This document shows positions 1 to 64,000 of a DNA stretch of 64,000 bases, one piece after another. The stretch lies in contig NZ_JAMQOT010000001.1 in assembly GCF_029502005.1 (NCBI RefSeq), positions 868,001 to 932,000 of the forward strand, in the 5' to 3' direction. Source of the DNA: Natrinema salsiterrestre (GTDB lineage: Archaea > Halobacteriota > Halobacteria > Halobacteriales > Natrialbaceae). How positions within the stretch are numbered: the first letter of the stretch is position 1; the number at the start of each line of letters is the position of its first letter. Under the pieces are notes generated by a model that was given only the letters and a program-made list of their open reading frames with translations, was not told the origin of the DNA and searched no databases. The position numbers were made by a program, and so were the translations under genes.

Positions 1-365
1 TCGAAGTAGCGCTTGTACTCGAAGCGGTCGGTCACTTCCAGATCGTCGTACTGGTCGGGCGTAATCCCGAGTTCCTCCTCGAGTCGCTCGCGGGTCGCTT
101 CCTCCTGACTCTGGCCCTCGACGGGGTGGGAGGCGACGGTGCCGTCCCAGAAGGTCCCCCAGAGGCGCTTGTCGGGCGCGCGCTGGGCGAGCAACACGTT
201 CCCCTCGCCGTCGAAGACGATCGAGGTGAAGGCCCGGTGGCGAATCCCGTCGCCAGTGTGGGCGTCGAGCCGATTGACCAGTTCGAGTTCGTTGTCGTCG
301 GCGTCGACGGCGATTACGTCCTGTCCGGCGTTCTCGTGTTGGAGGTCCTCCTCCGGCGTGCTCAT
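1..365 (-). CDS. idi: Isopentenyl-diphosphate delta-isomerase, type 1 (partial, C-terminus outside window)
   Basis: Interconverts IPP and DMAPP in the cytosol, feeding archaeal isoprenoid lipids and carotenoids. Reading the minus strand from the ATG at 365 gives about 121 residues with no stop before the window edge. The Nudix-type type-1 isomerase core is clear: an N-terminal NRLDAHTGDGIRHRAF stretch (about residues 30-45), LLAQRAPDKRLW, the hallmark WGTFWDGTVASHP with its active-site region, and a Nudix-like helix EEATRERLEEELGI. The C-terminal half, including the second catalytic glutamate region, lies outside the window. The gene runs away from the lipid-kinase gene at 449-1408 in the same orientation, so the two may share a lipid-related context. 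Identification is from family motifs; the truncation is only the window edge. Confidence 0.85.
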   Translation of the reverse strand, partial: MSTPEEDLQHENAGQDVIAVDADDNELELVNRLDAHTGDGIRHRAFTSIVFDGEGNVLLAQRAPDKRLWGTFWDGTVASHPVEGQSQEEATRERLEEELGITPDQYDDLEVTDRFEYKRYF

Positions 366-448
366 ACCACCACAATTACGGTGACTCTTGAAACCAGTAT
401 CGTCTCGTCCCGACCGTTTCGAATCGATACTGACGGCGGGTTGACGAC

Positions 449-1408
449 CTACTGGTCCGCGGGCGTCTCGAGAGGCCACAGCTCCCCATCGTCCGGATCC
501 GCTCGATAGTCCTCGCCGACCGCGATTTCGAGGGCGTTCGGGGTCGTCTCGAGATGGAGCGTCTCGGTCTCCAGCATCTCCCCGTCAAGACTGTACGCGA
601 CCGACTCCTCGCGGCTCTCGATCGCCAGCGACGGGGTCCGCCGGCGGACGATGTGCGTGCTCTCCTGTCCGAACAGCCCCTCGAGCGCCGCGCCGCCGAC
701 CAGGTTCGCGGTCGCGGCGTCCTCGACGATCGTGACCTCGAGCAGGCCGTCCTCGACGTGGGCCTGCGCGGTTCGCGCGCCGGTGAATCGCCGACAGTTC
801 CCGATGAGGACGAACAGCGCCTCGCCCTCCCAGGCCCGCGCCCGCTCGCCGTTCGGCCGCGGGGCCGTCTCCACCCGCAACGGGAGCGAGTCGAACTCGC
901 CGAGGGTCTCGACGGTGTTTTTCACGTACGCGAGCACGCCGAGTTCCGCCTTGCTCTCCGTCGTCGTCTCGCTGCTCGCCTCGGCGGTGATCCCGCCGAC
1001 GCAGGAGTTGACGAACACCCGACCGTTCGCCGTGCCGATATCGATCTCCCGTCGGCGGCCGTCTTCGATGACGGTAAAAGCGTGCTCGAGCCCCTGAACC
1101 CCGATATTCGTCGCGAAATTATTGCCCGTGCCCGCGGGGACCACGGCGACGGTCGTCGTCTCGAGTGCATCCGCCCCTGCGACCCCGTTGACGACGGCGT
1201 TGAGCGTGCCGTCGCCGCCGGCCGCGGCGATCAGGTCGGCCTCGGGTGCGGCCTCGCGGGCGAACCGCTTCGCGTCGCCGCCCTGCTCGGTCGTTCGAAC
1301 CTCGAACCCGTGGTCGGCCGCGAGCGCGGTGACGTCGTCGACGTGGTCCCCGCTCCCGCTGACGGGGTTGCAGACGAGAACGCGATCGCTCGCCTCGGGG
1401 GGTGACAT
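449..1408 (-). CDS. Diacylglycerol/sphingosine kinase-like lipid kinase (YegS/DAGK family)
   Basis: Predicted ATP-dependent lipid kinase of 319 residues, the usual length for the YegS/DagK family. The start ATG at 1408 gives MSPPEASDRVLVCNPVSG, which begins directly with the nucleotide-binding beta strand; the frame is open further upstream only because of GC-rich antisense coding. The hallmark AAGGDGTLNAVVNG lies near residues 60-75 and PAGTGNNFA follows near 90, both typical of the DAGK catalytic domain. The C-terminal beta-sandwich contains the YSLDGEM motif equivalent to the family's DGE signature. The substrate cannot be read from sequence; haloarchaeal members could phosphorylate diacyl or archaeal lipids. 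It is co-oriented with idi 83 bp downstream. It faces the PHP gene divergently, with a short shared promoter region at 1409-1462. Confidence 0.85.
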   Translation of the reverse strand: MSPPEASDRVLVCNPVSGSGDHVDDVTALAADHGFEVRTTEQGGDAKRFAREAAPEADLIAAAGGDGTLNAVVNGVAGADALETTTVAVVPAGTGNNFATNIGVQGLEHAFTVIEDGRRREIDIGTANGRVFVNSCVGGITAEASSETTTESKAELGVLAYVKNTVETLGEFDSLPLRVETAPRPNGERARAWEGEALFVLIGNCRRFTGARTAQAHVEDGLLEVTIVEDAATANLVGGAALEGLFGQESTHIVRRRTPSLAIESREESVAYSLDGEMLETETLHLETTPNALEIAVGEDYRADPDDGELWPLETPADQ

Positions 1409-1462
1409 ACTACAGCCCATGCCGGCCGCATCCAAAAGGGTCTGGCCGGCGTTTGCCCCGGT

Positions 1463-2182
1463 ATGTACCGAGTCGATCTCCACGCGCACACGCGATTCTT
1501 CCACGGCCGGCGCTCGCTCGGCGATCGGTACGACCCGCTGGGCGTTCGGCTGCTCACCGCGATGGCCGAGCGGCGAAACCTCGACGGCGTCGCGACGACC
1601 AACCACGACTACTACACCGCGTTCGACCCGTCTCCGGACGTCGAGACGCTGCCGGGGATCGAGATCACGACCGACCGCGGCCACGTCCTCGTCGTCGGCC
1701 CCGACCCGCCCGCGGCGACGAAACCCGGCGCGCTCTCCCCCGAAGAGGCGGTCGCACTGGCACACGACCGCGACTGCGCCGCCATCGTCGCCCACCCGTT
1801 CCGGAACAGCACGGTGCGGGAACTCGAGGACGTCCCCTTCGACGCGATCGAGGTCAACGGCAAGCACCCGCGCTCCCAGCCCCTCGTCGAGGAGTTGGCG
1901 AAGCAACGGGACCTGCCGCTGACCGGCGGCAGCGACGCCCACTACCCCTTCGAGGTGGGCCGGGCGTACACGGTCGTCGAGGCGGACCGGCTCACCCCCG
2001 AGTCGATCGTCGACGCGATCCGCGACGGCCGAGTGAGCGCACGCGTCTCCCGCTCGGGGAGCGACCGCCTGCTCCGCCGGGCCTACCGGAAGATCCACGA
2101 GCGTAAGCAGGTGATCGACGCGATCGAACGGCCGACCCCCGGCGTGGGCAAACCGCCGGGCGAGGAGGAAGAGGCTGACTGA
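1463..2182 (+). CDS. PHP-domain metal-dependent phosphoesterase
   Basis: A 239-residue polymerase-and-histidinol-phosphatase (PHP) superfamily hydrolase. Metal-binding motifs appear in the expected order: DLHAHTRFF at residues 5-13, TTNHD near 48-52, GIEIT near 66, AHPFR near 108 and GGSDAH near 155, covering the His/Asp/Glu ligands of a trinuclear site. The length matches stand-alone bacterial and archaeal PHP proteins, which act on small phosphomonoesters or 3',5'-nucleotide phosphates. The actual substrate is not predictable here. The C-terminus is charged (EEEEAD). The start at 1463 leaves only 54 bp to the divergent lipid kinase. A dispersed repeat begins 27 bp after the stop codon. Confidence 0.85.
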   Translation: MYRVDLHAHTRFFHGRRSLGDRYDPLGVRLLTAMAERRNLDGVATTNHDYYTAFDPSPDVETLPGIEITTDRGHVLVVGPDPPAATKPGALSPEEAVALAHDRDCAAIVAHPFRNSTVRELEDVPFDAIEVNGKHPRSQPLVEELAKQRDLPLTGGSDAHYPFEVGRAYTVVEADRLTPESIVDAIRDGRVSARVSRSGSDRLLRRAYRKIHERKQVIDAIERPTPGVGKPPGEEEEAD

Positions 2183-2209
2183 GGGACCGACCGCGATCAG
2201 GCCGACCCA

Positions 2210-2350
2210 CGAACCGCCCTGCGGTGGCGCGCGCTGTCGGCCGGCCGAGCGCCGCGAGGACGGCCGACGACACTGCGCGAGGGATGAGCGAGGGAACGGA
2301 GTGACCGAGCGAATCGGCTGGGGAGGGCGTGGCAATTCCGTGTTGCCAGC
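2210..2350 (+). repeat. Dispersed structured repeat, family 1, copy A
   Basis: This roughly 140-bp element starts 27 bp after the PHP gene stop and matches a second copy at 49321-49458. Shared blocks are GGTGGCGCG-GCTGT near the 5' end and a 3' block ending GGGGAGGGCGTGGC-ATTCC. A stem GTCGGCCG (2236-2243) / CGGCCGAC (2261-2268) sits between them. In the other copy the same place holds a different but still pairable stem. A short terminal hairpin TGGCAA...TTGCCA follows (2330-2348). There is no coding frame with normal codon use. Function is unknown; it could be a 3'-end RNA element or a decayed non-autonomous element. Confidence 0.65.
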
Positions 2351-2445
2351 GTGAGCAGGATACTTACTGTTCAGTCATCACTTCTCAAGTAGAAGCAATC
2401 CCGATTCGCGAACTCAATCAGTTCTATTCTACACCGTTAGCAGTA

Positions 2446-2453
2446 GATATAAG
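2446..2453 (+). promoter_or_regulatory. TATA box for candidate ncRNA
   Basis: GATATAAG in an AT-richer stretch, about 25 nt before the first hairpin of the candidate RNA at 2473. That spacing would place the transcription start close to the foot of the first stem. No start codon of a plausible gene lies at the expected position. Confidence 0.45.
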
Positions 2454-2472
2454 TTACAACGAGTCAATGGTT

Positions 2473-2570
2473 AGACCGGAAGCCGGTCTCCGCGGGGACG
2501 CCACTGAAACGTCCCGGGTGCTGAGCCCACCCGAGACTGGCTTTCAATCCCGAGAGGGAGTTGAAAGCAT
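2473..2570 (+). ncRNA. Candidate structured non-coding RNA with four tandem hairpins
   Basis: Four consecutive strong hairpins can be drawn by eye. They are AGACCGG/CCGGTCT with a 3-nt loop (2473-2489), GGGACG/CGTCCC (2495-2515), CGGGTG/CACCCG (2515-2533), and a long stem GCTTTCAA+TCCC / GGGA+TTGAAAGC with a GAGA tetraloop and one bulged G (2540-2568). A TATA box lies about 25 nt upstream. Base composition is lower in GC than the flanking genes. It matches no RNA family I recognise: the segments lack C/D boxes and the ACA spacing of H/ACA guides. Alternatives are a 5' leader of the zinc-finger gene at 2682 or the decayed right end of an IS200/IS605-type element. Confidence 0.4.
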
Positions 2571-2590
2571 GATTCCGTACATTCTACCGG

Positions 2591-2675
2591 GATATAAACG
2601 TCCCGCACGACAGCCGAATCGCCAGCCGCAACGACCCTCGAGCCCAGTTCAGCGATCGCCACAACCCACAGGTGA
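2591..2675 (+). promoter_or_regulatory. Promoter and Shine-Dalgarno for the zinc-finger gene at 2682
   Basis: A TATA-like GATATAAA at 2591-2598 predicts a start near 2620, giving a leader of about 60 nt. AGGTGA at 2670-2675 matches the anti-Shine-Dalgarno of haloarchaeal 16S rRNA with 6 nt spacing to the ATG at 2682. A leadered, SD-bearing message is unusual among the mostly leaderless genes here and supports this short gene being real. Confidence 0.45.
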
Positions 2676-2681
2676 CCGCCG

Positions 2682-2852
2682 ATGAACGTCGACCTCGAGC
2701 CCACCGACGACAGTTCCTCCCCGTTCCGGGACTGCCCACACTGCGGCGACCCCGTCCTCTTCGCCGTCCTCACCGGCCCCGACACCGGCACCGTCGAACC
2801 CTGCGGCTGTTCCCTCCCGCCGGACCCCTTCGAGGACAGTAGCGGGGAGTAG
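2682..2852 (+). CDS. Small CPxCG-type zinc-finger protein (56 aa)
   Basis: The frame encodes 56 residues beginning MNVDLEPTDDSSSPFRDC. A zinc knuckle DCPHCGDPV is followed by a second pair in EPCGCSLPP, giving four cysteines that could bind one zinc ion. Haloarchaea carry many such one-domain zinc-finger micro-proteins, several of which affect growth, motility or biofilm formation in Haloferax; the role of this one is unknown. The ATG is preceded by an SD-like AGGTGA. The protein is acidic with a C-terminal DPFEDSSGE tail, consistent with a cytosolic halophilic protein. No partner gene is evident: the flanking genes are a ribbon-helix-helix protein and the candidate ncRNA. Confidence 0.7.
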   Translation: MNVDLEPTDDSSSPFRDCPHCGDPVLFAVLTGPDTGTVEPCGCSLPPDPFEDSSGE

Positions 2853-3049
2853 CCGCCCTCGCGCTCGAGTCCCCGGCGGCCAGCCGGCCGCTCGAGGCCC
2901 GTTCGGAACCACCACTGGGAGAGGGGGGCCACTGGGGGGATCTCGAGCGGTCGGTTCGTAAGCGGGGGCTCGAGAGCCTGAACCGATCAGACTCGATCCC
3001 GATGGGTAGCGAGAACGGGTTTATTGAATCAGATGACGTTTGCACATCC

Positions 3050-3274
3050 ATGAGCCGTGATAGAACGTCCGTTCCGGTATCGCTCCCGCCGGAGCTAGTA
3101 ACCGAACTCGACGCGCTGGTCGAACGGGGCGCGTTCAGTTCGCGGTCCGAAGCCCTTCGACACGGCGCACACCTGATCGTCCGCAAAGAACGACGAGCGC
3201 GCCTCCGCGAGCTCACCGACGAGCAGGCTCGCGACGAGGTTCTCGAGCGGCTCGATCGGAAACGCACACCCTGA
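3050..3274 (+). CDS. Ribbon-helix-helix (CopG-like) DNA-binding protein
   Basis: A 74-residue protein with the classic RHH fold. The strand SVPVSLPPELVTELDAL is followed by helix-turn-helix residues GAFSSRSEALRHGAHL. A charged C-terminal helix rich in Arg and Glu comes last. The upstream ATG at 3002 would add 16 unlikely residues. The start at 3050 is preferred because a TATA-like GGTTTATTG sits about 28 nt before it, giving a leaderless transcript. The architecture matches antitoxins and NikR-like small repressors, but no PIN, RelE or other toxin gene follows. The next gene is convergent and unrelated, so it is more likely a stand-alone regulator or orphan antitoxin. Confidence 0.75.
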   Translation: MSRDRTSVPVSLPPELVTELDALVERGAFSSRSEALRHGAHLIVRKERRARLRELTDEQARDEVLERLDRKRTP

Positions 3275-3285
3275 TATCGACGCCC

Positions 3286-3564
3286 TCACCCGCCGGGTCG
3301 CCTGAACGTGTAGCTCACGTCGTCGGCTTCGATCCTGACCGATCCCGCATCGTGATCCACGACGAGCTCGACCGCCCCTCGGTGCTCGAAGTCGTGGAGC
3401 GGCATTCCCGTGCTGACGCGGCCGGCCCGCGAGACCGCGAGCGCTGCGGAGCCGAACTCGAGCCGAATTCGATCGTCGCCGGCCGTCACGTCCCCGGGCT
3501 CGCCGAATCGGCGCAGTTCCCCGACCACCGCGTCCCAGTCGCTGAGTTCGATCCGGGTTGCCAT
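3286..3564 (-). CDS. Conserved-type haloarchaeal hypothetical protein (92 aa)
   Basis: I do not recognise a named family. From the ATG at 3564 the product reads MATRIELSDWDAVVGELRRF and continues with alternating strands (DRIRLEFGSAALAVSRAGRV, VELVVDHDAGSVRIEADDVSYTF). This suggests a small all-beta domain with an N-terminal helix. Upstream in-frame extension is possible but would run into the promoter of the divergent amidase gene at 3657. The protein is acidic, lacks membrane segments and cysteines, and its codon use resembles its neighbours. It is convergent with the RHH gene, with only 11 bp between stops. Confidence 0.55.
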   Translation of the reverse strand: MATRIELSDWDAVVGELRRFGEPGDVTAGDDRIRLEFGSAALAVSRAGRVSTGMPLHDFEHRGAVELVVDHDAGSVRIEADDVSYTFRRPGG

Positions 3565-3656
3565 CGGTCCGTCAAGGACGGCCGCACCCAAATACCGCCG
3601 GGCGACAGATTCAGGGTCCTGGTTCGGAACTACCCTGTACGGACCCACCACATTCC

Positions 3657-5168
3657 ATGTCAACACAGCCCACAGACTCGTTCGATCTCCTCGAGGCGAC
3701 CGTCGCCGACGTCCACGCGGCCATGGCGGACGAGCGCGTCACGGCCGAAGCGCTCGTCGACCGATATCTGGCGCGCATCGACGCCTACGACGACGATCTG
3801 AACGCGATTCTGACGGTCAACGACGACGCTCGCGAGCGCGCACGCCGGCTCGACGAGCGCTACGAGAGCGAGGGGGTCGTCGGCCCGCTCCACGGCGTGC
3901 CGGTCGTTCTCAAAGACAACCACGACACTCACGATATGCCGACCACGGCGGGGTCGGTAGCGCTCGCCGAGTCGACGCCGCCACGGGACGCGTTCGTCGT
4001 CGAACAGCTCCGCGACGCCGGTGCCGTCATCATCGCCAAGGCGAACTTACAGGAGTTCGCGTTCGGCGTCGACACGATCAGCTCGCTCGGCGGCGCGACG
4101 CGGAACGCCTACGACCTCGAGCGGCGGCCGGCGGGGTCCAGCGGCGGCACTGCGGCGGCCGTCGCCGCGAACCTCGCCGCCGTCGGAACGGGAAGCGACA
4201 CCTGCTCGTCCGTCCGGTCGCCGCCCGCGTTCAACGACCTCGTCGGGGTCCGTCCGACAAGAGGGCTGGTGAGCCGGACGGGTATCGTCCCGCTGAGCGA
4301 GACTCAGGACACGCCGGGTCCCATCACTCGAACCGTCGCGGACGCCGCGCGGCTGCTCGAGGCCATGGCCGGCTACGACCCGGCGGACCGGGTCACCGCC
4401 AGAGGTGTGGATCAGGTCCCCGCGGATGGCTACGTCTCCCACCTCGACGACGACGGGCTCGAGGGCGCGCGCATCGGCGTCGCCCGGCAGTTCTTCGGCC
4501 TTCGAAACGAGGCGAACGGGTCGGAGACTGACGCCGAGGCGATCACGACGGTCATCGAGGACGCCATCGAAACGATGGAAGCGGCCGGTGCGACGATCGT
4601 CGACCCCGTCGAGGTCGTCGACCTCGACCGCCTCGCGAGCGCTCGCGTGCTGCAGTACGAGTTCGCGCGGGACTTCGATGCGTACCTATCCGAACTCGGG
4701 GACGAGACGCCCTACGATTCGCTGGCCGAAATCGTCGAGACGGGAACGGTCGCGCCCGCGATCGAGTCCCGAATCGAAGCCGCCGGCATCTTCGACGTCG
4801 ACGCCGGGTCGCTGGACGAGAATCTGGGGTACCTCCGGCGGCTCGAGCGACGAGAGCGGCTCAGGGAGACGACGCTCTCGAAACTGGTCGAGCACGACCT
4901 CGACGCCCTCCTGTATCCGCCGTCGAGGGTCCCACCGGTCGCAATTCCCGACCACCAGCCGTTCGAAGAGATGAACTGCGAACTGGCCGCCCACACTGGG
5001 CTGCCGTCGATCGTCGTCCCGGCCGGCTTCACGGACGACGGGCTGCCGGTCGGCCTCGAACTGCTCGGCGGGGCATTCGCCGAACCCCGGCTGTTCGAGC
5101 TGGCATACGCTTTCGAGCGAGCGACCGACGACCGGCGGCCGCCGGATCGGTTCGGGAAGCTCGAGTAA
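3657..5168 (+). CDS. Amidase signature (AS) family amidase
   Basis: A 503-residue AS-family hydrolase that would cleave carboxamide C-N bonds. The catalytic Lys lies in PVVLKDNHDTHDMPTTAG. The cis-Ser is in the signature PAGSSGGTAAAVAANL. The nucleophilic Ser is in GSDTCSSVRSPPAFN, where the usual CGS or GGS appears as CSS, a small change in the oxyanion-hole loop. GVRPTRGLVSRTGIVPLS and TPGPITRTVADAARLL are further AS hallmarks. The ATG at 3657 is chosen because the next segment, DSFDLLEATVADVHAAM, is the normal AS N-terminus. It is not paired with gatB or gatC genes, so a general amidase rather than a transamidosome subunit is favoured. Substrate is unknown. Confidence 0.85.
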   Translation: MSTQPTDSFDLLEATVADVHAAMADERVTAEALVDRYLARIDAYDDDLNAILTVNDDARERARRLDERYESEGVVGPLHGVPVVLKDNHDTHDMPTTAGSVALAESTPPRDAFVVEQLRDAGAVIIAKANLQEFAFGVDTISSLGGATRNAYDLERRPAGSSGGTAAAVAANLAAVGTGSDTCSSVRSPPAFNDLVGVRPTRGLVSRTGIVPLSETQDTPGPITRTVADAARLLEAMAGYDPADRVTARGVDQVPADGYVSHLDDDGLEGARIGVARQFFGLRNEANGSETDAEAITTVIEDAIETMEAAGATIVDPVEVVDLDRLASARVLQYEFARDFDAYLSELGDETPYDSLAEIVETGTVAPAIESRIEAAGIFDVDAGSLDENLGYLRRLERRERLRETTLSKLVEHDLDALLYPPSRVPPVAIPDHQPFEEMNCELAAHTGLPSIVVPAGFTDDGLPVGLELLGGAFAEPRLFELAYAFERATDDRRPPDRFGKLE

Positions 5169-5186
5169 CGCGTTCGGCCCCTCATC

Positions 5187-5600
5187 CTAGCCGAGTTCTT
5201 CGTCGAGAATCAGGCGCGTCTTCGTGCTCACGACCTCCTCCTGATCGCGGGCTTTCGTGATGAGATCGTTGACCCCGCGCGTGTCCGCGGCGTCGACCAC
5301 CAGCACGATGTCCTGCTCCCCGGAGACCATCCAGACGAAGTCGATCTCGTCCCACTCGGCCATCCGCTCGGAGACCTCCTTGGTGTCGACGTCGACCGCG
5401 ACGCTGATCTCGAGCATCGCCTGGACGTTCCCCGTGCGAGTCGAAATCGTGAAGCGTTCGATGACGTCGTCGTCCATCATGCGCTCGACGCGGTTGCGGA
5501 CGGTCCCCTCGCTCGTCCCCACCTCGTCGGCGATCTCGGTGTACGGCGTCCGGGCGTCTCGCCGGAGGATATCGAGGATCTGTCGGTCCAGTTCGTCCAT
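5187..5600 (-). CDS. Lrp/AsnC family transcriptional regulator
   Basis: A 137-residue full-length Lrp/AsnC protein. The N-terminal winged HTH begins MDELDRQILDILRRDART with recognition region GTSEGTVRNRVERM. The C-terminal RAM ligand-binding domain (about residues 60-135) includes SVAVDVDTKEVSERM and VWMVSGEQDIVLVVDAAD. Such proteins form octamers that sense amino acids. It is divergent from carA with 102 bp between starts. An imperfect palindrome containing TTACG/CGTAA lies in that interval, which fits autoregulation and control of carbamoyl-phosphate synthesis, although this link is inferred from position only. The product ends DEELG just 19 bp from the convergent amidase stop. Confidence 0.9.
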   Translation of the reverse strand: MDELDRQILDILRRDARTPYTEIADEVGTSEGTVRNRVERMMDDDVIERFTISTRTGNVQAMLEISVAVDVDTKEVSERMAEWDEIDFVWMVSGEQDIVLVVDAADTRGVNDLITKARDQEEVVSTKTRLILDEELG

Positions 5601-5634
5601 GGAGATGCGTACCTACGGCGAACCCGCACTTACC

Positions 5635-5652
5635 GATTACGAAAATCGTAAC
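5635..5652. promoter_or_regulatory. Candidate Lrp operator in the lrp-carA intergenic region
   Basis: GATTACGAAAATCGTAAC is an imperfect inverted repeat with 5-bp arms TTACG/CGTAA around AAAAT. It lies midway between the divergent Lrp-family gene and carA. The TTACGAA half recurs in the lrp-glnA intergenic region (14934-14940), which supports a common regulator type. The pairing of regulator and site is inferred. Confidence 0.5.
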
Positions 5653-5702
5653 TCAGCTTCGAAGACAACACTTATGATGGTCCATCCGATACGTAGTTCG
5701 TA

Positions 5703-6782
5703 ATGACGGAAGCCTACGTCGCACTGGAAGGCGGCCACGTGATCGAGGGTCGTGGTCGTGCCTCGGGAACCGCCCGCGGCGAGATCGTATTCACCACGGC
5801 CTATACGGGCTACGAAGAGAGTCTGACTGACCCCTCGTACGAGGAACAGATCCTAACCTTTTCCTACCCGCTGATCGGCAACTACGGCGTCCGCGAGGAG
5901 CGCTTCGAGGACGACCGCGTCCACCCCCGCGGCGTCGTCGCGAGGGAACTCACCGAGGACGTCGTCGAGTGGCTCGAGAGCGAAGGTGTCCCGGCCGTCG
6001 ACCACCTCGACACGCGCGAGATCGTCACCGACATCCGCGACGGCGGGGCGATGAAGTGCGGCATCGCCGTCGGCGAGGACGTCACCGAGGAGGACGCGCT
6101 GGCCGAGCTCGAGCAGTGCGAGGCCATGAGCGACCACACGGACATCGGCGCACAGGTCAGCGTCGACGAACCGGTCGTCCACGGCGAAGACAACGACGGC
6201 GAGACGGTCGCCCTGATCGACTGCGGCGCGAAGGGCTCGATCATCAGTTCGCTGCTCGAGCGGAACGCGACCGTCCACGTGTTCCCCTACGATGCCGCCG
6301 CCGCCGACGTCGAGGCCGTCGACCCGGACCTCCTTTTCATCTCGAACGGTCCCGGCGACCCGGTCAACTTCGAGGGGGCCATCGCGCTCGTCGAGGCGTT
6401 CGTCGAGGACACGCCCGTCGCCGGCATCTGTCTCGGCCAGCAGATCGTCGCCGAGGCGCTCGGCGGCACCACCGAGAAGATGACCTTCGGCCACCGCGGC
6501 GTCAACCAGCCCGTCCTCGACCTCGAGTCCAACCAGGTCGTCATGACCACCCAGAACCACGGCTACACCGTCGCCGAACCCGGCGAGCACCTCGAGGTCA
6601 CCCAGATCAACGTCAACGACGACACGCCCGAAGGGATCGACGGCATCGAGTACGACGTCATCACGCGCCAGTACCACCCCGAAGCGAACCCCGGTCCCCA
6701 CGACACCCTCGACTTCTTCGACGACGTGCTCGCCATGGCTTCCGGGCGAGCGGACACGCAAGCGGTTCCGGCCGACGACTGA
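5703..6782 (+). CDS. carA: Carbamoyl-phosphate synthase small (glutaminase) subunit
   Basis: Hydrolyses glutamine and channels ammonia to CarB for carbamoyl phosphate, used for pyrimidines and arginine. The 359 residues match the family length. The N-terminal CPSase small-chain domain begins EAYVALEGGHVIEGRG and contains FTTAYTGYEESLTDPSY. The C-terminal class I glutamine amidotransferase domain holds SNGPGDP, the nucleophile Cys in AGICLGQQIVAEALG, and the catalytic His-x-Glu in TRQYHPEANPGPHDT. carB is not in the window, so the pair is split or carB lies elsewhere. Divergent from an Lrp-family regulator with a palindromic site between, suggesting amino-acid-responsive control. A short acidic tail ends the protein. 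Confidence 0.95.
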   Translation: MTEAYVALEGGHVIEGRGRASGTARGEIVFTTAYTGYEESLTDPSYEEQILTFSYPLIGNYGVREERFEDDRVHPRGVVARELTEDVVEWLESEGVPAVDHLDTREIVTDIRDGGAMKCGIAVGEDVTEEDALAELEQCEAMSDHTDIGAQVSVDEPVVHGEDNDGETVALIDCGAKGSIISSLLERNATVHVFPYDAAAADVEAVDPDLLFISNGPGDPVNFEGAIALVEAFVEDTPVAGICLGQQIVAEALGGTTEKMTFGHRGVNQPVLDLESNQVVMTTQNHGYTVAEPGEHLEVTQINVNDDTPEGIDGIEYDVITRQYHPEANPGPHDTLDFFDDVLAMASGRADTQAVPADD

Positions 6783-6989
6783 TCGGCCGTCCTCGATTCG
6801 CGGTCGGTAATCGTCTCCGTTCGGACAGCTCTCCTGACCGGCTCTCGACCGTTCGGTACCGATCGAAACGCGGTGTCGAGTACGGGACCGTATACAGCAA
6901 CTCGCCGTTCTCGTTCCGGACGGCGATAGCCGAAACCCGGTGACCGGAAACGTGCGTACTGACCGTCGGAACTCATGGCCGTTCGTCGG

Positions 6990-8177
6990 TTAGATGTCGC
7001 CGTCGACGATGTCCGCGACCCGCTGATGGTCGAACAGCTGTTCGTCCGAACCGAACGCCGGGTATACGTCGCCGTTCTCGTAGCCCGGCCACGCGCCGAA
7101 CTGCTCCGGGTACAACTGCTTGGCGGTCATTTCCAGCTGGAAGAGGTTCATCAGCGGCCCCTGCCACCGCGTCCCCTGCGCGTACACGCGGTCGTTCCGA
7201 ACGGCGGATAACTCGCTTCCGACGGGGTCGTCCGCGAGGTTCCGCGTCATCTCCTCGAAGTCGACGGACGAGGTGACGGTCCACAGCGCGAGTAACACGT
7301 CAGGGTCGACCTCCAGCAGGGCCTCCATATCGACTTCCGTGAACGCGCCGTCCCACTGCTCGTCCCCGAACGCGTTGACGGCGCCGAGCGGTCGGGTGTG
7401 GGCGTTGAAGTAGCCGGGAGCGTTCAGACGGAGCAGGTAGATGGCGGACAGGTCGGTCGAGACGGAGAGGTACGCTACCGTCGGTCGGTCCGACTCCGGC
7501 GGAAGGCCCTCCTCGATGGTTCCGAGTAGATCGTCCCGGACGGAGGTGAGCGCCTCGTATCGCGACTGTTCCCCGTACAGCGTAGCGACGCGCTCGAACA
7601 GCTCCCACAGGGAGTAGTACTGGTACCGATCGGCCCACGTCTCGGGCGGCGTCGAGTGGAAGTTACTGTAGTAGTTTCCGACCCACGGGCCGACGTGGGT
7701 CGCGACTTCGTCGACGTCGTCTTCGTCCCAGTCGTCCTGCGTCGTCACCCAGGCGGGATCTACGAGGTGGAGGTCGCTGTCGAGTTCGTACAACTGCTCC
7801 TTCGAGAAGCCGTACGATCCAGTCTCGTCCTTCCACGGAATTTCGAACTCGTCGAACTCGGCGGTGAAGTACTCCAGCGTCGACGCGGTTCCGTCCCACC
7901 AGACGTTGTTGATGCTCTCTCCCCGCCCGACGGCGCTCGCCATGTCCGCGAACCACGGGAAGTGTGTGAACACGTCCTCCGGCGGCTCTTCGAGACCGAC
8001 CGTCCCGACCGGCGCCACGTCGGCGGTGTAACTCGACGTCGACGTCTCTGCCGGCTCGGCATCCGATCCGCTTTCGTCCGTACACCCAGCGAGCAGGCTA
8101 CCGCCAGCGATCATACCGCCGTACTTCACGTAATCACGGCGTTTCAGCGTGGGAGCGTCGTTCGAATCGTTCCACAT
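6990..8177 (-). CDS. Iron-siderophore-type ABC transporter substrate-binding lipoprotein
   Basis: A 395-residue periplasmic-binding-protein-fold solute receptor of the Fe3+-siderophore/cobalamin class. The N-terminus has a Tat motif KRRDYVKYGG followed by a lipobox LLAGC at about residue 31, so it should be exported folded and lipid-anchored. Mature features include VGTVGLEEPPEDVFTHFPW, a central RYEALTSVRDDLLG helix, RPTVAYLS and the C-terminal lobe with LLEVDPDVLLALW. Just upstream is a perfect TTAGGC-GA-GCCTAA palindrome typical of DtxR/IdeR-type iron regulators, strongly supporting iron uptake. No permease or ATPase gene adjoins it, so it must work with components encoded elsewhere. It could also bind heme or a xenosiderophore. 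Confidence 0.85.
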   Translation of the reverse strand: MWNDSNDAPTLKRRDYVKYGGMIAGGSLLAGCTDESGSDAEPAETSTSSYTADVAPVGTVGLEEPPEDVFTHFPWFADMASAVGRGESINNVWWDGTASTLEYFTAEFDEFEIPWKDETGSYGFSKEQLYELDSDLHLVDPAWVTTQDDWDEDDVDEVATHVGPWVGNYYSNFHSTPPETWADRYQYYSLWELFERVATLYGEQSRYEALTSVRDDLLGTIEEGLPPESDRPTVAYLSVSTDLSAIYLLRLNAPGYFNAHTRPLGAVNAFGDEQWDGAFTEVDMEALLEVDPDVLLALWTVTSSVDFEEMTRNLADDPVGSELSAVRNDRVYAQGTRWQGPLMNLFQLEMTAKQLYPEQFGAWPGYENGDVYPAFGSDEQLFDHQRVADIVDGDI

Positions 8178-8182
8178 GAGAT

Positions 8183-8196
8183 TTAGGCGAGCCTAA
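8183..8196. promoter_or_regulatory. DtxR/IdeR-like iron box upstream of the binding lipoprotein
   Basis: TTAGGCGAGCCTAA is a perfect inverted repeat (arms TTAGGC/GCCTAA) centred 12 bp upstream of the start codon at 8177. On the minus strand it lies between a TATA-like TTATGTATTC and the leaderless start, so a bound repressor would block initiation. The sequence matches the core of DtxR-family iron-repressor operators; haloarchaea use Idr-type members of that family. Confidence 0.75.
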
Positions 8197-8312
8197 GAAT
8201 ACATAATCGGTTCGGTTTTTCGCGCGCCGAATCGGCGCGTCGACTCGCCGGCCGTGACGGAATCGGCCGCGAGTTGTCGGCCGGCTGAGGGCCGCGTTCG
8301 ACGCCGCCGCGA

Positions 8313-9062
8313 TCACCCGGCGAACGCGTAGGTGACCGTCACGCTGGCACTGACGGTGACCGGCTCCGCGTCGATCTCGGTCGGCGGCGCGCCGCCCGCC
8401 GCGTCGCCGCTCGCCATCGCCTCCCGTCGAACCGGATGGACCTGGACATCGCCGCTCGTGACGGCCGTCGTCCCCTCGAGGCTGACGCCGCGGTTGTCGG
8501 CGATGTGGGCCGCCTCCGCGTCGGCGTTGTCGAGCGCCGCGTCGATCGCGTCCTTTCGGAGCTCAGCCCGCGTCTCCTCCTGTAGCGTGAAATTCACGTA
8601 GCCCATGTCGTCCGCGCCCGCCGCGACCGCCGCGTCGACGACCTCGCCGACGCGGTCGACGTCGGTCAGCGTCACCTCGAACGAGTGGGTCCCCTCGAAT
8701 CCGTCGGTGCCGCCGTCGCGTCTGCGGACCGGGGAGATCCGGTACTGGCCTTCCTCGACGTTCTCCTCGGGGATCTCGAGGTCGTCGAACGCCGCGCGGA
8801 GCCGCTCGGCTCCCGTCGCCAGTTCGTCGGTGACGGCCTCGGCGCTCCCGCCGCTCGCCTCGACGCCGACGCTGACGATCGCCCGGTCCGGTTCCGCCTC
8901 CACCTCGCCGCCGGCGCTGACCGTGATCTCTCCCCGACCGGCGCTCTCGCTACCGTCGGGGTTCGAGTCGCCGTCGTCGGTGCTGAGCGGGCTCGCCGCA
9001 CAGCCCGCGACCGCCGTCGCGAGTCCGACCGTCGATGCCGCGAGGAACTGTCGTCGATCCAT
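8313..9062 (-). CDS. SIMPL-domain (DUF541) exported lipoprotein
   Basis: A 249-residue protein with a Tat-type signal MDRRQFLAASTVGLATAVAGC, i.e. RR motif plus lipobox, predicting a lipid-anchored extracytoplasmic protein. After a short Asp/Ser linker the SIMPL domain runs to the C-terminus: ITVSAGGEVEAEPDRAIVSVGVE, LRAAFDDLEIPEENVEEGQYRISP and VTLTDVDRVGEVVDAAVAAGADD. It ends with a VSASVTVTYAF strand, the normal family ending. SIMPL proteins form large oligomeric rings in bacteria; the function in haloarchaea is unknown, with stress protection suggested for relatives. It stands alone, between the iron-binding lipoprotein (same strand) and the divergent cysK. Confidence 0.88.
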   Translation of the reverse strand: MDRRQFLAASTVGLATAVAGCAASPLSTDDGDSNPDGSESAGRGEITVSAGGEVEAEPDRAIVSVGVEASGGSAEAVTDELATGAERLRAAFDDLEIPEENVEEGQYRISPVRRRDGGTDGFEGTHSFEVTLTDVDRVGEVVDAAVAAGADDMGYVNFTLQEETRAELRKDAIDAALDNADAEAAHIADNRGVSLEGTTAVTSGDVQVHPVRREAMASGDAAGGAPPTEIDAEPVTVSASVTVTYAFAG

Positions 9063-9191
9063 ACCTGATAGACCGTCACGAGCGGAAAAAAGCCTCTCCC
9101 AAGCTCAAACGGCTATTTGACCCTCGAGCGTCCCGAGAACCGAATCGGTTCGGGAGAACTGGTAGTTCGATCGCCCCGCGTGTACGAACCG

Positions 9192-10133
9192 ATGGACGGA
9201 ACTGTCGAACCCGCGGCCGATATCGATGCCGCCGAGAGCGTCGACGAACTGATCGGCGAGACGCCCCTGCTCCGACTGGACGCCTTCGCCGACAACTGCT
9301 ACGGGAAGCTCGAGTCGCACAACCCCTACTCGGTCAAAGACCGGATCGCGCGGGCGATTCTGGACGCCGCCGAACGAGACGGCGCGCTCGAGCCGGGCGG
9401 AACGGTGGTCGAATCGACCAGCGGCAACACGGGGATCGGGTTGGCGGCGGTCTCCGCCGCGCGCGGGTACGACTGCGTGTTGACGATGCCGTCCTCGATG
9501 TCGACCGAGCGCCGGCAGCTCCTGGGAGCGCTGGGAGCCGACCTCGAGCTCACCCCCGCAGAGGACGGGATGGGCGGAGCCAACGAGCGCGCCGCGGAGA
9601 TCGCCGCCGATCGCGAGAACGCGATTCTGGCGTCCCAGTTCGAGAACGAAGCCAACCCCGCGGCTCACCGCGAGACGACGGGACCGGAAATCTGGACGGC
9701 CACCGACGGCGCGGTCGACGCGGTCGTCGCGGGCGTCGGGACCGGCGGCACGATCACCGGGGTCTCGGAGTACGTGAAAGAAGAGCGGGGGAAGACCGCG
9801 TTCACGTCGGTCGCGGTCGAGCCCGCCGAGTCGCCCACCCTCTCGGAGCTCAGCTCCGACGGACACGACATTCAGGGGATCGGCCCCGGATTCGTCCCCG
9901 ATATCCTCCGGACCGAGCTCGTCGACGAAACCCGTTCCGTCGAGGCGTCCGAAGCGAAAGACGCCGCTCGAAAACTGGGCCGCAGCGAAGGGGTGCTGGT
10001 CGGCATCTCGGCGGGGGCGGCACTGGCTGCCGGTGCCGACTACGCGGCCGACCACCCGGACGAACTGACCGTCGTCGTCCTCCCGGACACCGGCGAACGA
10101 TACCTCTCGACGGATCTCTACGATTTCGAATAG
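9192..10133 (+). CDS. cysK: Cysteine synthase (O-acetylserine sulfhydrylase family)
   Basis: PLP-dependent beta-replacement enzyme forming cysteine from an activated serine and sulfide. The ATG at 9192 gives 313 residues, matching CysK; the frame extends upstream to a TTG but lacks family similarity there. The PLP lysine is in SHNPYSVKDRIARAI (about residue 49), the substrate loop is VVESTSGNTGIGLA, and the phosphate-binding loop is GVGTGGTITG. The C-terminal region EGVLVGISAGAALAA holds the pyridine-contacting serine, and VVLPDTGERYLST closes the domain. Cystathionine-beta-synthase-type activity cannot be excluded. Monocistronic, with the divergent SIMPL gene upstream. Confidence 0.92.
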   Translation: MDGTVEPAADIDAAESVDELIGETPLLRLDAFADNCYGKLESHNPYSVKDRIARAILDAAERDGALEPGGTVVESTSGNTGIGLAAVSAARGYDCVLTMPSSMSTERRQLLGALGADLELTPAEDGMGGANERAAEIAADRENAILASQFENEANPAAHRETTGPEIWTATDGAVDAVVAGVGTGGTITGVSEYVKEERGKTAFTSVAVEPAESPTLSELSSDGHDIQGIGPGFVPDILRTELVDETRSVEASEAKDAARKLGRSEGVLVGISAGAALAAGADYAADHPDELTVVVLPDTGERYLSTDLYDFE

Positions 10134-10264
10134 CGCGAGATCGCCTGACTCGACTGCGGCCGCCGCTGCCCCGAATTCCAACCACGGGGATAGTTCCGAT
10201 CGGCCTGACTCTCTCCATCGTGGGAATCGGGGAATATCCAAGTGCCTCGAGAACGTATGACACG

Positions 10265-10597
10265 ATGATGGAGCTCTGGGGCTGGCTCGTCGGCTACATC
10301 GCGCTGTTCGCCCTGCTCCACCTGTTACTGTACTACCTGTACGCTCGGCGCGACGACGGAGACGGCGACCGAACCCCGTCGTTCGCCGACCCGAATCGGG
10401 CGAGCATGCGGTCCTCGCCCGGTCCGGATCGCTACCCCCGCGGTGGCGACGACATCCGCGACACCGACCAGGCCGACATCGATCGCGAACTCGAGTTCGA
10501 CGGGGAGACGGTCCGCTGTCCGCACTGCGGCGCGCGAAACGAGGCCGACCAGACGTTCACGTACTGCTGGAACTGTATCTCCGGGTTGCGGCAGTGA
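10265..10597 (+). CDS. Membrane-anchored zinc-ribbon protein (DUF7577-like)
   Basis: A 110-residue protein of a type common in haloarchaea. It has one N-terminal membrane helix (ELWGWLVGYIALFALLHLLL, residues 3-22), a disordered polar linker (DDGDGDRTPSFADPNRAS...) and a C-terminal zinc ribbon with CPHCGARNEADQTF and YCWNCISGLR supplying four cysteines. The start at 10265 gives MMELWGW; 10268 is equally possible. The zinc ribbon should face the cytoplasm if the helix inserts N-out. Function is unknown; the fold suggests protein or nucleic-acid contact at the membrane. The family name is from memory and less certain than the architecture. Confidence 0.75.
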   Translation: MMELWGWLVGYIALFALLHLLLYYLYARRDDGDGDRTPSFADPNRASMRSSPGPDRYPRGGDDIRDTDQADIDRELEFDGETVRCPHCGARNEADQTFTYCWNCISGLRQ

Positions 10598-10806
10598 CGA
10601 GTGTTCGGACGGATCGATAGCGGGCGGGATCGTTGCGGTCACGCGCGCCGAGCGTCACAGTGGGATGGGTACGTTCGTGATTCGTTTCATTCTCCTCGAT
10701 ATTCTTCTATCCTGAGCAGTATATCCACTCGATCTGAATAATACCGGCAGTAATCAACGATTACGCTTTTGGTCTTCAAATAGAGAGTGGGAAGGGACGA
10801 CCAGCT

Positions 10807-11121
10807 ATGACCGGATACGCACCCCCCGCTTCGCAGTCCCGCTCTCCACCCCTGTATCGGGCTACTCACGACCCCGAGGGGCCGGCGACGCTCAGTACGA
10901 CCGTGATCCACGCGCTGGCCGACTGCATGGGCGTCGACGTGACCGACAGCCGCGTCTCGCTGTACGACACCGTCGATCCGGACGCTCTGAATTCGCTCTT
11001 CCGACCGCGACACGACGGCACGCCTCGAGCCGGCGGGACGCTCTCGTTCGTCGTCGGCGGTCACCACGTGACCGTCCGGGGCGACGGCGAGATCCTGATC
11101 GAACCGCCGACACACCGCTAG
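10807..11121 (+). CDS. HalOD1 output-domain protein
   Basis: A 104-residue protein consisting almost entirely of the halobacterial output domain HalOD1. The sequence LSTTVIHALADCMGVDVTDS, then LYDTVDPDALNSLF, then GGTLSFVVGGHHVTVRGDGEI is the characteristic helix-helix-beta-hairpin pattern. Such domains occur at the C-termini of response regulators or alone, and are thought to be signalling output modules with unknown target. An AT-rich promoter region with TTCAAATAGAG lies about 30 nt upstream of the ATG. No receiver domain is present, so it must be recruited by other means. Confidence 0.8.
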   Translation: MTGYAPPASQSRSPPLYRATHDPEGPATLSTTVIHALADCMGVDVTDSRVSLYDTVDPDALNSLFRPRHDGTPRAGGTLSFVVGGHHVTVRGDGEILIEPPTHR

Positions 11122-11237
11122 CGGAACGACTGACACTCTTCGTACGCCGATCGGACAACCGTCTGCGATCGGCTCCGCGCTACGTCTCCGTGAGCGCGAT
11201 CGCTGCCGGCCGATCAGTCGTCGAGACTCTCCCCCCG

Positions 11238-11990
11238 TTACGTCGAGAGTTCCGCCTCGAGGCGGTCGATGTGATCGACGCCCACCACCGCGACGACGTC
11301 GCCTGGGTCCGACCGAACCGCCTCGAGCCGCTCGACCATGCAGTGCTCGCGCGTGTCGTCTCTGTAGGCTAACGCGGAGCCGTCCGTATCGACGCTCCCG
11401 AGCAGTGCCTGAACGCCGGCGACGTGGGACCGCTCGTGTGCGGCCTGTCGCTCCGGCGAATCCTCCGGATCGCAGTCGTACTCGACCCGGTCGCCGGGAA
11501 CGACGGTCATCGAGGTCGCGTGGGTCAGCGTCGCGGCGACCCGACAGGCGAGCGCTTCGCGGGTCGCCCCGCCGACGCTCGCGATGACGCGTCTGGCCGT
11601 CGCGGGCGAGGCGCGGTCCGCGACCAACCGCGTCACGAGCCGCCGGAGGAAGGACAGGTTCGGCGCGTCGATACCGACGTGGTCGGCCTCGGGTGCGGCG
11701 CGGATCGCCGCGCTCATCTCGCCGCCGAAGCGCGGCGACGTCGCGTCGTCCGCGTCTCGCTTTCGGGCGTACACGCGATACAGCGGGAGCGCGACGGCCG
11801 GTAACTCGAGCGCGAGCGTCGCCGGCTCGACCGCGTCGAGGACGCGCTCGACGCGCGCGATGCTCGCGGGATGGTCGTGGACGACGCCGACGAGCACGAG
11901 ATCGCCGGCCGGTGCGGAGAGCCGCCGACAGAACTGCGGCGTAATACGGGGGTCGTCGAACGATTCGGCGAGGGACGGGGACTCGTCCAT
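11238..11990 (-). CDS. TraB/PrgY-like family protein
   Basis: A 250-residue soluble protein resembling the TraB family (pheromone-shutdown protein-like, erythromycin esterase/Tiki-type fold). Supporting motifs are LVLVGVVHDHPASIARVERVL, where family members carry G-T-x-H, then LALELPAVALPLYRVYAR and FGGEMSAAIRAA. The C-terminal VVAVVGVDHIDRLEAEL matches the end of the conserved domain with its final His. Archaeal TraB proteins usually have C-terminal membrane helices; none are visible, so this is a short soluble member. Function is unknown, with a metal-dependent hydrolase or protease role possible by homology. Confidence 0.6.
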   Translation of the reverse strand: MDESPSLAESFDDPRITPQFCRRLSAPAGDLVLVGVVHDHPASIARVERVLDAVEPATLALELPAVALPLYRVYARKRDADDATSPRFGGEMSAAIRAAPEADHVGIDAPNLSFLRRLVTRLVADRASPATARRVIASVGGATREALACRVAATLTHATSMTVVPGDRVEYDCDPEDSPERQAAHERSHVAGVQALLGSVDTDGSALAYRDDTREHCMVERLEAVRSDPGDVVAVVGVDHIDRLEAELST

Positions 11991-12441
11991 TGCTCGAGTG
12001 GTAATACGTGACTACCGGCATAACCCTTCTGTTGTCTTCACTCGGAACCGAGTCAGGGCTCGTGACTGTCGACCGGATTCGCGATGAGGATCGTTTCGCG
12101 TGGACAAATCGATCGTTTCCGAGTTGACTACGGTCGGCGGATTCGGTCGTCGTGTCCCGTCTCGCTCGTCCCTCCCGAGCGGAATCGCCGCGTATCGGAC
12201 CGACCGTGCCCGCCGGGTTCGGTCGTCACCGAGGTACCTGTTCCCATCCCACATCAATATAAAAGCACCGTATCGCCAACCGACTGGGAACGAGTGACGA
12301 TCGAATTCGGTCGACGCAGTCCGTCACGATCACTGCGCAGTATGGCGTTTTCCGTCTCTTTCTCTGGCGTCACACCGCGCTCGTGATCGGAAGCGATTGG
12401 GAAACGTTTATGTAGAATCACAATCAATCAATCGACCGACT
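11991..12441. other. 450-bp intergenic region upstream of the thermosome gene
   Basis: No credible coding frame is seen. Two plus-strand TATA-like sites occur: CAATATAAAAG at about 12253-12263, which has no gene at the expected distance, and GTTTATGTA at about 12407-12415, which suits the thermosome start at 12442. The distal site could drive a longer leader, an upstream RNA or stress-induced transcription. The region is of mixed composition, with GC-rich blocks at 12150-12230. Confidence 0.45.
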
Positions 12442-14109
12442 ATGAGTCAGCGAATGCAGCAGGGGCAGCCGATGATCGTAATGAGCGAGGACTCCCAGCG
12501 CGTCAAGGACAAGGACGCGCAGGATTACAACATCAGCGCCGCCCGTGCGGTCGCTGAAGCCGTCCAGTCGACGCTCGGTCCGAAGGGCATGGACAAGATG
12601 CTCGTCGACTCCATGGGATCGGTGACGATCACCAACGACGGCGTCACCATCCTCAAGGAGATGGACATCGACAACCCGACGGCCGAGATGATCATCGAAG
12701 TCGCCGAAACCCAGGAGGACGAAGCGGGCGACGGCACCACGACGGCCGTCGCGATCGCCGGCGAACTCCTCAAGAACGCCGAGGACCTCCTCGAGCAGGA
12801 CATCCACCCGACGGCGATCATCAAGGGCTTCCACCTCGCCAGCGAGCAGGCCCGCGAGGAGATCGACGACATCGCGACCGACATCGACACGAGCGACGAG
12901 GAACTCCTCCGGAAGACCGCCGAGACCTCGATGACCGGCAAGGGCACCGAGGTCAACAAGGAGCACCTCGCACAGCTGATCGTCGAGGCCATCCGGCAGG
13001 TCACCGTCGAGGACGAGAACGGCGACAACGTCGTCGACCTCGAGTTCCTCAACATCGAGACCCAGACCGGCCGCAGCGCCGGCGAGTCCGAGCTCCTCGA
13101 GGGCGGCATCATCGACAAGGACCCCGTCCACGACAACATGCCCCGCTCGGCGGAGGACGCCAACATCCTGCTGCTCAACGAGGCCATCGAGGTCGAGGAG
13201 GCCGACGTCGACACCGAGGTCTCCGTCACCGACCCCGACCAGCTCCAGCAGTTCCTCGACCGCGAGGAGAAACAGCTCCGCGAGAAGGTCGATCGCATCG
13301 CCGACCTCGGCGCTGACGTCGTCTTCTGCCAGAAGGGCATCGACGACCTCGCACAGCACTACCTCGCGAAAGAGGGTATCCTCGCCGTGCGCCGCGCCAA
13401 GAAGTCCGACCTCGAGTTCCTGCAGGAGGTCGTCGGCGCGTCGATCGTCTCCGACCTCGAGAACGCGACCGAAGCGGATCTCGGCTTCGGCGACGTCACC
13501 CGCGACGAGGCCGACGAACTGTTCTACGTCGAGGGCGAGGACGCCCACGGCGTCACTCTCCTGCTCCGCGGCTCGACCGACCACGTCGTCGACGAACTCG
13601 AGCGCGGCGTCAACGACGCGCTCGACGTCGTCGCACAGACCGTCTCCGACGGCCGCGTCCTCGCGGGCGGCGGTGCGATCGAAGTCGAGCTCGCCTCGCG
13701 CCTGCGCGACTTCGCCGACTCCGTCTCCGGTCGCGAGCAGCTCGCCGTCGAGGCCTTCGCCGACTCGCTCGAGCTCGTCCCGCGCGTCCTCGCCGGAAAC
13801 GCGGGACTGGACTCGATCGACACGCTGGTCGATCTGCGCGCCGCTCACGACGACGGCCAGATCACCGCCGGCCTGAACGTCTTCTCGGGCGACGTCGAGG
13901 ACACGTTCGAGGCCGGCGTTGTCGAGCCGGCTCACGCCAAGGAGCAGGCTATCACGTCCGCCGCCGAAGCGGCCAACCTCGTCCTCAAAATCGACGACAT
14001 CATCTCCGCCGGCGACCTGTCGACCGACAAGGGCGACGACGAAGGCGGCCCCGGCGGTGCCCCCGGCGGCATGGGCGGCATGGGCGGCGGCATGGGCGGC
14101 ATGATGTGA
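12442..14109 (+). CDS. Thermosome (group II chaperonin) subunit
   Basis: ATP-driven cytosolic chaperonin subunit of 555 residues that assembles into double-ring complexes. The start at 12442 gives MSQRMQQGQPMIVMSEDSQR. The equatorial domain shows LGPKGMDKMLVDSMG and the catalytic GDGTTTAV nucleotide motif near residues 95-102. The apical domain includes NDGVTILKEMDIDNP context, DVVFCQKGIDDLAQHYLAK and RRAKKSDLEFLQEVVGA. The second equatorial half has VLAGGGAIEVELASRLRDF. The C-terminus ends in the Gly-Met repeat tail GGMGGMGGGMGGMM that projects into the cavity. Haloarchaea carry two or three paralogues (cct1-3/thsA-B), and this one cannot be assigned to a paralogue by eye. Stress induction is likely from the family. 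A structured repeat follows the stop by 2 bp. Confidence 0.95.
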   Translation: MSQRMQQGQPMIVMSEDSQRVKDKDAQDYNISAARAVAEAVQSTLGPKGMDKMLVDSMGSVTITNDGVTILKEMDIDNPTAEMIIEVAETQEDEAGDGTTTAVAIAGELLKNAEDLLEQDIHPTAIIKGFHLASEQAREEIDDIATDIDTSDEELLRKTAETSMTGKGTEVNKEHLAQLIVEAIRQVTVEDENGDNVVDLEFLNIETQTGRSAGESELLEGGIIDKDPVHDNMPRSAEDANILLLNEAIEVEEADVDTEVSVTDPDQLQQFLDREEKQLREKVDRIADLGADVVFCQKGIDDLAQHYLAKEGILAVRRAKKSDLEFLQEVVGASIVSDLENATEADLGFGDVTRDEADELFYVEGEDAHGVTLLLRGSTDHVVDELERGVNDALDVVAQTVSDGRVLAGGGAIEVELASRLRDFADSVSGREQLAVEAFADSLELVPRVLAGNAGLDSIDTLVDLRAAHDDGQITAGLNVFSGDVEDTFEAGVVEPAHAKEQAITSAAEAANLVLKIDDIISAGDLSTDKGDDEGGPGGAPGGMGGMGGGMGGMM

Positions 14110-14110
14110 G

Positions 14111-14225
14111 ACTAAATTTTGCTCTGCGGGCCAGCGCAGCTGGCCCTCGGCAAAATTTAGTATAAAAGCACTCCTCGCTCCCGACGGTCGCTCGTCGGCC
14201 CGAGCGCGGCTCCGCCGCGCTCGGT
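14111..14225 (+). repeat. Dispersed hairpin repeat, family 2, copy 1 (3' of thermosome)
   Basis: It begins immediately after the thermosome stop. The outer arms ACTAAATTTTGC (14111-14122) and GCAAAATTTAGT (14150-14161) are exact reverse complements. Inside is a second stem GGGCCAGC/GCTGGCCC with loop GCA. After the hairpin comes AAAAGCACTCCTC-CTCC, then GTCGGCCCG and another hairpin GAGCGCGGC/GCCGCGCTC. The same order occurs at 25836-25975 with compensatory stem changes. It may act as a transcription terminator or 3' RNA element; the AT outer stem followed by TATAAAA is terminator-like. Confidence 0.7.
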
Positions 14226-14425
14226 GAACGGCGTCGCTCGGGTTCTTCGAACCACTCGCTCGCCGATACGAACCCCGTGAGGCGATTCGGTGAGCGCCAA
14301 CTACTCTGCTTATCTTTACAGAAACGACGGGCCACCATTTCTGCTCGTCACCGCGCGTGGTCGCGACGGAAAATCCGGTGATATCACTACTCGAGGGGGA
14401 GTATCGTCCGAAACGGAGAATCTGT
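14226..14425. other. Spacer between thermosome repeat and lrp
   Basis: About 200 bp between the dispersed repeat and the convergent lrp stop. No coding frame, promoter or notable repeat is seen. Confidence 0.4.
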
Positions 14426-14890
14426 TTACGCGTTCTCGTCGACCTCGAGTTCGAACTGTTCGTTCTCGCTGACGGCGTTGAGGACGACGCTCGTGTTCGA
14501 GGCCTTGATATCGGGGTCGGTCAGCAGCTGTTTGATCTGCTCGTTCATGCCGTCGGTGTCTTCGAACTTGCCGATGGCGATCACGTCGTAGTCGCCGGTG
14601 ACCTCGTAGACGCTGGTCATCTGGCGGTGGTCGCGCAGCGTGTCGGTGACGTCGGGGAGGGCGTTCCCCTCGACCTGAAGCTGAATGACCGCGGTCACGT
14701 CGTAGCCGACCGCATCGTAATCGACTTTCGGCGTGTAGCCGTCGATCACGCCCTGTTCCTCGAGATCCGAGAGGTGATTCGAGACGGTCGTCACGGAGAC
14801 GTCGAGGTCCTCGGCGAGGCTGCGGAGGCTCGCTCGTCCGTCGCCGAGAAGTGCATTCACTAGTTTTGCGTCGAGATTTTCGTACGTCAT
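14426..14890 (-). CDS. lrp: Lrp/AsnC family regulator (Lrp, next to glnA)
   Basis: A 154-residue Lrp-family regulator. The N-terminal HTH is [21 protein letters not shown] with recognition helix [14 protein letters not shown]. The RAM domain includes [17 protein letters not shown] and [18 protein letters not shown], with an acidic C-terminal tail. The ATG at 14890 is used; a GTG one codon earlier is also possible. Divergent arrangement with glnA is a known haloarchaeal pattern, and Lrp proteins in Halobacterium salinarum regulate glutamine-synthetase-linked metabolism. The shared intergenic region contains GTTTACGAATATACAG, overlapping TATA-like sequences on both strands. Likely an amino-acid or nitrogen-responsive regulator of glnA. 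Confidence 0.9.
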
Positions 14891-14931
14891 CACATATACC
14901 CACTCACTGATCGCTTTAGAAGTTTACGAAT

Positions 14932-14948
14932 ATACAGTTTGGTCGCGG
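14932..14948. promoter_or_regulatory. Shared lrp-glnA promoter/operator segment
   Basis: GTTTACGAATATACAG contains a TATA-like core readable on both strands and the half-site TTACGAA (14934-14940), also found in the Lrp-carA intergenic palindrome. It lies about 45 nt from lrp and 70 nt from glnA. Predicted from sequence similarity between the two regions only. Confidence 0.4.
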
Positions 14949-15016
14949 AGAGCGAAGATTTGCTCGGAACAGCAGTGTTTTAGTAGGCTGGTTCCGAGAA
15001 TACGACGACGAGAAAG

Positions 15017-16372
15017 ATGACAAGCGGCAACCTTACTGACACCGAACGGGCGGTATTGGACGAGATCGAGGAGAAGGACGTCGACTTCCTCCGACTGCAG
15101 TTTACGGACATTCTGGGAACGGTCAAGAACGTCTCCGTGCCGGCTCGACAGGCCGAGAAGGCCTTCGCCGAAGGGATCTACTTCGACGGGTCTTCTATCG
15201 AGGGCTTCGTGCGCATTCAGGAGTCGGACATGCGGCTCAAGCCCGATCCCGACACCTTCGCGATTCTCCCGTGGCGCCAGAAGGAGGAGAGCGTGTCCGC
15301 CCGCATGATCTGTGACGTCTACGATACCTCGACGGGCGAGCCCTTCGAAGGCGATCCGCGCCGCGTTCTCAAGAACGCGCTGGACCGCGCCCACGAGATG
15401 GGCTATACGGTCAACGCCGCGCCCGAACCGGAGTTCTTCCTCTTCGAGGAGGACGAGGACGGCCGCGCGACGACGAAGACCAACGACGCCGGCGGCTACT
15501 TCGACCTCGCGCCGAAAGACCTCGCCAGCGACGTCCGCCGCGACATCATCTACGGCCTCGAGAGCATGGGCTTCGAGGTCGAGGCGAGCCACCACGAGGT
15601 CGCACAGGGCCAACACGAGATCAACTTCGAGTACGACGACGCCCTGACGACGGCCGACAACGTCGGCACCTTCCGGACCGTCGTTCGCGCGATCGCCGCC
15701 CAGCACGATCTCCACGCGACGTTCATGCCCAAGCCGATCCCGCGCATCAACGGCTCGGGGATGCACACGCACCTCTCGCTGTTCACCGAGGACGGCGAGA
15801 ACGCGTTCCACGACGAGGACGACGAGTTCAACCTGAGCGAGGAGGCCCACGCCTTCACCGCGGGGATCCTCGAGCACGCGCCGGCGATCACGGCGATCGC
15901 GAACCCGACGGTCAACAGCTACAAGCGGCTGGTGCCCGGCTACGAAGCGCCTGTGTACGTCGCCTGGTCCGACCGCAACCGCTCGGCGCTGATCCGCAAG
16001 CCGGCGGCCCGCGTTCCGGCCGCCTCGCGCGTCGAACTGCGCTCGCCGGATCCATCGTGTAACCCCTACCTCGCGCTCGCCGTCATGATCCACGCGGGTC
16101 TCGACGGCATCGAAAATGACCTCGACTGTCCGGACCCGGTCCGGGAGAACATCTACGACTTCGACGAGGCGAAGCGCGAGGAGTACGGCATCGACACGCT
16201 GCCGTCGAACCTCGGCGAGGCCGTCGACGCCCTCGAGGAGGACGAGGCGATCTACGACGCGCTCGGCGACCACGTCAGCGCCAAGTTCGTCGAGGCCAAG
16301 CGCCAGGAATACAAGGACTACCTCGTCGACGTCTCCGACTGGGAACTCGACCGCTACCTCGAGACGTTCTGA
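15017..16372 (+). CDS. glnA: Glutamine synthetase, type I
   Basis: ATP-dependent condensation of glutamate and ammonia to glutamine in the cytosol, the main nitrogen-assimilation step. The 451 residues fit short archaeal GSI-alpha enzymes. The N-terminal beta-grasp domain contains [17 protein letters not shown] and FDGSSIEGF. The catalytic barrel holds the metal and substrate motifs [41 protein letters not shown] and [15 protein letters not shown], then [10 protein letters not shown] and [14 protein letters not shown]. The adenylylation-type insertion of longer GSI-beta enzymes appears absent, consistent with other control, probably transcriptional through the divergent lrp. Confidence 0.96.
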
Positions 16373-16420
16373 GGAGACCCGCCGTCGACGAGAGCAGTTC
16401 GGTCGTTTTCTTCCGTTCGT

Positions 16421-17092
16421 TCAGTCGGTTTCCGACAGGTCGTGCTCGTGACTCTCGAGTTCGAGCGTTGCCGGCTCGAGCGTGTAGTATCGCTCCCAGG
16501 CGGGCGCGAGACTGACGACCCTCGTCCCCGCGATCTCGGCCTCGCGGTGGCGATGATGGTGACCCACCAGACAGAGGTCGGGCGAGATCGCCTCGAGCAG
16601 GTCGTCGACGTGCTCGCAGCCGGGGTCGTACCCGTAAGAGAGCAGGCCGTTCGGTGCCTCGTGCGTGAGGAAGACGTCGATATCCTCGAGCTCAGCCGCC
16701 CGCTCGACGTCGTCGCGCGTGAAGTGACGGCGACGCTCCCCCGTGAGCTCGGCCCGCGACCGGTCGTACCTCGTCGGGGCGAAGTTCCCGGAGAGGCCGG
16801 CCACGCGGAGCCCGTCGACCGCGGCCGCCGTGCTCGCGAGGAGGTGGACGTTGTTCGTTTCGTCGAGATCTCTCCCCGACCGCAGCGCGTCGATGACGTC
16901 GAAGTCCTCGTTGTTCCCCGCGATGAACCACGTCGGCGCCGGCAGGTCGTAGTGCTCGAGGTCGCCGAGCTGGAGCACCCGATCGGGCTCGAGGGTCCGG
17001 TAGAGCTCGAGGAGAATCTCGCATCGATCGGGATCGGACGCGTGGGCATCGCCGAGGACGAGCATGCGATCACGGAGGGGTTCGACTCGCAT
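16421..17092 (-). CDS. Calcineurin-like metallophosphoesterase
   Basis: A 223-residue metallophosphoesterase starting at ATG 17092 (MRVEPLRDRMLVLGDAHASD); a longer frame upstream lacks family similarity. The five metallophosphatase motifs are in order: GDAHASD (residues 16-22), VLQLGDLEHYD, GNNEDFD, LTHEAPNG and GHHHRHRE. They provide the Asp/His/Asn ligands of a dinuclear metal site. Length and motif spacing resemble MJ0936/YfcE-type phosphodiesterases. Substrate is unknown. It is divergent from the small protein gene at 17219, with which it shares a TATA-containing interval. Confidence 0.85.
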   Translation of the reverse strand: MRVEPLRDRMLVLGDAHASDPDRCEILLELYRTLEPDRVLQLGDLEHYDLPAPTWFIAGNNEDFDVIDALRSGRDLDETNNVHLLASTAAAVDGLRVAGLSGNFAPTRYDRSRAELTGERRRHFTRDDVERAAELEDIDVFLTHEAPNGLLSYGYDPGCEHVDDLLEAISPDLCLVGHHHRHREAEIAGTRVVSLAPAWERYYTLEPATLELESHEHDLSETD

Positions 17093-17218
17093 AGTAGTCT
17101 CGCCGAGGGCTGGCGGCTCGCCGGGCATCTGCAGCGAGACGGGGCCGCCGTCCCGACCGAAATCGTCCGGGCACATTCAAGGATGGTATTTAGACGGACT
17201 GACGGCCGAGAACCAGAC

Positions 17219-17488
17219 ATGGCTGATACGCCCGATATCAACAAAGTAGAGACGGAAGACGACTACACCCACGTCCGGTTTCGCGATCCCGACCGGTACG
17301 ACGAGATCCGAACGCCCGACTGGGCGGAGCAGCCGGCGGAGTCGGTGTCCGAGGGCAGCGAAGTCCGTACCGGCAAGGTCGAAGGGGAAGACGACTGGGA
17401 GGTCACGAGCGTCCTGATCGACGAGCACGTCGACGAGGATAAAGCGAAAGAACAGGCCCGCGAGATCGTCGACAAGATCGAGTCCTGA
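17219..17488 (+). CDS. Small acidic haloarchaeal protein of unknown function (89 aa)
   Basis: I do not recognise a named family. The product MADTPDINKVETEDDYTHVR continues with RFRDPDRYDEIRTPDWAEQP, a beta-strand segment GSEVRTGKVEGEDDWEVTSVLI, and a C-terminal charged helix DEDKAKEQAREIVDKIES. There are no cysteines or membrane helices. A TATA-like GGTATTTAGA about 30 nt before the ATG supports a leaderless transcript and the chosen start. Strongly biased GC third positions support coding. The central strand pair followed by a helix could be a small substrate-binding or regulatory module. Confidence 0.65.
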   Translation: MADTPDINKVETEDDYTHVRFRDPDRYDEIRTPDWAEQPAESVSEGSEVRTGKVEGEDDWEVTSVLIDEHVDEDKAKEQAREIVDKIES

Positions 17489-17531
17489 GCTGTCGTCGTG
17501 AACGGACGATCGCGACGCTCGGTGAACCGGT

Positions 17532-18377
17532 TTAGGCTTCGGCCTGCTCGATCCACTCTTCGGCCTGGCTCTCCGAGATGTCGGCGGCTTCGGCGACGTT
17601 CTCGGCCCCGGCGCGCGTGAGGTCCTGGATCGTCGTGATGCCGGCCTCCGAGAGCTGTTCGCGGACGTCAGCGTCGATTCCCTCGACGGCCTCGAGCGTG
17701 TGCTCCGCATCGGTCTCGATCTTCGTGTGTGGTTCGTCGGTCCCCTGCACCGGAATCTCTCGAGTGACCGCTTCGGCCTGCTCCTCGAGTTGCTGCTGGA
17801 ACTGCTCGATCTGCTCGGCCTGTCGTTCGAGCAGGGTCTCGACGTCACCGGTCTGGTCCTCGAGCCGGTCTTCGAGCTGATCCTGCAGCTCCTGGGTCCG
17901 CTCGAGTTGCTCGCGGAGCTGTCCGGAGAACTCGTCGACGTTCTGGACGGCCTGATCCTCGACGGATCGCGTCATCTCGAGGAGCTGGTCGGTCTGCTCG
18001 TCGAGCGCGTCGACGAACTCCTCGGAGAGCTCGTTGGCGGACTCGACGTCCCGCTCCACTTCGCGCTCGAGCGCGTCGTAGAACTCCGTGTGGGTCGACT
18101 GCAGCTGATCGAAGGTCTCGTCGATGGTTCGGTGGGCCTCGGGAGCGTCGTCGCTGGGCAGCATCGCTGCCGTCGCGCTGACGTAGCCGTGCGTTGCCGC
18201 CTGGGCGAGCGCGAGCTGCTGGCGCTGGAGCGACGCCTGCCCTTTGAGGCCGGTGAGCGCCATCGTATCGACGTTTCGCTGGGTGGCCATCCCGTGCTTG
18301 AACAGCTGCTGGCTCTGTTTGACCGCGGTTCGCTGTGCGTCGAACATCGCTCGAATGGGGGATTCTGACTGACTCAT
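17532..18377 (-). CDS. Coiled-coil protein with C-terminal helix-hairpin-helix domain
   Basis: A 281-residue protein with three parts. Residues 1-70 are helical (RAMFDAQRTAVKQSQQLFKH, then LQRQQLALAQAATHGYVSA). Residues 85-215 form a long, Gln/Glu-rich coiled coil (FSGQLREQLERTQELQDQLE, then LLERQAEQIEQFQQQLEEQA). Residues 228-281 form an HhH module, TLEAVEGIDADVREQLSEAG followed by DLTRAGAENVAEAADISESQ. The HhH part resembles Rad51/RNA-polymerase-alpha type domains that bind DNA or proteins. The N-terminal helix pattern is faintly reminiscent of phasins, but no PHA gene is nearby, so I make no functional assignment. It could link a filament or granule to DNA. Confidence 0.7.
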   Translation of the reverse strand: MSQSESPIRAMFDAQRTAVKQSQQLFKHGMATQRNVDTMALTGLKGQASLQRQQLALAQAATHGYVSATAAMLPSDDAPEAHRTIDETFDQLQSTHTEFYDALEREVERDVESANELSEEFVDALDEQTDQLLEMTRSVEDQAVQNVDEFSGQLREQLERTQELQDQLEDRLEDQTGDVETLLERQAEQIEQFQQQLEEQAEAVTREIPVQGTDEPHTKIETDAEHTLEAVEGIDADVREQLSEAGITTIQDLTRAGAENVAEAADISESQAEEWIEQAEA

Positions 18378-18567
18378 GTTCGGCTAGTCGTCCGGCTCGA
18401 CACGGTATAATGTGTGGGCTTGCATACCTTCAGATGGTATTTAATGGCAATATTCGGGCTAGAGGGCGCGTAGTCGGCTCCGATTCCGTTCGGGAGCATC
18501 CCCTCGAGGGTGACTGTCACGAGTATCGTGATTCAGTATTATGAACGGGTTCGTGGTCCGTCCACGC

Positions 18568-19086
18568 ATGGTCGACAGCAGAACCTACGAGTTCGAGGGG
18601 GAGCGACCGACGATCGACGAGACGGCGCGGGTGAGCCGAGAGGCGACCCTCGTCGGCGACGTCGATATTCGGGCGGACGCCAGCGTCTGGCCGGGCGTCG
18701 TCCTCCGCGGCGACATCGGTCCCGTCCGAATCGGTCGGGAGACGCACGTCGGGGACAACGCGACGATTCACGCCTCGGAACTCGCGAACGAGGTGATGAT
18801 CGGACACGGGGCCGTTCTCAACGAAACGACCGTCGAGGAGCGAGCGCTGGTCGGATTCAACACGACGGTCAACACCGACGTGACGATCGGGAGCGGAAGC
18901 ATCGTCGCCGCGGGGACCGTCGTCCCCGACGCGTACTCGATCCCGCCCGAATCGTTCGTCCGCGGCGTTCCCGCGGAAATCACGCCGCTCGAGGAGACGG
19001 GAATCGACGCGGCGGCAATCCACGACGCGTTCGCGTCGGGCGAGTACACGAACCTGGCACAGCGCCACGACGAACTGTTCGAGTGA
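18568..19086 (+). CDS. Gamma-carbonic-anhydrase-like hexapeptide-repeat protein (altered metal site)
   Basis: A 172-residue left-handed beta-helix protein of the gamma-class carbonic anhydrase/YrdA-PaaY group. Hexapeptide repeats run through VGDVDIRADASVWPGVVLRG, PVRIGRETHVGDNATIH and MIGHGAVL, then VGFNTTVNTDVTIGSGSIVA. His68 and His80 match two zinc ligands of Cam-type enzymes. The third ligand, normally His five residues after the second, is Asn85 here. The catalytic Arg and Asp of LRGD are present. Classical carbonic anhydrase activity is therefore doubtful; an altered metal site or acyltransferase-like role is possible. The ATG at 18568 is preferred over 18541 because the fold starts there. 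Confidence 0.82.
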   Translation: MVDSRTYEFEGERPTIDETARVSREATLVGDVDIRADASVWPGVVLRGDIGPVRIGRETHVGDNATIHASELANEVMIGHGAVLNETTVEERALVGFNTTVNTDVTIGSGSIVAAGTVVPDAYSIPPESFVRGVPAEITPLEETGIDAAAIHDAFASGEYTNLAQRHDELFE

Positions 19087-19097
19087 GTCGGGAGCAG

Positions 19098-19601
19098 TTA
19101 CGACCGTGTCGTCGCCGAGCCGATCTCGAATATTTCCCGGTAGAGACTCTCGGCGACGCGATCGATGTTCGCCGACGCCTCGCTGGCGGCCATCGTATCG
19201 CCGACGCCCTGCCACTCGACCGAGAGTCGGGCGATCGGCACCAGTGCAATGCCCCCGATCACGATCTCGCCGTCGGGGGTGTGGACGCGCCACTCCGTCC
19301 GCATCCCGTTCGACGAGCGGGTGACGCCGTCGATCTCGCCGCCGGCGTCGACCCACCGCTCGACGAGGCCGTCAGTGAGTCGTCGGAGTTTCCGCTCCCC
19401 GAGCAGGTGGCCGGCGACGCCGCCGCCCGCGAGCAGCGCGAACGCGGCGGCTGCCATCGGGAGTCCACCGTAAGAGACGTTTATCGACGCCGCGAGGCCG
19501 GCCGTCACGACGACCAGCCCGAGCACCCGCGCGTCGATCGCGCTCGGTACCGTGCCGTTCCAGGTCGCCGACCCGCTCCGGGACGGCTGCTCGAGTTGCA
19601 T
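19098..19601 (-). CDS. Membrane protein of unknown function (two TM helices plus soluble domain)
   Basis: A 167-residue protein. After a short polar N-terminus there are two close transmembrane helices, VLGLVVVTAGLAASINVSY and GLPMAAAAFALLAGGGVAG. A soluble domain follows, containing RLTDGLVERWVDAGGEIDGV, RTEWRVHTPDGEIVIGGIAL and a C-terminal helix ASEASANIDRVAESLYREIF. No known family is recognised. The layout suggests a cytoplasmic or surface beta-rich domain tethered to the membrane. It sits convergent to the carbonic-anhydrase-like gene with only 11 bp between stops, and downstream of the dehydrogenase E1-alpha gene on the same strand. Confidence 0.65.
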   Translation of the reverse strand: MQLEQPSRSGSATWNGTVPSAIDARVLGLVVVTAGLAASINVSYGGLPMAAAAFALLAGGGVAGHLLGERKLRRLTDGLVERWVDAGGEIDGVTRSSNGMRTEWRVHTPDGEIVIGGIALVPIARLSVEWQGVGDTMAASEASANIDRVAESLYREIFEIGSATTRS

Positions 19602-19678
19602 ATCGACTGCACCTCGAGACGGTGCCCGGATAGCGCTTCGCCTGTCCCGCTGCTGCCTTTATACGCGCTCCGGCCGCG

Positions 19679-20806
19679 TTACTCGTCTTCGAGCAACGCG
19701 TCGTCGCCGTGTCGCTCCCGGAGATCGGCGAGGGAGTCGCGTTGCTCCTCGAGTCGCTCGGTCGGTTCGGCGTAGACGTACTCGAACATCTCGCTGGGGT
19801 CTCCCTCGACCGCCTCGGCCCTGTCGACCAGCGTCGCGAGCGTGTCATCGATCTCGGTGTCGATCGTGTCGATCCAGTCGTCGTCCAGCGCACCCTTCTC
19901 CCGGAGGTACGCCTCGAACCGGTCGATGGGGTCCCGCTCGCGCCACTCCTCGACCTCGTCGTCGTCCCGGTAGACGCTGGGGTCGTCCGCGGTCGTGTGT
20001 GCGCCGTAGCGGTACTGAACCGCCTCGATCAGGGTCGGCCGCGGTCCGTCGTCCGCCGCCTCGAGCGCCTTCTCCCGGGCGGCCGCGGTGACGACGTAGG
20101 TCGCGAGCGGGTCCATCCCGTCGACCTGCACGCCCTCGAAGCCGTAGGCGTCGGCCTTCTGGGCGATCGTCGCGCTCGCCGTTTGCCGCTCGCGCGGGAT
20201 CGAGATGGCCCACTGGTTGTTGTTACAGAAGAAGATGTTCGGGGTATCGAACACGCCCGCGAAGTTCATCGCCTCGTGGAAGTCGCCTTCGGAGGTCGAG
20301 CCGTCACCGAAGTGGACGACCCCGACGCGGTCGTCGTCGTTCAGTTTCGCCGCCCACGCCCAGCCCACCGAGTGCGGAATGTGACTGGCGATCGAGATGT
20401 TCAGCGGAAAGACCTCGATGTCGGTCAGCGCGGCGTTGCCGTCCTCGTGGCCCATCCAGTACAGCAGGTACTCCCACGGGAGCCCCCGTGCGACCAGCGC
20501 CCCGTGCTCCCGGTACTGAAAGGAGAGCATGTCGTCGTCCGCGAGCGCGTACGTCGACCCGATCTGTGACCCCTCCTGCCCCGCCAACGACGAATACGTC
20601 CCCATGCGACCCTGCCGCTGGAGGCTGATCATCCGCTCGTCGAACTGCCGAGCGAACCGCATATCCCGGTACATCGACCGCAGCGTCTCCGTCTCGAGGG
20701 CCGGCTCGAGTTCGGGAGCGACGACCGTCCCGTCGGCGTCGAGTATCCGAATCCGATCGTCCGGCGCTCGATCGAGCAGTCCCCGCTCGAGGACGTCTCC
20801 TGACAT
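19679..20806 (-). CDS. Thiamine-diphosphate-dependent 2-oxoacid dehydrogenase E1, alpha subunit
   Basis: A 375-residue E1-alpha subunit of the pyruvate/branched-chain 2-oxoacid dehydrogenase type. The ThDP/Mg motif begins VVHFGDGSTSEGDFHEAMNF and ends FFCNNNQWAIS, the GDG...NN pattern. SFQYREHGALVARGLPW and QYRYGAHTTADDPSVYR, which holds the phosphorylation-loop equivalent, complete the active site. A heterotetramer with E1-beta is required for activity, yet no beta subunit, E2 or E3 gene lies in the window, so this copy is an orphan. A strong TATA (TTATATAGG) lies about 25-30 nt before the ATG. Substrate is uncertain; haloarchaea carry several such paralogues. Confidence 0.9.
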   Translation of the reverse strand: MSGDVLERGLLDRAPDDRIRILDADGTVVAPELEPALETETLRSMYRDMRFARQFDERMISLQRQGRMGTYSSLAGQEGSQIGSTYALADDDMLSFQYREHGALVARGLPWEYLLYWMGHEDGNAALTDIEVFPLNISIASHIPHSVGWAWAAKLNDDDRVGVVHFGDGSTSEGDFHEAMNFAGVFDTPNIFFCNNNQWAISIPRERQTASATIAQKADAYGFEGVQVDGMDPLATYVVTAAAREKALEAADDGPRPTLIEAVQYRYGAHTTADDPSVYRDDDEVEEWRERDPIDRFEAYLREKGALDDDWIDTIDTEIDDTLATLVDRAEAVEGDPSEMFEYVYAEPTERLEEQRDSLADLRERHGDDALLEDE

Positions 20807-20985
20807 GGATTGTTCCTTGGTTTCCCCCTATATAACAGTAGCTCCGAATGTGCGTCGATCGACACTCGACGAGGGGAATGCGAACCCGGGTCGATCGACC
20901 GCGGTTATTCACTCAGTTAATCAAAACACAACGTCAGAGTGAAAATGCCCCGTATTGATTGATATCGGGACGGACATACTATGGT

Positions 20986-21303
20986 ATGTCACAACCAAAC
21001 AATGATCTATTCGACGCGTTAGCGAACGAACACCGTCGACGGATACTGTTCGATCTCGTAGACGAGAGCAGGCGCGGCGAGTCGCCGGTCGCTATCGACG
21101 TGTCTCCGGGTGCGGGTGCCAGCCGGGCCGCGGCCGGCATCGAACTCGTTCACGTCCACCTCCCGAAATTAGACGATTACGGCCTCATCGACTGGACCCC
21201 GGGCACGGACACCGTGGAAACGGGACCTCGCTTCTCGGACGTCCGCCCGATCCTGGAGCAGCTGTCCGATCACCAGGCGGTGGTGACGTTCGGATCGGAC
21301 TAA
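20986..21303 (+). CDS. ArsR-like winged-helix regulator (DUF7344-type)
   Basis: A 105-residue one-domain transcription factor. The start of the domain, NDLFDALANEHRRRILFDLV, is the typical haloarchaeal HTH opening. It is followed by the recognition segment GIELVHVHLPKLDDYGLIDW and a beta-wing. The C-terminal part FSDVRPILEQLSDHQAVVTF probably contributes to dimerisation. The ATG at 20986 is preferred over an upstream in-frame start because the domain begins there. The segment between residues 30 and 55 is Ala/Gly-rich and shorter on helices than usual, so DNA binding may be weak. Targets are unknown; it faces the E1-alpha gene divergently. Confidence 0.75.
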   Translation: MSQPNNDLFDALANEHRRRILFDLVDESRRGESPVAIDVSPGAGASRAAAGIELVHVHLPKLDDYGLIDWTPGTDTVETGPRFSDVRPILEQLSDHQAVVTFGSD

Positions 21304-21696
21304 GCGACCCGCCCGTCGAGTACGTCACGCGGGTATCTCACTTCGTGTCCAACGACCGCTCTCCCCGGTTTTCCGACGGCGTCAACGACCTCGCGCAATC
21401 GTCGATCGACTTCGAACGCCTCGGAGGAACTGCGATCACGGAACACGCGATCGGTATCGCGGTCGCTATCGGACGAGTAGAATCGGCGAGTCCCGCGTGG
21501 TTGGGCCTAACAGGACTCGCCACTCCTCTCTATTGACCGTGCCGCCAAGTAGCTTGTGTGATAATCCGAGTGAAAGCCGTATTTATCGAGGGAGTCGCCG
21601 GGAAATATAACGGGAGGCGCCGAATTTCGACACGAATGCTTTTGCACCCGCGCGCTCTACACCGCATGTTCGGACTACCGAATTCGTGGTTGGGCC
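21304..21696. other. 393-bp intergenic region before the TrmB-type gene
   Basis: A GTG-initiated frame of 63 codons (21345-21536, plus) exists, but its third-position GC is lower than in neighbouring genes and it resembles nothing known, so it is not called. Two TATA-like sites, CGTATTTATCG near 21580 and AAATATAACG near 21602, could serve the TrmB-type gene at 21697 with a leader of roughly 65-90 nt. Confidence 0.4.
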
Positions 21697-22512
21697 ATGA
21701 CAGCAAACGACACATCACAAGAAGCGGTTAGCCTGTTGCAGGACCTCGGGCTCCAGGAGTACGAAGCTCGCTGTTTTATAGCGTTGAACAAACTTCCCAG
21801 CGGGACGGCAAAGGAGATCCATGAGATCTCCGAGGTCCCGCGGACGAGAGTGTACGATGCGATTCGGGTCCTCGAGTCACAGGGGTTGGTCGAGGTACAG
21901 CACACGAGTCCGCAGGTGTACCGCGCCGTCGGCATCGACGAGGCGACGCAGACCCTGCGACAGAAGTACGAGGATCGGATCACGACCCTCGAGACGCATC
22001 TCGAGAACACGGAAGTACAGGACGTCGAGGAGGACGATCAGGTACAGGAGGTCTGGTCGCTGACCGGCCACGAGGCGATCGAGTCGCGAACGATCGACCT
22101 CATCAGGGAGGCGGAGTCCGAGATCGCGTTGCTCGTCGTCGACGAGGACATTCTCTCCGAGACGCTCCTCGACAGCTTGCGGACGGCGGCACGGAACGAC
22201 ATCTCGGTCGTCCTGGGCGGACAGACGGAAACGATCATCGACACGCTCGATACCGAGACCTCGACGACCCGGGTGTTCGAAACCGGTCTCGGCTGGCTCA
22301 CCGGCTCCGAGAGCGACAACGAAGTCGCGATCAGTCGCATACTGCTCGTCGACCGCGAGACGCTCCTGATCGGGTCGTTCTACCCGAATACGCCCGGGAG
22401 TCAGACGAAAGAGCAAGCCGTCTTCGCCCGCGGCCTCGAGAACGGAATCGTCGTCCTGCTCCGCCGACTGGTGACGGCGGGACTACCCCAGATCAAGGAT
22501 CCGGGGCAGTGA
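21697..22512 (+). CDS. TrmB-family transcriptional regulator
   Basis: A 271-residue regulator. The N-terminal TrmB winged helix (residues 10-75) reads AVSLLQDLGLQEYEARCFIA, then IHEISEVPRTRVYDAIRVLE, LVEVQHTSPQVYRAV. A short coiled coil follows, LRQKYEDRITTLETHLENTE. The C-terminal half contains VWSLTGHEAIESRTIDLIRE and a PLD-like sensor fold ending ISRILLVDRETLLIGSFYP, the arrangement of the HTH-TrmB sensor subclass. In archaea TrmB proteins respond to sugars or other metabolites and control central carbon genes; the ligand here is unknown. No operon partner: the next gene is convergent. Confidence 0.88.
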   Translation: MTANDTSQEAVSLLQDLGLQEYEARCFIALNKLPSGTAKEIHEISEVPRTRVYDAIRVLESQGLVEVQHTSPQVYRAVGIDEATQTLRQKYEDRITTLETHLENTEVQDVEEDDQVQEVWSLTGHEAIESRTIDLIREAESEIALLVVDEDILSETLLDSLRTAARNDISVVLGGQTETIIDTLDTETSTTRVFETGLGWLTGSESDNEVAISRILLVDRETLLIGSFYPNTPGSQTKEQAVFARGLENGIVVLLRRLVTAGLPQIKDPGQ

Positions 22513-22577
22513 CTCCGACGCCTCGGTCACGGCGTCGTCGACGCGAGTACTGAGCGAGCCGTCGCGGCGCGACCGAG

Positions 22578-23669
22578 CTACCGATACTGTGGCAGCCGAT
22601 CCGACCGATCCGAGCCGTCGACGAACGGCAGGTCGGTCAGGGTCGCACCGACTTCGTCGCCGCCGACTCGAACCGTCAGTTCGTCGCTCTCGAGCCCGTA
22701 GTCGACGATCGCGAGCGCGATGACGTCCCCGAGCATCGGGCTCTCGCCCGCGCGGGTCACCTCCCCGACCGACGCGTCGCCGTCGAAGACGGCCGCGCCG
22801 GAGTCGGGGACGGCCTCGCCCGAAAGGGTCAATCCGACGAGCCGTCGGCTCGGCTGGCCGCGGTTTTCCACGCGCGAGACGACTTCCTGACCGACGTAGC
22901 ACCCTTTCTCGAAGTCCAGGGCCGTGCGCAGTCCGAGCACGTTCGGCAGCGTCCCCTCGAGTTCGGTGTGAAAGAGCGGCGATCCGGCCTCGAGCGCGAG
23001 GCTCTCGAAGGTCCGGTAGCCGAAGGGAGCGGCGTTGAGCCCCTGATTGAGCAGCGTGTCGTGGACGGCCGCGGCGTCGGCGGCGGCACAGATCACCTCG
23101 TAACTCTCCTCGCCGGTGAGCGCGTCGGTCCGGATGACGGAGACGCCCTCGTCGCCCATCGTCCCGCGGACGAACGAATAGCGCTCGTCGGGCGAGCCGG
23201 CACCGTTGAGCACGCTCGCGATCTTTTCGGTGGCGTGTGGCCCGTGAATCCCGAAGACCGCGTAGTCGTCCGTCGCGACCCGGATATCGACGTCCTGAAT
23301 GAACACCTTCTCGGACCACTCATCGGCGAGGGGCTCGGCGCTTTCGGGCTGGGTAAAGAGCAGGAGCCGCTCGCCCGCGTTGTAAACGTAGAGTTCCACT
23401 TCGATTCCGCCCTGTGGATCGAGGACGAGGGCGTAACATCCCTGTCCGTCCTCCGCGGGGACGCGGTTCGATACCACGTTATCGACGTACTCGACGCGGT
23501 CGTCGCCCTCCACGACGATCACGCCGTAGGCGAACTCGAGCAACCCGACGCCGTTGCGGACGGCCCGATGCGTTCGCTCCGGCCGTCCGTAGTGTTCGAC
23601 GATCCGCCGGTCGGCGCGCTCGCCGAACGTGGCCCCGTGATCCTCGTGGATGGACTCGATGACGCTCAT
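22578..23669 (-). CDS. YgfZ/GcvT-like folate-binding protein
   Basis: A 363-residue member of the GcvT/YgfZ superfamily. The diagnostic YgfZ motif is present as LDFEKGCYVGQEVVSRVENR (K-G-C-Y-x-G-Q-E near residue 230-240), followed by PSRRLVGLTLSGEAVPDSGA of the C-terminal barrel. The N-terminal fold includes VEYVDNVVSNRVPAEDGQGC and AVFGIHGPHATEKIASVL. YgfZ proteins bind tetrahydrofolate and help maintain certain Fe-S enzymes. Haloarchaeal copies are often annotated as aminomethyltransferase, but the cysteine motif and lack of a glycine-cleavage cluster favour a YgfZ-like role. It precedes the DUF6432-type gene on the same strand with a 39-bp gap. Confidence 0.85.
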   Translation of the reverse strand: MSVIESIHEDHGATFGERADRRIVEHYGRPERTHRAVRNGVGLLEFAYGVIVVEGDDRVEYVDNVVSNRVPAEDGQGCYALVLDPQGGIEVELYVYNAGERLLLFTQPESAEPLADEWSEKVFIQDVDIRVATDDYAVFGIHGPHATEKIASVLNGAGSPDERYSFVRGTMGDEGVSVIRTDALTGEESYEVICAAADAAAVHDTLLNQGLNAAPFGYRTFESLALEAGSPLFHTELEGTLPNVLGLRTALDFEKGCYVGQEVVSRVENRGQPSRRLVGLTLSGEAVPDSGAAVFDGDASVGEVTRAGESPMLGDVIALAIVDYGLESDELTVRVGGDEVGATLTDLPFVDGSDRSDRLPQYR

Positions 23670-23708
23670 GCCTACTCCCTGGGGCCTGACCCTCTCAGGC
23701 GTTTCGAT

Positions 23709-24005
23709 TCAAAAAGGGATCCGCTCGCGGATCCACTCGCCGAACGACTGGTCCTCGTCCTCGTCGGTCGGCTCGTCGGGCACCACGCGCTCGGCGGGCT
23801 TGATCACCGTCTCCGATCCCGATTCGACGACGATCAGGTCGTCCTCCTTGAGCGTCGACAGCGCCGTCTCGAGTTCGTCGATATCGACCTCGACGGCCGC
23901 CCGGAGCTCGAAGACGGTCATTCCGTCGTCGGCGCGATCGACCAGCGCGTCGAGTACCGCTACCTCCGTCCCCTCCCGGTTCCGGTACTCCCGCTTTGCT
24001 CTCAT
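23709..24005 (-). CDS. Small winged-helix-like protein (DUF6432-type)
   Basis: A 98-residue haloarchaeal protein starting MRAKREYRNREGTEVAVLDA. The body, LVDRADDGMTVFELRAAVEV then IDELETALSTLKEDDLIVVE, reads as a compact winged helix. A polar segment and a C-terminal SFGEWIRERIPF follow. The start at 24005 is chosen because a TATA-like CGTCAAAT lies about 29 nt upstream; an in-frame ATG at 24017 would add four residues. Function is unknown; DNA or protein binding is plausible from the fold. It lies 39 bp upstream of the YgfZ-like gene on the same strand, so the two may be co-transcribed. Confidence 0.75.
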   Translation of the reverse strand: MRAKREYRNREGTEVAVLDALVDRADDGMTVFELRAAVEVDIDELETALSTLKEDDLIVVESGSETVIKPAERVVPDEPTDEDEDQSFGEWIRERIPF

Positions 24006-24217
24006 CTGTATGTCCATTCGACCACCCGGGATTTGACGTTTGCCGTTCCGCGGACCGTCCACGGCCACCCCGGACTCGAGAACGAGTCCGACCACGGTTC
24101 GGCGAGCCGAACACCGATCGGCGCATCGTCATCGAACCGCCCGGTTCGCGAGAGTGTAACGCGACTGAGGCGAACAGGCAGCACGTTTTTTATGCACTGG
24201 GTCGGTACGGTCGCACA

Positions 24218-25255
24218 ATGGTCCTGCGATGTTCGCTGCTCGGACACGACTTCGGCGAGGCCGAGGTCGAACGCGAGCGCGAAGAACGGGGCAGTGAAGT
24301 CGTCGTTACCGTCCAGGAGTACGAAGAGTGTGCCCGCTGTGGCGAGAAACACGTCATCAGCGAGAACACCGAGGTCACCAGCCTCTCCGCCGGAACGGAC
24401 GCCGACTCGATCCCCGACGAGCCCGATACCGAACCGCCCGAACCACCGCTCGAGTCCGACGCGCCCGACGGCGATCCCGACGGGGACACCGAATTCATCG
24501 ATGCCGACGACGCCGTCGCCGAGACGCCCGACGGCGACGACGCCGAACTCATCGACGCGGACGACACCGAGTCGACGGGGCCCGAGACCGAACCGTCCGC
24601 AATCCCGGACCCGGACTCGACGACCGCCGCTGCCCCGGAAACCGAGGCTGACGGCGATGCGGGCGGGATCGACCTCCCGAGCGACCAGGCCGCCGACCCC
24701 GTCACCGACGACGGCGAAATCCTCGAGGACGACGAGGACTCACCCGACCGGGATCGCGATCACGGCGAGTGGCCCGACTCCGACGACGTCGGCCCGCCGG
24801 TCGGCAGCGAGTCCGAGCCGACCACCTGGCCGGACGACGCGGCCGACGCCGAGCCGGACGCCGGCACCGGCGGTCCCGATCCGGCGGAGATCGACGACGA
24901 CGCCGTCCTGCTCGAGGACGACGAGACGACGAGCGGCACCGAGACCGGAACTCCCGGCGGTACGGAAGCGACGACCGGGGCCGCAACGGACGCGCGGTCA
25001 GTGACCGCGGATCCCCCGCGCGACGCCGAGTCAGACCCCGCGACCGACGCCGACTCGGGAACCGGTATCGAGCGCGCCGCGTCCGCACCGACACCCGCCG
25101 AGAGCAGCGGCGGACCGGCCGACGACGTCCCGACCGAGTTCTACTGCCCGCGGTGTGAGTACGTCGCCCCCGGGAATCGGAGTTCGCTTCGCAGCGGCGA
25201 TATCTGCCCCGACTGCCGGAAGGGCTATCTCAGCGAGCGCGAACGTCGACAGTAA
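24218..25255 (+). CDS. Acidic protein with zinc-binding motifs at both ends (DUF7093-like)
   Basis: A 345-residue protein. The N-terminal 60 residues form a compact unit (MVLRCSLLGHDFGEAEVERE) with a Cys pair in YEECARCGEKHVIS. Residues 65-300 are low-complexity and extremely Asp/Glu/Pro/Thr-rich, with recurring phrases such as EFIDADDAVAETPDGDD and AELIDADDTES. The C-terminus is a zinc ribbon, FYCPRCEYVAPGNRSS and DICPDCRKGYLSERERRQ. The strong TATA TTTTTTATG sits about 27 nt before the ATG, indicating leaderless transcription. The linker is presumably disordered, tethering two metal-binding ends. The molecular role is unknown. The family assignment is from memory. Confidence 0.75.
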   Translation: MVLRCSLLGHDFGEAEVEREREERGSEVVVTVQEYEECARCGEKHVISENTEVTSLSAGTDADSIPDEPDTEPPEPPLESDAPDGDPDGDTEFIDADDAVAETPDGDDAELIDADDTESTGPETEPSAIPDPDSTTAAAPETEADGDAGGIDLPSDQAADPVTDDGEILEDDEDSPDRDRDHGEWPDSDDVGPPVGSESEPTTWPDDAADAEPDAGTGGPDPAEIDDDAVLLEDDETTSGTETGTPGGTEATTGAATDARSVTADPPRDAESDPATDADSGTGIERAASAPTPAESSGGPADDVPTEFYCPRCEYVAPGNRSSLRSGDICPDCRKGYLSERERRQ

Positions 25256-25451
25256 CGCAGCGGACTGAAGTCAGCGATGATTCGTGGCGGGTGCGTTCGG
25301 ATCCACCGCCCGTCGACGCCCTCTCGCTTTTCGATCCGACCCCCGAGCGAAAACGGACCGGATCGGCGGTCTCCCCCGCCCGAGGACCCATCAGACACCC
25401 GAAACGTCGGCTATGAAAAGAGGTAAACACTCCGCCGTGTTTCTTCGAGCC

Positions 25452-25835
25452 ATGAAGGAGTACAAGATGCGTCGCGGTGAATATCTCGAGGAGCGAATTC
25501 CGGACATGGAGGCCACCGTCGAGGACTACTTCGGCCCGATTACGGAGACCGAGGAGTACAAGGGCAACGACCTCCACGTGATCGGCGAGCCCGACAACCC
25601 GGTCTTCGAGAAAGTCGTCGTCGGCACCGTCGAATACTCCGGCAAGAAGGACAAGCTCGGCGTCGAGTTCTACGAACGCGACCCCACCGAGCTCGGTCCC
25701 GACGAACTCGAGGCCGCGGGCGAGGCCGTCGACGCGAAGAACGACTTCCTGCTCGAGGCGACCGGTCGCGACGCCAAGTCCCGTCGCGAATCGATGAAGC
25801 GGACGGTCGAAGACGATCCGGATCACGACTTCTAA
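25452..25835 (+). CDS. DUF5611 family protein
   Basis: A 127-residue protein of a family confined to haloarchaea. It begins MKEYKMRRGEYLEERIPDME and continues ATVEDYFGPITETEEYKGND, VFEKVVVGTVEYSGKKDKLG and a C-terminal helical part with DAKNDFLLEATGRDAKSRRE. An ATG at 25413 would add 13 residues; 25452 is preferred because the family-like sequence starts there. The fold appears alpha-beta with a Lys-rich hairpin. Function is unknown. A family-2 structured repeat starts directly after the stop codon. Confidence 0.82.
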   Translation: MKEYKMRRGEYLEERIPDMEATVEDYFGPITETEEYKGNDLHVIGEPDNPVFEKVVVGTVEYSGKKDKLGVEFYERDPTELGPDELEAAGEAVDAKNDFLLEATGRDAKSRRESMKRTVEDDPDHDF

Positions 25836-25975
25836 CGAAATTTTGCTCTGCGGGCCGCCTTCGGCGGCCCTCGGCAAAATTTCGATCAAAAGCACTCCTC
25901 CCTCCGTTCCAGGCGCTCGAGAGCGCCTTCCACATCGGTCGTCGGCCCGCTCGCTCGGCCTTCGGCCTCGCTCGC
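25836..25975 (+). repeat. Dispersed hairpin repeat, family 2, copy 2
   Basis: It starts directly after the DUF5611 stop. The outer arms are CGAAATTTTGC (25836-25846) and GCAAAATTTCG (25874-25884). The inner stem is GGGCCGCC/GGCGGCCC with loop TTC. AAAAGCACTCCTC-CTCC follows, then a variable hairpin AGGCGCTC/GAGCGCCT and GTCGGCCCG near 25940. Compared with copy 1 at 14111, outer arms and inner stem differ at paired positions, so pairing is kept while sequence changes. Confidence 0.7.
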
Positions 25976-26105
25976 GGTCGTCTCTGGTAACCGCCTGCCC
26001 TTCCCCGAGTCGAACGGCTCTCGCGTTGCTCGAGCCGTCCTCCCGGCCACGACGTTTTCGGTCGGCTTCGTAACGGCTTTGCTCGAGGCGTCGAACATCG
26101 CGACA

Positions 26106-26294
26106 ATGGACGCACAGTCGTTTCTCGCCGCGACGCTCGTCGCTCATATCGGGTTCGCGATCTTCGTCACTATTCACGCGCACATGACTGGTCGGGACGC
26201 CGACAAGTGGCCGTTCGTGACGCTGGCGTTCGGACTGGCCGGGATCGCCGCCTACTTCTTCTACGACGAGACGACCGACTCCGGTCGGCTCTGA
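26106..26294 (+). CDS. Small membrane protein, two TM helices (62 aa)
   Basis: A 62-residue protein MDAQSFLAATLVAHIGFAIF with helix 1 around residues 6-24 and helix 2 in WPFVTLAFGLAGIAAYFFYD (residues 39-58). They are joined by a short loop containing HAHMTGRDADK. The C-terminal DETTDSGRL is acidic. Similar tiny two-helix proteins are common in haloarchaea, usually annotated as hypothetical; I cannot assign a function. Coding is supported by hydrophobic periodicity and the ATG position. It is convergent with pitA. Confidence 0.6.
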   Translation: MDAQSFLAATLVAHIGFAIFVTIHAHMTGRDADKWPFVTLAFGLAGIAAYFFYDETTDSGRL

Positions 26295-26338
26295 AGTCGG
26301 GTATCGCCTCGAGCCGACAGGAAAAGGCCGGCGCGTTC

Positions 26339-27871
26339 TCAGGCGAGGAAGACGTGTCGCGGTCGGTCCGCGAGGACGTCGCGGCCGAACTCGACGGTCT
26401 CCGAGAAGGCGTCGCTCCGGAAGAACGCCATGGCGTCCTCGCGGGAGTCCCACCGGCTGGCGATGAACATGTCGTTCTCGTCCTCGCGGTTCTCCAGCAG
26501 GTCGGTCTTGCGGTGGCCGTCCATGTCCGCGAGGACGCCGGCGACATCGCCGAACGTGTCGACGAAGTCGGTCCGATGCTCGGGTTCGACGGTGTAGAAC
26601 ATCCCCATCGTCCCCCACGAATCGTCCTCGTCGTCGCCCGCCTGCCGGACGATCTCGGGGAGGTCGGCGAGGAATCCGGCCGCCGTACTCGCCGCGCGTT
26701 CGGTATCCCAGAGGCTGACGACGGCGGTTTCCGCGTCGTCGCCGCCGTCGCGTACTTCGTAGACCGCCGTCTTCACGTGCGTGTCGTAGTGATCGAAGTT
26801 CCCTCGCAGACCGTCGACCTCCTCGAACAGCTCGTCGGGGTCGGCCGCGGAGTAGAGCACGACCGCGTGGACGTCCTCGCCGTGGGGCTGGCCCGCGTAG
26901 ACGCCGATGTCCTCGAGCTCGCTGCGGAGGTCCTCGTCATCGCTGCCGTGTCCGTGGTCGGCCCCGTCGTCGCCGCGGTCGCTCGAGTCCGCGTCGTCGC
27001 CGTGGTGATGGCCGTCGGAACCGCCGTGATGGCCTTCGGAGTCGGTCCCGTGTGGATGTCCGTGCTCCCCGTGAGCGCCTCCCTCCCGTGGAACCGCCTC
27101 GCCGGCGAGGAAGGCCCCGAGCTGTTCGGACGGGAACCGGCGCGCCGAGAGAAACCGGCCGAACTCGGCGAAGCGGGAACTCGAGGGGTCGAAGCGCATC
27201 TCGTAGAGGAGTTCCTTCACGTCGGTCGGGTCGTCGGCGAACAGGGTGACGCCCCACTCGAAGTCGTCGAGACCGATGCTGCCGGAGATGATCTGCGTGA
27301 CCCGCCCGGCGTACCCCTTGCCGATCTCGCCGTGGGACGACAGGTGCTCCGCGCGCTCGTCGAAGGGCATATCGTACCAGTTGTCCTCCGGCCCGCGGCG
27401 CTTGTCCATCGGATAGAAACTCAGGAACTCGCTGTCGGGAATTTCGGGTTTCAGACGGGATTCGATGTAGCGCTCCATGCCGCTGTCTTCGACCTCGCTG
27501 TCCTCGTCGAAGTACTCCTCCGACATGTACCCCGAGACCTCCGTCACCGAGAGGTAGGAATCCGATCGTTCGGTGAACTCGGCGAGTGCGGTGTGCTCGA
27601 ACCGCCGCTCGAGCGTGTCGATATCCGCGAGCGTCGGTCGGAGGTGGAGGACGAGCAGGTCGGCCTTGTGGCCCAGCACGGAGAAGACGGCCGAATCGCC
27701 CGCCTCGGCGTCCGCGACGGCCTCGCAGGAGGTCAGATAGTCGATACCCTCGTCGATCGCCCGCGAGCGGCGTCGCTCGGGTGCGCCTCGCCAGGCGTCC
27801 CAGTCGATCGACCTGAAATCGTGCAGGACGTACCAGCCCTCGTCGGTCTGTGGCGGTCGCCGTCGTTCCAT
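26339..27871 (-). CDS. pitA: PitA: chlorite-dismutase-like (coproheme decarboxylase type) protein fused to ABM domain
   Basis: A 510-residue fusion known from Haloferax as PitA. Residues 1-255 form the chlorite dismutase/HemQ domain. Tyr153 and Lys157 (SFYPMDKRR) and His180 (HLSSHGEIGKGYAG) keep exactly the Tyr-x3-Lys and Tyr-to-His spacing of coproheme decarboxylases, so heme binding and a role in heme b synthesis are plausible. Residues 261-315 are a His/Asp/Gly-rich linker (GAHGEHGHPHGTDSEGHHGG is part of it). The rest is an antibiotic-biosynthesis-monooxygenase-like region with GMFYTVEPEHRTDFVDTFGD and MFIASRWDSREDAMAFFRSD. The linker could bind metal. Cytosolic; no heme-synthesis genes adjoin. 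Confidence 0.9.
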   Translation of the reverse strand: MERRRPPQTDEGWYVLHDFRSIDWDAWRGAPERRRSRAIDEGIDYLTSCEAVADAEAGDSAVFSVLGHKADLLVLHLRPTLADIDTLERRFEHTALAEFTERSDSYLSVTEVSGYMSEEYFDEDSEVEDSGMERYIESRLKPEIPDSEFLSFYPMDKRRGPEDNWYDMPFDERAEHLSSHGEIGKGYAGRVTQIISGSIGLDDFEWGVTLFADDPTDVKELLYEMRFDPSSSRFAEFGRFLSARRFPSEQLGAFLAGEAVPREGGAHGEHGHPHGTDSEGHHGGSDGHHHGDDADSSDRGDDGADHGHGSDDEDLRSELEDIGVYAGQPHGEDVHAVVLYSAADPDELFEEVDGLRGNFDHYDTHVKTAVYEVRDGGDDAETAVVSLWDTERAASTAAGFLADLPEIVRQAGDDEDDSWGTMGMFYTVEPEHRTDFVDTFGDVAGVLADMDGHRKTDLLENREDENDMFIASRWDSREDAMAFFRSDAFSETVEFGRDVLADRPRHVFLA

Positions 27872-28049
27872 GGGCGCGGGTTGGAGCGGGATCGCTAAGA
27901 AGGGCCGGGTTTCGGTCGGCTCCCGGTCGCGCCCGCTGGCGTCGACTCGTCTCCGGGAACCCGTCGGATCCGTCGTCTCCGGCCATCAGAACGTCGATTT
28001 CTACCGTGACCGAAACGCTTTACATCCGTCCGTTTAACCCACCACTCGT

Positions 28050-28574
28050 ATGCGAAAGAGCGGGCCGCCGAAAGGGCTGATCGCCTACCTCGTACTCGAG
28101 CTCCTCGAGGAGAAGCCCCGCTACGGCTACGAGATCCTCAAGGAGATCCGCGAGATCAGCGGCGGTCACTGGGAACCCTCCTACGGCTCCGTCTACCCCA
28201 TCCTCTACAAGTTCGAGGAGAAAGGCTGGACCGAACGCATCGAACGCGAAGACGAGCCCGACCGGAAGTACTTCGAGCTCACCGACGACGGCCGCGCGGA
28301 ACTCGAGGAGCGCCGCGAGAGCGGGTCGGAGAAGGCCCGCGACTTCGCCGACGTGATCCTCGGCTTCTGCCACGTCTACGCGGCCTTCTCGACGGACGAT
28401 CGGTTCGAGATCCCCGAGATCGAGGGCGAGTGGCGCTTCGACGAGGAGTTCAGCCGCTGGGTCGTCGAACAGGTCGTCCGCCACTACGAGCACTACTTCG
28501 AGACCGAGTTCGAACGCATCGAGGAGACGCCCGAGGAGTTCTACGACCGCCACGGGATCGAGACGGACGAGTAG
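28050..28574 (+). CDS. PadR family transcriptional regulator
   Basis: A 174-residue PadR protein. The winged helix includes GLIAYLVLELLEEKPRYGYE, EIREISGGHWEPSYGSVYPI and LYKFEEKGWTERIEREDEPD, the standard PadR pattern with the wing leading into KYFELTDDGRAELEERRES. The C-terminal part (about residues 90-170) is helical and acidic, with WRFDEEFSRWVVEQVVRHYE, and probably mediates dimerisation. Haloarchaeal PadR proteins often regulate membrane or transport genes. It is divergent from pitA and convergent with the site-2 protease, so targets are not obvious. Promoter: CTTTACATCC and GTTTAACCC upstream of the ATG. Confidence 0.9.
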   Translation: MRKSGPPKGLIAYLVLELLEEKPRYGYEILKEIREISGGHWEPSYGSVYPILYKFEEKGWTERIEREDEPDRKYFELTDDGRAELEERRESGSEKARDFADVILGFCHVYAAFSTDDRFEIPEIEGEWRFDEEFSRWVVEQVVRHYEHYFETEFERIEETPEEFYDRHGIETDE

Positions 28575-28643
28575 TCGGAGAGGGTGACGGGCCGTCTCGA
28601 AAAGATGGCGCCTGGCTCGTCGCACACGGTCGGCCGATTCCGA

Positions 28644-30485
28644 TCAGCCCGCGAACAGTTCCGGGCCGAACAGCAACATGAGGAAGCTCACGAGCATCGT
28701 CACGCCGATCGCCGTCGTCACCACGCGGACCATTCCGCGGGTCGCGTCGATCGGTAACCGGGAGACGATCGCCTCGGTACTCGTCCGGAGAATGTGCCCG
28801 CCGTCGAGCGGGAACGCCGGGATGCAGTTGAAAAAGCCGAGCTGGATGTTGATCCAGCCGGTCCAGAACAGCAGGTTCGCCAGCAGGAAGACGGTCCCGT
28901 CGCCGAACGCACCGAGCGCCCCCTGTGCCTCGTAGAAGTTCTGGATCCCGCCGGTGAAGCCGGCGAAGTTGAACGGCATCGCGCCGCTGACCCCGAGGAC
29001 CGGCAGCATGATCGCGATCCCGATCTTTCCGAGGAAGGTGTCGGTAATGGGACCGAACCGGGTCTCGCCCTCGCCGCCGAGCAGTCCCAGATACTCGCCT
29101 GTGGGATAGAGCTGGACGCCGATATCGTTCATCGCGACGCCGGACGTTCCCGGCTGCCCCTGAATTCCGAGGAACCCGCTATCGGCTCGCGGATGTTCGT
29201 CGAGCGTCACGGTGTAAGTCTCGCGTTCGTCGCCGAAGTACCCCGCCACCTCGACCTGCTGGTCGGGCTCGCTATCCTCGAGGATGGGCGCGAGGTCTCC
29301 GTAGTTGTGAATGCGCTCGCCGTCGAAGCGGGTGATGACGAAGGTCTCGTCGGTCGGCCCGGTTTCGCGCTCGAGCGGCCCGTCGGCGGCGACCGAGACG
29401 GCTGCGCCGATCGCTACCTCGCGTTCGACGCGCTCGTCACCGCTCGCGGGGTCGATCGTCAGCGTCACTCGCTCGTCGTCACCGACGGCGTCCATGAACC
29501 CCCGTTCCGTCGCGATCGTCCGGCCGTCGACCGCACGGATCTCGTCACCGGCGGTGAGTCCCGTCGGGCCGTCGTTCATCGCCGCGGTCACGAGCAGCGA
29601 TCGATCGACGGGTACCGTTTCCTCGCCGTTGAGTTCGACCGTCACTTCCTCGCCGTCAGCGGCCTCGAGCCGATCGGCGAGGTCGTCGTTCCCCTCGACT
29701 GCGGTACCGTCGATCGCCGTGATGCGGTCGTTCGGTTCGATGCCGGCGTCGGCGGCGGGCGAATCGGGAGCGACGCCGCCGACGGCCGCGCCGGGTGCGA
29801 CGCCGATGGCCCCGACGACCGGCCCGAACAGGAGGGCGAAGGCCAGCAGCGTGATCGCGAAGTTGTTCGTGACGCCGGCGGCGAACATCCGCGTCTGGCC
29901 GCCCCGGGAGGCCGACTTGCTGCTCTCCTGATCGGGTTCGACGAACGCGCCGACCGGAAGGACGGCGAGCATCGCGATCCCCATCGAGTCGATGTCGATG
30001 TCCTCGACGCGACAGAGCAGGCCGTGCCCGCCCTCGTGGACGACGAGCCCGACGAGGAGTCCGAAGACGATGCCGGGCGTGGCGGCGAGCGGGAGGAAGT
30101 CGTTGACGCCGGGGATGACGAGGACGTTTCGCGGCTGTCGAACCGCGGACGACGTCATCTGTGGCGTCGAGAGTGCGGTCATCGCCGCCTGAATGAGAAA
30201 CGCGAACATCCCCACCATCACGACCAGCGCGATGCCGACGCCGAGGTTCGACCACGCCCGCCAGAACCGCTTCGGACGAGCGAGGCGATCGAGCAGCACT
30301 CGTCCGCGTTTGGTGTGGAACGTGAGGATCGGCCCCTGCGTACCGATGTAGTCGGGGAGATAGCCGGCGTTCCGGACGGCGATTATCGCGACCCAGTAGA
30401 GGAGGAGACCGACCAGAACCCACGTCACGAGTTCCGAGCCGAATATTTCGGGCGGTGAGACGAACGCGAACGAACCGTGATCCAT
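28644..30485 (-). CDS. Site-2-protease-type M50 metalloprotease with PDZ domains
   Basis: A 613-residue intramembrane zinc protease. The zinc motif HEGGH is in VVHEGGHGLLCRVEDIDIDS (around residue 150), and the third ligand motif is NCIPAFPLDGGHILR near residue 560. Several TM helices surround both motifs (e.g. ELVTWVLVGLLLYWVAIIAV, NLGVGIALVVMVGMFAFLIQ). Between them are PDZ-like segments (GGVAPDSPAADAGIEPNDRI, then GPTGLTAGDEIRAVDGRTIA) that would gate substrates. It likely cleaves transmembrane regulators or leftover signal segments. It lies 62 bp downstream of lysS on the same strand and is probably co-transcribed with pyrH-lysS. Confidence 0.9.
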   Translation of the reverse strand: MDHGSFAFVSPPEIFGSELVTWVLVGLLLYWVAIIAVRNAGYLPDYIGTQGPILTFHTKRGRVLLDRLARPKRFWRAWSNLGVGIALVVMVGMFAFLIQAAMTALSTPQMTSSAVRQPRNVLVIPGVNDFLPLAATPGIVFGLLVGLVVHEGGHGLLCRVEDIDIDSMGIAMLAVLPVGAFVEPDQESSKSASRGGQTRMFAAGVTNNFAITLLAFALLFGPVVGAIGVAPGAAVGGVAPDSPAADAGIEPNDRITAIDGTAVEGNDDLADRLEAADGEEVTVELNGEETVPVDRSLLVTAAMNDGPTGLTAGDEIRAVDGRTIATERGFMDAVGDDERVTLTIDPASGDERVEREVAIGAAVSVAADGPLERETGPTDETFVITRFDGERIHNYGDLAPILEDSEPDQQVEVAGYFGDERETYTVTLDEHPRADSGFLGIQGQPGTSGVAMNDIGVQLYPTGEYLGLLGGEGETRFGPITDTFLGKIGIAIMLPVLGVSGAMPFNFAGFTGGIQNFYEAQGALGAFGDGTVFLLANLLFWTGWINIQLGFFNCIPAFPLDGGHILRTSTEAIVSRLPIDATRGMVRVVTTAIGVTMLVSFLMLLFGPELFAG

Positions 30486-30547
30486 TGCTACTACCTCCGG
30501 GTGGCGTTCTCAAATGGCTTTTGTCTGTCCGGCCGTCGATCGAGGGG

Positions 30548-32254
30548 TTAGCGTTCGCGGCGAAGCCGCCCGACGACGAACTCTCGATCGACCTTCGCGA
30601 GGAAGGGACCGAGCTTCGGGCCCTGCTCCTCGTCGAAGAAGAGCCGGTAGCCCGCCGCGAAGAAGTCACCGACGTCGACGTCGTGGCGCCTCGCGGCTTC
30701 GTAGATCTCGCCCTGAATCTCCTCGGGGTCGTGGCCCTCCTCGATGAAATCCGCCAGGTCCGCGAGCGCGGCCTCGGTGTCCGCATCGAAGTCGTGCTCC
30801 GGGATCGCAGTCCGCTTGAGTTCGTAATCGAATTCGTTGCCCGTCCGGCGCGCCCAGTTCCGGGCCTGCTCGACCCGCTCGAGGGCACCCTCGACGGCCC
30901 ACTCGGGGGCGTCCTCGGGAATGTGTCCCTCGCGGCGGGCGATCTCCTCGCGCAGGGCGGGATCGTCGGTCATCCCGAGCACCGCGGCGAAGGTGTATGG
31001 GAGTCGGATGCGCTCTTCCCGCGGCTCTTCGACCACGAAGGGGTAGACGCGGTCGGCGAAGGCCTGCTCGTCCTCGCCGGCCTCGATCTCGCCGAAGTAC
31101 GTCGCCTCGAGCCGGTCGAACTCGTCGACCAGCTGGTCCAGTCGCTCGATGCTGAAGTCCCGGGCCTTCGCGGGGTCCTTCGCGAAGAAGTAGCGCAAGA
31201 CCTCGGGCTCGAGCAGTTCGAGGACGTCCGAGACGAGGATGACGTTCCCCTCCGAGGAGGAAAACGGCTCCCCGTCGAGGGTGAACCACTCGTAGACCAT
31301 CGGGACCGGCGGCTCGATCTCGAGGACGTTGCGGGCGACGTCCTGCCCGCTCGGCCAGGAGCCCTCGGCGTGGTCCTTGCCGAAGGGTTCGAAGTCGACG
31401 CCCAGCAGTTGCCACTGGGCGGGCCACTCGAAGCGCCAGGGAAGTTTGCCCTCGCGCAGCGTCGCGGTGCCCTCGTGACCGCAGCCGTCGACGGTCTGAT
31501 CGCCGGCGTCCATGTCGGTACAGCGGTAGTCGACGGTCGGCGTCTCGCCGTCCAGATCAATGCTCGTCACGGTCTCCGTGATCTTCCCGCACTCCTCGCA
31601 GATCGGGTTGAACGGGACGTAGTCCTCGTCGACTTTGTCCTGATACGTCGAGAGGACCTCGCGTGCGCGGTCTCGGTGCTCGAGGACGAACCGGATCACG
31701 TCCTCGAACTCGCCGGACTCGTACAGGTCGGTGTTCGAGACCATGTCGATCGGGACGTCGACCGCGTCCGCGCTGTCCTGAATGATCGTCGCGAAGTGGT
31801 CGCCGTAGGAGTCACAGCAGCCGAAGGGGTCCGGAATGTCCGTGTATGGTGCACCCAGGTTCCGGCCGAGTGCGCCGGCATCGACCTCGCCGAGGTCGAC
31901 GAGGTTCCCCTCGAGGTCACAGAGGGTCCGCGGGAGCTTCCGGAGCGGGTCGCGGTCGTCGGCAGTGAAGACCTGCCGGACCTCGTACCCGCGGTCGCGC
32001 AGCACCTCGGCGACGAAGTAGCCGCGCATGATTTCGTTGACGTTCCCGAGGTGGGGAACGCCCGACGGCGAGATGCCGCCCTTGATGACGATCGGTTCGT
32101 CCGGGTTTCGTTCTTCTACCCGATCAGCAACTGTATCGGCCCAGAACGCGTGGCGCGTTTCGCTCGCTTCCTCGCGCTGAAGGGTGTAGGGGCTGATCGC
32201 GTCCGACTCGGGGGCGTCTGCCGTCTCCTCGGTGGCGTCGCCGTCGGAACTCAT
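30548..32254 (-). CDS. lysS: Lysyl-tRNA synthetase, class I
   Basis: Charges tRNA-Lys in the cytosol. The 568 residues match archaeal class I LysRS rather than the unrelated class II enzyme. The HIGH-type motif is in GGISPSGVPHLGNVNEIMRG, and the KMSKS-type loop appears as EPFSSSEGNVILVSD. A zinc-binding insertion FNPICEECGKITETV with a later YRCTDMDAGDQTVDGCGHEG is present. The C-terminal anticodon-binding part ends KVDREFVVGRLRRER. The ATG at 32254 overlaps the pyrH stop as ATGA, indicating translational coupling. An N-terminal acidic extension of about 20 residues is typical of haloarchaeal proteins. Confidence 0.95.
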   Translation of the reverse strand: MSSDGDATEETADAPESDAISPYTLQREEASETRHAFWADTVADRVEERNPDEPIVIKGGISPSGVPHLGNVNEIMRGYFVAEVLRDRGYEVRQVFTADDRDPLRKLPRTLCDLEGNLVDLGEVDAGALGRNLGAPYTDIPDPFGCCDSYGDHFATIIQDSADAVDVPIDMVSNTDLYESGEFEDVIRFVLEHRDRAREVLSTYQDKVDEDYVPFNPICEECGKITETVTSIDLDGETPTVDYRCTDMDAGDQTVDGCGHEGTATLREGKLPWRFEWPAQWQLLGVDFEPFGKDHAEGSWPSGQDVARNVLEIEPPVPMVYEWFTLDGEPFSSSEGNVILVSDVLELLEPEVLRYFFAKDPAKARDFSIERLDQLVDEFDRLEATYFGEIEAGEDEQAFADRVYPFVVEEPREERIRLPYTFAAVLGMTDDPALREEIARREGHIPEDAPEWAVEGALERVEQARNWARRTGNEFDYELKRTAIPEHDFDADTEAALADLADFIEEGHDPEEIQGEIYEAARRHDVDVGDFFAAGYRLFFDEEQGPKLGPFLAKVDREFVVGRLRRER

Positions 32255-32976
32255 TCTTCGTCACTCGCCCAGTAGGTCGGTTCCGCGCCGGCACCCTCGG
32301 GGACGATGTCCGTCCCCTCGTGGTCGCCGAATCGGACCGCACGCGCGATCCGCTCCGGGTCGGTGCCGTCGAGCACGATCGTTCGCATCCCCGAGCGCTC
32401 GATGATCTTCGCCGCGAGCAGGTCGACGGGTGCCGAGGCACCGGCGTTCATCTCGAGACCGGCGATTGCGTCGACCAGATCCGCGGCGGAGAGGTGGTCG
32501 TACTTGGTCGCGTCGTCGTCCTCGTTGGGATCGGCGCTGTAGACGCCGGGAACGCTGGTGGCGTAGACGAGCAGGTCCGCGTCGATGTACTCCGCGAGCG
32601 CGGCCCCGACGGCGTCGGTGGTCTGGGCCGGCGCGACGCCGCCCATGACACAGATGTCGTCCCGGCGGAGCGCCTCGCTGGCCTCCTCGTAATCGAGCGC
32701 GGGTGCGGTCACGGACTCCTCGCTCAGCGCGGCGATGAGCAGGCGAGCGTTGAGTCGCGTGACGTCGATCCCGAGCTGATCGAGTTCGATTTCGTTCGCC
32801 CCGAGGTCTCGAGCGGCCGAGATGTACTCGCGGGCGACGCCGCCGCCCCCGACGACGGCACCGATCCGACAGCCCTCCGAGATGAGGTCTTCGATGACGC
32901 CAGCGTGCTCGGCCACCCGATCCGCGCCCGGCTCGGGGACGAGGACGCTCCCGCCGATAGAGACGACCACTTTCAT
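32251..32976 (-). CDS. pyrH: UMP kinase (uridylate kinase)
   Basis: Phosphorylates UMP to UDP for pyrimidine nucleotide synthesis. The 241 residues match archaeal PyrH of the amino-acid-kinase fold. The N-terminal phosphate loop is MKVVVSIGGSVLV; later motifs include AVVGGGGVAREYISAARDLG, RRDDICVMGGVAPAQTTDAV and DADLLVYATSVPGVYSADPN. The ATG at 32976 is preferred over a longer frame because the kinase fold begins there. The stop overlaps the lysS start (ATGA), making it the first gene of a pyrH-lysS-protease operon on the minus strand. Confidence 0.93.
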   Translation of the reverse strand: MKVVVSIGGSVLVPEPGADRVAEHAGVIEDLISEGCRIGAVVGGGGVAREYISAARDLGANEIELDQLGIDVTRLNARLLIAALSEESVTAPALDYEEASEALRRDDICVMGGVAPAQTTDAVGAALAEYIDADLLVYATSVPGVYSADPNEDDDATKYDHLSAADLVDAIAGLEMNAGASAPVDLLAAKIIERSGMRTIVLDGTDPERIARAVRFGDHEGTDIVPEGAGAEPTYWASDEE

Positions 32977-33075
32977 ACTACCCCGGTGTAGCGGAGTTGC
33001 TATCTTAAGGGTTGTCAACTGCCCGGAGGGCGTGGTGACACACCCCTCGAGACGGGCCACCGAATCCGTCTCAGC

Positions 33076-34158
33076 TCACTGCTCGAGAGGGAGGACGAGC
33101 GCGTCGCCGTCCCGATCGAACTCGGTGCCGAACGGTTCGGACAGCTCGCGCATTCGCTCGCGGGACCACGCGGCCGCGTCCGGGCTCGCCTCGGACACCG
33201 TACAGGCGTCGATCTCGGTCGGATGCAATCGGAGTTCGGGCGGTCGGCCCTCGGACGTCACGGCGAGGACGAACAGGAAGCTCCGGTCGTTCCGTAGTTC
33301 CGGATCGACCCGGTAGTCGTCGACGAAGTCGCCCGCGTCGTAGACGATCGGACTCCCCTCGTGGACCTCGATCCCCTGAAAGACGTGAGCGCTGTGGCCG
33401 TGGACGACGTCGACGCCCTCCTCGACCAGCCAGCGGCCGAACGCCCGAAACGACTCGGGGGGCTCCGTGACCATGTTCGGCCCCCAGTGCAGCGAAGCGA
33501 CCAGCAGGTCCGGGTTCGTCTCGCGTGCGCGCTCGAGCGCGTCCCTCACGCGCCGTCTCGTCTCGGAGTCGTCGACGTCGTCGGACCGCGTCCGACTGCG
33601 CGAGTCGCGTCGCGACTCGTCGATTTCGATCCGAGCCGTTCCCGGCGACGCCTCGTCGGCGGCGTACTCCGGCGTGTTGTCGGTGAACGAGACGACCGCC
33701 ACGTCGAGTCCGTCGTCACCGTCCGCGTGCTGTTCCGCGCCGTCCGTACCGGAGCCGTCGATCGTCAGAACCGCCGGTTCGAGCGCCTCGTCGATCGTTT
33801 CACCGGCACCCGCGTGGGCGATTCCGGCTTCCGCGAGCGCGTCGATCGTGTCCCGTAGCGCTACCTCCTCGTAGTCGAGGACGTGGTTGTTCGCCAGTGA
33901 ACAGATATCGACGCCGGCCGCCTCGAGCGCCGGGATCGCCCAGTCCGGGTCGGCCCGAAAATGAAACGGCCGGTGGGTCCGCTGCCACTCTCGCCCGCGC
34001 GTCGAGAGCACGCACTCGAGGTTGATCACCAGTCCGTCGAGACCCCGTAACCGCTCGCGAACGGTCCCCCAGACGGCGTCGGCCGGCCGACTTCGCTGGC
34101 GGTCGTCGACGAGTCGTCCGAGCATCACGTCGCCCGTGAAGCCGATTCGAACGGACAT
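33076..34158 (-). CDS. CapA-family (PGA_cap) metallophosphatase-like protein
   Basis: A 360-residue CapA/poly-gamma-glutamate-synthesis-type protein. Family motifs: GFTGDVMLGRLVDD, GLVINLECVLSTRG, ICSLANNHVLDYEEVALRDT, VASLHWGPN and EEGVDVVHGHSAHVFQGIEV followed by VYDAGDFVDDY. Together these give the Asp/Asn/His ligand set of this calcineurin-like family. Bacterial CapA works in capsule polymer synthesis, but haloarchaeal members occur without capBC, as here. A linker of Ser/Asp/Arg between residues 175 and 210 is variable. A palindrome CCGTGCACGG lies in its promoter region at 34171-34180. Confidence 0.85.
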   Translation of the reverse strand: MSVRIGFTGDVMLGRLVDDRQRSRPADAVWGTVRERLRGLDGLVINLECVLSTRGREWQRTHRPFHFRADPDWAIPALEAAGVDICSLANNHVLDYEEVALRDTIDALAEAGIAHAGAGETIDEALEPAVLTIDGSGTDGAEQHADGDDGLDVAVVSFTDNTPEYAADEASPGTARIEIDESRRDSRSRTRSDDVDDSETRRRVRDALERARETNPDLLVASLHWGPNMVTEPPESFRAFGRWLVEEGVDVVHGHSAHVFQGIEVHEGSPIVYDAGDFVDDYRVDPELRNDRSFLFVLAVTSEGRPPELRLHPTEIDACTVSEASPDAAAWSRERMRELSEPFGTEFDRDGDALVLPLEQ

Positions 34159-34248
34159 ATCGAACGTGCACCGTGCACGGTCAAAATCCCGGGCCACCGG
34201 CCCCGGGTGGGACTGAAAGCGTGCGGTACTGAGTGGAACTGAACGGAG

Positions 34249-34278
34249 CGCGCTGAGCGGTCGCGACCGCTCAGCGCG
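34249..34278. repeat. Perfect 30-bp palindrome between capA and moaE
   Basis: The left half CGCGCTGAGCGGTCG (34249-34263) is followed without spacer by its exact reverse complement. It is flanked by GAAAGC (34216-34221) and GCTTTC (34281-34286), which can extend the structure as an outer stem. It lies in the divergent promoter region, upstream of the moaE TATA-like CTACAAAG. It could form a cruciform, bind a dimeric protein, or be a remnant of a mobile palindromic element. Confidence 0.65.
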
Positions 34279-34326
34279 GGGCTTTCGGGCGACAGCTACA
34301 AAGTCCGACCCGACCATACGTCGACT

Positions 34327-35166
34327 ATGCACGTACTCGGTGTTCGGGAAGAGGGGGCCGACGGCGACGCGCTCGAGTCCGTCGTCGATCGGGTCGTCGA
34401 TCGGCTCGCCGAGCGGGGGCGCGTCGGCGTCGTCAGGTACGACGCGACGATCGCGGACGGGACGCACGCGCGCGAGTCGACGACGCTCGGCGGCGACGTC
34501 ACGTACGACCTCGGCGTGGACGGCGACTGGACCGCTTCGGGAACGGGGATGTCCGTCGGTGACGCGCTCGATAGTCTGGCGACCGACTGCGAGTACGCGG
34601 TCGTCGTGGGCGTTCCGACGCTTCAGTACCCCTCGATCGCCGTGGGCTCGGCCGCTGCGACCGAGCACGACGGCGACGAGACGATCATCGCCGCCGTCCG
34701 CGGACCTGCCGATCTCGAACTCGACGACCTCGTGACGGCCCTCGAGTCGACCGAACCCCACGAGAGCCTCGAGTCGCTGGTCGCTCGCGTCAAACGATCG
34801 CCGCGAGCCGATCGGGCGGGCGCGATCGCGACGTTTACCGGGCGAGTCCGTGCCAAAGACAGCGCGGACGACGAACGCACCCAGTACCTCGAGTTCGAGA
34901 AGTACGAGGGCGTCGCCGACGAGCGGATGACGGCACTGGAAACCGATCTCGAGGCGCGAGACGGGGTCTTCGACGTCGAGCTCTACCATCGAACGGGGAT
35001 CGTCGAGGACGGCGAGGACATCGTCTTCGTCGTCGTGCTCGCGGGCCACCGAGAAGAGGCGTTTCGGACCGTCGAAGACGGAATCAACCGGCTGAAAGAC
35101 GAAGTTCCGCTGTTCAAAAAGGAGGTAACGATCGAGGACGAATTCTGGGTCCACGAGCGGTCCTGA
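34327..35166 (+). CDS. moaE: Molybdopterin synthase catalytic subunit (MoaE) with N-terminal MobB-like region
   Basis: A 279-residue protein. The C-terminal half (from about residue 155) is MoaE, which with thiocarboxylated MoaD makes molybdopterin. It shows GAIATFTGRVRAKD, LEFEKYEGVADERM, LYHRTGIVEDGEDIVFVVVL, AGHREEAFRTVEDGINRLKD and PLFKKEVT, providing the conserved Arg, His-Arg and Lys residues. The N-terminal half (MHVLGVREEGADGDALESVV onward) resembles MobB in overall pattern, but the Walker A glycine/lysine loop is missing, so it should not bind GTP normally. The fusion would join two molybdenum-cofactor steps. No other moa gene is adjacent. Leaderless promoter likely. Confidence 0.87.
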   Translation: MHVLGVREEGADGDALESVVDRVVDRLAERGRVGVVRYDATIADGTHARESTTLGGDVTYDLGVDGDWTASGTGMSVGDALDSLATDCEYAVVVGVPTLQYPSIAVGSAAATEHDGDETIIAAVRGPADLELDDLVTALESTEPHESLESLVARVKRSPRADRAGAIATFTGRVRAKDSADDERTQYLEFEKYEGVADERMTALETDLEARDGVFDVELYHRTGIVEDGEDIVFVVVLAGHREEAFRTVEDGINRLKDEVPLFKKEVTIEDEFWVHERS

Positions 35167-35422
35167 TCGTTCCGTTCGTTCAACGGCCCCGCTGAAATAG
35201 CGGACCGGTCCGGAAAGATGAGATTGTATTCGAGATCAATATTGAAACGGAGATAATACGTTAGCAGCTGTTTTAAAACATCTCGAGTCCTCTGAATACG
35301 CTGTTAATTATTTTATAATCGAGAGTAAAACGTCTATTACCAGCCGGATTGCTGAAGACAATCGAAATGCGGCCAACCATCCTCCGTTTATAACAGATAT
35401 CCCCAACAAGGGGTAGCTGTCG
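35167..35422. other. AT-rich intergenic region before the DUF7123-type gene
   Basis: About 255 bp clearly lower in GC than its surroundings, with many TATA-like words (TTTATAATCGAG, GTTAATTATTTTATAA). No coding frame is supported. The proximal GTTTATAAC near 35387 fits the gene at 35423. The rest could hold regulatory sites or be foreign or decayed sequence. Confidence 0.45.
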
Positions 35423-35662
35423 ATGAGCACGACAGCCCAAACCTCCACGGAAAGCAAGGAACTCCGCCTGAAACGCTACCTGCGCGAACGTGCCGAAGAC
35501 GGCGAGCTGTACTTCAAAGGGAAGTTCATCGCCGACGACGTCGGCATGTCCCCCAAAGAGATCGGCGCGCTGATGGCCAAGCTCTCGGACTCGGTCAGCG
35601 ACCTCGAGATCGAGAAGTGGTCGTACACGAGCGCGACCACGTGGCGCGTCGCCCCCGCCTGA
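35423..35662 (+). CDS. Small haloarchaeal winged-helix-like protein (DUF7123-type)
   Basis: A 79-residue protein conserved in haloarchaea. MSTTAQTSTESKELRLKRYL is followed by RERAEDGELYFKGKFIADDV, GMSPKEIGALMAKLSDSVSD and LEIEKWSYTSATTWRVAPA. This pattern reads as a winged helix with the strand pair at the end. A strong TATA GTTTATAAC lies 35 nt upstream. The region before it is unusually AT-rich, suggesting complex control. Function is unknown, but the fold and abundance suggest a nucleic-acid-binding or general regulatory role. The family name is from memory. Confidence 0.75.
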   Translation: MSTTAQTSTESKELRLKRYLRERAEDGELYFKGKFIADDVGMSPKEIGALMAKLSDSVSDLEIEKWSYTSATTWRVAPA

Positions 35663-35850
35663 CCCCCCTGCGAGTACGAACGCGAGCCGCCCCGACGAGC
35701 ATCCCCGCTTCCGCTCCCGTGCCGCGCGGTACGAACGCCGGCACGATCCACTCTGAGACGTCCCAGCGCTGACGCCCCCGTCCGTCCCGAGAAACGGTCG
35801 GCCCTGCCGACGACAGTCGTTTTATACCGTGCGATCGTGAATCACTGGTG

Positions 35851-37011
35851 ATGGACGATGTCGATCGGTCCGGGTTCGGCGCACCGAGACGCGGCGGACG
35901 CTCGCTCGAGGACGGGCCGCCGATCGATCGTATCGAGTCGGTGTTCGCGGTCTACGAGGTTCACCGGGAAGACGACCGGCTGGTGTACTACGGTGATCCG
36001 TTGACGAATCCGGAGGGAGTGATGCAGGAACTCTGGCCCGAGTTCCGAACCCGCGGGTACGACGCGACCCTCGAGCGGCGACACGGCGAGTACGTCCTCG
36101 TCGCCGAGCCGACGGCCGTCGGCGTCGACGGGATCCCGTGGACGAACCTCGTACTCTTGGTCGCGACGGTGTGTTCGACGCTCTTCGCCGGCGCGATGTG
36201 GTACCAGATCGACCCGTTCACTGACCCGACGGCGATCTGGCGGGCCTGGCCGTTCACCGTCGCGATCCTCGGCGTGCTCGGCGTCCACGAGATGGGCCAC
36301 TACGTGATGAGTCGATACCACCAGGTCGACGCCTCGCTCCCCTACTTCATCCCGGTCCCGACGCTCATCGGGACGATGGGCGCGGTCATCAAGATGAAAG
36401 GCCGGATGCCCGACCGCAAGGCGCTGTTCGATATCGGCGTCGCCGGACCGCTGGCCGGCCTCGTCGCGACCGTCGTCGTGACCGTGATCGGGCTCCACCT
36501 CCCGCCCGTAACCGTCTCACAGGCGGTAGTCCAGGATCCGAACGCCATACGGATCGAACTGGGCTATCCCCCGCTACTCGAGTTGCTCGCGGCCGGGTTC
36601 GATCGGCCGCTGTACCGGGACGATCCCGCGACGAGCGTGAATCCGGTCGTCGTCGGCGCGTGGGTCGGCATGTTCGTCACCTTCCTCAACCTGATTCCGG
36701 TCGGCCAACTCGACGGCGGCCACATCCTCCGGGCGATGGTCGGTGACTTCCAGGAGACGATCGCGGCGCTCGTGCCGGGCGCGCTGTTTGCCCTCGCCGG
36801 CTACCTCTACTATTTCCAGGAGTACAACCTGAACACGGTCGGCGTCTGGGTCATCTGGGGGTTTCTGACGACGCTGTTCGCGTCGATGGGGCCCGCAACG
36901 CCGGTCCGAGACGACCGACTGGATCTCGGGCGGTCCGTTCTGGGAGTCGTCACCTTCGGCCTGGGATTGCTCTGTTTCATGCCGATTCCGGTCGTGGTCA
37001 CCGGACCGTAG
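35851..37011 (+). CDS. Site-2-protease-type M50 metalloprotease (short form)
   Basis: A 386-residue intramembrane protease of the archaeal S2P type. After a cytosolic N-terminal domain of about 95 residues (YEVHREDDRLVYYGDPLTNP is part of it) come TM helices. The zinc motif is in LGVLGVHEMGHYVMSRYHQV, followed by PYFIPVPTLIGTMGAVIKMK, a strand motif typical of this group. The third-ligand motif NLIPVGQLDGGHILRAM lies near residue 288. No PDZ domain is present, unlike the 613-residue protease at 28644-30485. A TATA (TTTTATACC) about 28 nt before the ATG suggests leaderless expression; a GTG one codon upstream is an alternative start. Confidence 0.9.
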   Translation: MDDVDRSGFGAPRRGGRSLEDGPPIDRIESVFAVYEVHREDDRLVYYGDPLTNPEGVMQELWPEFRTRGYDATLERRHGEYVLVAEPTAVGVDGIPWTNLVLLVATVCSTLFAGAMWYQIDPFTDPTAIWRAWPFTVAILGVLGVHEMGHYVMSRYHQVDASLPYFIPVPTLIGTMGAVIKMKGRMPDRKALFDIGVAGPLAGLVATVVVTVIGLHLPPVTVSQAVVQDPNAIRIELGYPPLLELLAAGFDRPLYRDDPATSVNPVVVGAWVGMFVTFLNLIPVGQLDGGHILRAMVGDFQETIAALVPGALFALAGYLYYFQEYNLNTVGVWVIWGFLTTLFASMGPATPVRDDRLDLGRSVLGVVTFGLGLLCFMPIPVVVTGP

Positions 37012-37039
37012 TCGATCTCCGTGCGTATCCGGACCGCAG

Positions 37040-37918
37040 TCAGTCCCCGTGCGTGTAGCCGCGATCCGCGAGCGTCTCGCCGTCCATCGTGATTCCGTCG
37101 GCGCGCTCTCGAACCGATCCGATCACCGACAGGGACGCGTCAGTCGCCTCTCGAAGCGCCGGCACCGCCGCTTCCGGAAGCGTCGCGACGAGTTCGAAGT
37201 CCTCGCCGAAGGTCGTCGCCAACTCGAGCGCGTCGTCGCCGTCGCTGACGTCGCGGAGGCCGTCGTCGATCGGAATCCGCCCCGACTCGATCGCGAACCC
37301 GCAGTCGCCGGCCTCGGCGAGCTGGTGGAGCGAGCGGGCCAGTCCGTCGCTCGAGTCCATCATCGCGCTCGCGCGGGCGGCGAGCGTCCGACCGGCGGCG
37401 ATCCGCGGTTCGAACTGGAAGAGATCGTTCGCGCGGTCGACGCGCCCGCGCTCGAACAGGCGGAGTGCAGCGGCGCTCCGTCCGAGCGTCCCGGTAACGC
37501 AGACGACGTCACCGGGACGGGCTCCGCTCCGGAGAACGGGGTCGTCAGTCCGACCGATCGCGGTCGTCGACACGGTGAACTCGTCGTGGCCGTCCAGATC
37601 GCCGCCGACGTACTCTGCGTCGACACGATCACAGACGTCGCGCGCGCCGCGGACGAACGCGAGCAGTTCGTCGCGGTCGAAAGTCGGCGCGGCGTAGGCG
37701 GCGACCGCGGCCGTCGCCGGGGCCCCCATCGCGGCCACGTCCGAGAGGGACGCGCCGACGGCGCGCCAGCCGGCCGTGTACCGGGTCGTGCCGTCCGGAA
37801 AGTCGGTCCGTTCGTGGAGCATGTCCGTCGTGACGACGAGTCCGTCGACGACGGCTGCGTCGTCGCCGGCCCCCTCGAGCTCGTCAGAGAGGAGTCCCAG
37901 GGCGGCGCGTTCGTCCAT
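37040..37918 (-). CDS. thiL: Thiamine-monophosphate kinase
   Basis: ATP-dependent phosphorylation of thiamine monophosphate to the active diphosphate. The 292 residues match ThiL (PurM/AIR synthase fold). Motifs include GAGDDAAVVDGLVVTTDMLH, DVAAMGAPATAAVAAYAAP, AEYVGGDLDGHDEFTVSTTA, CVTGTLGRSAAALRLF and MMDSSDGLARSLHQLAEAG, then FGEDFELVATLPEA. The ATG at 37918 is chosen since the family N-terminus is MDERAALGLLSDEL-like; upstream frame is antisense coding. It is divergent from the S19e gene at 38017 with a 98-bp interval containing both promoters. Confidence 0.92.
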   Translation of the reverse strand: MDERAALGLLSDELEGAGDDAAVVDGLVVTTDMLHERTDFPDGTTRYTAGWRAVGASLSDVAAMGAPATAAVAAYAAPTFDRDELLAFVRGARDVCDRVDAEYVGGDLDGHDEFTVSTTAIGRTDDPVLRSGARPGDVVCVTGTLGRSAAALRLFERGRVDRANDLFQFEPRIAAGRTLAARASAMMDSSDGLARSLHQLAEAGDCGFAIESGRIPIDDGLRDVSDGDDALELATTFGEDFELVATLPEAAVPALREATDASLSVIGSVRERADGITMDGETLADRGYTHGD

Positions 37919-38016
37919 ACACCCCGTTTCGACTCGAGGGCGAAAAACGGTCCGGGCCGCTCCCGGAGCGCCGAGATACGATGGTCTTAAATGCCGCCGA
38001 CGGGAATCACACGCCA

Positions 38017-38472
38017 ATGGCTACGATGTACGACGTTCCGGCGGACGACCTCATCGAGGCGCTCGCCGACGATCTCGCGGATCGACTCGAGGAACCGGAG
38101 TGGGGCAAGTTCGCCAAGAGCGGCGTCGACAAGGAACTGCCGCCCGAACAGGAGGACTTCTGGGCCACTCGCGCCGCGAGTCTCCTGCGCAAGGTCGCCG
38201 ACCGCGGTCCCGTCGGCGTCGAACGACTCTCGACGGAGTACGGCGGTGCGAAGGGCGGCTCCAACCGCTACCGCGTCGCACCCGACAAGCGCGTCGACGG
38301 CTCGAAGAACCTGATCCGAACCATCCTCCAGCAGCTCGAGGAAGAGGACCTCGTCGAGACCGCGGAAGGCGAGGGTCGCCGGATCACCGCCGACGGACGG
38401 AGCCTCCTCGACGAGACCGCTGGCGACGTCCTCGAAGAACTCGACCGTCCGGAACTCGAGCGCTACGCGTAA
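38017..38472 (+). CDS. rps19e: 30S ribosomal protein S19e
   Basis: An archaeal/eukaryotic-specific small-subunit protein, 151 residues as usual. Hallmarks are MYDVPADDLIEALADDLADR, WGKFAKSGVDKELPPEQEDF, WATRAASLLRKVADRGPVGV, RLSTEYGGAKGGSNRYRVAP and the C-terminal LIRTILQQLEEEDLVETAEG winged helix. TATA-like TCTTAAATG lies about 28 nt before the ATG, indicating a leaderless message. It heads an operon with the PDCD5-like and PP-loop genes, an order often retained in haloarchaea. Confidence 0.96.
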   Translation: MATMYDVPADDLIEALADDLADRLEEPEWGKFAKSGVDKELPPEQEDFWATRAASLLRKVADRGPVGVERLSTEYGGAKGGSNRYRVAPDKRVDGSKNLIRTILQQLEEEDLVETAEGEGRRITADGRSLLDETAGDVLEELDRPELERYA

Positions 38473-38569
38473 GTACGCAACTCGTTTTCGCGTCGGTTTC
38501 ACCGGGCAGAGCCATCGCTACCGTCGTCCGTAATCATTTTCCCGCCAGCCGGACAAGTGGGAGGTAACG

Positions 38570-38917
38570 ATGAGTGGTTCACCGGACGACGAAAAACTCG
38601 AGGAGCTCCGACAGAAAAAAATGGAACAGCTACAGGACCGCGCCGAGTCCCAGGGCGAGGGCGGGCAGGAAGCGGCCCAGCAGCAGGCCGAGGCCCAGAA
38701 GAAGGCCGTCCTCCGACAGCACCTGACCGACGAGGCCCGCAAGCGGCTCAACACCGTCAAGATGAGCAAGCCCCAGTTCGGCGAGCAGGTCGAGCGACAG
38801 GTCGTCAGTCTCGCCCGGAGCGGCCGCATTCAGGGGAAGATCGACGACGACAAGATGAAACAGCTCCTCAAGGAGCTGAAACCCGACTCCCAGAGCTTCG
38901 ACATTCAGCGCCGGTGA
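38570..38917 (+). CDS. PDCD5-family DNA-binding protein
   Basis: A 115-residue member of the PDCD5/TFAR19 family, conserved from archaea to humans. The N-terminal helix is [20 protein letters not shown] followed by a Gln/Ala/Glu-rich stretch. The compact three-helix core includes [40 protein letters not shown] and [16 protein letters not shown]. Archaeal members bind double-stranded DNA in vitro; the cellular role is unclear. A GGGAGGT Shine-Dalgarno (38559-38565) precedes the ATG, in line with an internal operon gene. Its stop overlaps the next start by one base. Confidence 0.93.
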
Positions 38918-39507
38918 TGGAGCTCGGACTGCTCTACAGCGGCGGGAAGGACTCGACGCTCGCCGCGCTCTTGCTCGAGGATTTTTACGACGTGACGCTC
39001 CTGACGGCGCACTTCGGCGTCAGTGACGACTGGAAACACGCCCGGGAAACGGCCGACGCCGCCGGCTTCGACTTCGAACGGCTCGAGTGCGACCCCGACG
39101 TCGCCCGCGAGGCCGCCGACCGGATTCGCGAGGACGGGTTTCCGCGCAACGGCATTCAACTGGTCCACACGCACGCGCTGGAGCAGCTCGCGGACCGATC
39201 GTTCGACGCGATCGCCGACGGGACGCGCCGCGACGACCGCGTCCCGACGGTCTCGCGGGCCCAGGCTCAGAGCCTCGAAGATCGCCACGACGTCGACTAC
39301 ATCGCGCCGCTGTCGGGCTTCGGCCGCTCGGCCGTCGATGCGCTCGTCGAGGCGCGGTTGGACGTGACCGTCGGGCCGAGCGAGGAGATCGACAGAGCCG
39401 ATTACGAGGCGGAGCTACGGTCGATCATCGCCGCCGAAGACGGTCCCGAGGCGATCGCGGAGTGTTTCCCCGATCACCACCAGACGTACGTGACGGACGT
39501 CCGATGA
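38917..39507 (+). CDS. PP-loop ATP pyrophosphatase (N-type)
   Basis: A 196-residue protein of the adenine nucleotide alpha-hydrolase superfamily. The N-terminus [20 protein letters not shown] holds the PP-loop SGGKDS at residues 8-13, which activates a substrate by adenylation. LVHTHALEQLADRSFDAIAD, then DRVPTVSRAQAQSLEDRHDV and FGRSAVDALVEARLDVTVG, resemble asparagine-synthetase-like and tRNA-thiolation ATPases. The substrate is unknown; a role in translation-related modification is suggested by coupling to S19e and the PDCD5-like gene (stop/start overlap TGATG). No CxxC motifs for thiolation are present. Confidence 0.8.
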   Translation: MELGLLYSGGKDSTLAALLLEDFYDVTLLTAHFGVSDDWKHARETADAAGFDFERLECDPDVAREAADRIREDGFPRNGIQLVHTHALEQLADRSFDAIADGTRRDDRVPTVSRAQAQSLEDRHDVDYIAPLSGFGRSAVDALVEARLDVTVGPSEEIDRADYEAELRSIIAAEDGPEAIAECFPDHHQTYVTDVR

Positions 39508-39546
39508 GGGTCGTCCGAGCCGCTCAGTGGCTGGCCGACCGCACGC

Positions 39547-40593
39547 TCAGCCGCCGCTGGTGAATTCGAACCGCGCCCCGCCGTCTTCGCTCTCGACGAT
39601 CGTGACCTGCCAGCCGTGGGCGTCGGCGATGGCGCGAACGATCGCGAGGCCGAGCCCCGATCCGTCCTCGGACGTCGAGTACCCCTGCTCGAGGACCTCT
39701 TTCCGCTCGTCTTCGGGGATCCCGGGGCCGTCGTCCGCGACGAAGAAGCCGCCGTCACACGGGCCGACGCGGATGTGAACGTCCTCGCGGCCGTGCTCCA
39801 CGGCGTTTCGGTAGAGGTTCTCGAAGAGCTGTTTCGCTCGGAGCGGGTCGACCCGGAGCGTTCGGTTCCCGACCGTCTCGTAGGTGGCCTCGCCCGTCTC
39901 CGCGACGGTCCAGGCCTCGCTCGCGAGTTCGACCAACGGCACGTCGTGTGGGTCCTCGATCTGCGTTCCGCTGCGAGCCACCGACAGCGTCTCCTCGATC
40001 AGTTCGTCCATCCGGCGCAGGGCTGCATCGACCTCCTGCAAGTGCTCCGGATCGCCGCTCGTGAACGACGCCCGGAGCCGCCCCTGGGCGACGCTGAGCG
40101 GGTTTCTAAGATCGTGACTCACGACGCTCGCGAACTCCTCTAAGCGCGCGCTCTGGCGCTCCGCCTCGCGAACGGCGGCCCGCTGTTGGATCTCGTAAAT
40201 GCCGGCGACGGTGCCCGCGCCGACGCCGACGGTGCCACCCATCAGAAGCAGGTACAGGGGGGCTCTCGCACCGGTTCCCTCGAGATACAGGACGTAGAGG
40301 TGGAGCGCCGTCACGAGAAACGCCGCGAGGAAACCGCCGAGTCCGTAGCCGAAGACGGTGAGCCGGTCCCTCGTCGAAACGTCTCGAGCGACCAGCCACC
40401 GATCGGCGAAGACGACCGCCGTCGCGGCCAGGAGCGGAAAGACGCTCTCGAGCAGCGCTCGGGTCGAGACGTGCTCGAGGGCGAGTCGGATGCCGATGAT
40501 CGCGGCGAGGAACAGCCCGAGCGCCGAGAGCGGCGAAATCGGCAGTTGCTCGCCGACCTCCGCGACCCAATCGTCGTCGGCCACGCGTTGCAC
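39547..40593 (-). CDS. Membrane sensor histidine kinase
   Basis: A 348-residue kinase. The N-terminal third contains four likely TM helices (ALGLFLAAIIGIRLALEHVS, VFPLLAATAVVFADRWLVA, VFGYGLGGFLAAFLVTALHL, YLLLMGGTVGVGAGTVAGIY). The HisKA domain has the phospho-acceptor box FASVVSHDLRNPLSVAQGRL. The HATPase shows the N-box NLYRNAVEHG, G1 DDGPGIPEDER and G2 GSGLGLAIVRAIADAHGWQV. No response-regulator gene is adjacent, a common situation in haloarchaea, so the partner and signal are unknown. The membrane unit may itself be the sensor. Confidence 0.9.
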   Translation of the reverse strand: MQRVADDDWVAEVGEQLPISPLSALGLFLAAIIGIRLALEHVSTRALLESVFPLLAATAVVFADRWLVARDVSTRDRLTVFGYGLGGFLAAFLVTALHLYVLYLEGTGARAPLYLLLMGGTVGVGAGTVAGIYEIQQRAAVREAERQSARLEEFASVVSHDLRNPLSVAQGRLRASFTSGDPEHLQEVDAALRRMDELIEETLSVARSGTQIEDPHDVPLVELASEAWTVAETGEATYETVGNRTLRVDPLRAKQLFENLYRNAVEHGREDVHIRVGPCDGGFFVADDGPGIPEDERKEVLEQGYSTSEDGSGLGLAIVRAIADAHGWQVTIVESEDGGARFEFTSGG

Positions 40594-40760
40594 AGTCGAC
40601 CTCCGAGACAGATGCGTATCAACTTACGGGACGGTCTCAGGGGCGGGACTATCGAACTAACGATCGTGAGCGCTGAACCAAACGTGCACTGGCCGCGAGC
40701 GGTCGCGCCGGTCGCCTCCGAACGGAAGGATAGAAGTTCGCCGTCGCCGAACGACGTTGC

Positions 40761-42059
40761 ATGTACGACCGAATCAAGGGCTTTCGTGACTTCTATCCCG
40801 GCGAGATGGCCGCCAGGCGGGCGACCATCGACGTTCTGGAGGGAACCGCCCGCGAATACGGCTTCCGCGAGATCGGGACGCCGGCCGTCGAGCGCGCCGA
40901 AATGTGGACCGACAAGAGCGGCGACGAGATCGTCGACGAACTCTACTCGTTCGAGGACAAGAGCGGGCGACACGTCACGTTGACGCCCGAACTGACGCCG
41001 ACGGTCGCCCGGATGGTCGTCGCCAAGCAACAGGAGCTCTCGAAGCCGATCAAGTGGGTCTCGACGCGGCCGTTCTGGCGCTACGAGCAGGTCCAGCAGG
41101 GACGCTACCGCGAGTTCTACCAGACCAACGTCGACATCTTCGGCTCCTCGGAACCCGAAGCCGACGCCGAGATCCTCGCGTGGGCGGCCGACGCCCTCAC
41201 AGGCCTCGGGCTCACCGGCGAGCACTTCGAGTTCCGGGTCTCCCACCGGGACATCCTCGGGGGCGTCCTCGAGAGCTACGACACCGACGTCGACACCGAG
41301 GCGGCGATCCGCGCGGTCGACAAGTCCGACAAGATCTCGCGGGCGGAGTACCACGACCTGCTGATCGAGGCGGGGCTGACCGCCGACCAGGCCGCCGAGT
41401 TCGACGACCTCATCGCCGACGGTGATCTCGACGAAGTGGAGGCGTTCGCCGACACCGATCGCGTGACGGCGGCCGTCGAGAACCTCCGGAACGTGCTCGC
41501 CGCCGCCGAGGACTTCGGTGCCCGCGAGTACTGTACCGTCTCGCTCGAGACGGCCCGCGGGCTGGATTACTACACGGGCGTCGTCTTCGAGTGCTTCGAC
41601 TCGGCGGGCGAGGTCTCCCGCTCGATCTTCGGCGGCGGCCGCTACGACGATCTGATCGAAGGGTTCGGCGGCCAGCCGACGCCGGCGGTCGGCGTCGCGC
41701 CGGGTCACGCGACGCTGTCGCTCCTGTTGCAGCGGGCGGGCGTCTGGCCCGACGAGGAGGTCCAGACCGACTACTACGTCCTCCAGATCGGCGACACGCG
41801 ACCGGAGGCGGCCCGGATCGTCCGCGAACTACGCGAGCAGGGCCACGTCGTCGAGACCGACATCGCGGGGCGTTCCTTCGGCGCGCAACTCGATTACGCG
41901 GACTCGATCAACGCCGAAACGGTCGTCATCGTCGGCGAACAGGACCTCGCGAACGACGAGGTGACCATCAAGGACATGGAATCGGGCGACCAGACGCAGG
42001 TTCCGGTCGACGACTTCCCGGGCGATCTCGAGCGGCCGACGTTCGACGACCTCGCGTAG
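40761..42059 (+). CDS. hisS: Histidyl-tRNA synthetase
   Basis: Class II aminoacyl-tRNA synthetase, 432 residues. The N-terminus MYDRIKGFRDFYPGEMAARR is diagnostic. Class II motif 2 is in TRPFWRYEQVQQGRYREFYQ. The HisRS signatures are ARGLDYYTGVVFECFD (histidine A) and FGGGRYDDLIEGFGGQPTPA leading to the motif 3 region GVAPGHATLSLLL. The C-terminal anticodon-binding domain contains VLQIGDTRPEAARIVRELRE and IVGEQDLANDEVTIKDMESG. Monocistronic; followed by a structured leader for the DoxX gene. Confidence 0.96.
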   Translation: MYDRIKGFRDFYPGEMAARRATIDVLEGTAREYGFREIGTPAVERAEMWTDKSGDEIVDELYSFEDKSGRHVTLTPELTPTVARMVVAKQQELSKPIKWVSTRPFWRYEQVQQGRYREFYQTNVDIFGSSEPEADAEILAWAADALTGLGLTGEHFEFRVSHRDILGGVLESYDTDVDTEAAIRAVDKSDKISRAEYHDLLIEAGLTADQAAEFDDLIADGDLDEVEAFADTDRVTAAVENLRNVLAAAEDFGAREYCTVSLETARGLDYYTGVVFECFDSAGEVSRSIFGGGRYDDLIEGFGGQPTPAVGVAPGHATLSLLLQRAGVWPDEEVQTDYYVLQIGDTRPEAARIVRELREQGHVVETDIAGRSFGAQLDYADSINAETVVIVGEQDLANDEVTIKDMESGDQTQVPVDDFPGDLERPTFDDLA

Positions 42060-42080
42060 GCGAACCCGTTCGCCTGTACC

Positions 42081-42186
42081 TTTTAAACACCCTCTATCGC
42101 GTGGGTCGACTGGATCCGATTCCCGACATACAGGAATTAGAGGGTGTCTTAACGCCTGAGAGTGCCAATCCTCAGACGTGAGGTGA
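42081..42186 (+). promoter_or_regulatory. Structured leader/promoter region of the DoxX gene with occludable Shine-Dalgarno
   Basis: TTTTAAAC at 42081-42088 is TATA-like. ACACCCTCTA (42087-42096) and TAGAGGGTGT (42138-42147) form a perfect 10-bp inverted repeat. Closer to the gene, CCTCA (42170-42174) can pair with TGAGG (42179-42183), which contains part of the Shine-Dalgarno GAGGTGA (42180-42186). CTGAG (42156-42160) can instead pair with CTCAG (42171-42175), freeing it. Such mutually exclusive pairings suggest translational control, though this is by-eye prediction. Confidence 0.4.
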
Positions 42187-42192
42187 CGACCA

Positions 42193-42726
42193 ATGTCCAC
42201 TAACGAGGCCACGATACAGTGGCTCGGCAGGCGGGAAGAGTTCGAGTACGCCGATTCGGTCGCCGGCTACGTGCTGGTGGCGGTGCGGCTGCTCGTCGGG
42301 TACTGGTTCCTCCACTCGGGGTGGACCAAGTTCGCGTTCGTCGCGGGGGAGCCGTTCGACGCGGCCGGCTACCTGCAGAACGCCTCCTCGCCCATCGCCG
42401 GCCTCTTCGAGGTCGTCGCCGGGACGCCCTGGCTGCTCGAGGTCACCAACGTCATGATCCCACTCGGTGAATTCCTGATCGGACTGGGGCTCGTCCTGGG
42501 GGCACTCGTGCGCCTCGCCGCCTTCTTCGGCGGCGTCCTGATGACGTTGTTCTACCTGGGCAACGCCGACTGGGCGCACGGGTACGTCAACGGGGACCTG
42601 CTGGGACTCCTCATGTTCGTGATCGTCGGCGTCTTCGCCGCGGGCCGGATCCTCGGCGTCGACGCCTATCTCGAAGGGACGGAGTTCGTCCGGCAGCGAC
42701 CGTGGCTGCGCTACCTCCTCGGCTGA
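42193..42726 (+). CDS. DoxX-family membrane protein
   Basis: A 177-residue integral membrane protein with four predicted TM helices: SVAGYVLVAVRLLVGYWFLH, VTNVMIPLGEFLIGLGLVLG, VRLAAFFGGVLMTLFYLGNA and LLGLLMFVIVGVFAAGRIL. Family features are the GYWFLHSGWTKF motif after helix 1 and the loop before helix 2. DoxX-like proteins include thiosulfate:quinone oxidoreductase subunits and redox-linked membrane proteins; the role here is not defined. The ATG is preceded by a GAGGTGA Shine-Dalgarno and a hairpin-rich leader, unusual among its leaderless neighbours. Confidence 0.87.
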   Translation: MSTNEATIQWLGRREEFEYADSVAGYVLVAVRLLVGYWFLHSGWTKFAFVAGEPFDAAGYLQNASSPIAGLFEVVAGTPWLLEVTNVMIPLGEFLIGLGLVLGALVRLAAFFGGVLMTLFYLGNADWAHGYVNGDLLGLLMFVIVGVFAAGRILGVDAYLEGTEFVRQRPWLRYLLG

Positions 42727-42745
42727 CGGGGGAGAAACGGTCGGA

Positions 42746-42961
42746 TTACCGCTTTTTCGACGGGTCTGGCCCGCGTTCGGTCGGTTCGATCGCGGTCTCG
42801 ACTCCCTCGTCGTTCGACAATCGGTCCGCCGCGTCGCAGCGCTCGACCGGCGAGTGACCCGTCTCGACGAAGTGATCGATCATCGCTCGACTGCAGTCAC
42901 CCGTCTCGCCGTCCTCGGCTCGGTACTGCCACCCACACTCACCACAGTACGCGCTCGGCAC
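42746..42961 (-). CDS. Small Cys/His protein, probable zinc finger (71 aa)
   Basis: A 71-residue protein starting at a GTG. MPSAYCGECGWQYRAEDGET carries a C-x2-C knuckle, and GDCSRAMIDHFVETGHSPVE supplies one more Cys and two His. Together these could bind zinc. The second half is acidic and polar, ending EPTERGPDPSKKR. A TATA-like TTCATTAG about 30 nt upstream fits leaderless initiation at the GTG. The Cys/His spacing resembles a rubredoxin-knuckle plus helix seen in several haloarchaeal micro-proteins. Function unknown. Convergent with the DoxX gene. Confidence 0.65.
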   Translation of the reverse strand: MPSAYCGECGWQYRAEDGETGDCSRAMIDHFVETGHSPVERCDAADRLSNDEGVETAIEPTERGPDPSKKR

Positions 42962-43089
42962 GCGTGGTCCGTCGAACGCGGTTCTAATGAAGAATCCGGT
43001 TCACACACCGCTGGCTTATTTGTCGCCGTTCGGCAGCGTCGCCGACTGCAGGTCCCACCCTTAACTGCGGCGGGGGTGTACCTCGCCCG

Positions 43090-44568
43090 ATGGCCGACGC
43101 CGACACCCGCCCGAACGTCCTGTTCGTGCTCACCGATCAGGAGCGATACGACTGTAGCGCACCCGAGGGGCCGCCGGTCGAGACTCCGACGATGGACCGA
43201 CTCTCCGGGGAGGGAGTCCGCTTCGAACGGGCGTTCACGCCGATCAGCATCTGCTCGAGCGCTCGCGCCTCGCTGCTGACGGGCCGGTTCCCCCACGGCC
43301 ACGGGATGCTGAACAACTGCCACGAGCCGGACGCGATTCTGGCGAACCTGCCCGACGACCTGCCGACGTTCTCGGAGGAACTCGTCGCCGCGGGATACGA
43401 CCTCACCTACGCGGGGAAGTGGCACGTCGGCCGCGACCGGGGCCCCGCCGACTTCGGCTTCTCCTATCTCGGGGGCAGCGACACACACCACGACGACATC
43501 GACGAGGCGTTCCACGAGTACCGCGAGGAGCGGGGCACTCCCGTCGGCGAGGCCGATCTCGAGGACGAGATCTACACCGGCGACGATCCCAGAGACGGCT
43601 CCGACGGAACGTTCGTCGCCGCGAAGACGTCCGTTGACGTCGCGGACACGCGCGCCTACTTCCTCGCGGAACGGACCATCGACGCGATCGACGCCCACGC
43701 GGCCGGCGACCGGGACGACCCCTTCTTCCACCGGACGGACTTCTACGGCCCCCACCACCCCTACGTCGTTCCGGATCCGTACGCCTCGCTGTACGACCCA
43801 GACGAGATCGAACCGCCAGCGAGCTACGCGGAGACCTACGACGGGAAACCGCAAGTTCAGGAGAACTACCTCGCCTACCGCGGCGTCACCGACTTCGACT
43901 GGGAGCTGTGGGCCGAGGCCGTCGCGAAGTACTGGGGGTTCCTCACGCTGATCGACCACCAGCTCGAGCGGATCCTCGAGACGCTCGCAGAGACGGGGCT
44001 CGCCGACGAGACGGTCGTGGTCCACGCCTCGGACCACGGCGACTTCGTCGGGGGCCACCGCCAGTTCAACAAGGGCCCGCTGATGTACGACGACACCTAT
44101 CGAATTCCGCTGCAGATCCGCTGGCCGGGCGTAACTGACGGCGGCTCGACCTGTGAGACGCCCGTTCATCTCCACGATCTCGCGGCCACGTTTCTCGAGC
44201 TCGCGGACGGCTCTCCACCCGACAGTTTCGATTCTCGGAGTCTGGTTCCCCTCCTCGAGAACGGCGGCGACCCGCCGGCCGACGCGGAATGGGCGGACTC
44301 GACGTTCGCGCAGTACCACGGCGACGAGTTCGGTCTCTACAGTCAGCGGATGGTCCGCACGGCGGCGTACAAGTACGTCTACAACGGCCCCGATATCGAC
44401 GAACTGTACGACCTCGAGGCGGACCCGTCGGAGTTGCGAAACCTGATCGACCATCCCGCGTACGGGGACGTGCGGCGAGAGATGCGGAAGCGACTGATCG
44501 ACTGGATGGAGGAGACGGCGGATCCGAACCGGGTCTGGGTGACGGACGTGCTCGAGAACGCGTCGTAG
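43090..44568 (+). CDS. Sulfatase/alkaline-phosphatase-superfamily hydrolase
   Basis: A 492-residue arylsulfatase-type enzyme. The metal-binding start is RPNVLFVLTDQERYDCSAPE. The formylglycine motif is ISICSSARASLLTGR, with Cys55 and Arg59; the canonical Pro two residues after Cys is Ser here. KWHVGRDRGPADFGFSYLGG, FYGPHHPYVV, HASDHGDFVGGHRQFNKGPL and YDDTYRIPLQIRWPG follow as in choline-sulfatase and N-sulfatase relatives. The C-terminal DELYDLEADPSELRNLID is characteristic. No signal peptide, so cytosolic. Without a maturase in view, whether Cys55 becomes formylglycine is unknown; phosphonate-hydrolase activity is an alternative. Confidence 0.88.
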   Translation: MADADTRPNVLFVLTDQERYDCSAPEGPPVETPTMDRLSGEGVRFERAFTPISICSSARASLLTGRFPHGHGMLNNCHEPDAILANLPDDLPTFSEELVAAGYDLTYAGKWHVGRDRGPADFGFSYLGGSDTHHDDIDEAFHEYREERGTPVGEADLEDEIYTGDDPRDGSDGTFVAAKTSVDVADTRAYFLAERTIDAIDAHAAGDRDDPFFHRTDFYGPHHPYVVPDPYASLYDPDEIEPPASYAETYDGKPQVQENYLAYRGVTDFDWELWAEAVAKYWGFLTLIDHQLERILETLAETGLADETVVVHASDHGDFVGGHRQFNKGPLMYDDTYRIPLQIRWPGVTDGGSTCETPVHLHDLAATFLELADGSPPDSFDSRSLVPLLENGGDPPADAEWADSTFAQYHGDEFGLYSQRMVRTAAYKYVYNGPDIDELYDLEADPSELRNLIDHPAYGDVRREMRKRLIDWMEETADPNRVWVTDVLENAS

Positions 44569-44680
44569 CGCCACCGATCGCGAACCGTGTACCGGTCTCG
44601 CCGTCGGACGGTCGGCGATACGAGACGTGACCGCCGTCCGAAGAGCGATCACGAGCCGACGGCAGGTCCGGCGGCGTCGA

Positions 44681-45850
44681 TCACTCGAGCAGTGCCGACG
44701 GCTCGAGCGACTGCGACGGTGCCGCGAGCCAGTCGGGTCGCTCGCCCTCGTCCGTGACCGCCAGCACGTCGGCGATCCGGATGCGGGTGTCCGCACCGAC
44801 CTGCCCGGCGACGTCGATTCGGACGACGGTTTCGGGTCCAACGTCGTCACCGCCCTCGGCGGGTCGCTCGCGGGGCTCGAGCCCGACGCCGGCGACGTCG
44901 GTTTCGATCGCGTCGCCCTCGGCGAACCCGAACGAGCGAACCTCCGCCTCGAGATCGGCTTCGACGGCTGTCACCGATTCCGTGCCGGCGGTCAGCATCG
45001 ACCGCGCCGACCGAAACGATTGGGTGACGGCGACGTGGACCCGTCGTTCTCGGCCGCCGTCGCTGTCGACGACCAGCGTCCGAACCAGTCCGCCGTGGTA
45101 GCCGGCCGGTCCGCGCGGGGCCGCCTCGAGGACGATCGGCTCGCCGGGTCGGAGCGGCGACGGGTCGGTTCCGTCGCTCGAACCGGGATCGACGGCAGTG
45201 TTCCCGGCCGGAAGCGCACCCGCTCCGACGATGGCGTCGTCGATAGCGGTCCGCAACCGAGCGGCCGTCAGCGGTTCGGGATCGGAGCGATCGCCGTCGT
45301 TCTCGGCGACCGCGAGCCGCCCGTCGACGACCGTCGCGTCGGCCAGAACCGACGCCGCTCGCCGGATCCCGGCACTCGCCGCCCGCTGGGCGGCCGCGAT
45401 CTCCGCTCGCTCGCCGGCCGTCTTCGTCGTGCGCGCTCGCTCGAGGGCGTCCGTCGACGCCAGCTCGAACCCCGCGTGCTCGAGGTAGAGCGCGGCGTCG
45501 TGTGGCACTCGGGGCGGGGTCAGTACCGGTCCCTCGAGCCCGCGGTCGGCGAGCGTCGACGCGAGTCGCTCGGCGGGATCGCCGCGGGACTCGTCGGCCG
45601 CTGACTGGACGACCCACTCGTCTTCTGCGCCGAGGTACGCGATCGCGGTGCGCCCGGTAGCCGGTGCCGGACGGAGATAGCGGATCCCCGGGTCGCGGTC
45701 GGTCCCGACGTGAACGAACGCGGCGGCGTCGCGCTCCGCGAGTGCTGCTGAAACGACGCTGACCGCGTGATCGCGGCGCTCGGGAGCGTACTCGAAACCG
45801 TCTGCGGATCGAATCCCATCCGCGACGCCGCGGTCGTTCCCACCGGTCAC
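44681..45850 (-). CDS. M24 (Xaa-Pro aminopeptidase-like) protein lacking the metal ligands
   Basis: A 389-residue protein with an N-terminal creatinase-like domain (residues 20-140) and a C-terminal pita-bread domain. All five M24 metal ligands appear substituted: Asp to Glu242 (PIVLEAAPRG), Asp to Gly254 (YHGGLVRT), His to Ala320 (VAGVGLEPRERP), Glu to Asp346 (RIDVAG) and Glu to Ala360 (RIRIADVLAVTDEG). The pita-bread fold is still recognisable from its conserved glycines. It is therefore probably a non-catalytic, peptide-binding or regulatory pseudo-peptidase. The GTG start overlaps the helicase stop (GTGA), indicating coupled expression. Confidence 0.82.
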   Translation of the reverse strand: MTGGNDRGVADGIRSADGFEYAPERRDHAVSVVSAALAERDAAAFVHVGTDRDPGIRYLRPAPATGRTAIAYLGAEDEWVVQSAADESRGDPAERLASTLADRGLEGPVLTPPRVPHDAALYLEHAGFELASTDALERARTTKTAGERAEIAAAQRAASAGIRRAASVLADATVVDGRLAVAENDGDRSDPEPLTAARLRTAIDDAIVGAGALPAGNTAVDPGSSDGTDPSPLRPGEPIVLEAAPRGPAGYHGGLVRTLVVDSDGGRERRVHVAVTQSFRSARSMLTAGTESVTAVEADLEAEVRSFGFAEGDAIETDVAGVGLEPRERPAEGGDDVGPETVVRIDVAGQVGADTRIRIADVLAVTDEGERPDWLAAPSQSLEPSALLE

Positions 45851-47730
45851 GGCGCTTCGGCTTCGGCCTCGACCTCGTCTGCGTCAGTGTCAGCGTCGGC
45901 CATGGGCTCCTGTGCCTGCTCGATCAGCTCCTCGAGCGTCGAGTCGGTCAGCCGATTCTGCAGCAGGACGTCGATCGGGAGCGTCGGCGCGCCGTCGACG
46001 AGGTTCTCGAGCAGGACGAGGCGTTCGCGGGCGCGGGACATGCCGACGTAGAAGACGCGGCGTTCGTTGTCGGTCAGGACGGGGACCGGCGAGGTGGTCT
46101 TGGTGAACTCCTCGCAGTTGGGGATGTCCGTGGGATCGTCGACGGTGGCGACCATCTGCTCGACGACCTTCTCGGTGAGGTCGGTGCCGACGAAGACGTG
46201 GTCGGCCTCGCGACCCTTCGCGGAGTGGATCGTGCCGACGCGGACGCGGTCGGTCGCCGTGCCCTGATACTCGCCGATCGCGAAGTACGATCGGACGCTC
46301 TTCTTCTGGAAGTTGGTGACCTTCCGGAGCATGTCGGCCGCCGAGCCGGGGCCGGGCATGAACGGGGCGTGATCCTCGATGACGTCGGCGGGGATCATGA
46401 GGTCCTCGAGATCCTCGATACCGGCTTCCTCCTGCCGGTCGTCGATCTCGTCGAAGAGGGCGTCGCGCTCGTTGGTGCCGAAGGCCGATTCCTGGAGCAT
46501 GTCGGCGAGCCGGCGGGCCTGTAGGCCGGTGACGTCATCGCCCGCGTCGATCGCCTCGACCGCGCGGACGTACTGGGTGAGCCGGTCGGTCCACATCCGC
46601 TGGTCGGTCAGCGAGGTGAAGGGGACGCCCTCGGTGATGAACTCGTCGATGAACTGGAACATCTGGTAGCGGGCCCGGAACAGCACCATGATCGTGCCGT
46701 CACCTTCCACGAGCGTGCGGCGAACCATCCGAACCACGTCGAGCATCGAGCCGTTCGTGCGGGCCTCGACGGCCCCGCCTTCGGTCCGGGGCTTGAGGTC
46801 CTTGTCCTGGCGCTGATCGATGTGACGGATCTCCTTGTTGACCGCGTTGAGGACGTTGGAGGGGAGTCGGTAGGAGTTCGGGAGGATGATGTCGTCGTCG
46901 ACTTCTTCCTCGAGCAGGAGCGCGGGGTCCGCACCTTGCCACGAGTAGACGACCTGGTCGTCGTCGCCGGCGATCAGAACCTGTTCCATGTGCGGTTTCC
47001 ACTCCTCGTAGACGTCGTACTGCAGCGTGGTGATGTCCTGAAACTCGTCGATCACCAGGTAGTCGACGCTGGGCAGGAGCGAGCGCTGCTTGACCCGCTC
47101 GAGCATGTCTGCGAAGCCGATCTTGCCGTGTTCGCCCTTGTAGGAGCGCCAGGCGCGGATCGCTTCGGGAACGTCGATCCGGTCGTCGTCGCTGGGCCAG
47201 GTCGGCGTGTACTTGTTGCCCTCCTGGGCGTTGGGGTCGATCTCGGGCGGGAGGCGGACCTCCTCTTCGTCCCACTGGAAGGGGACGTCGTACCAGTCGG
47301 CGACCTCGCGGCTGGTCCGCTGGAGCCACTGGCTCGTCGCGATGACCTTGTTCCCGATCGTGGTCGACCGCGCAGTACGGCGGCCGGCGCCCGAATACTC
47401 GTCTTCGTATTCGATCCCGTACTCCTCGCAGAACTCCTCTTTATCGGACTCGCCGATCACGTCGCTCCGGGAGAGATCGAGCAGCTCGTAGGCCTTCGCG
47501 TGCATCGTACAGACGTTTCCCTGCAGGGCACGGGGACTCTCGTCGAGCCGGTCGGCGAGGCGTTCCCGAACCTCCTGCGCTGCGGCTCGCGTGTACGAGA
47601 CGACGAGAATATCTCGAAAGGTGACGCCGTCCTGCTCGAGGATTTCCTCGACGTGGTCGAGAAGGGCGGTCGTCTTGCCGCTTCCCGGACCACCGAACAG
47701 GCGGGTAACCGTCGTGTCCGTTGGAGTCAT
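45847..47730 (-). CDS. UvrD/Rep-type superfamily 1 DNA helicase
   Basis: A 627-residue SF1A helicase that translocates on single-stranded DNA. Walker A is FGGPGSGKTTALLDHVEEIL; motif Ia is DILVVSYTRAAAQEVRERLA. Motif II is LVIDEFQDITTLQYDVYEEW, motif III IAGDDDQVVYSWQGADP, motif IV in RLPSNVLNAVNKEIRHIDQ, motif V in VRVGTIHSAKGREADHVFVG and motif VI VFYVGMSRARERLVLLENL. The C-terminus is an acidic tail. Repair or replication-restart roles fit the family. It is the upstream partner of the M24-like gene, with a 4-bp overlap, so the two are likely one operon. Confidence 0.93.
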   Translation of the reverse strand: MTPTDTTVTRLFGGPGSGKTTALLDHVEEILEQDGVTFRDILVVSYTRAAAQEVRERLADRLDESPRALQGNVCTMHAKAYELLDLSRSDVIGESDKEEFCEEYGIEYEDEYSGAGRRTARSTTIGNKVIATSQWLQRTSREVADWYDVPFQWDEEEVRLPPEIDPNAQEGNKYTPTWPSDDDRIDVPEAIRAWRSYKGEHGKIGFADMLERVKQRSLLPSVDYLVIDEFQDITTLQYDVYEEWKPHMEQVLIAGDDDQVVYSWQGADPALLLEEEVDDDIILPNSYRLPSNVLNAVNKEIRHIDQRQDKDLKPRTEGGAVEARTNGSMLDVVRMVRRTLVEGDGTIMVLFRARYQMFQFIDEFITEGVPFTSLTDQRMWTDRLTQYVRAVEAIDAGDDVTGLQARRLADMLQESAFGTNERDALFDEIDDRQEEAGIEDLEDLMIPADVIEDHAPFMPGPGSAADMLRKVTNFQKKSVRSYFAIGEYQGTATDRVRVGTIHSAKGREADHVFVGTDLTEKVVEQMVATVDDPTDIPNCEEFTKTTSPVPVLTDNERRVFYVGMSRARERLVLLENLVDGAPTLPIDVLLQNRLTDSTLEELIEQAQEPMADADTDADEVEAEAEAP

Positions 47731-47793
47731 TGTAGCTGAACAGGAGCGCGATACCCATAAGTGACGTGGGTTTTCTTCGACAGAAATCGGCAG

Positions 47794-47952
47794 TTATGGA
47801 TCCCGGGGAGAGCGGGCGTCTCGGACGTCGGCACCGTCGCGAATTTTGTCCTGACAGTCCGGACAGACGCGCGGATCGTCGACATCGCGGGGAGTGAATA
47901 CTCGGGCGTACGCCTCCGTAACGAACCCGCCACAGTTCTGACATTCCGGCAT
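47794..47952 (-). CDS. Small zinc-ribbon protein (DUF7563-type, 52 aa)
   Basis: A 52-residue protein reading MPECQNCGGFVTEAYARVFT followed by PRDVDDPRVCPDCQDKIRDG and a polar tail. The CxxC pairs (ECQNCG, VCPDCQ) form a zinc ribbon. The sequence pattern matches a haloarchaeal micro-protein family that I recall as DUF7563. A TATA (TGTATATTC) lies about 25-30 nt before the ATG at 47952. It is short enough to be missed by length cut-offs. Function unknown; HVO-type zinc micro-proteins often act as regulators. Confidence 0.75.
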   Translation of the reverse strand: MPECQNCGGFVTEAYARVFTPRDVDDPRVCPDCQDKIRDGADVRDARSPRDP

Positions 47953-48109
47953 AGTAGTGTCAATCGAATATACAGATGAACAGGTTATAATTGTGTCGGA
48001 TCGTCGTTGATAAAATAGCCATTACAGCCGGGGACTAGCGTTGAATCGCGTGACAAACGGTGATCGTCGACCACACAAAACCGGTAGCGTTCGGCCCCGC
48101 CGCGACCGA

Positions 48110-48295
48110 CTACGGCGCTGGTTGCCACCCACAGACGGTGCAGGACGTCGCTGACGTGTCGTGGAGGCCGCCACACTCCGGACACTGCTTCTTGTTATAC
48201 TCCTGCTCCCACCCTACTCGTTCGACGGAGTGACCGCGATCGGACAGGAACTGGTCCATGACGTCGTCACCGGCATCAGTGGGTGAGGTTGCCAT
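48110..48295 (-). CDS. Small zinc-finger protein (HVO_0416-like, 61 aa)
   Basis: A 61-residue protein MATSPTDAGDDVMDQFLSDR, then GHSVERVGWEQEYNKKQCPE, then CGGLHDTSATSCTVCGWQPA. The C-terminal zinc ribbon has QCPECG and SCTVCG. The N-terminal helix with the VGWEQEYNKKQ motif is the mark of the haloarchaeal HVO_0416-type family. The start at 48295 follows a TATA (TTTAATAG) by about 28 nt, so it is leaderless. It lies divergent to ubaA and beside the 52-residue zinc protein. Function unknown. Confidence 0.8.
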   Translation of the reverse strand: MATSPTDAGDDVMDQFLSDRGHSVERVGWEQEYNKKQCPECGGLHDTSATSCTVCGWQPAP

Positions 48296-48441
48296 AGGTG
48301 TGTGAAGGCACACCACACTATTAAATGGTCGGGTCGATGAAGGTCCTGCCACCTCTCCGAGACCACGCGTCGTCGCATCGACCACGGAATCGTCGCGACC
48401 CGACCCGCGGACTTTTCTCCCTCTCGTGCCAACGTGTCTCT

Positions 48442-49278
48442 ATGAGCGACCTGCGCCTCGATGCGACCCAGCTCGACCGCTACTCGAGACACGTCATCAT
48501 GGACGAGATCGGGCCCGAGGGCCAGCAACGGCTGCTCGAGGGGTCAGTCCTGATCGTCGGTGCGGGCGGCCTCGGCTCGCCGGCGATCCAATACCTCGCC
48601 GCCGCCGGAGTCGGTCGACTGGGAATCGTCGACGACGACGTCGTCGAGCGGTCGAACCTCCAGCGCCAGATCGTCCACGGCGACGCCGACGTGGGCCGGC
48701 CGAAAGTCGAGAGCGCCGCCGACTACGTCGCTGCGCTGAACCCCGACATCGACGTCGAGACCCACGAGGTCCGCGTGACGCCCGAGACGGTCGACGAACT
48801 GGTCGCGGCGTACGACGTCGTCCTCGACGCCAGCGACAACTTCGCGACCCGATACCTGCTCAACGACCACTGCGTCCTGACCGAGACGCCGCTGTTCCAC
48901 GGCGCGATCTACCGCTTCGAGGGCCAGATCACCTCCTTCACCAACGAGCGCGGCGGCGACGACTCGCCCCCGTGTTACCGGTGTGTCTTTCCCGAAGCTC
49001 CCGAGCCCGGCACCGTCCCCGACTGTGCCACCACGGGCGTGCTCGGCGTCCTCCCCGGTACCGTCGGCTGCATTCAGGCCACCGAGGTCGTCAAGTACCT
49101 GCTCGGGAAGGGCGAACTGCTCGAGGGCCGCCTGCTGATGTACGACGCGATGGACATGAGCTTCGAGGAGGTCCCCGTCCAGCCGAACCCGGCCTGTCCG
49201 GTCTGCGGGGAGGACCCGGAGATCGAATCCGTCGGCGACGTGGCCTACGAAGGGACCTGCGAAATTTCGGCGGACTGA
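48442..49278 (+). CDS. ubaA: UbaA: E1-like SAMP-activating enzyme (ThiF/MoeB family)
   Basis: Adenylates the C-terminus of ubiquitin-like SAMP proteins for protein sampylation, tRNA thiolation and molybdopterin sulfur transfer. The 278 residues match Haloferax UbaA. The Rossmann loop is VLIVGAGGLGSPAIQYLAAA; ERSNLQRQIVHGDADVGRPK and VLDASDNFATRYLLND are E1 motifs. The zinc site is Cys178/Cys181 (CYRC) and Cys252/Cys255 (CPVC). The catalytic Cys is Cys195 in PDCATTGVLGVLPGTVGC. No rhodanese domain is present, as normal for archaeal UbaA. A family-1 repeat follows the stop by 43 bp. Confidence 0.92.
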   Translation: MSDLRLDATQLDRYSRHVIMDEIGPEGQQRLLEGSVLIVGAGGLGSPAIQYLAAAGVGRLGIVDDDVVERSNLQRQIVHGDADVGRPKVESAADYVAALNPDIDVETHEVRVTPETVDELVAAYDVVLDASDNFATRYLLNDHCVLTETPLFHGAIYRFEGQITSFTNERGGDDSPPCYRCVFPEAPEPGTVPDCATTGVLGVLPGTVGCIQATEVVKYLLGKGELLEGRLLMYDAMDMSFEEVPVQPNPACPVCGEDPEIESVGDVAYEGTCEISAD

Positions 49279-49320
49279 GTCGAGACGGCACCCCTCGCCC
49301 CGCGATCCGTTTCCGGTTAC

Positions 49321-49458
49321 CGAACCGACGTCCGGTGGCGCGTGCTGTGACGCGGTGAGCCAAACGGCGAACCGCGACCCGAAGCCGCACGAGGGACGAG
49401 AGAGGGACCGAAGGACCGAGCGAGTCGGCCGGGGAGGGCGTGGCGATTCCCCGTCGCG
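49321..49458 (+). repeat. Dispersed structured repeat, family 1, copy B (3' of ubaA)
   Basis: Same orientation and gene-relative position as copy A at 2210-2350. Shared blocks are CGAACCG, CGGTGGCGCG-GCTGT, CGAGGGA-GAG-GAGGGA and GGGGAGGGCGTGGC-ATTCC. The internal stem is CGCGGT (49351-49356) / ACCGCG (49371-49376), unlike the GTCGGCCG stem of copy A but in the same place. The terminal hairpin is present with altered bases. Codon-free and noncoding. Function unknown. Confidence 0.65.
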
Positions 49459-49567
49459 ATCGGGGGCGCAGAACGCTCGTTTTCCACTCGCCGTACTCGA
49501 CAGCAGAGATGAAAAACGTCCACCCACTCGAGCGGCCAGCGATCTCGAGCACGACGGATGCCGGCGG

Positions 49568-50539
49568 TCAGCCGTTCGAAGCGACGCGACGGACCCTCGA
49601 GCGGACGACGGTGGATACCTTTCGCGTCCCGACCAGCGCGAGACAGGAGACGAAGGCGGTCGTCCCCAGTTTCCCGCCGGCCCCGGCTAGCACAGGCGCT
49701 ACCGCGAGATAGACGACGCCACAGAGGACGCCGGCACCGGCGACCTGTCCCGTGGTCGCCAGCCGCTCCGCGCTCGACATTCCGACGAACGAGGCACAGA
49801 ATGCGACGGCGGCCAGCGTCGGCCCCAGTTCCGGGACGAGCGGCGGAAACGCGACGCCGGTGGCCACGCCGACCGCAGCGGAAGCGACCACCGAACTCAC
49901 CCCACCGCGAGTGCGGAGCAGAACGGTCGCGACCGCGGCGACGACGGCGACCGCGACGATCACCGGCACGAAGCGCCATTCGAGGGAGCCCCCGCCGCCG
50001 AACTCGACGTCCGTCAGGACCACCGTCGCGAGACAGCCGAAGAGCGCGAGCGTGCCGTATTTCCCGCCGAAGCCGCCGAACGATTCGGCCGTCGCGACGA
50101 GCGCGAGGCCGGCGATCAGTCCCGCCAGCGCGACCCACTCGAGCGAAGGGGCCAGCGCCGGCGAGGCCATCCCGACGAACGAGCCGCAGTAGGCTGCGCC
50201 GTCGACCCGTCGGAGCGCGACCCCGACGGACAGGCCGACGAGGGCGGACGCCAGCACCGGGCCGAGACCGATCGAGACGCTCAGCCAGTACGTGATGACC
50301 GCCGCAGCCGCGACCGCGAGCGCGTCGACGGCGTCCGTCCGGTCGAAGCCGCCCGCATCGAACGCGCGGAGGCGCTGGGGCTCCGTCGCGGCGACGGCGG
50401 TTCCCGCGATGCCGACGCCGAACGTGACGCTCACGAGTCCGGTCGGCGGATCGGCCGGGACTCGAACGGCTCCGAACAGCAGTGTGGCGGGTGTCACCAC
50501 CAGCGCGAGATAGCCGGCGATCTGGACCGGACCGTACAC
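49568..50539 (-). CDS. Polytopic membrane protein with internal duplication
   Basis: A 323-residue protein with about ten hydrophobic helices. Two halves repeat: residues around 115-170 hold AYCGSFVGMASPALAPSLEW and SFGGFGGKYGTLALFGCLA. Residues around 243-305 hold AFCASFVGMSSAERLATTGQ and LAGAGGKLGTTAFVSCLAL. The repeated SFVGM and GGKxGT motifs suggest paired re-entrant or binding elements, as in inverted- or direct-repeat transporters. I recognise no named family. There is no signal peptide beyond the first helix. It is convergent with ubaA, separated by the dispersed repeat. Confidence 0.72.
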   Translation of the reverse strand: MYGPVQIAGYLALVVTPATLLFGAVRVPADPPTGLVSVTFGVGIAGTAVAATEPQRLRAFDAGGFDRTDAVDALAVAAAAVITYWLSVSIGLGPVLASALVGLSVGVALRRVDGAAYCGSFVGMASPALAPSLEWVALAGLIAGLALVATAESFGGFGGKYGTLALFGCLATVVLTDVEFGGGGSLEWRFVPVIVAVAVVAAVATVLLRTRGGVSSVVASAAVGVATGVAFPPLVPELGPTLAAVAFCASFVGMSSAERLATTGQVAGAGVLCGVVYLAVAPVLAGAGGKLGTTAFVSCLALVGTRKVSTVVRSRVRRVASNG

Positions 50540-50643
50540 ACTCTCACTCTCCGGAGGGCGTTCGAGAGGGTTACGGTTCGAAAATCGGATGCCGGCGCTC
50601 CGATCGGGGAGAGATCGAGCCGATCGACGGCCGGCAACGTCCC

Positions 50644-51429
50644 TCAGCTCCGCAACAGTCCGCCGTCGATCGGGACTTCGGTTCCGTTGACGAAGCTCGC
50701 CCGCGGACTCGAGAGGAACGCGACGACGTCGCCGAGCTCCCGCGGTTCGCCGATGCGTTCCATCGGGATCTCGCTCGCCAGTGCGACGAGCCCGTCCTCG
50801 TAATCGTCGTAGGTCCCGCGCTCGACGCCGGCCTCGATCAGCTCCTCGATTCGCGGGGTTTCGATCGTCCCCGGCAGGACCGCGTTGGCCCGGATTTCCG
50901 GCGCGAACTCGCGGGAGACCGTCTTGACCAGCCCGATCACGCCCCGCCGCACCGAGTTCGAGAGCAACAGGCCGTCCGCGACCTCTCGTACCGTTCGCGA
51001 CGTGATGCAGGTGATGGATCCGTACTCGGACTCGAGGAGGTGCTCGTGGGTCTCCTCGATGGTCCAGACGACGCTCATCACCAGCAGGTCGTAGGCCTGA
51101 TACCAGTCCTGTTCGTCGGTCTCCAGAAAGGTCGTGCTCGGCGGGCCGCCCGAGGAGGTGACGAGGTGATCGATCCCGCCGAAGGCGTCGACCGTCTCGC
51201 TCACGAGGCGGGAGACGTCGGCGGGGTCCGTGAGGTCCGTCTGAACGGCGATGACGTCGCCCGTGGCCGTTTCAGCGAGTTCGCTGCGAGCGTCCTCGAG
51301 TCGGTCCTCGTCCCGACCGCAGATCGCGACGTTCGCACCCGCCTCGGCGAGCGCCCGAGCGCTCGCGAATCCGAGCCCGCTCGAGGAGGCCGTTACCAGT
51401 GCGCTGTTCCCGTCGAGGTCGAAGTCCAT
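50644..51429 (-). CDS. Short-chain dehydrogenase/reductase family protein with atypical active site
   Basis: A 261-residue Rossmann-fold SDR. The cofactor loop is ALVTASSSGLGFASARALAE; VAICGRDEDRLEDARSEL suggests NADP(H) preference. The catalytic Ser144 is present (ITSRTVREV), but the normal Tyr and Lys, 13 and 17 residues on, are Ser157 and Arg161 (LLLSNSVRRGVIGLVKTVSR). PGTIETPR and FLSSPRASFVNGTEVPIDGG complete the family. Some SDR subfamilies with this SNSxRR pattern exist, so it may reduce a special substrate or only bind cofactor. The ATG at 51429 starts the Rossmann strand. Confidence 0.85.
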   Translation of the reverse strand: MDFDLDGNSALVTASSSGLGFASARALAEAGANVAICGRDEDRLEDARSELAETATGDVIAVQTDLTDPADVSRLVSETVDAFGGIDHLVTSSGGPPSTTFLETDEQDWYQAYDLLVMSVVWTIEETHEHLLESEYGSITCITSRTVREVADGLLLSNSVRRGVIGLVKTVSREFAPEIRANAVLPGTIETPRIEELIEAGVERGTYDDYEDGLVALASEIPMERIGEPRELGDVVAFLSSPRASFVNGTEVPIDGGLLRS

Positions 51430-51552
51430 ACCGGAGTCGACGGCGGGGGCGTACAAATCAGTCGGGGAATCGGACGGACCTCACTGTGAGCGGTGATCGG
51501 CGATCGGAGATCGGTGTGTTATAGGTCGGCGAGCGCAGAGGCGGTAGCAACC

Positions 51553-51876
51553 ATGTCGTGGCCGCTCCTGTTCGTCGCGGGACTGTTCGAAATCGCGTGG
51601 GCGATCGGGCTGGCGTACTCGGAGGGGTTCTCGAAACCGTTGCCGACCGTGGGAACGGTCATCGCGATGGTCGTGAGTCTGCTCCTGTTGGGCCAGGCCG
51701 TCGAAGACATTCCCATCGGAACGGCCTACGCGGTCTGGACCGGGATCGGGGCGGTCGGAACGGCAGCGCTCGGGATCGTGCTGTTCGACGAAGCGGTCAC
51801 GACCGCCCGGCTGGTGTTCATCGGGATCATCGTCGTCGGAATCGTCGGCCTCCATTTCGTCTCGGCGGGCCACTGA
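51553..51876 (+). CDS. Small multidrug resistance family transporter, guanidinium-exporter (Gdx/SugE) type
   Basis: A 107-residue four-helix SMR protein. MSWPLLFVAGLFEIAWAIGL contains the essential membrane Glu (Glu13). The following AYSEGFSKPLPTVGTVIAMV and IPIGTAYAVWTGIGAVGTAA match Gdx/SugE members rather than EmrE. SMR proteins function as dual-topology dimers exchanging cation for proton. Gdx types export guanidinium ions or small polar cations. No second SMR gene is adjacent, consistent with a homodimer. The start at 51553 is chosen for the canonical family N-terminus. A short promoter lies downstream of the divergent SDR. Confidence 0.88.
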   Translation: MSWPLLFVAGLFEIAWAIGLAYSEGFSKPLPTVGTVIAMVVSLLLLGQAVEDIPIGTAYAVWTGIGAVGTAALGIVLFDEAVTTARLVFIGIIVVGIVGLHFVSAGH

Positions 51877-51936
51877 GCGCGACGCCGACCGCTGCGCCGC
51901 TACGCGGAATACACGGAAACTGCAACGGTGTCGCTC

Positions 51937-52395
51937 TCAGTCCTGGTGGCGAACGCGAACCATTCCCTCCGACGTCACCCCGACGATCAGCGGCGTCGAC
52001 ACCTGCCGACCGGTGACGGCCGACCCGGCGGCGTCGCTGACGACCTTCATCAGGTCGGGCGCGGTGTGATCGACTTTGACACCCGCCTCGTCGCAGGCGG
52101 CGTACACCAGTTGCGGGACGTCGTAGAGATCGGTGCCGTCCGGGACGCGAACCCGAACCGGCGCCCGGAGCGCCTCCGCGAACGCGACCGTCTCGCGCGC
52201 CTTCGAGACGTTTTCGCGGGCGCTGGACTCGATCGAGGAGACGTTCGCCCGCGAGGTTCCCAGCGCGTCGGCGATGTCGGCCTGTGACACCTCGCGTTCG
52301 CGCAACGCGAGGACCTGTGCCTGTCGGTACGTCAGGACGCTGGTCTCGGGATCGAATCCGATCTCCTCGAGGAGCTCCTCGACGTCGTCGATCAC
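51937..52395 (-). CDS. Tfx-family DNA-binding protein
   Basis: A 152-residue regulator of the archaeal Tfx family, first known from Methanothermobacter. The HTH is SVLTYRQAQVLALREREVSQ leading to ADIADALGTSRANVSSIESS, which resembles sigma-70 region-4-like domains. The C-terminal domain, SARENVSKARETVAFAEALR followed by VRVRVPDGTDLYDVPQLVYA and CDEAGVKVDHTAPDLMKVVS, is family-specific. The GTG at 52395 is chosen because the family sequence starts IDDVEELLEEIGFDPE; a longer frame to 52473 also exists. Methanogen Tfx activates a molybdenum-dependent operon; targets here are unknown. Confidence 0.82.
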   Translation of the reverse strand: MIDDVEELLEEIGFDPETSVLTYRQAQVLALREREVSQADIADALGTSRANVSSIESSARENVSKARETVAFAEALRAPVRVRVPDGTDLYDVPQLVYAACDEAGVKVDHTAPDLMKVVSDAAGSAVTGRQVSTPLIVGVTSEGMVRVRHQD

Positions 52396-52566
52396 GGTGC
52401 GATTTCCCCTCCGAAACCGCAGGCTCCCGTGTGCATACGAGTACCTAGTCGGCGGCGGGATCATAGCTTCCACGGTCCCGGAACCGTCGTTCCCCGGGCA
52501 CTCGATCCCACGGGAATCGACCTATCGGCCGGACTGTATATAGTGATCGGGTGACTCTCCCCGTGT

Positions 52567-53520
52567 ATGAACGTGTCTGCGGCCGCCGAGACCTCTCGGG
52601 ACGTGCTCAGAGAGATCCAGACTGCAGTCATCGGTGAACGAGAGCGCTTCGAGACGATTCTCACCGCGATCGTCGGAGACGGGCACGTCCTCCTCGAGGA
52701 CGTCCCCGGGACCGGCAAGACGCTCACGGCCCAATCGCTGGCCACGGCGCTGGACCTCGACTTCAAGCGGATCCAGTTCACGCCCGATCTGCTCCCGGCC
52801 GACATCACCGGCACGCACGTCTACGACGAGCACGCCGGCGAGTTCGAGTTCGAGGAAGGGCCGATCTTCACCAACGTCGTGCTGGCCGACGAGATCAACC
52901 GCGCGCCGCCGAAGACCCAGGCCGCCCTGCTCGAGGCGATGGGCGAAAAGCAGGTCTCGATCGGCGGCGAGACCCGCGAGCTGCCGGAGCCCTTCTTCGT
53001 CATCGCGACGCAGAACCCGGTCGAACAGGAGGGGACGTTTCCGCTGCCCGAGGCCCAGGTCGACCGCTTCATGATCAAGACGACGATGGGGTATCCGGAT
53101 CGGGACGGCGAACTCGAATTGGTCAGTCGTCGGGCGAACCGACGGGCCCGGACCCCCGAGGTCGGCAGCGTCGTCGATCGCGACGCGGTGCTGGACCTCC
53201 AGACCGTTCCCGAGTCAGTCACCGTCGATCCGGCGATGCAGGAGTATCTGGTCGACGTCGCTCGAGCGACCCGCGAGGACGAGCGCGTCGAGGTCGGGAT
53301 CTCGCCGCGGGGCCTCCAGCGGCTGTTCGAGGCGAGTCGCGCCCGGGCGACGATCGCGGGTCGCGACTACGTCGCCCCGGAAGACGTTCACGCGATCGTC
53401 CATCCCGTGCTCGATCACAGAATCGTGTTGACGACGGAAGCCGACGTCCGCGACGTCGATCCGGGCTCGATCGTCGAGGGCGCGCTGAACGGCGTCCCCG
53501 TTCCATCGATGGGGAACTGA
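52567..53520 (+). CDS. moxR: MoxR-type AAA+ ATPase
   Basis: A 317-residue MoxR-family chaperone ATPase. Walker A is LLEDVPGTGKTLTAQSLATA, Walker B ADEINRAPPKTQAALLEAMG, the sensor 1 region PEPFFVIATQNPVEQEGTFP and PLPEAQVDRFMI the arginine region. A C-terminal lid includes GISPRGLQRLFEASRARATI. MoxR proteins usually work with DUF58 and VWA proteins in envelope or enzyme maturation. Here the DUF58/DUF4129 operon lies 1.1 kb away on the other strand, separated by an MBL gene, so the pair is displaced. TATA GACTGTATATAG lies about 25-30 nt before the ATG. Confidence 0.93.
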   Translation: MNVSAAAETSRDVLREIQTAVIGERERFETILTAIVGDGHVLLEDVPGTGKTLTAQSLATALDLDFKRIQFTPDLLPADITGTHVYDEHAGEFEFEEGPIFTNVVLADEINRAPPKTQAALLEAMGEKQVSIGGETRELPEPFFVIATQNPVEQEGTFPLPEAQVDRFMIKTTMGYPDRDGELELVSRRANRRARTPEVGSVVDRDAVLDLQTVPESVTVDPAMQEYLVDVARATREDERVEVGISPRGLQRLFEASRARATIAGRDYVAPEDVHAIVHPVLDHRIVLTTEADVRDVDPGSIVEGALNGVPVPSMGN

Positions 53521-53584
53521 GACCGGCTATCGCCGCTCCGACCCTCGCGAGTCCCCGAGACCCTCCTGTTGAGGACCCGACCGA

Positions 53585-54577
53585 TCAGTACTCGAGGGGC
53601 CACCGCTCCCCGTCGGTCGCGGCGAGCTCGTCGCTCACGCCGTCGGCGAGCCGATATTCGCGCCCCTCTCGGACGACGGTCCCCGCTCGCTCGAGGTGTT
53701 CCAGATGCGCGTAGGATTCGCCGGGGCCGTGGAGGATGTGGATACCCTCGAGATCGCCGAACAGATCGGCGCTGACCGTCCAGGTGTCGCAGGGACCGAG
53801 TCTATCGAGCGCGTCGAGGACGCGCCACGAACGCTCCCCGTGGTGGTCGATGATGTACTGCGCGCGGTCGGCGGGGTCGTCGATCGGGTCGCGATGGCCC
53901 GGCCACGCACGGTCGTACTCGGCGTCGACGATCCCCCGTAGCGCGCGGAGGTACTTCTCGAGCGGGCGCTCGACGCGGACGTCCGCGCCGCCGACGTTGG
54001 GCGTGTAGACGGGGAGCAGCGCGTCACCGGAGAACACCTGCCGTTCGCCCTCGAGATCCGCCTCGAACATGCTGAGGCCCGCGGCGTGGCCGGACGTGTG
54101 GACGACCTCGAGCTCGGTGTCGGCGACCGGGAAGACGTCGCCGTCCTCGAAGGTCGTCACGGTCGGCGTCTCGACCGTCGTCTCGCCGTCTGCCATCCGC
54201 TCGAGGAGCACCGCCTGCCGGTCCTCGGGCATCCCCCACTCGTCGAAGTACCGCTGCTGCCGGTCGTGCATCTCCTCCCAGGCGTCCTCGTCGCCCTCGA
54301 CGAGCGCCGCGTCGTCCGCGTGGACGTACACCTCGGCCCCGCTTTCGGCCTGGATCTCGCCGGCCAGCCCGCAGTGATCGTGGTGCCAGTGAGTGAGGAA
54401 GATCCGATCGACGTCCCCGAACGCGAGGCCGCGGTCAGCGAAGGCCGCCTCGAGTTGCTCGCGGGTCGTCGCCATCCAGTCGCCCGTATCGATCAGTACC
54501 GTCTCCGCCCCGTCGGCGAAGAGGTAAGCGTTGTTGTCTCCCTCGAACGCCGAGTTCGAGAGCGAAATGCGCTCCAT
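53585..54577 (-). CDS. MBL-fold metallohydrolase
   Basis: A 330-residue metallo-beta-lactamase-fold hydrolase. The HxHxDH motif is FLTHWHHDHCGLAGEIQAES (about residue 63), with HTSGHAAGLSMFEAD and FSGDALLPVYTPN supplying further ligands, and GHRDPIDDPADRAQ the last His. A C-terminal winged-helix-like region (RVLDALDRLGPCDTWTVSAD onward) resembles the lactonase/LACTB2-type tail. Substrate unknown; glyoxalase II-, lactonase- or thioesterase-type activity is possible. The ATG at 54577 starts the fold; the upstream frame lies opposite DUF7519 and was not used. Confidence 0.85.
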   Translation of the reverse strand: MERISLSNSAFEGDNNAYLFADGAETVLIDTGDWMATTREQLEAAFADRGLAFGDVDRIFLTHWHHDHCGLAGEIQAESGAEVYVHADDAALVEGDEDAWEEMHDRQQRYFDEWGMPEDRQAVLLERMADGETTVETPTVTTFEDGDVFPVADTELEVVHTSGHAAGLSMFEADLEGERQVFSGDALLPVYTPNVGGADVRVERPLEKYLRALRGIVDAEYDRAWPGHRDPIDDPADRAQYIIDHHGERSWRVLDALDRLGPCDTWTVSADLFGDLEGIHILHGPGESYAHLEHLERAGTVVREGREYRLADGVSDELAATDGERWPLEY

Positions 54578-54666
54578 GCACCCACGTCTCACGGGAATCG
54601 AGAAAACGTTGTGTAAAGCGGAACGTCGCGAATCGGAGCTCGACGCTCGATCGGCCGTCTCGCCCG

Positions 54667-56373
54667 CTACCCGCGAAGCGTCCAGGCCACGAGCACGACC
54701 GCGAATAGCCCCGTTCCGACGGAGACGGCCGCGAGTGCCGGCTGTGTGACCGACGGAGCGGCCGCGCTCCATCGGTAAAGGCCGATGGTCCCGCCCGCGA
54801 CGACACCGCCGGCGAGTATCGTCCCGCCGACGTGGACGAGTTCCGCCCGCATCGTCGCCGCGTCGCGGCCGAGTTCCGTCCGAATCCCGTCGGCGTACTC
54901 GCCGATATCCCACAGGACGAACGCCCCCGCCGTCGTCCAGAGCGCCGGCTCGAGTCGGCCGTCGATGGCGAGGCCGACCGCTAACGCGAACACCGCACCC
55001 GCAGCGAGCGCGGCACCGGTCGCTCGCCCGGGAAGCAGCCGCACCGCCCGCAGCGTCGTCACGGTCCACAGGAGCGACGAGAGCGAACTCAGCGCGAGGA
55101 CGAGCACGCCCGCAACGAGCACGAGCGGCGGGACCGAGGTGAGGAACTCGAGGACCGACGGCGGGGCCCGCCCCGCGAGCGCCGTCTGGAGGACGCCCCG
55201 AAGGTCCGCCTCGGCCGCCGGGTCGGCGAGCGCCGTCGCGAGGACGAGCGCGACCAGCCCGCCGCCGACCATCGGCGCGACCAATCGGGCCACTACCACG
55301 GCCGGTCCCCGGCCGAGAATCCCACGAAGCCGCTCGAGGGAGGCGAGGCCGAGGGCGAGCGCCGCGAGGGCCACCATCGCCGATCGAATCCCCGGAGTCG
55401 TAACGAGCGTCGCCAGCCCGTCACCGGCCGGGGCCGGCACCACCGCCCGCAGTTCGGCGGGCCTCACCGGCGGCGTACCGAACTGTTCGACGACCAGCGG
55501 GGCGGCGACTGCGGCGACGGTCAGGACGATCGCGGCGCGGATCGCGAGCGAACAGCCCCGACGGAGCCCGTCGACGGCCGCGGCCAGCGCGTCGCGGCGA
55601 TCCGGCGGCACGAAGCGTTCGGCAGGTACCGCCGCGAGCGCGCGACTCGAGAGGACGGCCGCGACGAGCACCAGTCCCGTAAACGAGACGACCGCGATCG
55701 ATCCCTCGGGCGTGATCACCACGTCCCGGATCACGCCGAGAACGTCCGCGGCGGCTGCCACGGCGCGGTCGCGGAGATCCGCCCGCGGGAGGATCGGGAG
55801 GACGACGACGGCGACGACACCGCTCGTCGCGAGCATCGTTCCCGTCGACCCGCGACGGACGCCGCCACGGCCGAATTGCTGCCAGGAGACCAGCCCCGCG
55901 GCGAAGGACGCGACGACGAGGGCCCAGACGGAACCGCCGGCGATCATCCCCACGCTCGAGGACGTGAGCACGAGTACGCCCGCGAGCAGCAGCGGCGACG
56001 AGACCAGGACGGCGACCGGCACCGCGACGACGCCGCCGAGACCCCGCACGAGGGGGCGCTCGCTCGCGAGGAAGACGGTCGTCAGCGCCGCCGCGAGCCC
56101 AGCGCCCATCGCCAGCGCAGCCAGCCGACCGCCGACGAGCGTCGTGCCGACGGCGACGCCGATCGCCAGCGTGCAACAGAGCATCGCGATATCGCTCGCC
56201 GTCGGCCGACGGAGCGTCCGTCGAACGCCGCCGACCGCCGACTCGAGCGTGTACCGCGCGGTCTCGAGAGCCACCGTTCGCGTCGATCTCGTTCGCGTCG
56301 TTCCCGACTCGTCTCCGTGGAAGTCCCCGTTCTCGTCTCGATGTCCGGTTCCGGTGAGCGCGTCGTTCGTCAC
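54667..56373 (-). CDS. Polytopic membrane protein (DUF7519-type)
   Basis: A 568-residue protein with roughly fourteen hydrophobic helices after a polar N-terminus of about 60 residues. Examples are IAMLCCTLAIGVAVGTTLVG, GVVAVPVAVLVSSPLLLAGV, MVALAALALGLASLERLRG and GVLVLALSSLSSLLWTVTTL. I recall the haloarchaeal family DUF7519 in this operon position; the assignment is tentative. It starts at a GTG overlapping the DUF58 stop (GTGA), so translation is coupled. It probably forms the membrane platform of the MoxR-DUF58 module. No transglutaminase gene follows, unlike typical bacterial clusters. Confidence 0.78.
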   Translation of the reverse strand: MTNDALTGTGHRDENGDFHGDESGTTRTRSTRTVALETARYTLESAVGGVRRTLRRPTASDIAMLCCTLAIGVAVGTTLVGGRLAALAMGAGLAAALTTVFLASERPLVRGLGGVVAVPVAVLVSSPLLLAGVLVLTSSSVGMIAGGSVWALVVASFAAGLVSWQQFGRGGVRRGSTGTMLATSGVVAVVVLPILPRADLRDRAVAAAADVLGVIRDVVITPEGSIAVVSFTGLVLVAAVLSSRALAAVPAERFVPPDRRDALAAAVDGLRRGCSLAIRAAIVLTVAAVAAPLVVEQFGTPPVRPAELRAVVPAPAGDGLATLVTTPGIRSAMVALAALALGLASLERLRGILGRGPAVVVARLVAPMVGGGLVALVLATALADPAAEADLRGVLQTALAGRAPPSVLEFLTSVPPLVLVAGVLVLALSSLSSLLWTVTTLRAVRLLPGRATGAALAAGAVFALAVGLAIDGRLEPALWTTAGAFVLWDIGEYADGIRTELGRDAATMRAELVHVGGTILAGGVVAGGTIGLYRWSAAAPSVTQPALAAVSVGTGLFAVVLVAWTLRG

Positions 56374-57791
56374 AGGGAGCCACCTCCGGACCGGCCGGGA
56401 CCGCCGCGGAACGCACGCGCCAGATCGACCGAGATCGGATCCTCGAGCTGCCAGTCGACGACGGTCGCGCCGAGCCCGCGTAGGGCGTCGACCCGGTTGG
56501 CCCGCTGGAGCCCGGCGATTCGAAGACCGGTCGAGGCCGACGACGCGATACCGGTCGTCACGTCGGGAGAGACGACCGTCACCGCCCGTCCGCTGGTTCG
56601 CAGCGTCTCGACGAGGCCGACCGATTCGGCGTCGGAGAGCGGCGTGCAGAGGACGACCTGCGCCCGCTGGGGCAGCCGTCGCTCGAGGTCGACCGCAAGC
56701 GATCCGCTGCCCATCGATTCGTCGTCTCTCGCCCCGCCGCTCGTCGACCCGCCGTCCGCGACGGGCTGATCGCCCGCCGGGGTCGCTCCCGATCCGCCGC
56801 CGCCGATGGCTTCCTCGACGCGGCTTCGGACGTCGCCGCCGGCCCCCGGTTCGATCCAGGTCTCGCCCGACAGCGTCGCCAGTCCGGTTCGGTTGCCGTC
56901 CTCGAGCGACGCGACCACGCCCCGCGAGGCGGCATACAGCGTGAGGTCGGAGGAGTTCGGGCCGCCGCCGGGCAACTCGCGGTGCGCGTCGGCTCGGTCG
57001 TCGATCACGAACACGATGGTCACCGCCCGCTCCTCGCGGTACTCGACGGTCGCCAGGTCGCCCGTCCGGGCGAACCGGTGCCAGTCGATCCGGTTCATCG
57101 GGTCGCCGCGGCGGTACTCCCGGGTCGCGAAGAACTCGACGCCGCTGCCGCCGTCGTCGGTCGGCGTCTGGCCGACGAACTGGATCGTCCGGTCCTGAAA
57201 CGGGAACGAGTCCAGCAGCGTCTCGCAGGTGAATCCGGTATCGCCGCCGGGAGTCACCGCGTCGGTCGTGACGGCCGTCGCCGTCAGCGATCGGCGCCGC
57301 ACCGTCGCCGTCCCGAACGCGTACTCGCCGCGCGGCGGCGTGAGTTCGTACTCGTGCGTGACGGTCTCGCCCGGTCGAACGGCGGTCGCGAACGCGGGCG
57401 ACCCGCTCGTCACCGGCACCTCGGCCGGCGGTTCGTCGACGACGCGTACGTCCGAGGCGACCCCGGACCCGTCGTTCGTCAGCGACAGCGTCACCGTGAC
57501 CGACCGGCCCGGTCGCACGCGCGATTCCTCGAGATTGCGCTCGAGGCGGAGATCCGCCCCGGAACCGCCGTCGACATCCGTATCGCCTTCGGCACCGTCG
57601 TCTGCGTCGGAGTCGTCGTCAGGGCTCCCCCAGTCGGGTACCGAGCTGACCTGTCCGAGGAGGACGAAGCCCAGCGCGACGACGCCGAGGAAGAACAGCG
57701 ACGGACGCCCGAGCGCCACCGCGAGCACGGCGGCGAACAGGGCGATCACGAGCGCCCCGTGCCAGCGGGCCTGACGGGTGACTTCCGTCAC
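56370..57791 (-). CDS. DUF58 domain-containing membrane protein
   Basis: A 473-residue protein. Two N-terminal TM helices (GALVIALFAAVLAVALGRPS, FFLGVVALGFVLLGQ) are followed by an extracytoplasmic beta-sandwich (VRPGRSVTVTLSLTNDGSGV). The DUF58 domain is marked by FFATREYRRGDPMNRIDWHR and FARTGDLATVEYREERAVTI, leading to a vWA-like fold (VFVIDDRADAH). Such proteins act with MoxR ATPases. The GTG at 57791 overlaps the upstream DUF7269 stop as GTGA. A low-complexity Gly/Ser/Asp segment around residues 320-370 is likely flexible. Confidence 0.9.
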   Translation of the reverse strand: MTEVTRQARWHGALVIALFAAVLAVALGRPSLFFLGVVALGFVLLGQVSSVPDWGSPDDDSDADDGAEGDTDVDGGSGADLRLERNLEESRVRPGRSVTVTLSLTNDGSGVASDVRVVDEPPAEVPVTSGSPAFATAVRPGETVTHEYELTPPRGEYAFGTATVRRRSLTATAVTTDAVTPGGDTGFTCETLLDSFPFQDRTIQFVGQTPTDDGGSGVEFFATREYRRGDPMNRIDWHRFARTGDLATVEYREERAVTIVFVIDDRADAHRELPGGGPNSSDLTLYAASRGVVASLEDGNRTGLATLSGETWIEPGAGGDVRSRVEEAIGGGGSGATPAGDQPVADGGSTSGGARDDESMGSGSLAVDLERRLPQRAQVVLCTPLSDAESVGLVETLRTSGRAVTVVSPDVTTGIASSASTGLRIAGLQRANRVDALRGLGATVVDWQLEDPISVDLARAFRGGPGRSGGGSL

Positions 57792-58516
57792 GATGTGGCC
57801 TCCGGATTCGAATCCGTCCCGGGACTCGTTCGATCGGTCTCCGTCGATCCCGTCTCGACCGCCGGCGTCGACTGCACCCGGTCGATCTCCGCGATCGTCC
57901 GCTCGAGACTCCGGCGAAACGGATCGGCGGTGCTCACGAGGTCGACCAGCCAGAGCCACAGCGGGGTCGACGGCCCGTCGTCGCCCCCGAGGAAGGCGGC
58001 GGCTCTCGGGTCGTCGGTCCACGTCCCGGCCTCGACCGCGGCCAGCGCATCCGCTTCCGTCAGTCCAGCCCGGTTCGCGTACGCGGTTGCGGCGATCGGC
58101 CGGAGCGAGTCGACGAGTCGCCGGCGTGCCTCCTCGCGCGTCGACCGCGGCTGGTCGTCGTAGGCCGTCGCGAGTTCGAGCTGGCGATCGAACGACGCAC
58201 CGGCGACCGGATAGTCGGCAGTGGATTCGTCGACCGTGGCAGCCTCGGATTCGGCCGTCGGATCGACCAGCGGGAGCGGCCTCGACGAGAACCGAACCCG
58301 ACCGATAACCCCGAGCGACGCCGCGGCCGCGACGAGCAGGCCGATCACCGCCAGCACGACCGTTCCGGGATCGAGCGTCGCCAGCAGCGACTCGAGTGCG
58401 GGAGCCGCCTCGAGAAGCAGTCCCGGCCGAACCGATAGGATCCCGCCGACGGCGAGCAGCGCCACCGAGAGGAGCGTGACGACGGCGAGCCCGCCCGTCG
58501 ACGGGGCTCTACTCAT
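57788..58516 (-). CDS. DUF7269-type membrane protein of the MoxR/DUF58 operon
   Basis: A 242-residue protein with two TM helices (GLAVVTLLSVALLAVGGILS and VVLAVIGLLVAAAASLGVIG). A soluble region follows with PVAGASFDRQLELATAYDDQ, RSTREEARRRLVDSLRPIAA and YANRAGLTEADALAAVEAGT, which looks like a helical domain. It lies between DUF4129 and DUF58 genes with overlaps on both sides (8 bp with DUF4129, 4 bp with DUF58), so it belongs to the same machine. Function unknown; the family number is from memory. Confidence 0.75.
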   Translation of the reverse strand: MSRAPSTGGLAVVTLLSVALLAVGGILSVRPGLLLEAAPALESLLATLDPGTVVLAVIGLLVAAAASLGVIGRVRFSSRPLPLVDPTAESEAATVDESTADYPVAGASFDRQLELATAYDDQPRSTREEARRRLVDSLRPIAATAYANRAGLTEADALAAVEAGTWTDDPRAAAFLGGDDGPSTPLWLWLVDLVSTADPFRRSLERTIAEIDRVQSTPAVETGSTETDRTSPGTDSNPEATS

Positions 58517-59792
58517 CGCTTCCCGCCTCCGTGGTCGGTTCCGTCCCTGACTCGTCCTGGTCTCCGTCGGCGTCCGCAGCGAGCGCGTCGCGCAATCGGT
58601 CGTGGGCCGTCGTCGTTCGCTCGAGGTAGGACGCCGGGTCGCGGTCGCCGTACTCGACGTCCCGGAAGGACTCGGTGATCGTCTCGACCGGCTCGTCGGG
58701 AACGCCGGCGTCCGTGGCGCTTCGAGCGACGTCGGTCGGGGTCGCGGTCGCGGCGCGACCTCGATACATCGGCGAGGCCTCGATCACGCTCTCGAAGGCC
58801 TGCCGGATGCGTTCGCGAGCGGGGACGTGTTCATCCGCGGTCGCGTCGCCGTCGGTCCGGTCCGCCGCCCCGCCGAACAGGGACGCCGAAACCGACGAGC
58901 CGGCGGCTCGAGCGCTCGCCCGTGCGGATCGAATCGCGTTCGCGATCGCCGCGAGCGCGAGCCCCGGCAGATCAGCGATCGAGGTCACGCCGCGAAGCGC
59001 GGCGAGCCCCCGCTCGAGGGCCTGTGAGCAGGCCACGACTCCCGCCAGCGCGACCGAGACGATCCGTCCGGGAATCGAGCGCAGCGTCCCGATCGGATCG
59101 TCGCGAGTGTAGAACACGTAGCCGACGATCGACAGCGCGATCGCGGCGAACCCGGCGATCAGGGCGCGATCGGAGAGTCCGGGGACGGATTCCGGAAGCG
59201 ACGGCTCGTCCGCATCGCTTCCGCCGTCTTGCTGGCTACCGTCGGCCGCGGCGTCAGAGCCACCGTCGCTCTGATCGGGAGCGGCCTGCGTCTCGTCGGT
59301 CTCGCCGAGGGACTGCTCGGTCGTCGAGGAGTCGTCCTCGCCACCGTCGTCGGTGGACTCCGCGGAGTCGTCGGTCGTCTCCCCCTGACTACTGGACCCG
59401 TCCGCAGTAGACGGTTCACCGCCGTCGCTCGGCGGCGCTCCGCCGGATCCACCGGCACCGCTCCCGCCCAGGAGGGCCATCAGTTCCTCGAGAAGTCCGG
59501 CGGGAATCGGAATCTCCGCAGGGTCGATATCCTCGAGGAGGCCCGATCCCCCCGACGGTTTCTCCGGCCCTCCGCCGTCGCCCCCTCCGCCGCCGCTCCC
59601 GCCGCTTGGCATCGGCCGTGCCGTCGATTCCCCGCCGGTTCGATCTCCGAATCCGTCCCCGAAGAGGTCGCTCGCCGGAGAGACCGAGGCGAGCGGGCCC
59701 ATCGCGCTCGCTGCCAGTACGAGTCCACAGATCGCACACGCCACTGCGGCGACTGCGAGAAATCGGCTCCCGGCGCTCGGTCCACTCCCCAT
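58509..59792 (-). CDS. DUF4129 domain-containing membrane protein
   Basis: A 427-residue protein that heads the four-gene operon. An N-terminal TM helix (FLAVAAVACAICGLVLAASA) is followed by a long Gly/Ser/Asp-rich segment (residues 40-210) with only a short ordered island, LLEDIDPAEIPIPAGLLEEL. A second TM (LIAGFAAIALSIVGYVFYT) follows. The C-terminal DUF4129 domain contains RERIRQAFESVIEASPMYRG and ESFRDVEYGDRDPASYLERT, as in transglutaminase-associated proteins. It lacks the transglutaminase domain itself. Its stop overlaps the next start by 8 bp. Confidence 0.85.
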   Translation of the reverse strand: MGSGPSAGSRFLAVAAVACAICGLVLAASAMGPLASVSPASDLFGDGFGDRTGGESTARPMPSGGSGGGGGDGGGPEKPSGGSGLLEDIDPAEIPIPAGLLEELMALLGGSGAGGSGGAPPSDGGEPSTADGSSSQGETTDDSAESTDDGGEDDSSTTEQSLGETDETQAAPDQSDGGSDAAADGSQQDGGSDADEPSLPESVPGLSDRALIAGFAAIALSIVGYVFYTRDDPIGTLRSIPGRIVSVALAGVVACSQALERGLAALRGVTSIADLPGLALAAIANAIRSARASARAAGSSVSASLFGGAADRTDGDATADEHVPARERIRQAFESVIEASPMYRGRAATATPTDVARSATDAGVPDEPVETITESFRDVEYGDRDPASYLERTTTAHDRLRDALAADADGDQDESGTEPTTEAGSDE

Positions 59793-59935
59793 CGATTAGC
59801 GTACAGTAGACGCAAGCGATATTTACACTTTGTTGCCAAAACGGCGGGAGAGAGGGAAGGTCCGGAGAACGTCGACCCCGAGGACGGGGCTACCCGAAAA
59901 CGCACCGCGCGATCTGTCCACTCGAGAGCGTCGCG

Positions 59936-60409
59936 TTACGAGCCCCAGAAGTTATCTCGGCTGCCGAGTCGCTCGCGCTTGGGGCCGCCGTCGTCGTCGG
60001 GCGCATCGGGCGTCCCCTCGGCGGCGTCGTCCCCGTCCACATCGCCGTCGGCATCCTCCGCTTCGTCGTCCGGATCCATCGGCAGCACTTCGAGTTCCTC
60101 CGCGCGTGCGTGATTGCTGTGAACCCGCGTTATCTCGACTCGGGCACGGGCCTCGGGAAGGACGCCGTCGACCATCACGATGAATCCGTCTTCGGTTCGG
60201 CCGACGCCGGCCCCGCTTTCGTGCATGTCGACGACGTCGATGACGAGTTCCTCGCCGGATTTGACCGGCTGCGTCTTGAGATCCTCGATCGGCTGGCCGT
60301 AGTGGTTACACCACTCCTTGCCACCCCGGTCACCGTAGTGTTGACATCCCATTCCCGAAATCCGTTCGGAGAATTCGGGGCAGTCGTCGGCGAGTGGACA
60401 GTCTGCCAT
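59936..60409 (-). CDS. TRAM-domain protein with N-terminal cysteine cluster
   Basis: A 157-residue protein. The N-terminal 40 residues carry a Cys/His-rich element (CPLADDCPEFSERISGMGCQ, then HYGDRGGKEWCNHYG) that could bind zinc. The TRAM domain (residues 48-110), VKSGEELVIDVVDMHESGAG followed by VGRTEDGFIVMVDGVLPEAR and RVEITRVHSNHARAEEL, is a five-stranded RNA-binding barrel as in TRAM0076-like cold-responsive archaeal RNA chaperones. The tail is a long Asp/Glu stretch ending RLGSRDNFWGS. It likely binds RNA and affects translation or decay. Monocistronic, divergent from etfB. Confidence 0.87.
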   Translation of the reverse strand: MADCPLADDCPEFSERISGMGCQHYGDRGGKEWCNHYGQPIEDLKTQPVKSGEELVIDVVDMHESGAGVGRTEDGFIVMVDGVLPEARARVEITRVHSNHARAEELEVLPMDPDDEAEDADGDVDGDDAAEGTPDAPDDDGGPKRERLGSRDNFWGS

Positions 60410-60612
60410 GCTCGTCACTACCAGCGGTGGCGTTAAACCGTTTCCGTCTTCGGGATGGGTCCCGAGTTCGGACGAAACGCTGGTAGCAAACACCGATGTC
60501 AGGGACACCGAACATAAGACGACTGAGCGAATCTATAAATCGTGGTAACTGAACCCTTCCTGCGGGACCGGCGGTTTCGAAAAGGTTTACGGTATGGACG
60601 TAGCAGTGTAAG

Positions 60613-61407
60613 ATGATGAAAATTCTCGTTACGGTCAAAGAGGTGGCGACCGTCGAAGACGAGTTCGAAATCGAGGGAACGGACATAGCCGATCAGTACC
60701 TCGGGGCCGATCTCAACGAGTGGGACGACTACGCGATCGAAGAGGCTGTCCAGCTCCAAGAGGACGGCATCGCCGACGAGGTCGTGACGGTTACCATTGG
60801 ACCGGAAGAGTGCGAACAGACCATCCGGCAGGCGCTCGCGAAGGGTGCCGACCGCGCCGTCCGCGTCTGGGACGACGCGCTCGAGGACGTCGACCTCCTC
60901 GACGTCAACGCCAAGACGGAGATCCTGAGCGCAGTCGTCGAGGAAGAGGACCCAGATCTCGTCCTCTCGGGCGTCCAGGCCGGCGACGACAGCTTCGCCG
61001 CGACCGGCGTCTCCGTGGCCGAGAACCTCGGCTTCCAGTGGGGTGCCGTCGTCAATCACCTCGAGCACGATCTCGACGACGGGATCGCGTCCGTGCGACG
61101 CGAGCTCGAGGGGGGCGTCGAGGAGCTGACGGACATCGAGCTGCCGGCCGTCCTGACGATCCAGACGGGTATCAACGAGCCCCGATACGCCAGCCTGCGC
61201 GGTATTCGGCAGGCCCAGCGGAAAGAGCTCGACGTCAAAGCGCTCGCCGACATCGGCGTCGACGAGAGCACGATCGAGACCGAACTCGAGCTGACGGACA
61301 TGTACGAGCCCGAAAGCGAGACCGACGCGACGTTCTGGGAGGGCAGCGCCGAGGAGACGGCCTCCGAGCTGGGTGAACTGCTCCGCGACAAGGGGGTGGC
61401 ACAATGA
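60613..61407 (+). CDS. etfB: Electron transfer flavoprotein, beta subunit
   Basis: One half of the FAD-containing ETF heterodimer that passes electrons from dehydrogenases to quinone. The 264 residues match FixA/EtfB. MKILVTVKEVATVEDEFEIE starts the fold, DLLDVNAKTEILSAVVEEED and LVLSGVQAGDDSFAATGVSV are AMP-binding motifs, and LPAVLTIQTGINEPRYASLR is the EtfB signature. The start is ATG 60613; an ATG at 60616 is equally possible. The stop overlaps the etfA start (ATGA). No fixC/fixX gene appears in the window. Confidence 0.93.
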   Translation: MMKILVTVKEVATVEDEFEIEGTDIADQYLGADLNEWDDYAIEEAVQLQEDGIADEVVTVTIGPEECEQTIRQALAKGADRAVRVWDDALEDVDLLDVNAKTEILSAVVEEEDPDLVLSGVQAGDDSFAATGVSVAENLGFQWGAVVNHLEHDLDDGIASVRRELEGGVEELTDIELPAVLTIQTGINEPRYASLRGIRQAQRKELDVKALADIGVDESTIETELELTDMYEPESETDATFWEGSAEETASELGELLRDKGVAQ

Positions 61408-62360
61408 CGGACGTCCTCGCGGTCGCGGACCACCGACGCGGCGAACTCCGCGACGTCAGCTACGAGATCATCACCGCCGGTCGCCGGCTCGCCGACGAGA
61501 CCGGCGGCGACCTCCACCTCGCGGTTATCAGCGGCACCGTCGACGACTTCGCAGAGAAGCTCAACCGCGACGGCGTCGACGCGATCCACACCGTCTCCCA
61601 CGGCGAGGAGTTCAACCACGACGTCTACACGCAGGCGATCACGCAGCTCTACGACGAACTCGCCCCGCAGTACGTGCTGACGCCCAACAGCGTCAACGGG
61701 CTCGACTACGCGCCCGCGATCGCCAACCAGCTCGACCTGCCCGTCGTCACCGACACGATCGATCTCGACAACGACGGCGAGACGCTCGTCGCGACCCGCG
61801 AGATGTACGGCGGCAAGGTCGAGACGACCAACCAGCTCGAGGGCGACGCGGTCGTTACGATCCGCGGTGCCGAGTGGCCGGCTGCCGAAGGGACCGGCGA
61901 CGCCGCGATCGAGGCCTTCGACGCGGAGATCGACGAGGACGCGATCGGCTCGACGGTCAACGGCTTCGAGGAAGTCGGCGGCGGCGACGTCGACATCAGC
62001 GAGGCCGAGCTCCTCGTCTCGATCGGCCGCGGGATCGAAGAAGAAGAGAACCTCGACCTGATCCGCGATCTGGCGGACGCGCTGGGCGCGACGCTGTCGT
62101 CCTCGCGACCGATCGTCGACAACGGCTGGCTGCCGAAGAACCGGCAGGTCGGCCAGTCCGGGAAGGTCGTGACGCCGGACGTCTACATCGCGATCGGTAT
62201 CTCCGGCGCAGTCCAGCACGTCGCCGGCATGAAGGGCTCCGATACGATCGTCGCGATCAACACGGACCCCAACGCGCCGATCATGGACATCGCGGACTAC
62301 GCGATCGTCGACGACCTCTTCGATGTCGTGCCGGAACTGATCGAAGAGTTCGAAGGCTAA
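61404..62360 (+). CDS. etfA: Electron transfer flavoprotein, alpha subunit
   Basis: FAD-binding partner of EtfB, 318 residues. The N-terminal domain begins [20 protein letters not shown]. The C-terminal FAD domain contains [80 protein letters not shown] and [20 protein letters not shown], the canonical EtfA signature order. The ferredoxin or ETF-QO partner is not encoded here. Translationally coupled to etfB through the ATGA overlap. A hairpin terminator with T-rich downstream sequence follows 22 bp after the stop. Confidence 0.95.
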
Positions 62361-62382
62361 GTAGCGGTACCGCGAGCGCCTG

Positions 62383-62412
62383 TGGCGCTCGTGTTGTGTC
62401 TATATTTTTGCG
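62383..62412 (+). terminator. Hairpin terminator after etfA
   Basis: CGAGCGCC (62383-62390) and GGCGCTCG (62394-62401) form an 8-bp stem with a TGT loop, followed by TGTTGTGTCTATATTTTTG. Archaeal termination mainly needs the T-rich tract, which is present. It lies 22 bp after the etfA stop. Confidence 0.6.
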
Positions 62413-62535
62413 CCAGCGTGAGAAATCGCCGTCCCTACCGGGATCGCGAATGCCGCTTGGACACGATCGGATCGCTGCCGTCATTCTAATATCTTGACAA
62501 ACGATCAGTAAAATCCAAATAGCTTCGAATTAATT

Positions 62536-64000
62536 ATGCGAAGAATGCGAACTGGAACCGATGTGAAACTGACGATGCGTATCGGATTCGGGGGGGAGCG
62601 CGGCAGTCGGCGAGTCGTCGTCCGATCCTCACGCGCGACGACGGTCGATGCTGGGGTCTCGCCGGACCGGATCGTGGAACGCGACCGGTCGCGGCCGGAC
62701 GATAGCTCCCCGGCAGGCGAACCCGGTTCACGACGGGTGATGACCGACGGCGGAACCGTTTCGGACGCCAAAGCGGATCACCGAGTCGGAGACCGGGTCG
62801 ACGATCTCGAGGCCGAAATCGCCAGCGCCGAGGAGACGCTCGAATCGCTCGAGGACCGACTCGCCGACCGAGCCAGTCGGGAGTACGTCGACGCCCAGCT
62901 GGACGCGCTCACCGCCGTCATCGAGGACGTCGATAGCTCGGTCGAGGACCTCGAAACGGCGCTCGAGGAGACGGGCGACGACGCGGCCGACGTCGACGCG
63001 GCGGCCGTCGACGCCCTCGAGGCCGACGTCGAGGCGCTGTCGGAGGAGTTCGACTGGCTCGAGGAGCAGGTCTCCGAACGGCCGAAACGGGAGGCGGTCG
63101 ACACCCAGCTGAACGCGCTCACGGCCGTGGTCGACACGGTCGACGACTCCGTGCAGGAGCTCGAGACCGAACTCCGATCGCTCTCCGAGACCGTCGAGTC
63201 GATCGAGGCGTCGGAGTCGTCGACGGCCGCCGACCTCGAGCGCGATCTCGAGTCGCTGGCGAGCGATGTCGAATCGCTGTCGGCGGAACTCGAGGCGGTC
63301 GCCGAGACTGCAGTCGACGAGTCGGATCTGCAAGCGGCGACGGAGGGGCTGGCCGACGCGGACCGCCTCCGGGAGCTCGAGGAGGCCGTTCCGATGATCA
63401 CCCAGACGGTCGACAACCTCGAAACGGCGGTTACGGCCCGCCTCGAACGGCTCGACGAATACGGCGGCGGGGCGTCGGACGAGGCCGTCGACGCCCTCGA
63501 GAATCGCGTCCGGACGCGCTTCGAGGAGATCGACGGCGAGCTGTCGACCCTCGACGCGGAGCTCGCGGAGGTTCGCGAGACGGTCCCCGAACTGGAACGG
63601 TCGGTCGAGTCGACGGACGAGACCGTCCGTGCCGTCAGAGGGGAGCTTCGGGAAGAGGTCGGATCGATCCGCGAGGAGTTCGAGGGAGTACGGGAGCGGA
63701 TCGATGCGGTCGAAACTCGGGTCACCGAAGTCCCCGACGACGCCGCGGATGCGGACCGCGTCGAGGGTCTCGCGGAGATGATCGCCGACCTCCGTCAGAG
63801 CCTCGAGACGCTCGAGGAAGACGCCGCCACCGCGGAGTCGGTGACGACGCTGCAGGCGGAGCTGGCTCGGACTCGCCGGCGGCTCGAGGCTATGGAAGGG
63901 ACGGTCGAGGACGTCGAAGCCACCGGCGAAGAGACGGTCGCGGACGTCGAGGAGACGGTCGAGACGCTGGAACCCGCCGTCGCGAAACTCCGGACGGACG
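62536..64000 (+). CDS. Large coiled-coil protein (partial, C-terminus outside window)
   Basis: The frame is open from the ATG at 62536 to the window edge, about 488 residues. The first 65 residues are basic (VRIG-like: MRRMRTGTDVKLTMRIGFGG, then VVVRSSRATTVDAG); in-frame ATGs at 62575 and 62740 are alternative starts. From about residue 75 on the sequence is an Asp/Glu/Leu-rich coiled coil with heptads. It contains a repeated block: REYVDAQLDALTAVIEDVDS and, later, REAVDTQLNALTAVVDTVDD. No membrane helix or enzymatic domain is visible before the edge. It may be structural or chromosome-associated; no function can be assigned. Confidence 0.75.
   Translation, partial: MRRMRTGTDVKLTMRIGFGGERGSRRVVVRSSRATTVDAGVSPDRIVERDRSRPDDSSPAGEPGSRRVMTDGGTVSDAKADHRVGDRVDDLEAEIASAEETLESLEDRLADRASREYVDAQLDALTAVIEDVDSSVEDLETALEETGDDAADVDAAAVDALEADVEALSEEFDWLEEQVSERPKREAVDTQLNALTAVVDTVDDSVQELETELRSLSETVESIEASESSTAADLERDLESLASDVESLSAELEAVAETAVDESDLQAATEGLADADRLRELEEAVPMITQTVDNLETAVTARLERLDEYGGGASDEAVDALENRVRTRFEEIDGELSTLDAELAEVRETVPELERSVESTDETVRAVRGELREEVGSIREEFEGVRERIDAVETRVTEVPDDAADADRVEGLAEMIADLRQSLETLEEDAATAESVTTLQAELARTRRRLEAMEGTVEDVEATGEETVADVEETVETLEPAVAKLRTD

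Follow-up and report, generated by a model that had tools for sequence, protein, structure and literature searches.

What are the two similar hairpin sequences that directly follow a thermosome gene and a gene for a DUF5611 protein in Natrinema salsiterrestre, and what might they do there? In the window, i.e. the whole 64,000-nt stretch of DNA that was analysed (G000:C11:868001-932000 in genome numbering), a 19-nt core occurs twice as against 0.01 occurrences expected. The two copies and their host genes comprise the following features (HP, hairpin):

12397..14109, + strand: thermosome subunit gene, host of copy 1 (stop codon TGA at 14107-14109)
14111..14161, + strand: HP1 of copy 1, outer stem ACTAAATTTTGC/GCAAAATTTAGT, inner stem GGGCCAGC/GCTGGCCC, asymmetric internal loop TCTGC / TCG
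14164..14176, + strand: single-stranded box AAAAGCACTCCTC of copy 1, conserved in ~100 copies
14180..14225, + strand: downstream hairpins of copy 1, CCGACGG..CGTCGG and GAGCGCGGC..GCCGCGCTC
25413..25835, + strand: gene for a DUF5611 protein of 140 aa, host of copy 2 (stop codon TAA at 25833-25835)
25836..25884, + strand: HP1 of copy 2, outer stem CGAAATTTTGC/GCAAAATTTCG, inner stem GGGCCGCC/GGCGGCCC
25888..25901, + strand: box AAAAGCACTCCTCC of copy 2
25911..25928, + strand: HP2 of copy 2, a stem of variable sequence (AGGCGCTCGAGAGCGCCT)
25937..25975, + strand: conserved GGTCGTCGGCCCGCTCGC of copy 2, then HP3 (GCTCGCTCGGCC..GGCCTCGCTCGC)
25993..26048, + strand: last module of copy 2, with GCCTGCCCTTCCCCGAGTC, HP4 and CTCCCGGCC, the right end of the element; also present in f7

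The hairpin arms, the inner stems, and the AAAAGCACTCCTC box lie at both loci where the original prediction had placed them, and covariance models match HP1 of copy 1 (model R2, G000:C11:882111-882179) and of copy 2 (G000:C11:893835-893903). Both fold far better than shuffled sequence (z-scores of -5.2 and -6.3, respectively, over 71-nt stretches). The predicted compensatory changes in the arms are also borne out, in that outer-stem G-C in one copy is replaced by T-A in the other. Copy 2 had been given an extent of 25836-25975, and the hairpins are indeed found there, but it really runs on to ~26048, a fourth hairpin module (GCCTGCCCTTCCCCG...CTCCCGGCC) being part of it. Likewise, the downstream order of elements is retained between the copies only in part: copy 1 is a shortened version lacking HP2 and the last module. 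AGTCGTCGGCC is seen again in distant families.

The complete element is ~212 nt long and consists of HP1, a box, and up to three more hairpins, in the order HP1; ATC/ACC; AAAAGCACTCCTCC; HP2 (free sequence); CACATCAGTCGTCGGCCCGCTCGC; HP3; ~20 free nt; GCCTGCCCTCCCCCGRGTC; HP4; and CTCCCGGCC, after which similarity among copies stops, giving the element sharp ends. The outer stem of HP1 is made up of five variable pairs, TTTT/AAAA, and two further pairs; inward of it lie an asymmetric internal loop, whose region is invariant (TTTTRCKCTGC / CTCGGYAAAA), and an inner stem of free sequence. HP1 is flanked by a stop codon or tRNA end at left and by ACC/ATC AAAA at right. A CUCCUCC stretch, for which an anti-Shine-Dalgarno role was considered, varies in distant copies, and a TATA box in TATAAAAGC of copy 1 is not general, most copies having ATCAAAAGC, ACCAAAAGC, or ATGAAAAGC. 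Some copies depart from this plan. Two in the same genome (L013 and L014) and one in N. versiforme (L091) carry an extra hairpin pair (AGAGCGC..GCGCTCTTTTGG and CTCGCGG..CCGCTCAG) as a nested insertion that splits HP1's right arm between GCAAAATC and TTTCGATC, and a decayed copy behind the DUF5611 gene of N. gelatinilyticum (L126) has only the last module left (CCCGAGTCAG...CCTTCCCGGCC).

The element is a previously undescribed haloarchaeal family of RNA-like hairpin elements at gene ends. Rfam (release 15) returned no match in the whole window at the gathering threshold or in six element-bearing loci at E<=2, and no description of this hairpin family turned up in the literature searched; its absence from Rfam leaves it unannotated despite its size. 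In the N. salsiterrestre genome, a 78-nt query gave 39 BLAST matches including fragments, the 212-nt full element as query gave 45, and the final covariance model gave 24, i.e. ~24 copies. The genome search with a covariance model that had been proposed as a check also found the family, compensatory changes included, in related genomes: of 293 Halobacteriales genomes sampled, 147 contain it, as do 47 of 87 genera (first model, E<=1e-3), counts that are minima as 17 candidates were scored per genome. Among the listed genomes of the phylum outside Halobacteriales no element was found, and all 12 genomes with matches belong to Halobacteriales. Copies per genome range from 0 to 27 (N. versiforme, 27; Haloterrigena salina, 17; Halomarina halobia, 14; Natronococcus pandeyae, 11), with none in Haloferax larsenii, Halomicrobium katesii, Halosimplex, or Natronomonas aquatica.

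Selection of the copies studied was by model score. Pairing was counted in 100 copies from many genera anchored on invariant letters only. The outer pair at -4/+4 is G-C in 48 copies, C-G in 23, A-T in 12, and T-A in 10, so that 93 of 100 are Watson-Crick (shuffled mean 34, maximum 48). The corresponding figure at -5/+5 is 94 of 100, and at -6/+6 it is at background level, a sharp stop of pairing; a C.C mismatch at -2/+2 is retained in 51 of 100 copies. In the structure count, 95.8% of cells are paired and the covariation score is 0.394 (0.082 when shuffled, <=0.062 with the partner slid), although this score comes from an alignment fitted to the model, and the sequence-anchored count is the cleaner test. 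Copy number, covariation, and placement rule out a chance palindrome.

Compensated arms can, however, also arise through mutation alone, by template-switch events of the kind apparent in L211 and L269, where the right half has been copied to the left, and in L272, where the left has been copied to the right. The element could accordingly be a palindrome acting at the DNA level, as a cruciform or chromosome-protein site, compensated by arm copying rather than by selection on RNA. These three copies look exactly as arm copying would make them, and the inner hairpin of L017 has been turned round. Yet arm copying would erase the asymmetric loop, which almost no copy has lost; the element keeps one orientation relative to transcription; and the distal part of the element is single-stranded and directional. 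We thus regard a DNA-level palindrome as scarcely probable at all. Selection seems instead to keep the loop, because it persists in almost all copies though arm copying erases it and a few copies have become perfect palindromes, bearing in mind that the copies were found with a loop-favouring model and loop-less ones may be under-counted. Such invariance suggests recognition by a protein.

The position of HP1 was examined in 87 copies, which come from six families and include both distant and related genera. In 66 of them it starts -3 to +6 nt from the stop codon that closes an open frame of 80 or more codons, compared with 3.7% of random nearby positions drawn independently of genome annotation; all 21 copies tested in the N. 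salsiterrestre genome lie -4 to +5 nt from the stop. In several copies, stop-codon bases are inside the stem and matched by the far arm. HP1 may also begin at the end of a tRNA gene, namely tRNA-Ala (L215) and an intron-containing tRNA identified by eye (L235). In L222 and L230, the 3' ends of tRNA-Lys and tRNA-Leu are duplicated ~100 nt apart before the element, as after mobile-element integration. Element orientation follows the host gene, and convergent gene pairs can bear two opposed copies, one per gene (L194, L203, L204, L252, and L253). The gene that follows runs convergently in 11 of the 21 copies and co-directionally in 10; it lies at least 195 nt past the box in 20, with genes called by codon statistics rather than annotation, which indicates that elements end transcription units. 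The exception is a copy between gyrB and gyrA, ~78 nt from box to gyrA.

Two further observations concern gene ends. In G200, three copies (L258, L260, and L261) are not behind a recognisable gene and have ~55 nt upstream in common (TTATTCAGAA...CCGGTCAC..CACGTG); each might be an independent RNA gene driven by a promoter of its own. Thermosome thsB 3' ends without the element in other families (L323, L325, L326, and L319) often have another palindrome where the stop codon lies; in TGAAATCAG...CTGATTTCA, for instance, the stop codon is part of the stem. These palindromes may make up a second family of hairpins next to stop codons.

So close a hairpin might act on translation by stalling the terminating ribosome, as has been reported for some Escherichia coli REPs within 15 nt of the stop codon (work cited in PMC12306157). 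The -3 to +6 position of HP1 falls inside that distance, and the stop-codon bases within stems fit as well. Copies directly after tRNA genes, however, make a purely coding or translational role unlikely, and stalling requires no conserved loop, box, or further hairpins; we judge translational control to be very unlikely. Selected structure, transcript orientation, and location at the ends of transcription units, including tRNAs, point rather to the RNA 3' end as the site of action.

The hosts are mostly core genes, such as those for the thermosome, PAN, GyrB, TFS, uL16, eS8, eS19, EF-1beta, SUI1, DP2, and topoisomerase I; host names not backed by a cited family search come from C-terminal fragments or from reading translations. 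Further hosts are Cdc6 and a beta-CASP nuclease. The latter (L237, 573-1472, - strand), of the beta-CASP/RMMBL type, belongs to the same protein family as the archaeal termination factor aCPSF1/FttA. Relatives of 13 of the 21 N. salsiterrestre host genes are hosts in other genera (e.g. PAN, GyrB, DP2, uL16, and geranylgeranyl reductase). The thermosome is the commonest recurring host, with nine further copies in f1, f5, f7, and f12, and the only two copies in genome G039 are behind its two thermosome genes. Matches at the DUF5611 gene were found at ten Natrinema or near-Natrinema loci and at none in other genera. A DUF5611 protein with 94% identity, together with the named relatives, puts the window close to N. 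versiforme.

Copies at the same gene are more alike than chance within one family (0 of 2000 label shuffles), implying that they are inherited with the host gene inside that family; between families they are no more alike than other copies. At the thsB locus, the element is present in some species of a genus and absent in others. A single ancestral set of fixed positions was rejected on both counts, as some congeners (in f7, f6, and f12) have the element at a locus that is empty in others and same-gene copies from different families show no special likeness. Near-identical copies at unrelated genes of one genome (L231/L232 and L260/L261) indicate recent dispersal. From these sequence comparisons, the element appears to be gained and lost repeatedly at preferred gene ends and inherited in between.

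Such dispersal is the part of the predicted mobility that stands: near-identical copies at unrelated genes and presence or absence among congeners are seen, but no usual target duplication, parent transposon, or transposase was found. The elements might still be selfish or neutral mobile elements (MITE, PATE or REP-like) that insert at gene ends since they are harmless there, a reading that would account for the L231/L232 pair, the patchy presence at one locus, the range of copy numbers, and the sharp ends. Against it, Y1 tyrosine transposase (PF01797) has 0 matches in the copy-rich N. salsiterrestre genome, in which it is therefore not needed, or in that of Halovivax (G134, 17 copies); the full-length search for a transposon parent in the former gave element-sized copies and fragments alone. 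Ordinary short target duplications were not seen at element copies, orientation relative to the gene is fixed, the same genes serve as hosts in different families, each copy is passed on together with its gene inside a family, and the element is rare on plasmids, where eight haloarchaeal records match, mostly in part. We consider purely selfish or neutral mobility rather unlikely. At L197 (~935-1215), a direct duplication of ~65 nt (GCTCCCCGAGTCGAGCGTCGGTCACCCGAATCCGTCC...CCGTCTCGTACT) flanks the element on both sides and may record insertion or tandem duplication.

The other part of the prediction, a 3' regulatory element, is well supported by gene-end placement, fixed orientation, covariation, and recurrence at core hosts. 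We therefore favour, at about even confidence, a transcript 3'-end element that would combine a hairpin-type terminator with a 3' stabiliser and has spread to new gene ends. As polymerase passes the coding or tRNA end, HP1 would fold right behind it, starting from the stop codon or tRNA 3' end. HP1 and pyrimidine-rich unpaired stretches (CACUCCUCC, later CCUGCCCUCCCCC) would halt polymerase inside the element, perhaps with aCPSF1/FttA; a protein would recognise the invariant asymmetric loop, and the message would be left with a stable hairpin as 3' cap. Rare duplication at the DNA level would carry the element to new gene ends, with copies kept mainly behind core genes.

A terminator role is plausible by analogy: in Haloferax volcanii, hairpin S12 terminates 59% of transcripts in vivo, and processing products were sought in the S12 test and none found (PMC7237163). 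The element is not a bacterial-type intrinsic terminator, because no T-tract follows HP1 and the sole sense-strand T-run is the TTTT in its 5' arm. Nor does it have the archaeal T-tract of at least five T at the 3' end, which occurs within 100 nt in just 10 of 108 copies. T-runs of at least five within 200 nt of the stop were found in 13% of genes with the element versus 38% of thermosome orthologs lacking it (Fisher p 0.004), a comparison of many element-bearing genes with orthologs of one gene; the element would seem to take the place of the usual T-tract terminator.

Besides the missing T-tract, two observations count against this 3'-end reading. Full termination at the gyrB-gyrA copy would cut the operon, and the absence of the family from half of the sampled genomes implies that the element is dispensable. 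HP1 might instead be an mRNA stabiliser alone, blocking 3'-to-5' exonuclease while 3' ends are made elsewhere without termination. That would suit the gyrB-gyrA copy, a very stable hairpin at the message's very end, and covariation without fixed stem sequence; a bare stabiliser, however, would need neither an invariant internal loop nor a conserved unpaired box, and it fits poorly with the depletion of usual T-tracts downstream and with copies at tRNA genes, so that we think it unlikely. The combined terminator and stabiliser remains our preferred account, in which the element most likely helps to finish and protect the host gene's transcript. Tentatively, and with clear doubt, we extend it to a Halobacteriales-wide, protein-recognised hairpin signal for 3' ends that lies behind mRNAs and tRNAs, is spreading, and replaces T-tracts at core genes.

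T-tracts and aCPSF1/FttA are thought to be the main basis of archaeal termination. If this reading is true, a conserved element under selection for structure, found at core-gene ends in half of the sampled haloarchaea, would amount to a second kind of 3'-end signal, and sister species with and without it at the same gene provide a natural experiment.

How, then, does the element compare with known systems? It resembles REP/BIME sequences with their RAYTs in being an imperfect, extragenic palindrome whose internal loop is conserved and which exists in tens of copies at gene 3' ends, some REPs lying <=15 nt from the stop codon (PMC12306157). Unlike these, it carries neither a GTAG nor a CGTC tag at the base of HP1, has no RAYT-type gene beside it in the N. 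salsiterrestre genome as a whole, and is ~212 nt long with several hairpins, fixed in orientation, and retained at orthologous genes. With haloarchaeal PATEs, SMRs, and MITEs (PMC3119063), it shares being short, non-coding, dispersed, and palindromic, without ordinary target duplication, but it sits at gene ends in transcript orientation, needs no Y1 transposase, occurs in many families, and is inherited with its host gene. Classical MITEs differ in having terminal inverted repeats and short duplications, neither of which is seen here: the ends CGAAATTTTGC and CTCCCGGCC are not mutual inverted repeats. Finally, haloarchaeal termination signals (T-stretches and the S12 hairpin, which terminates in vivo in Haloferax; PMC7237163) likewise stand at the ends of transcription units, whereas the element lacks a T-tract after its hairpin and is a conserved sequence family with an invariant loop.
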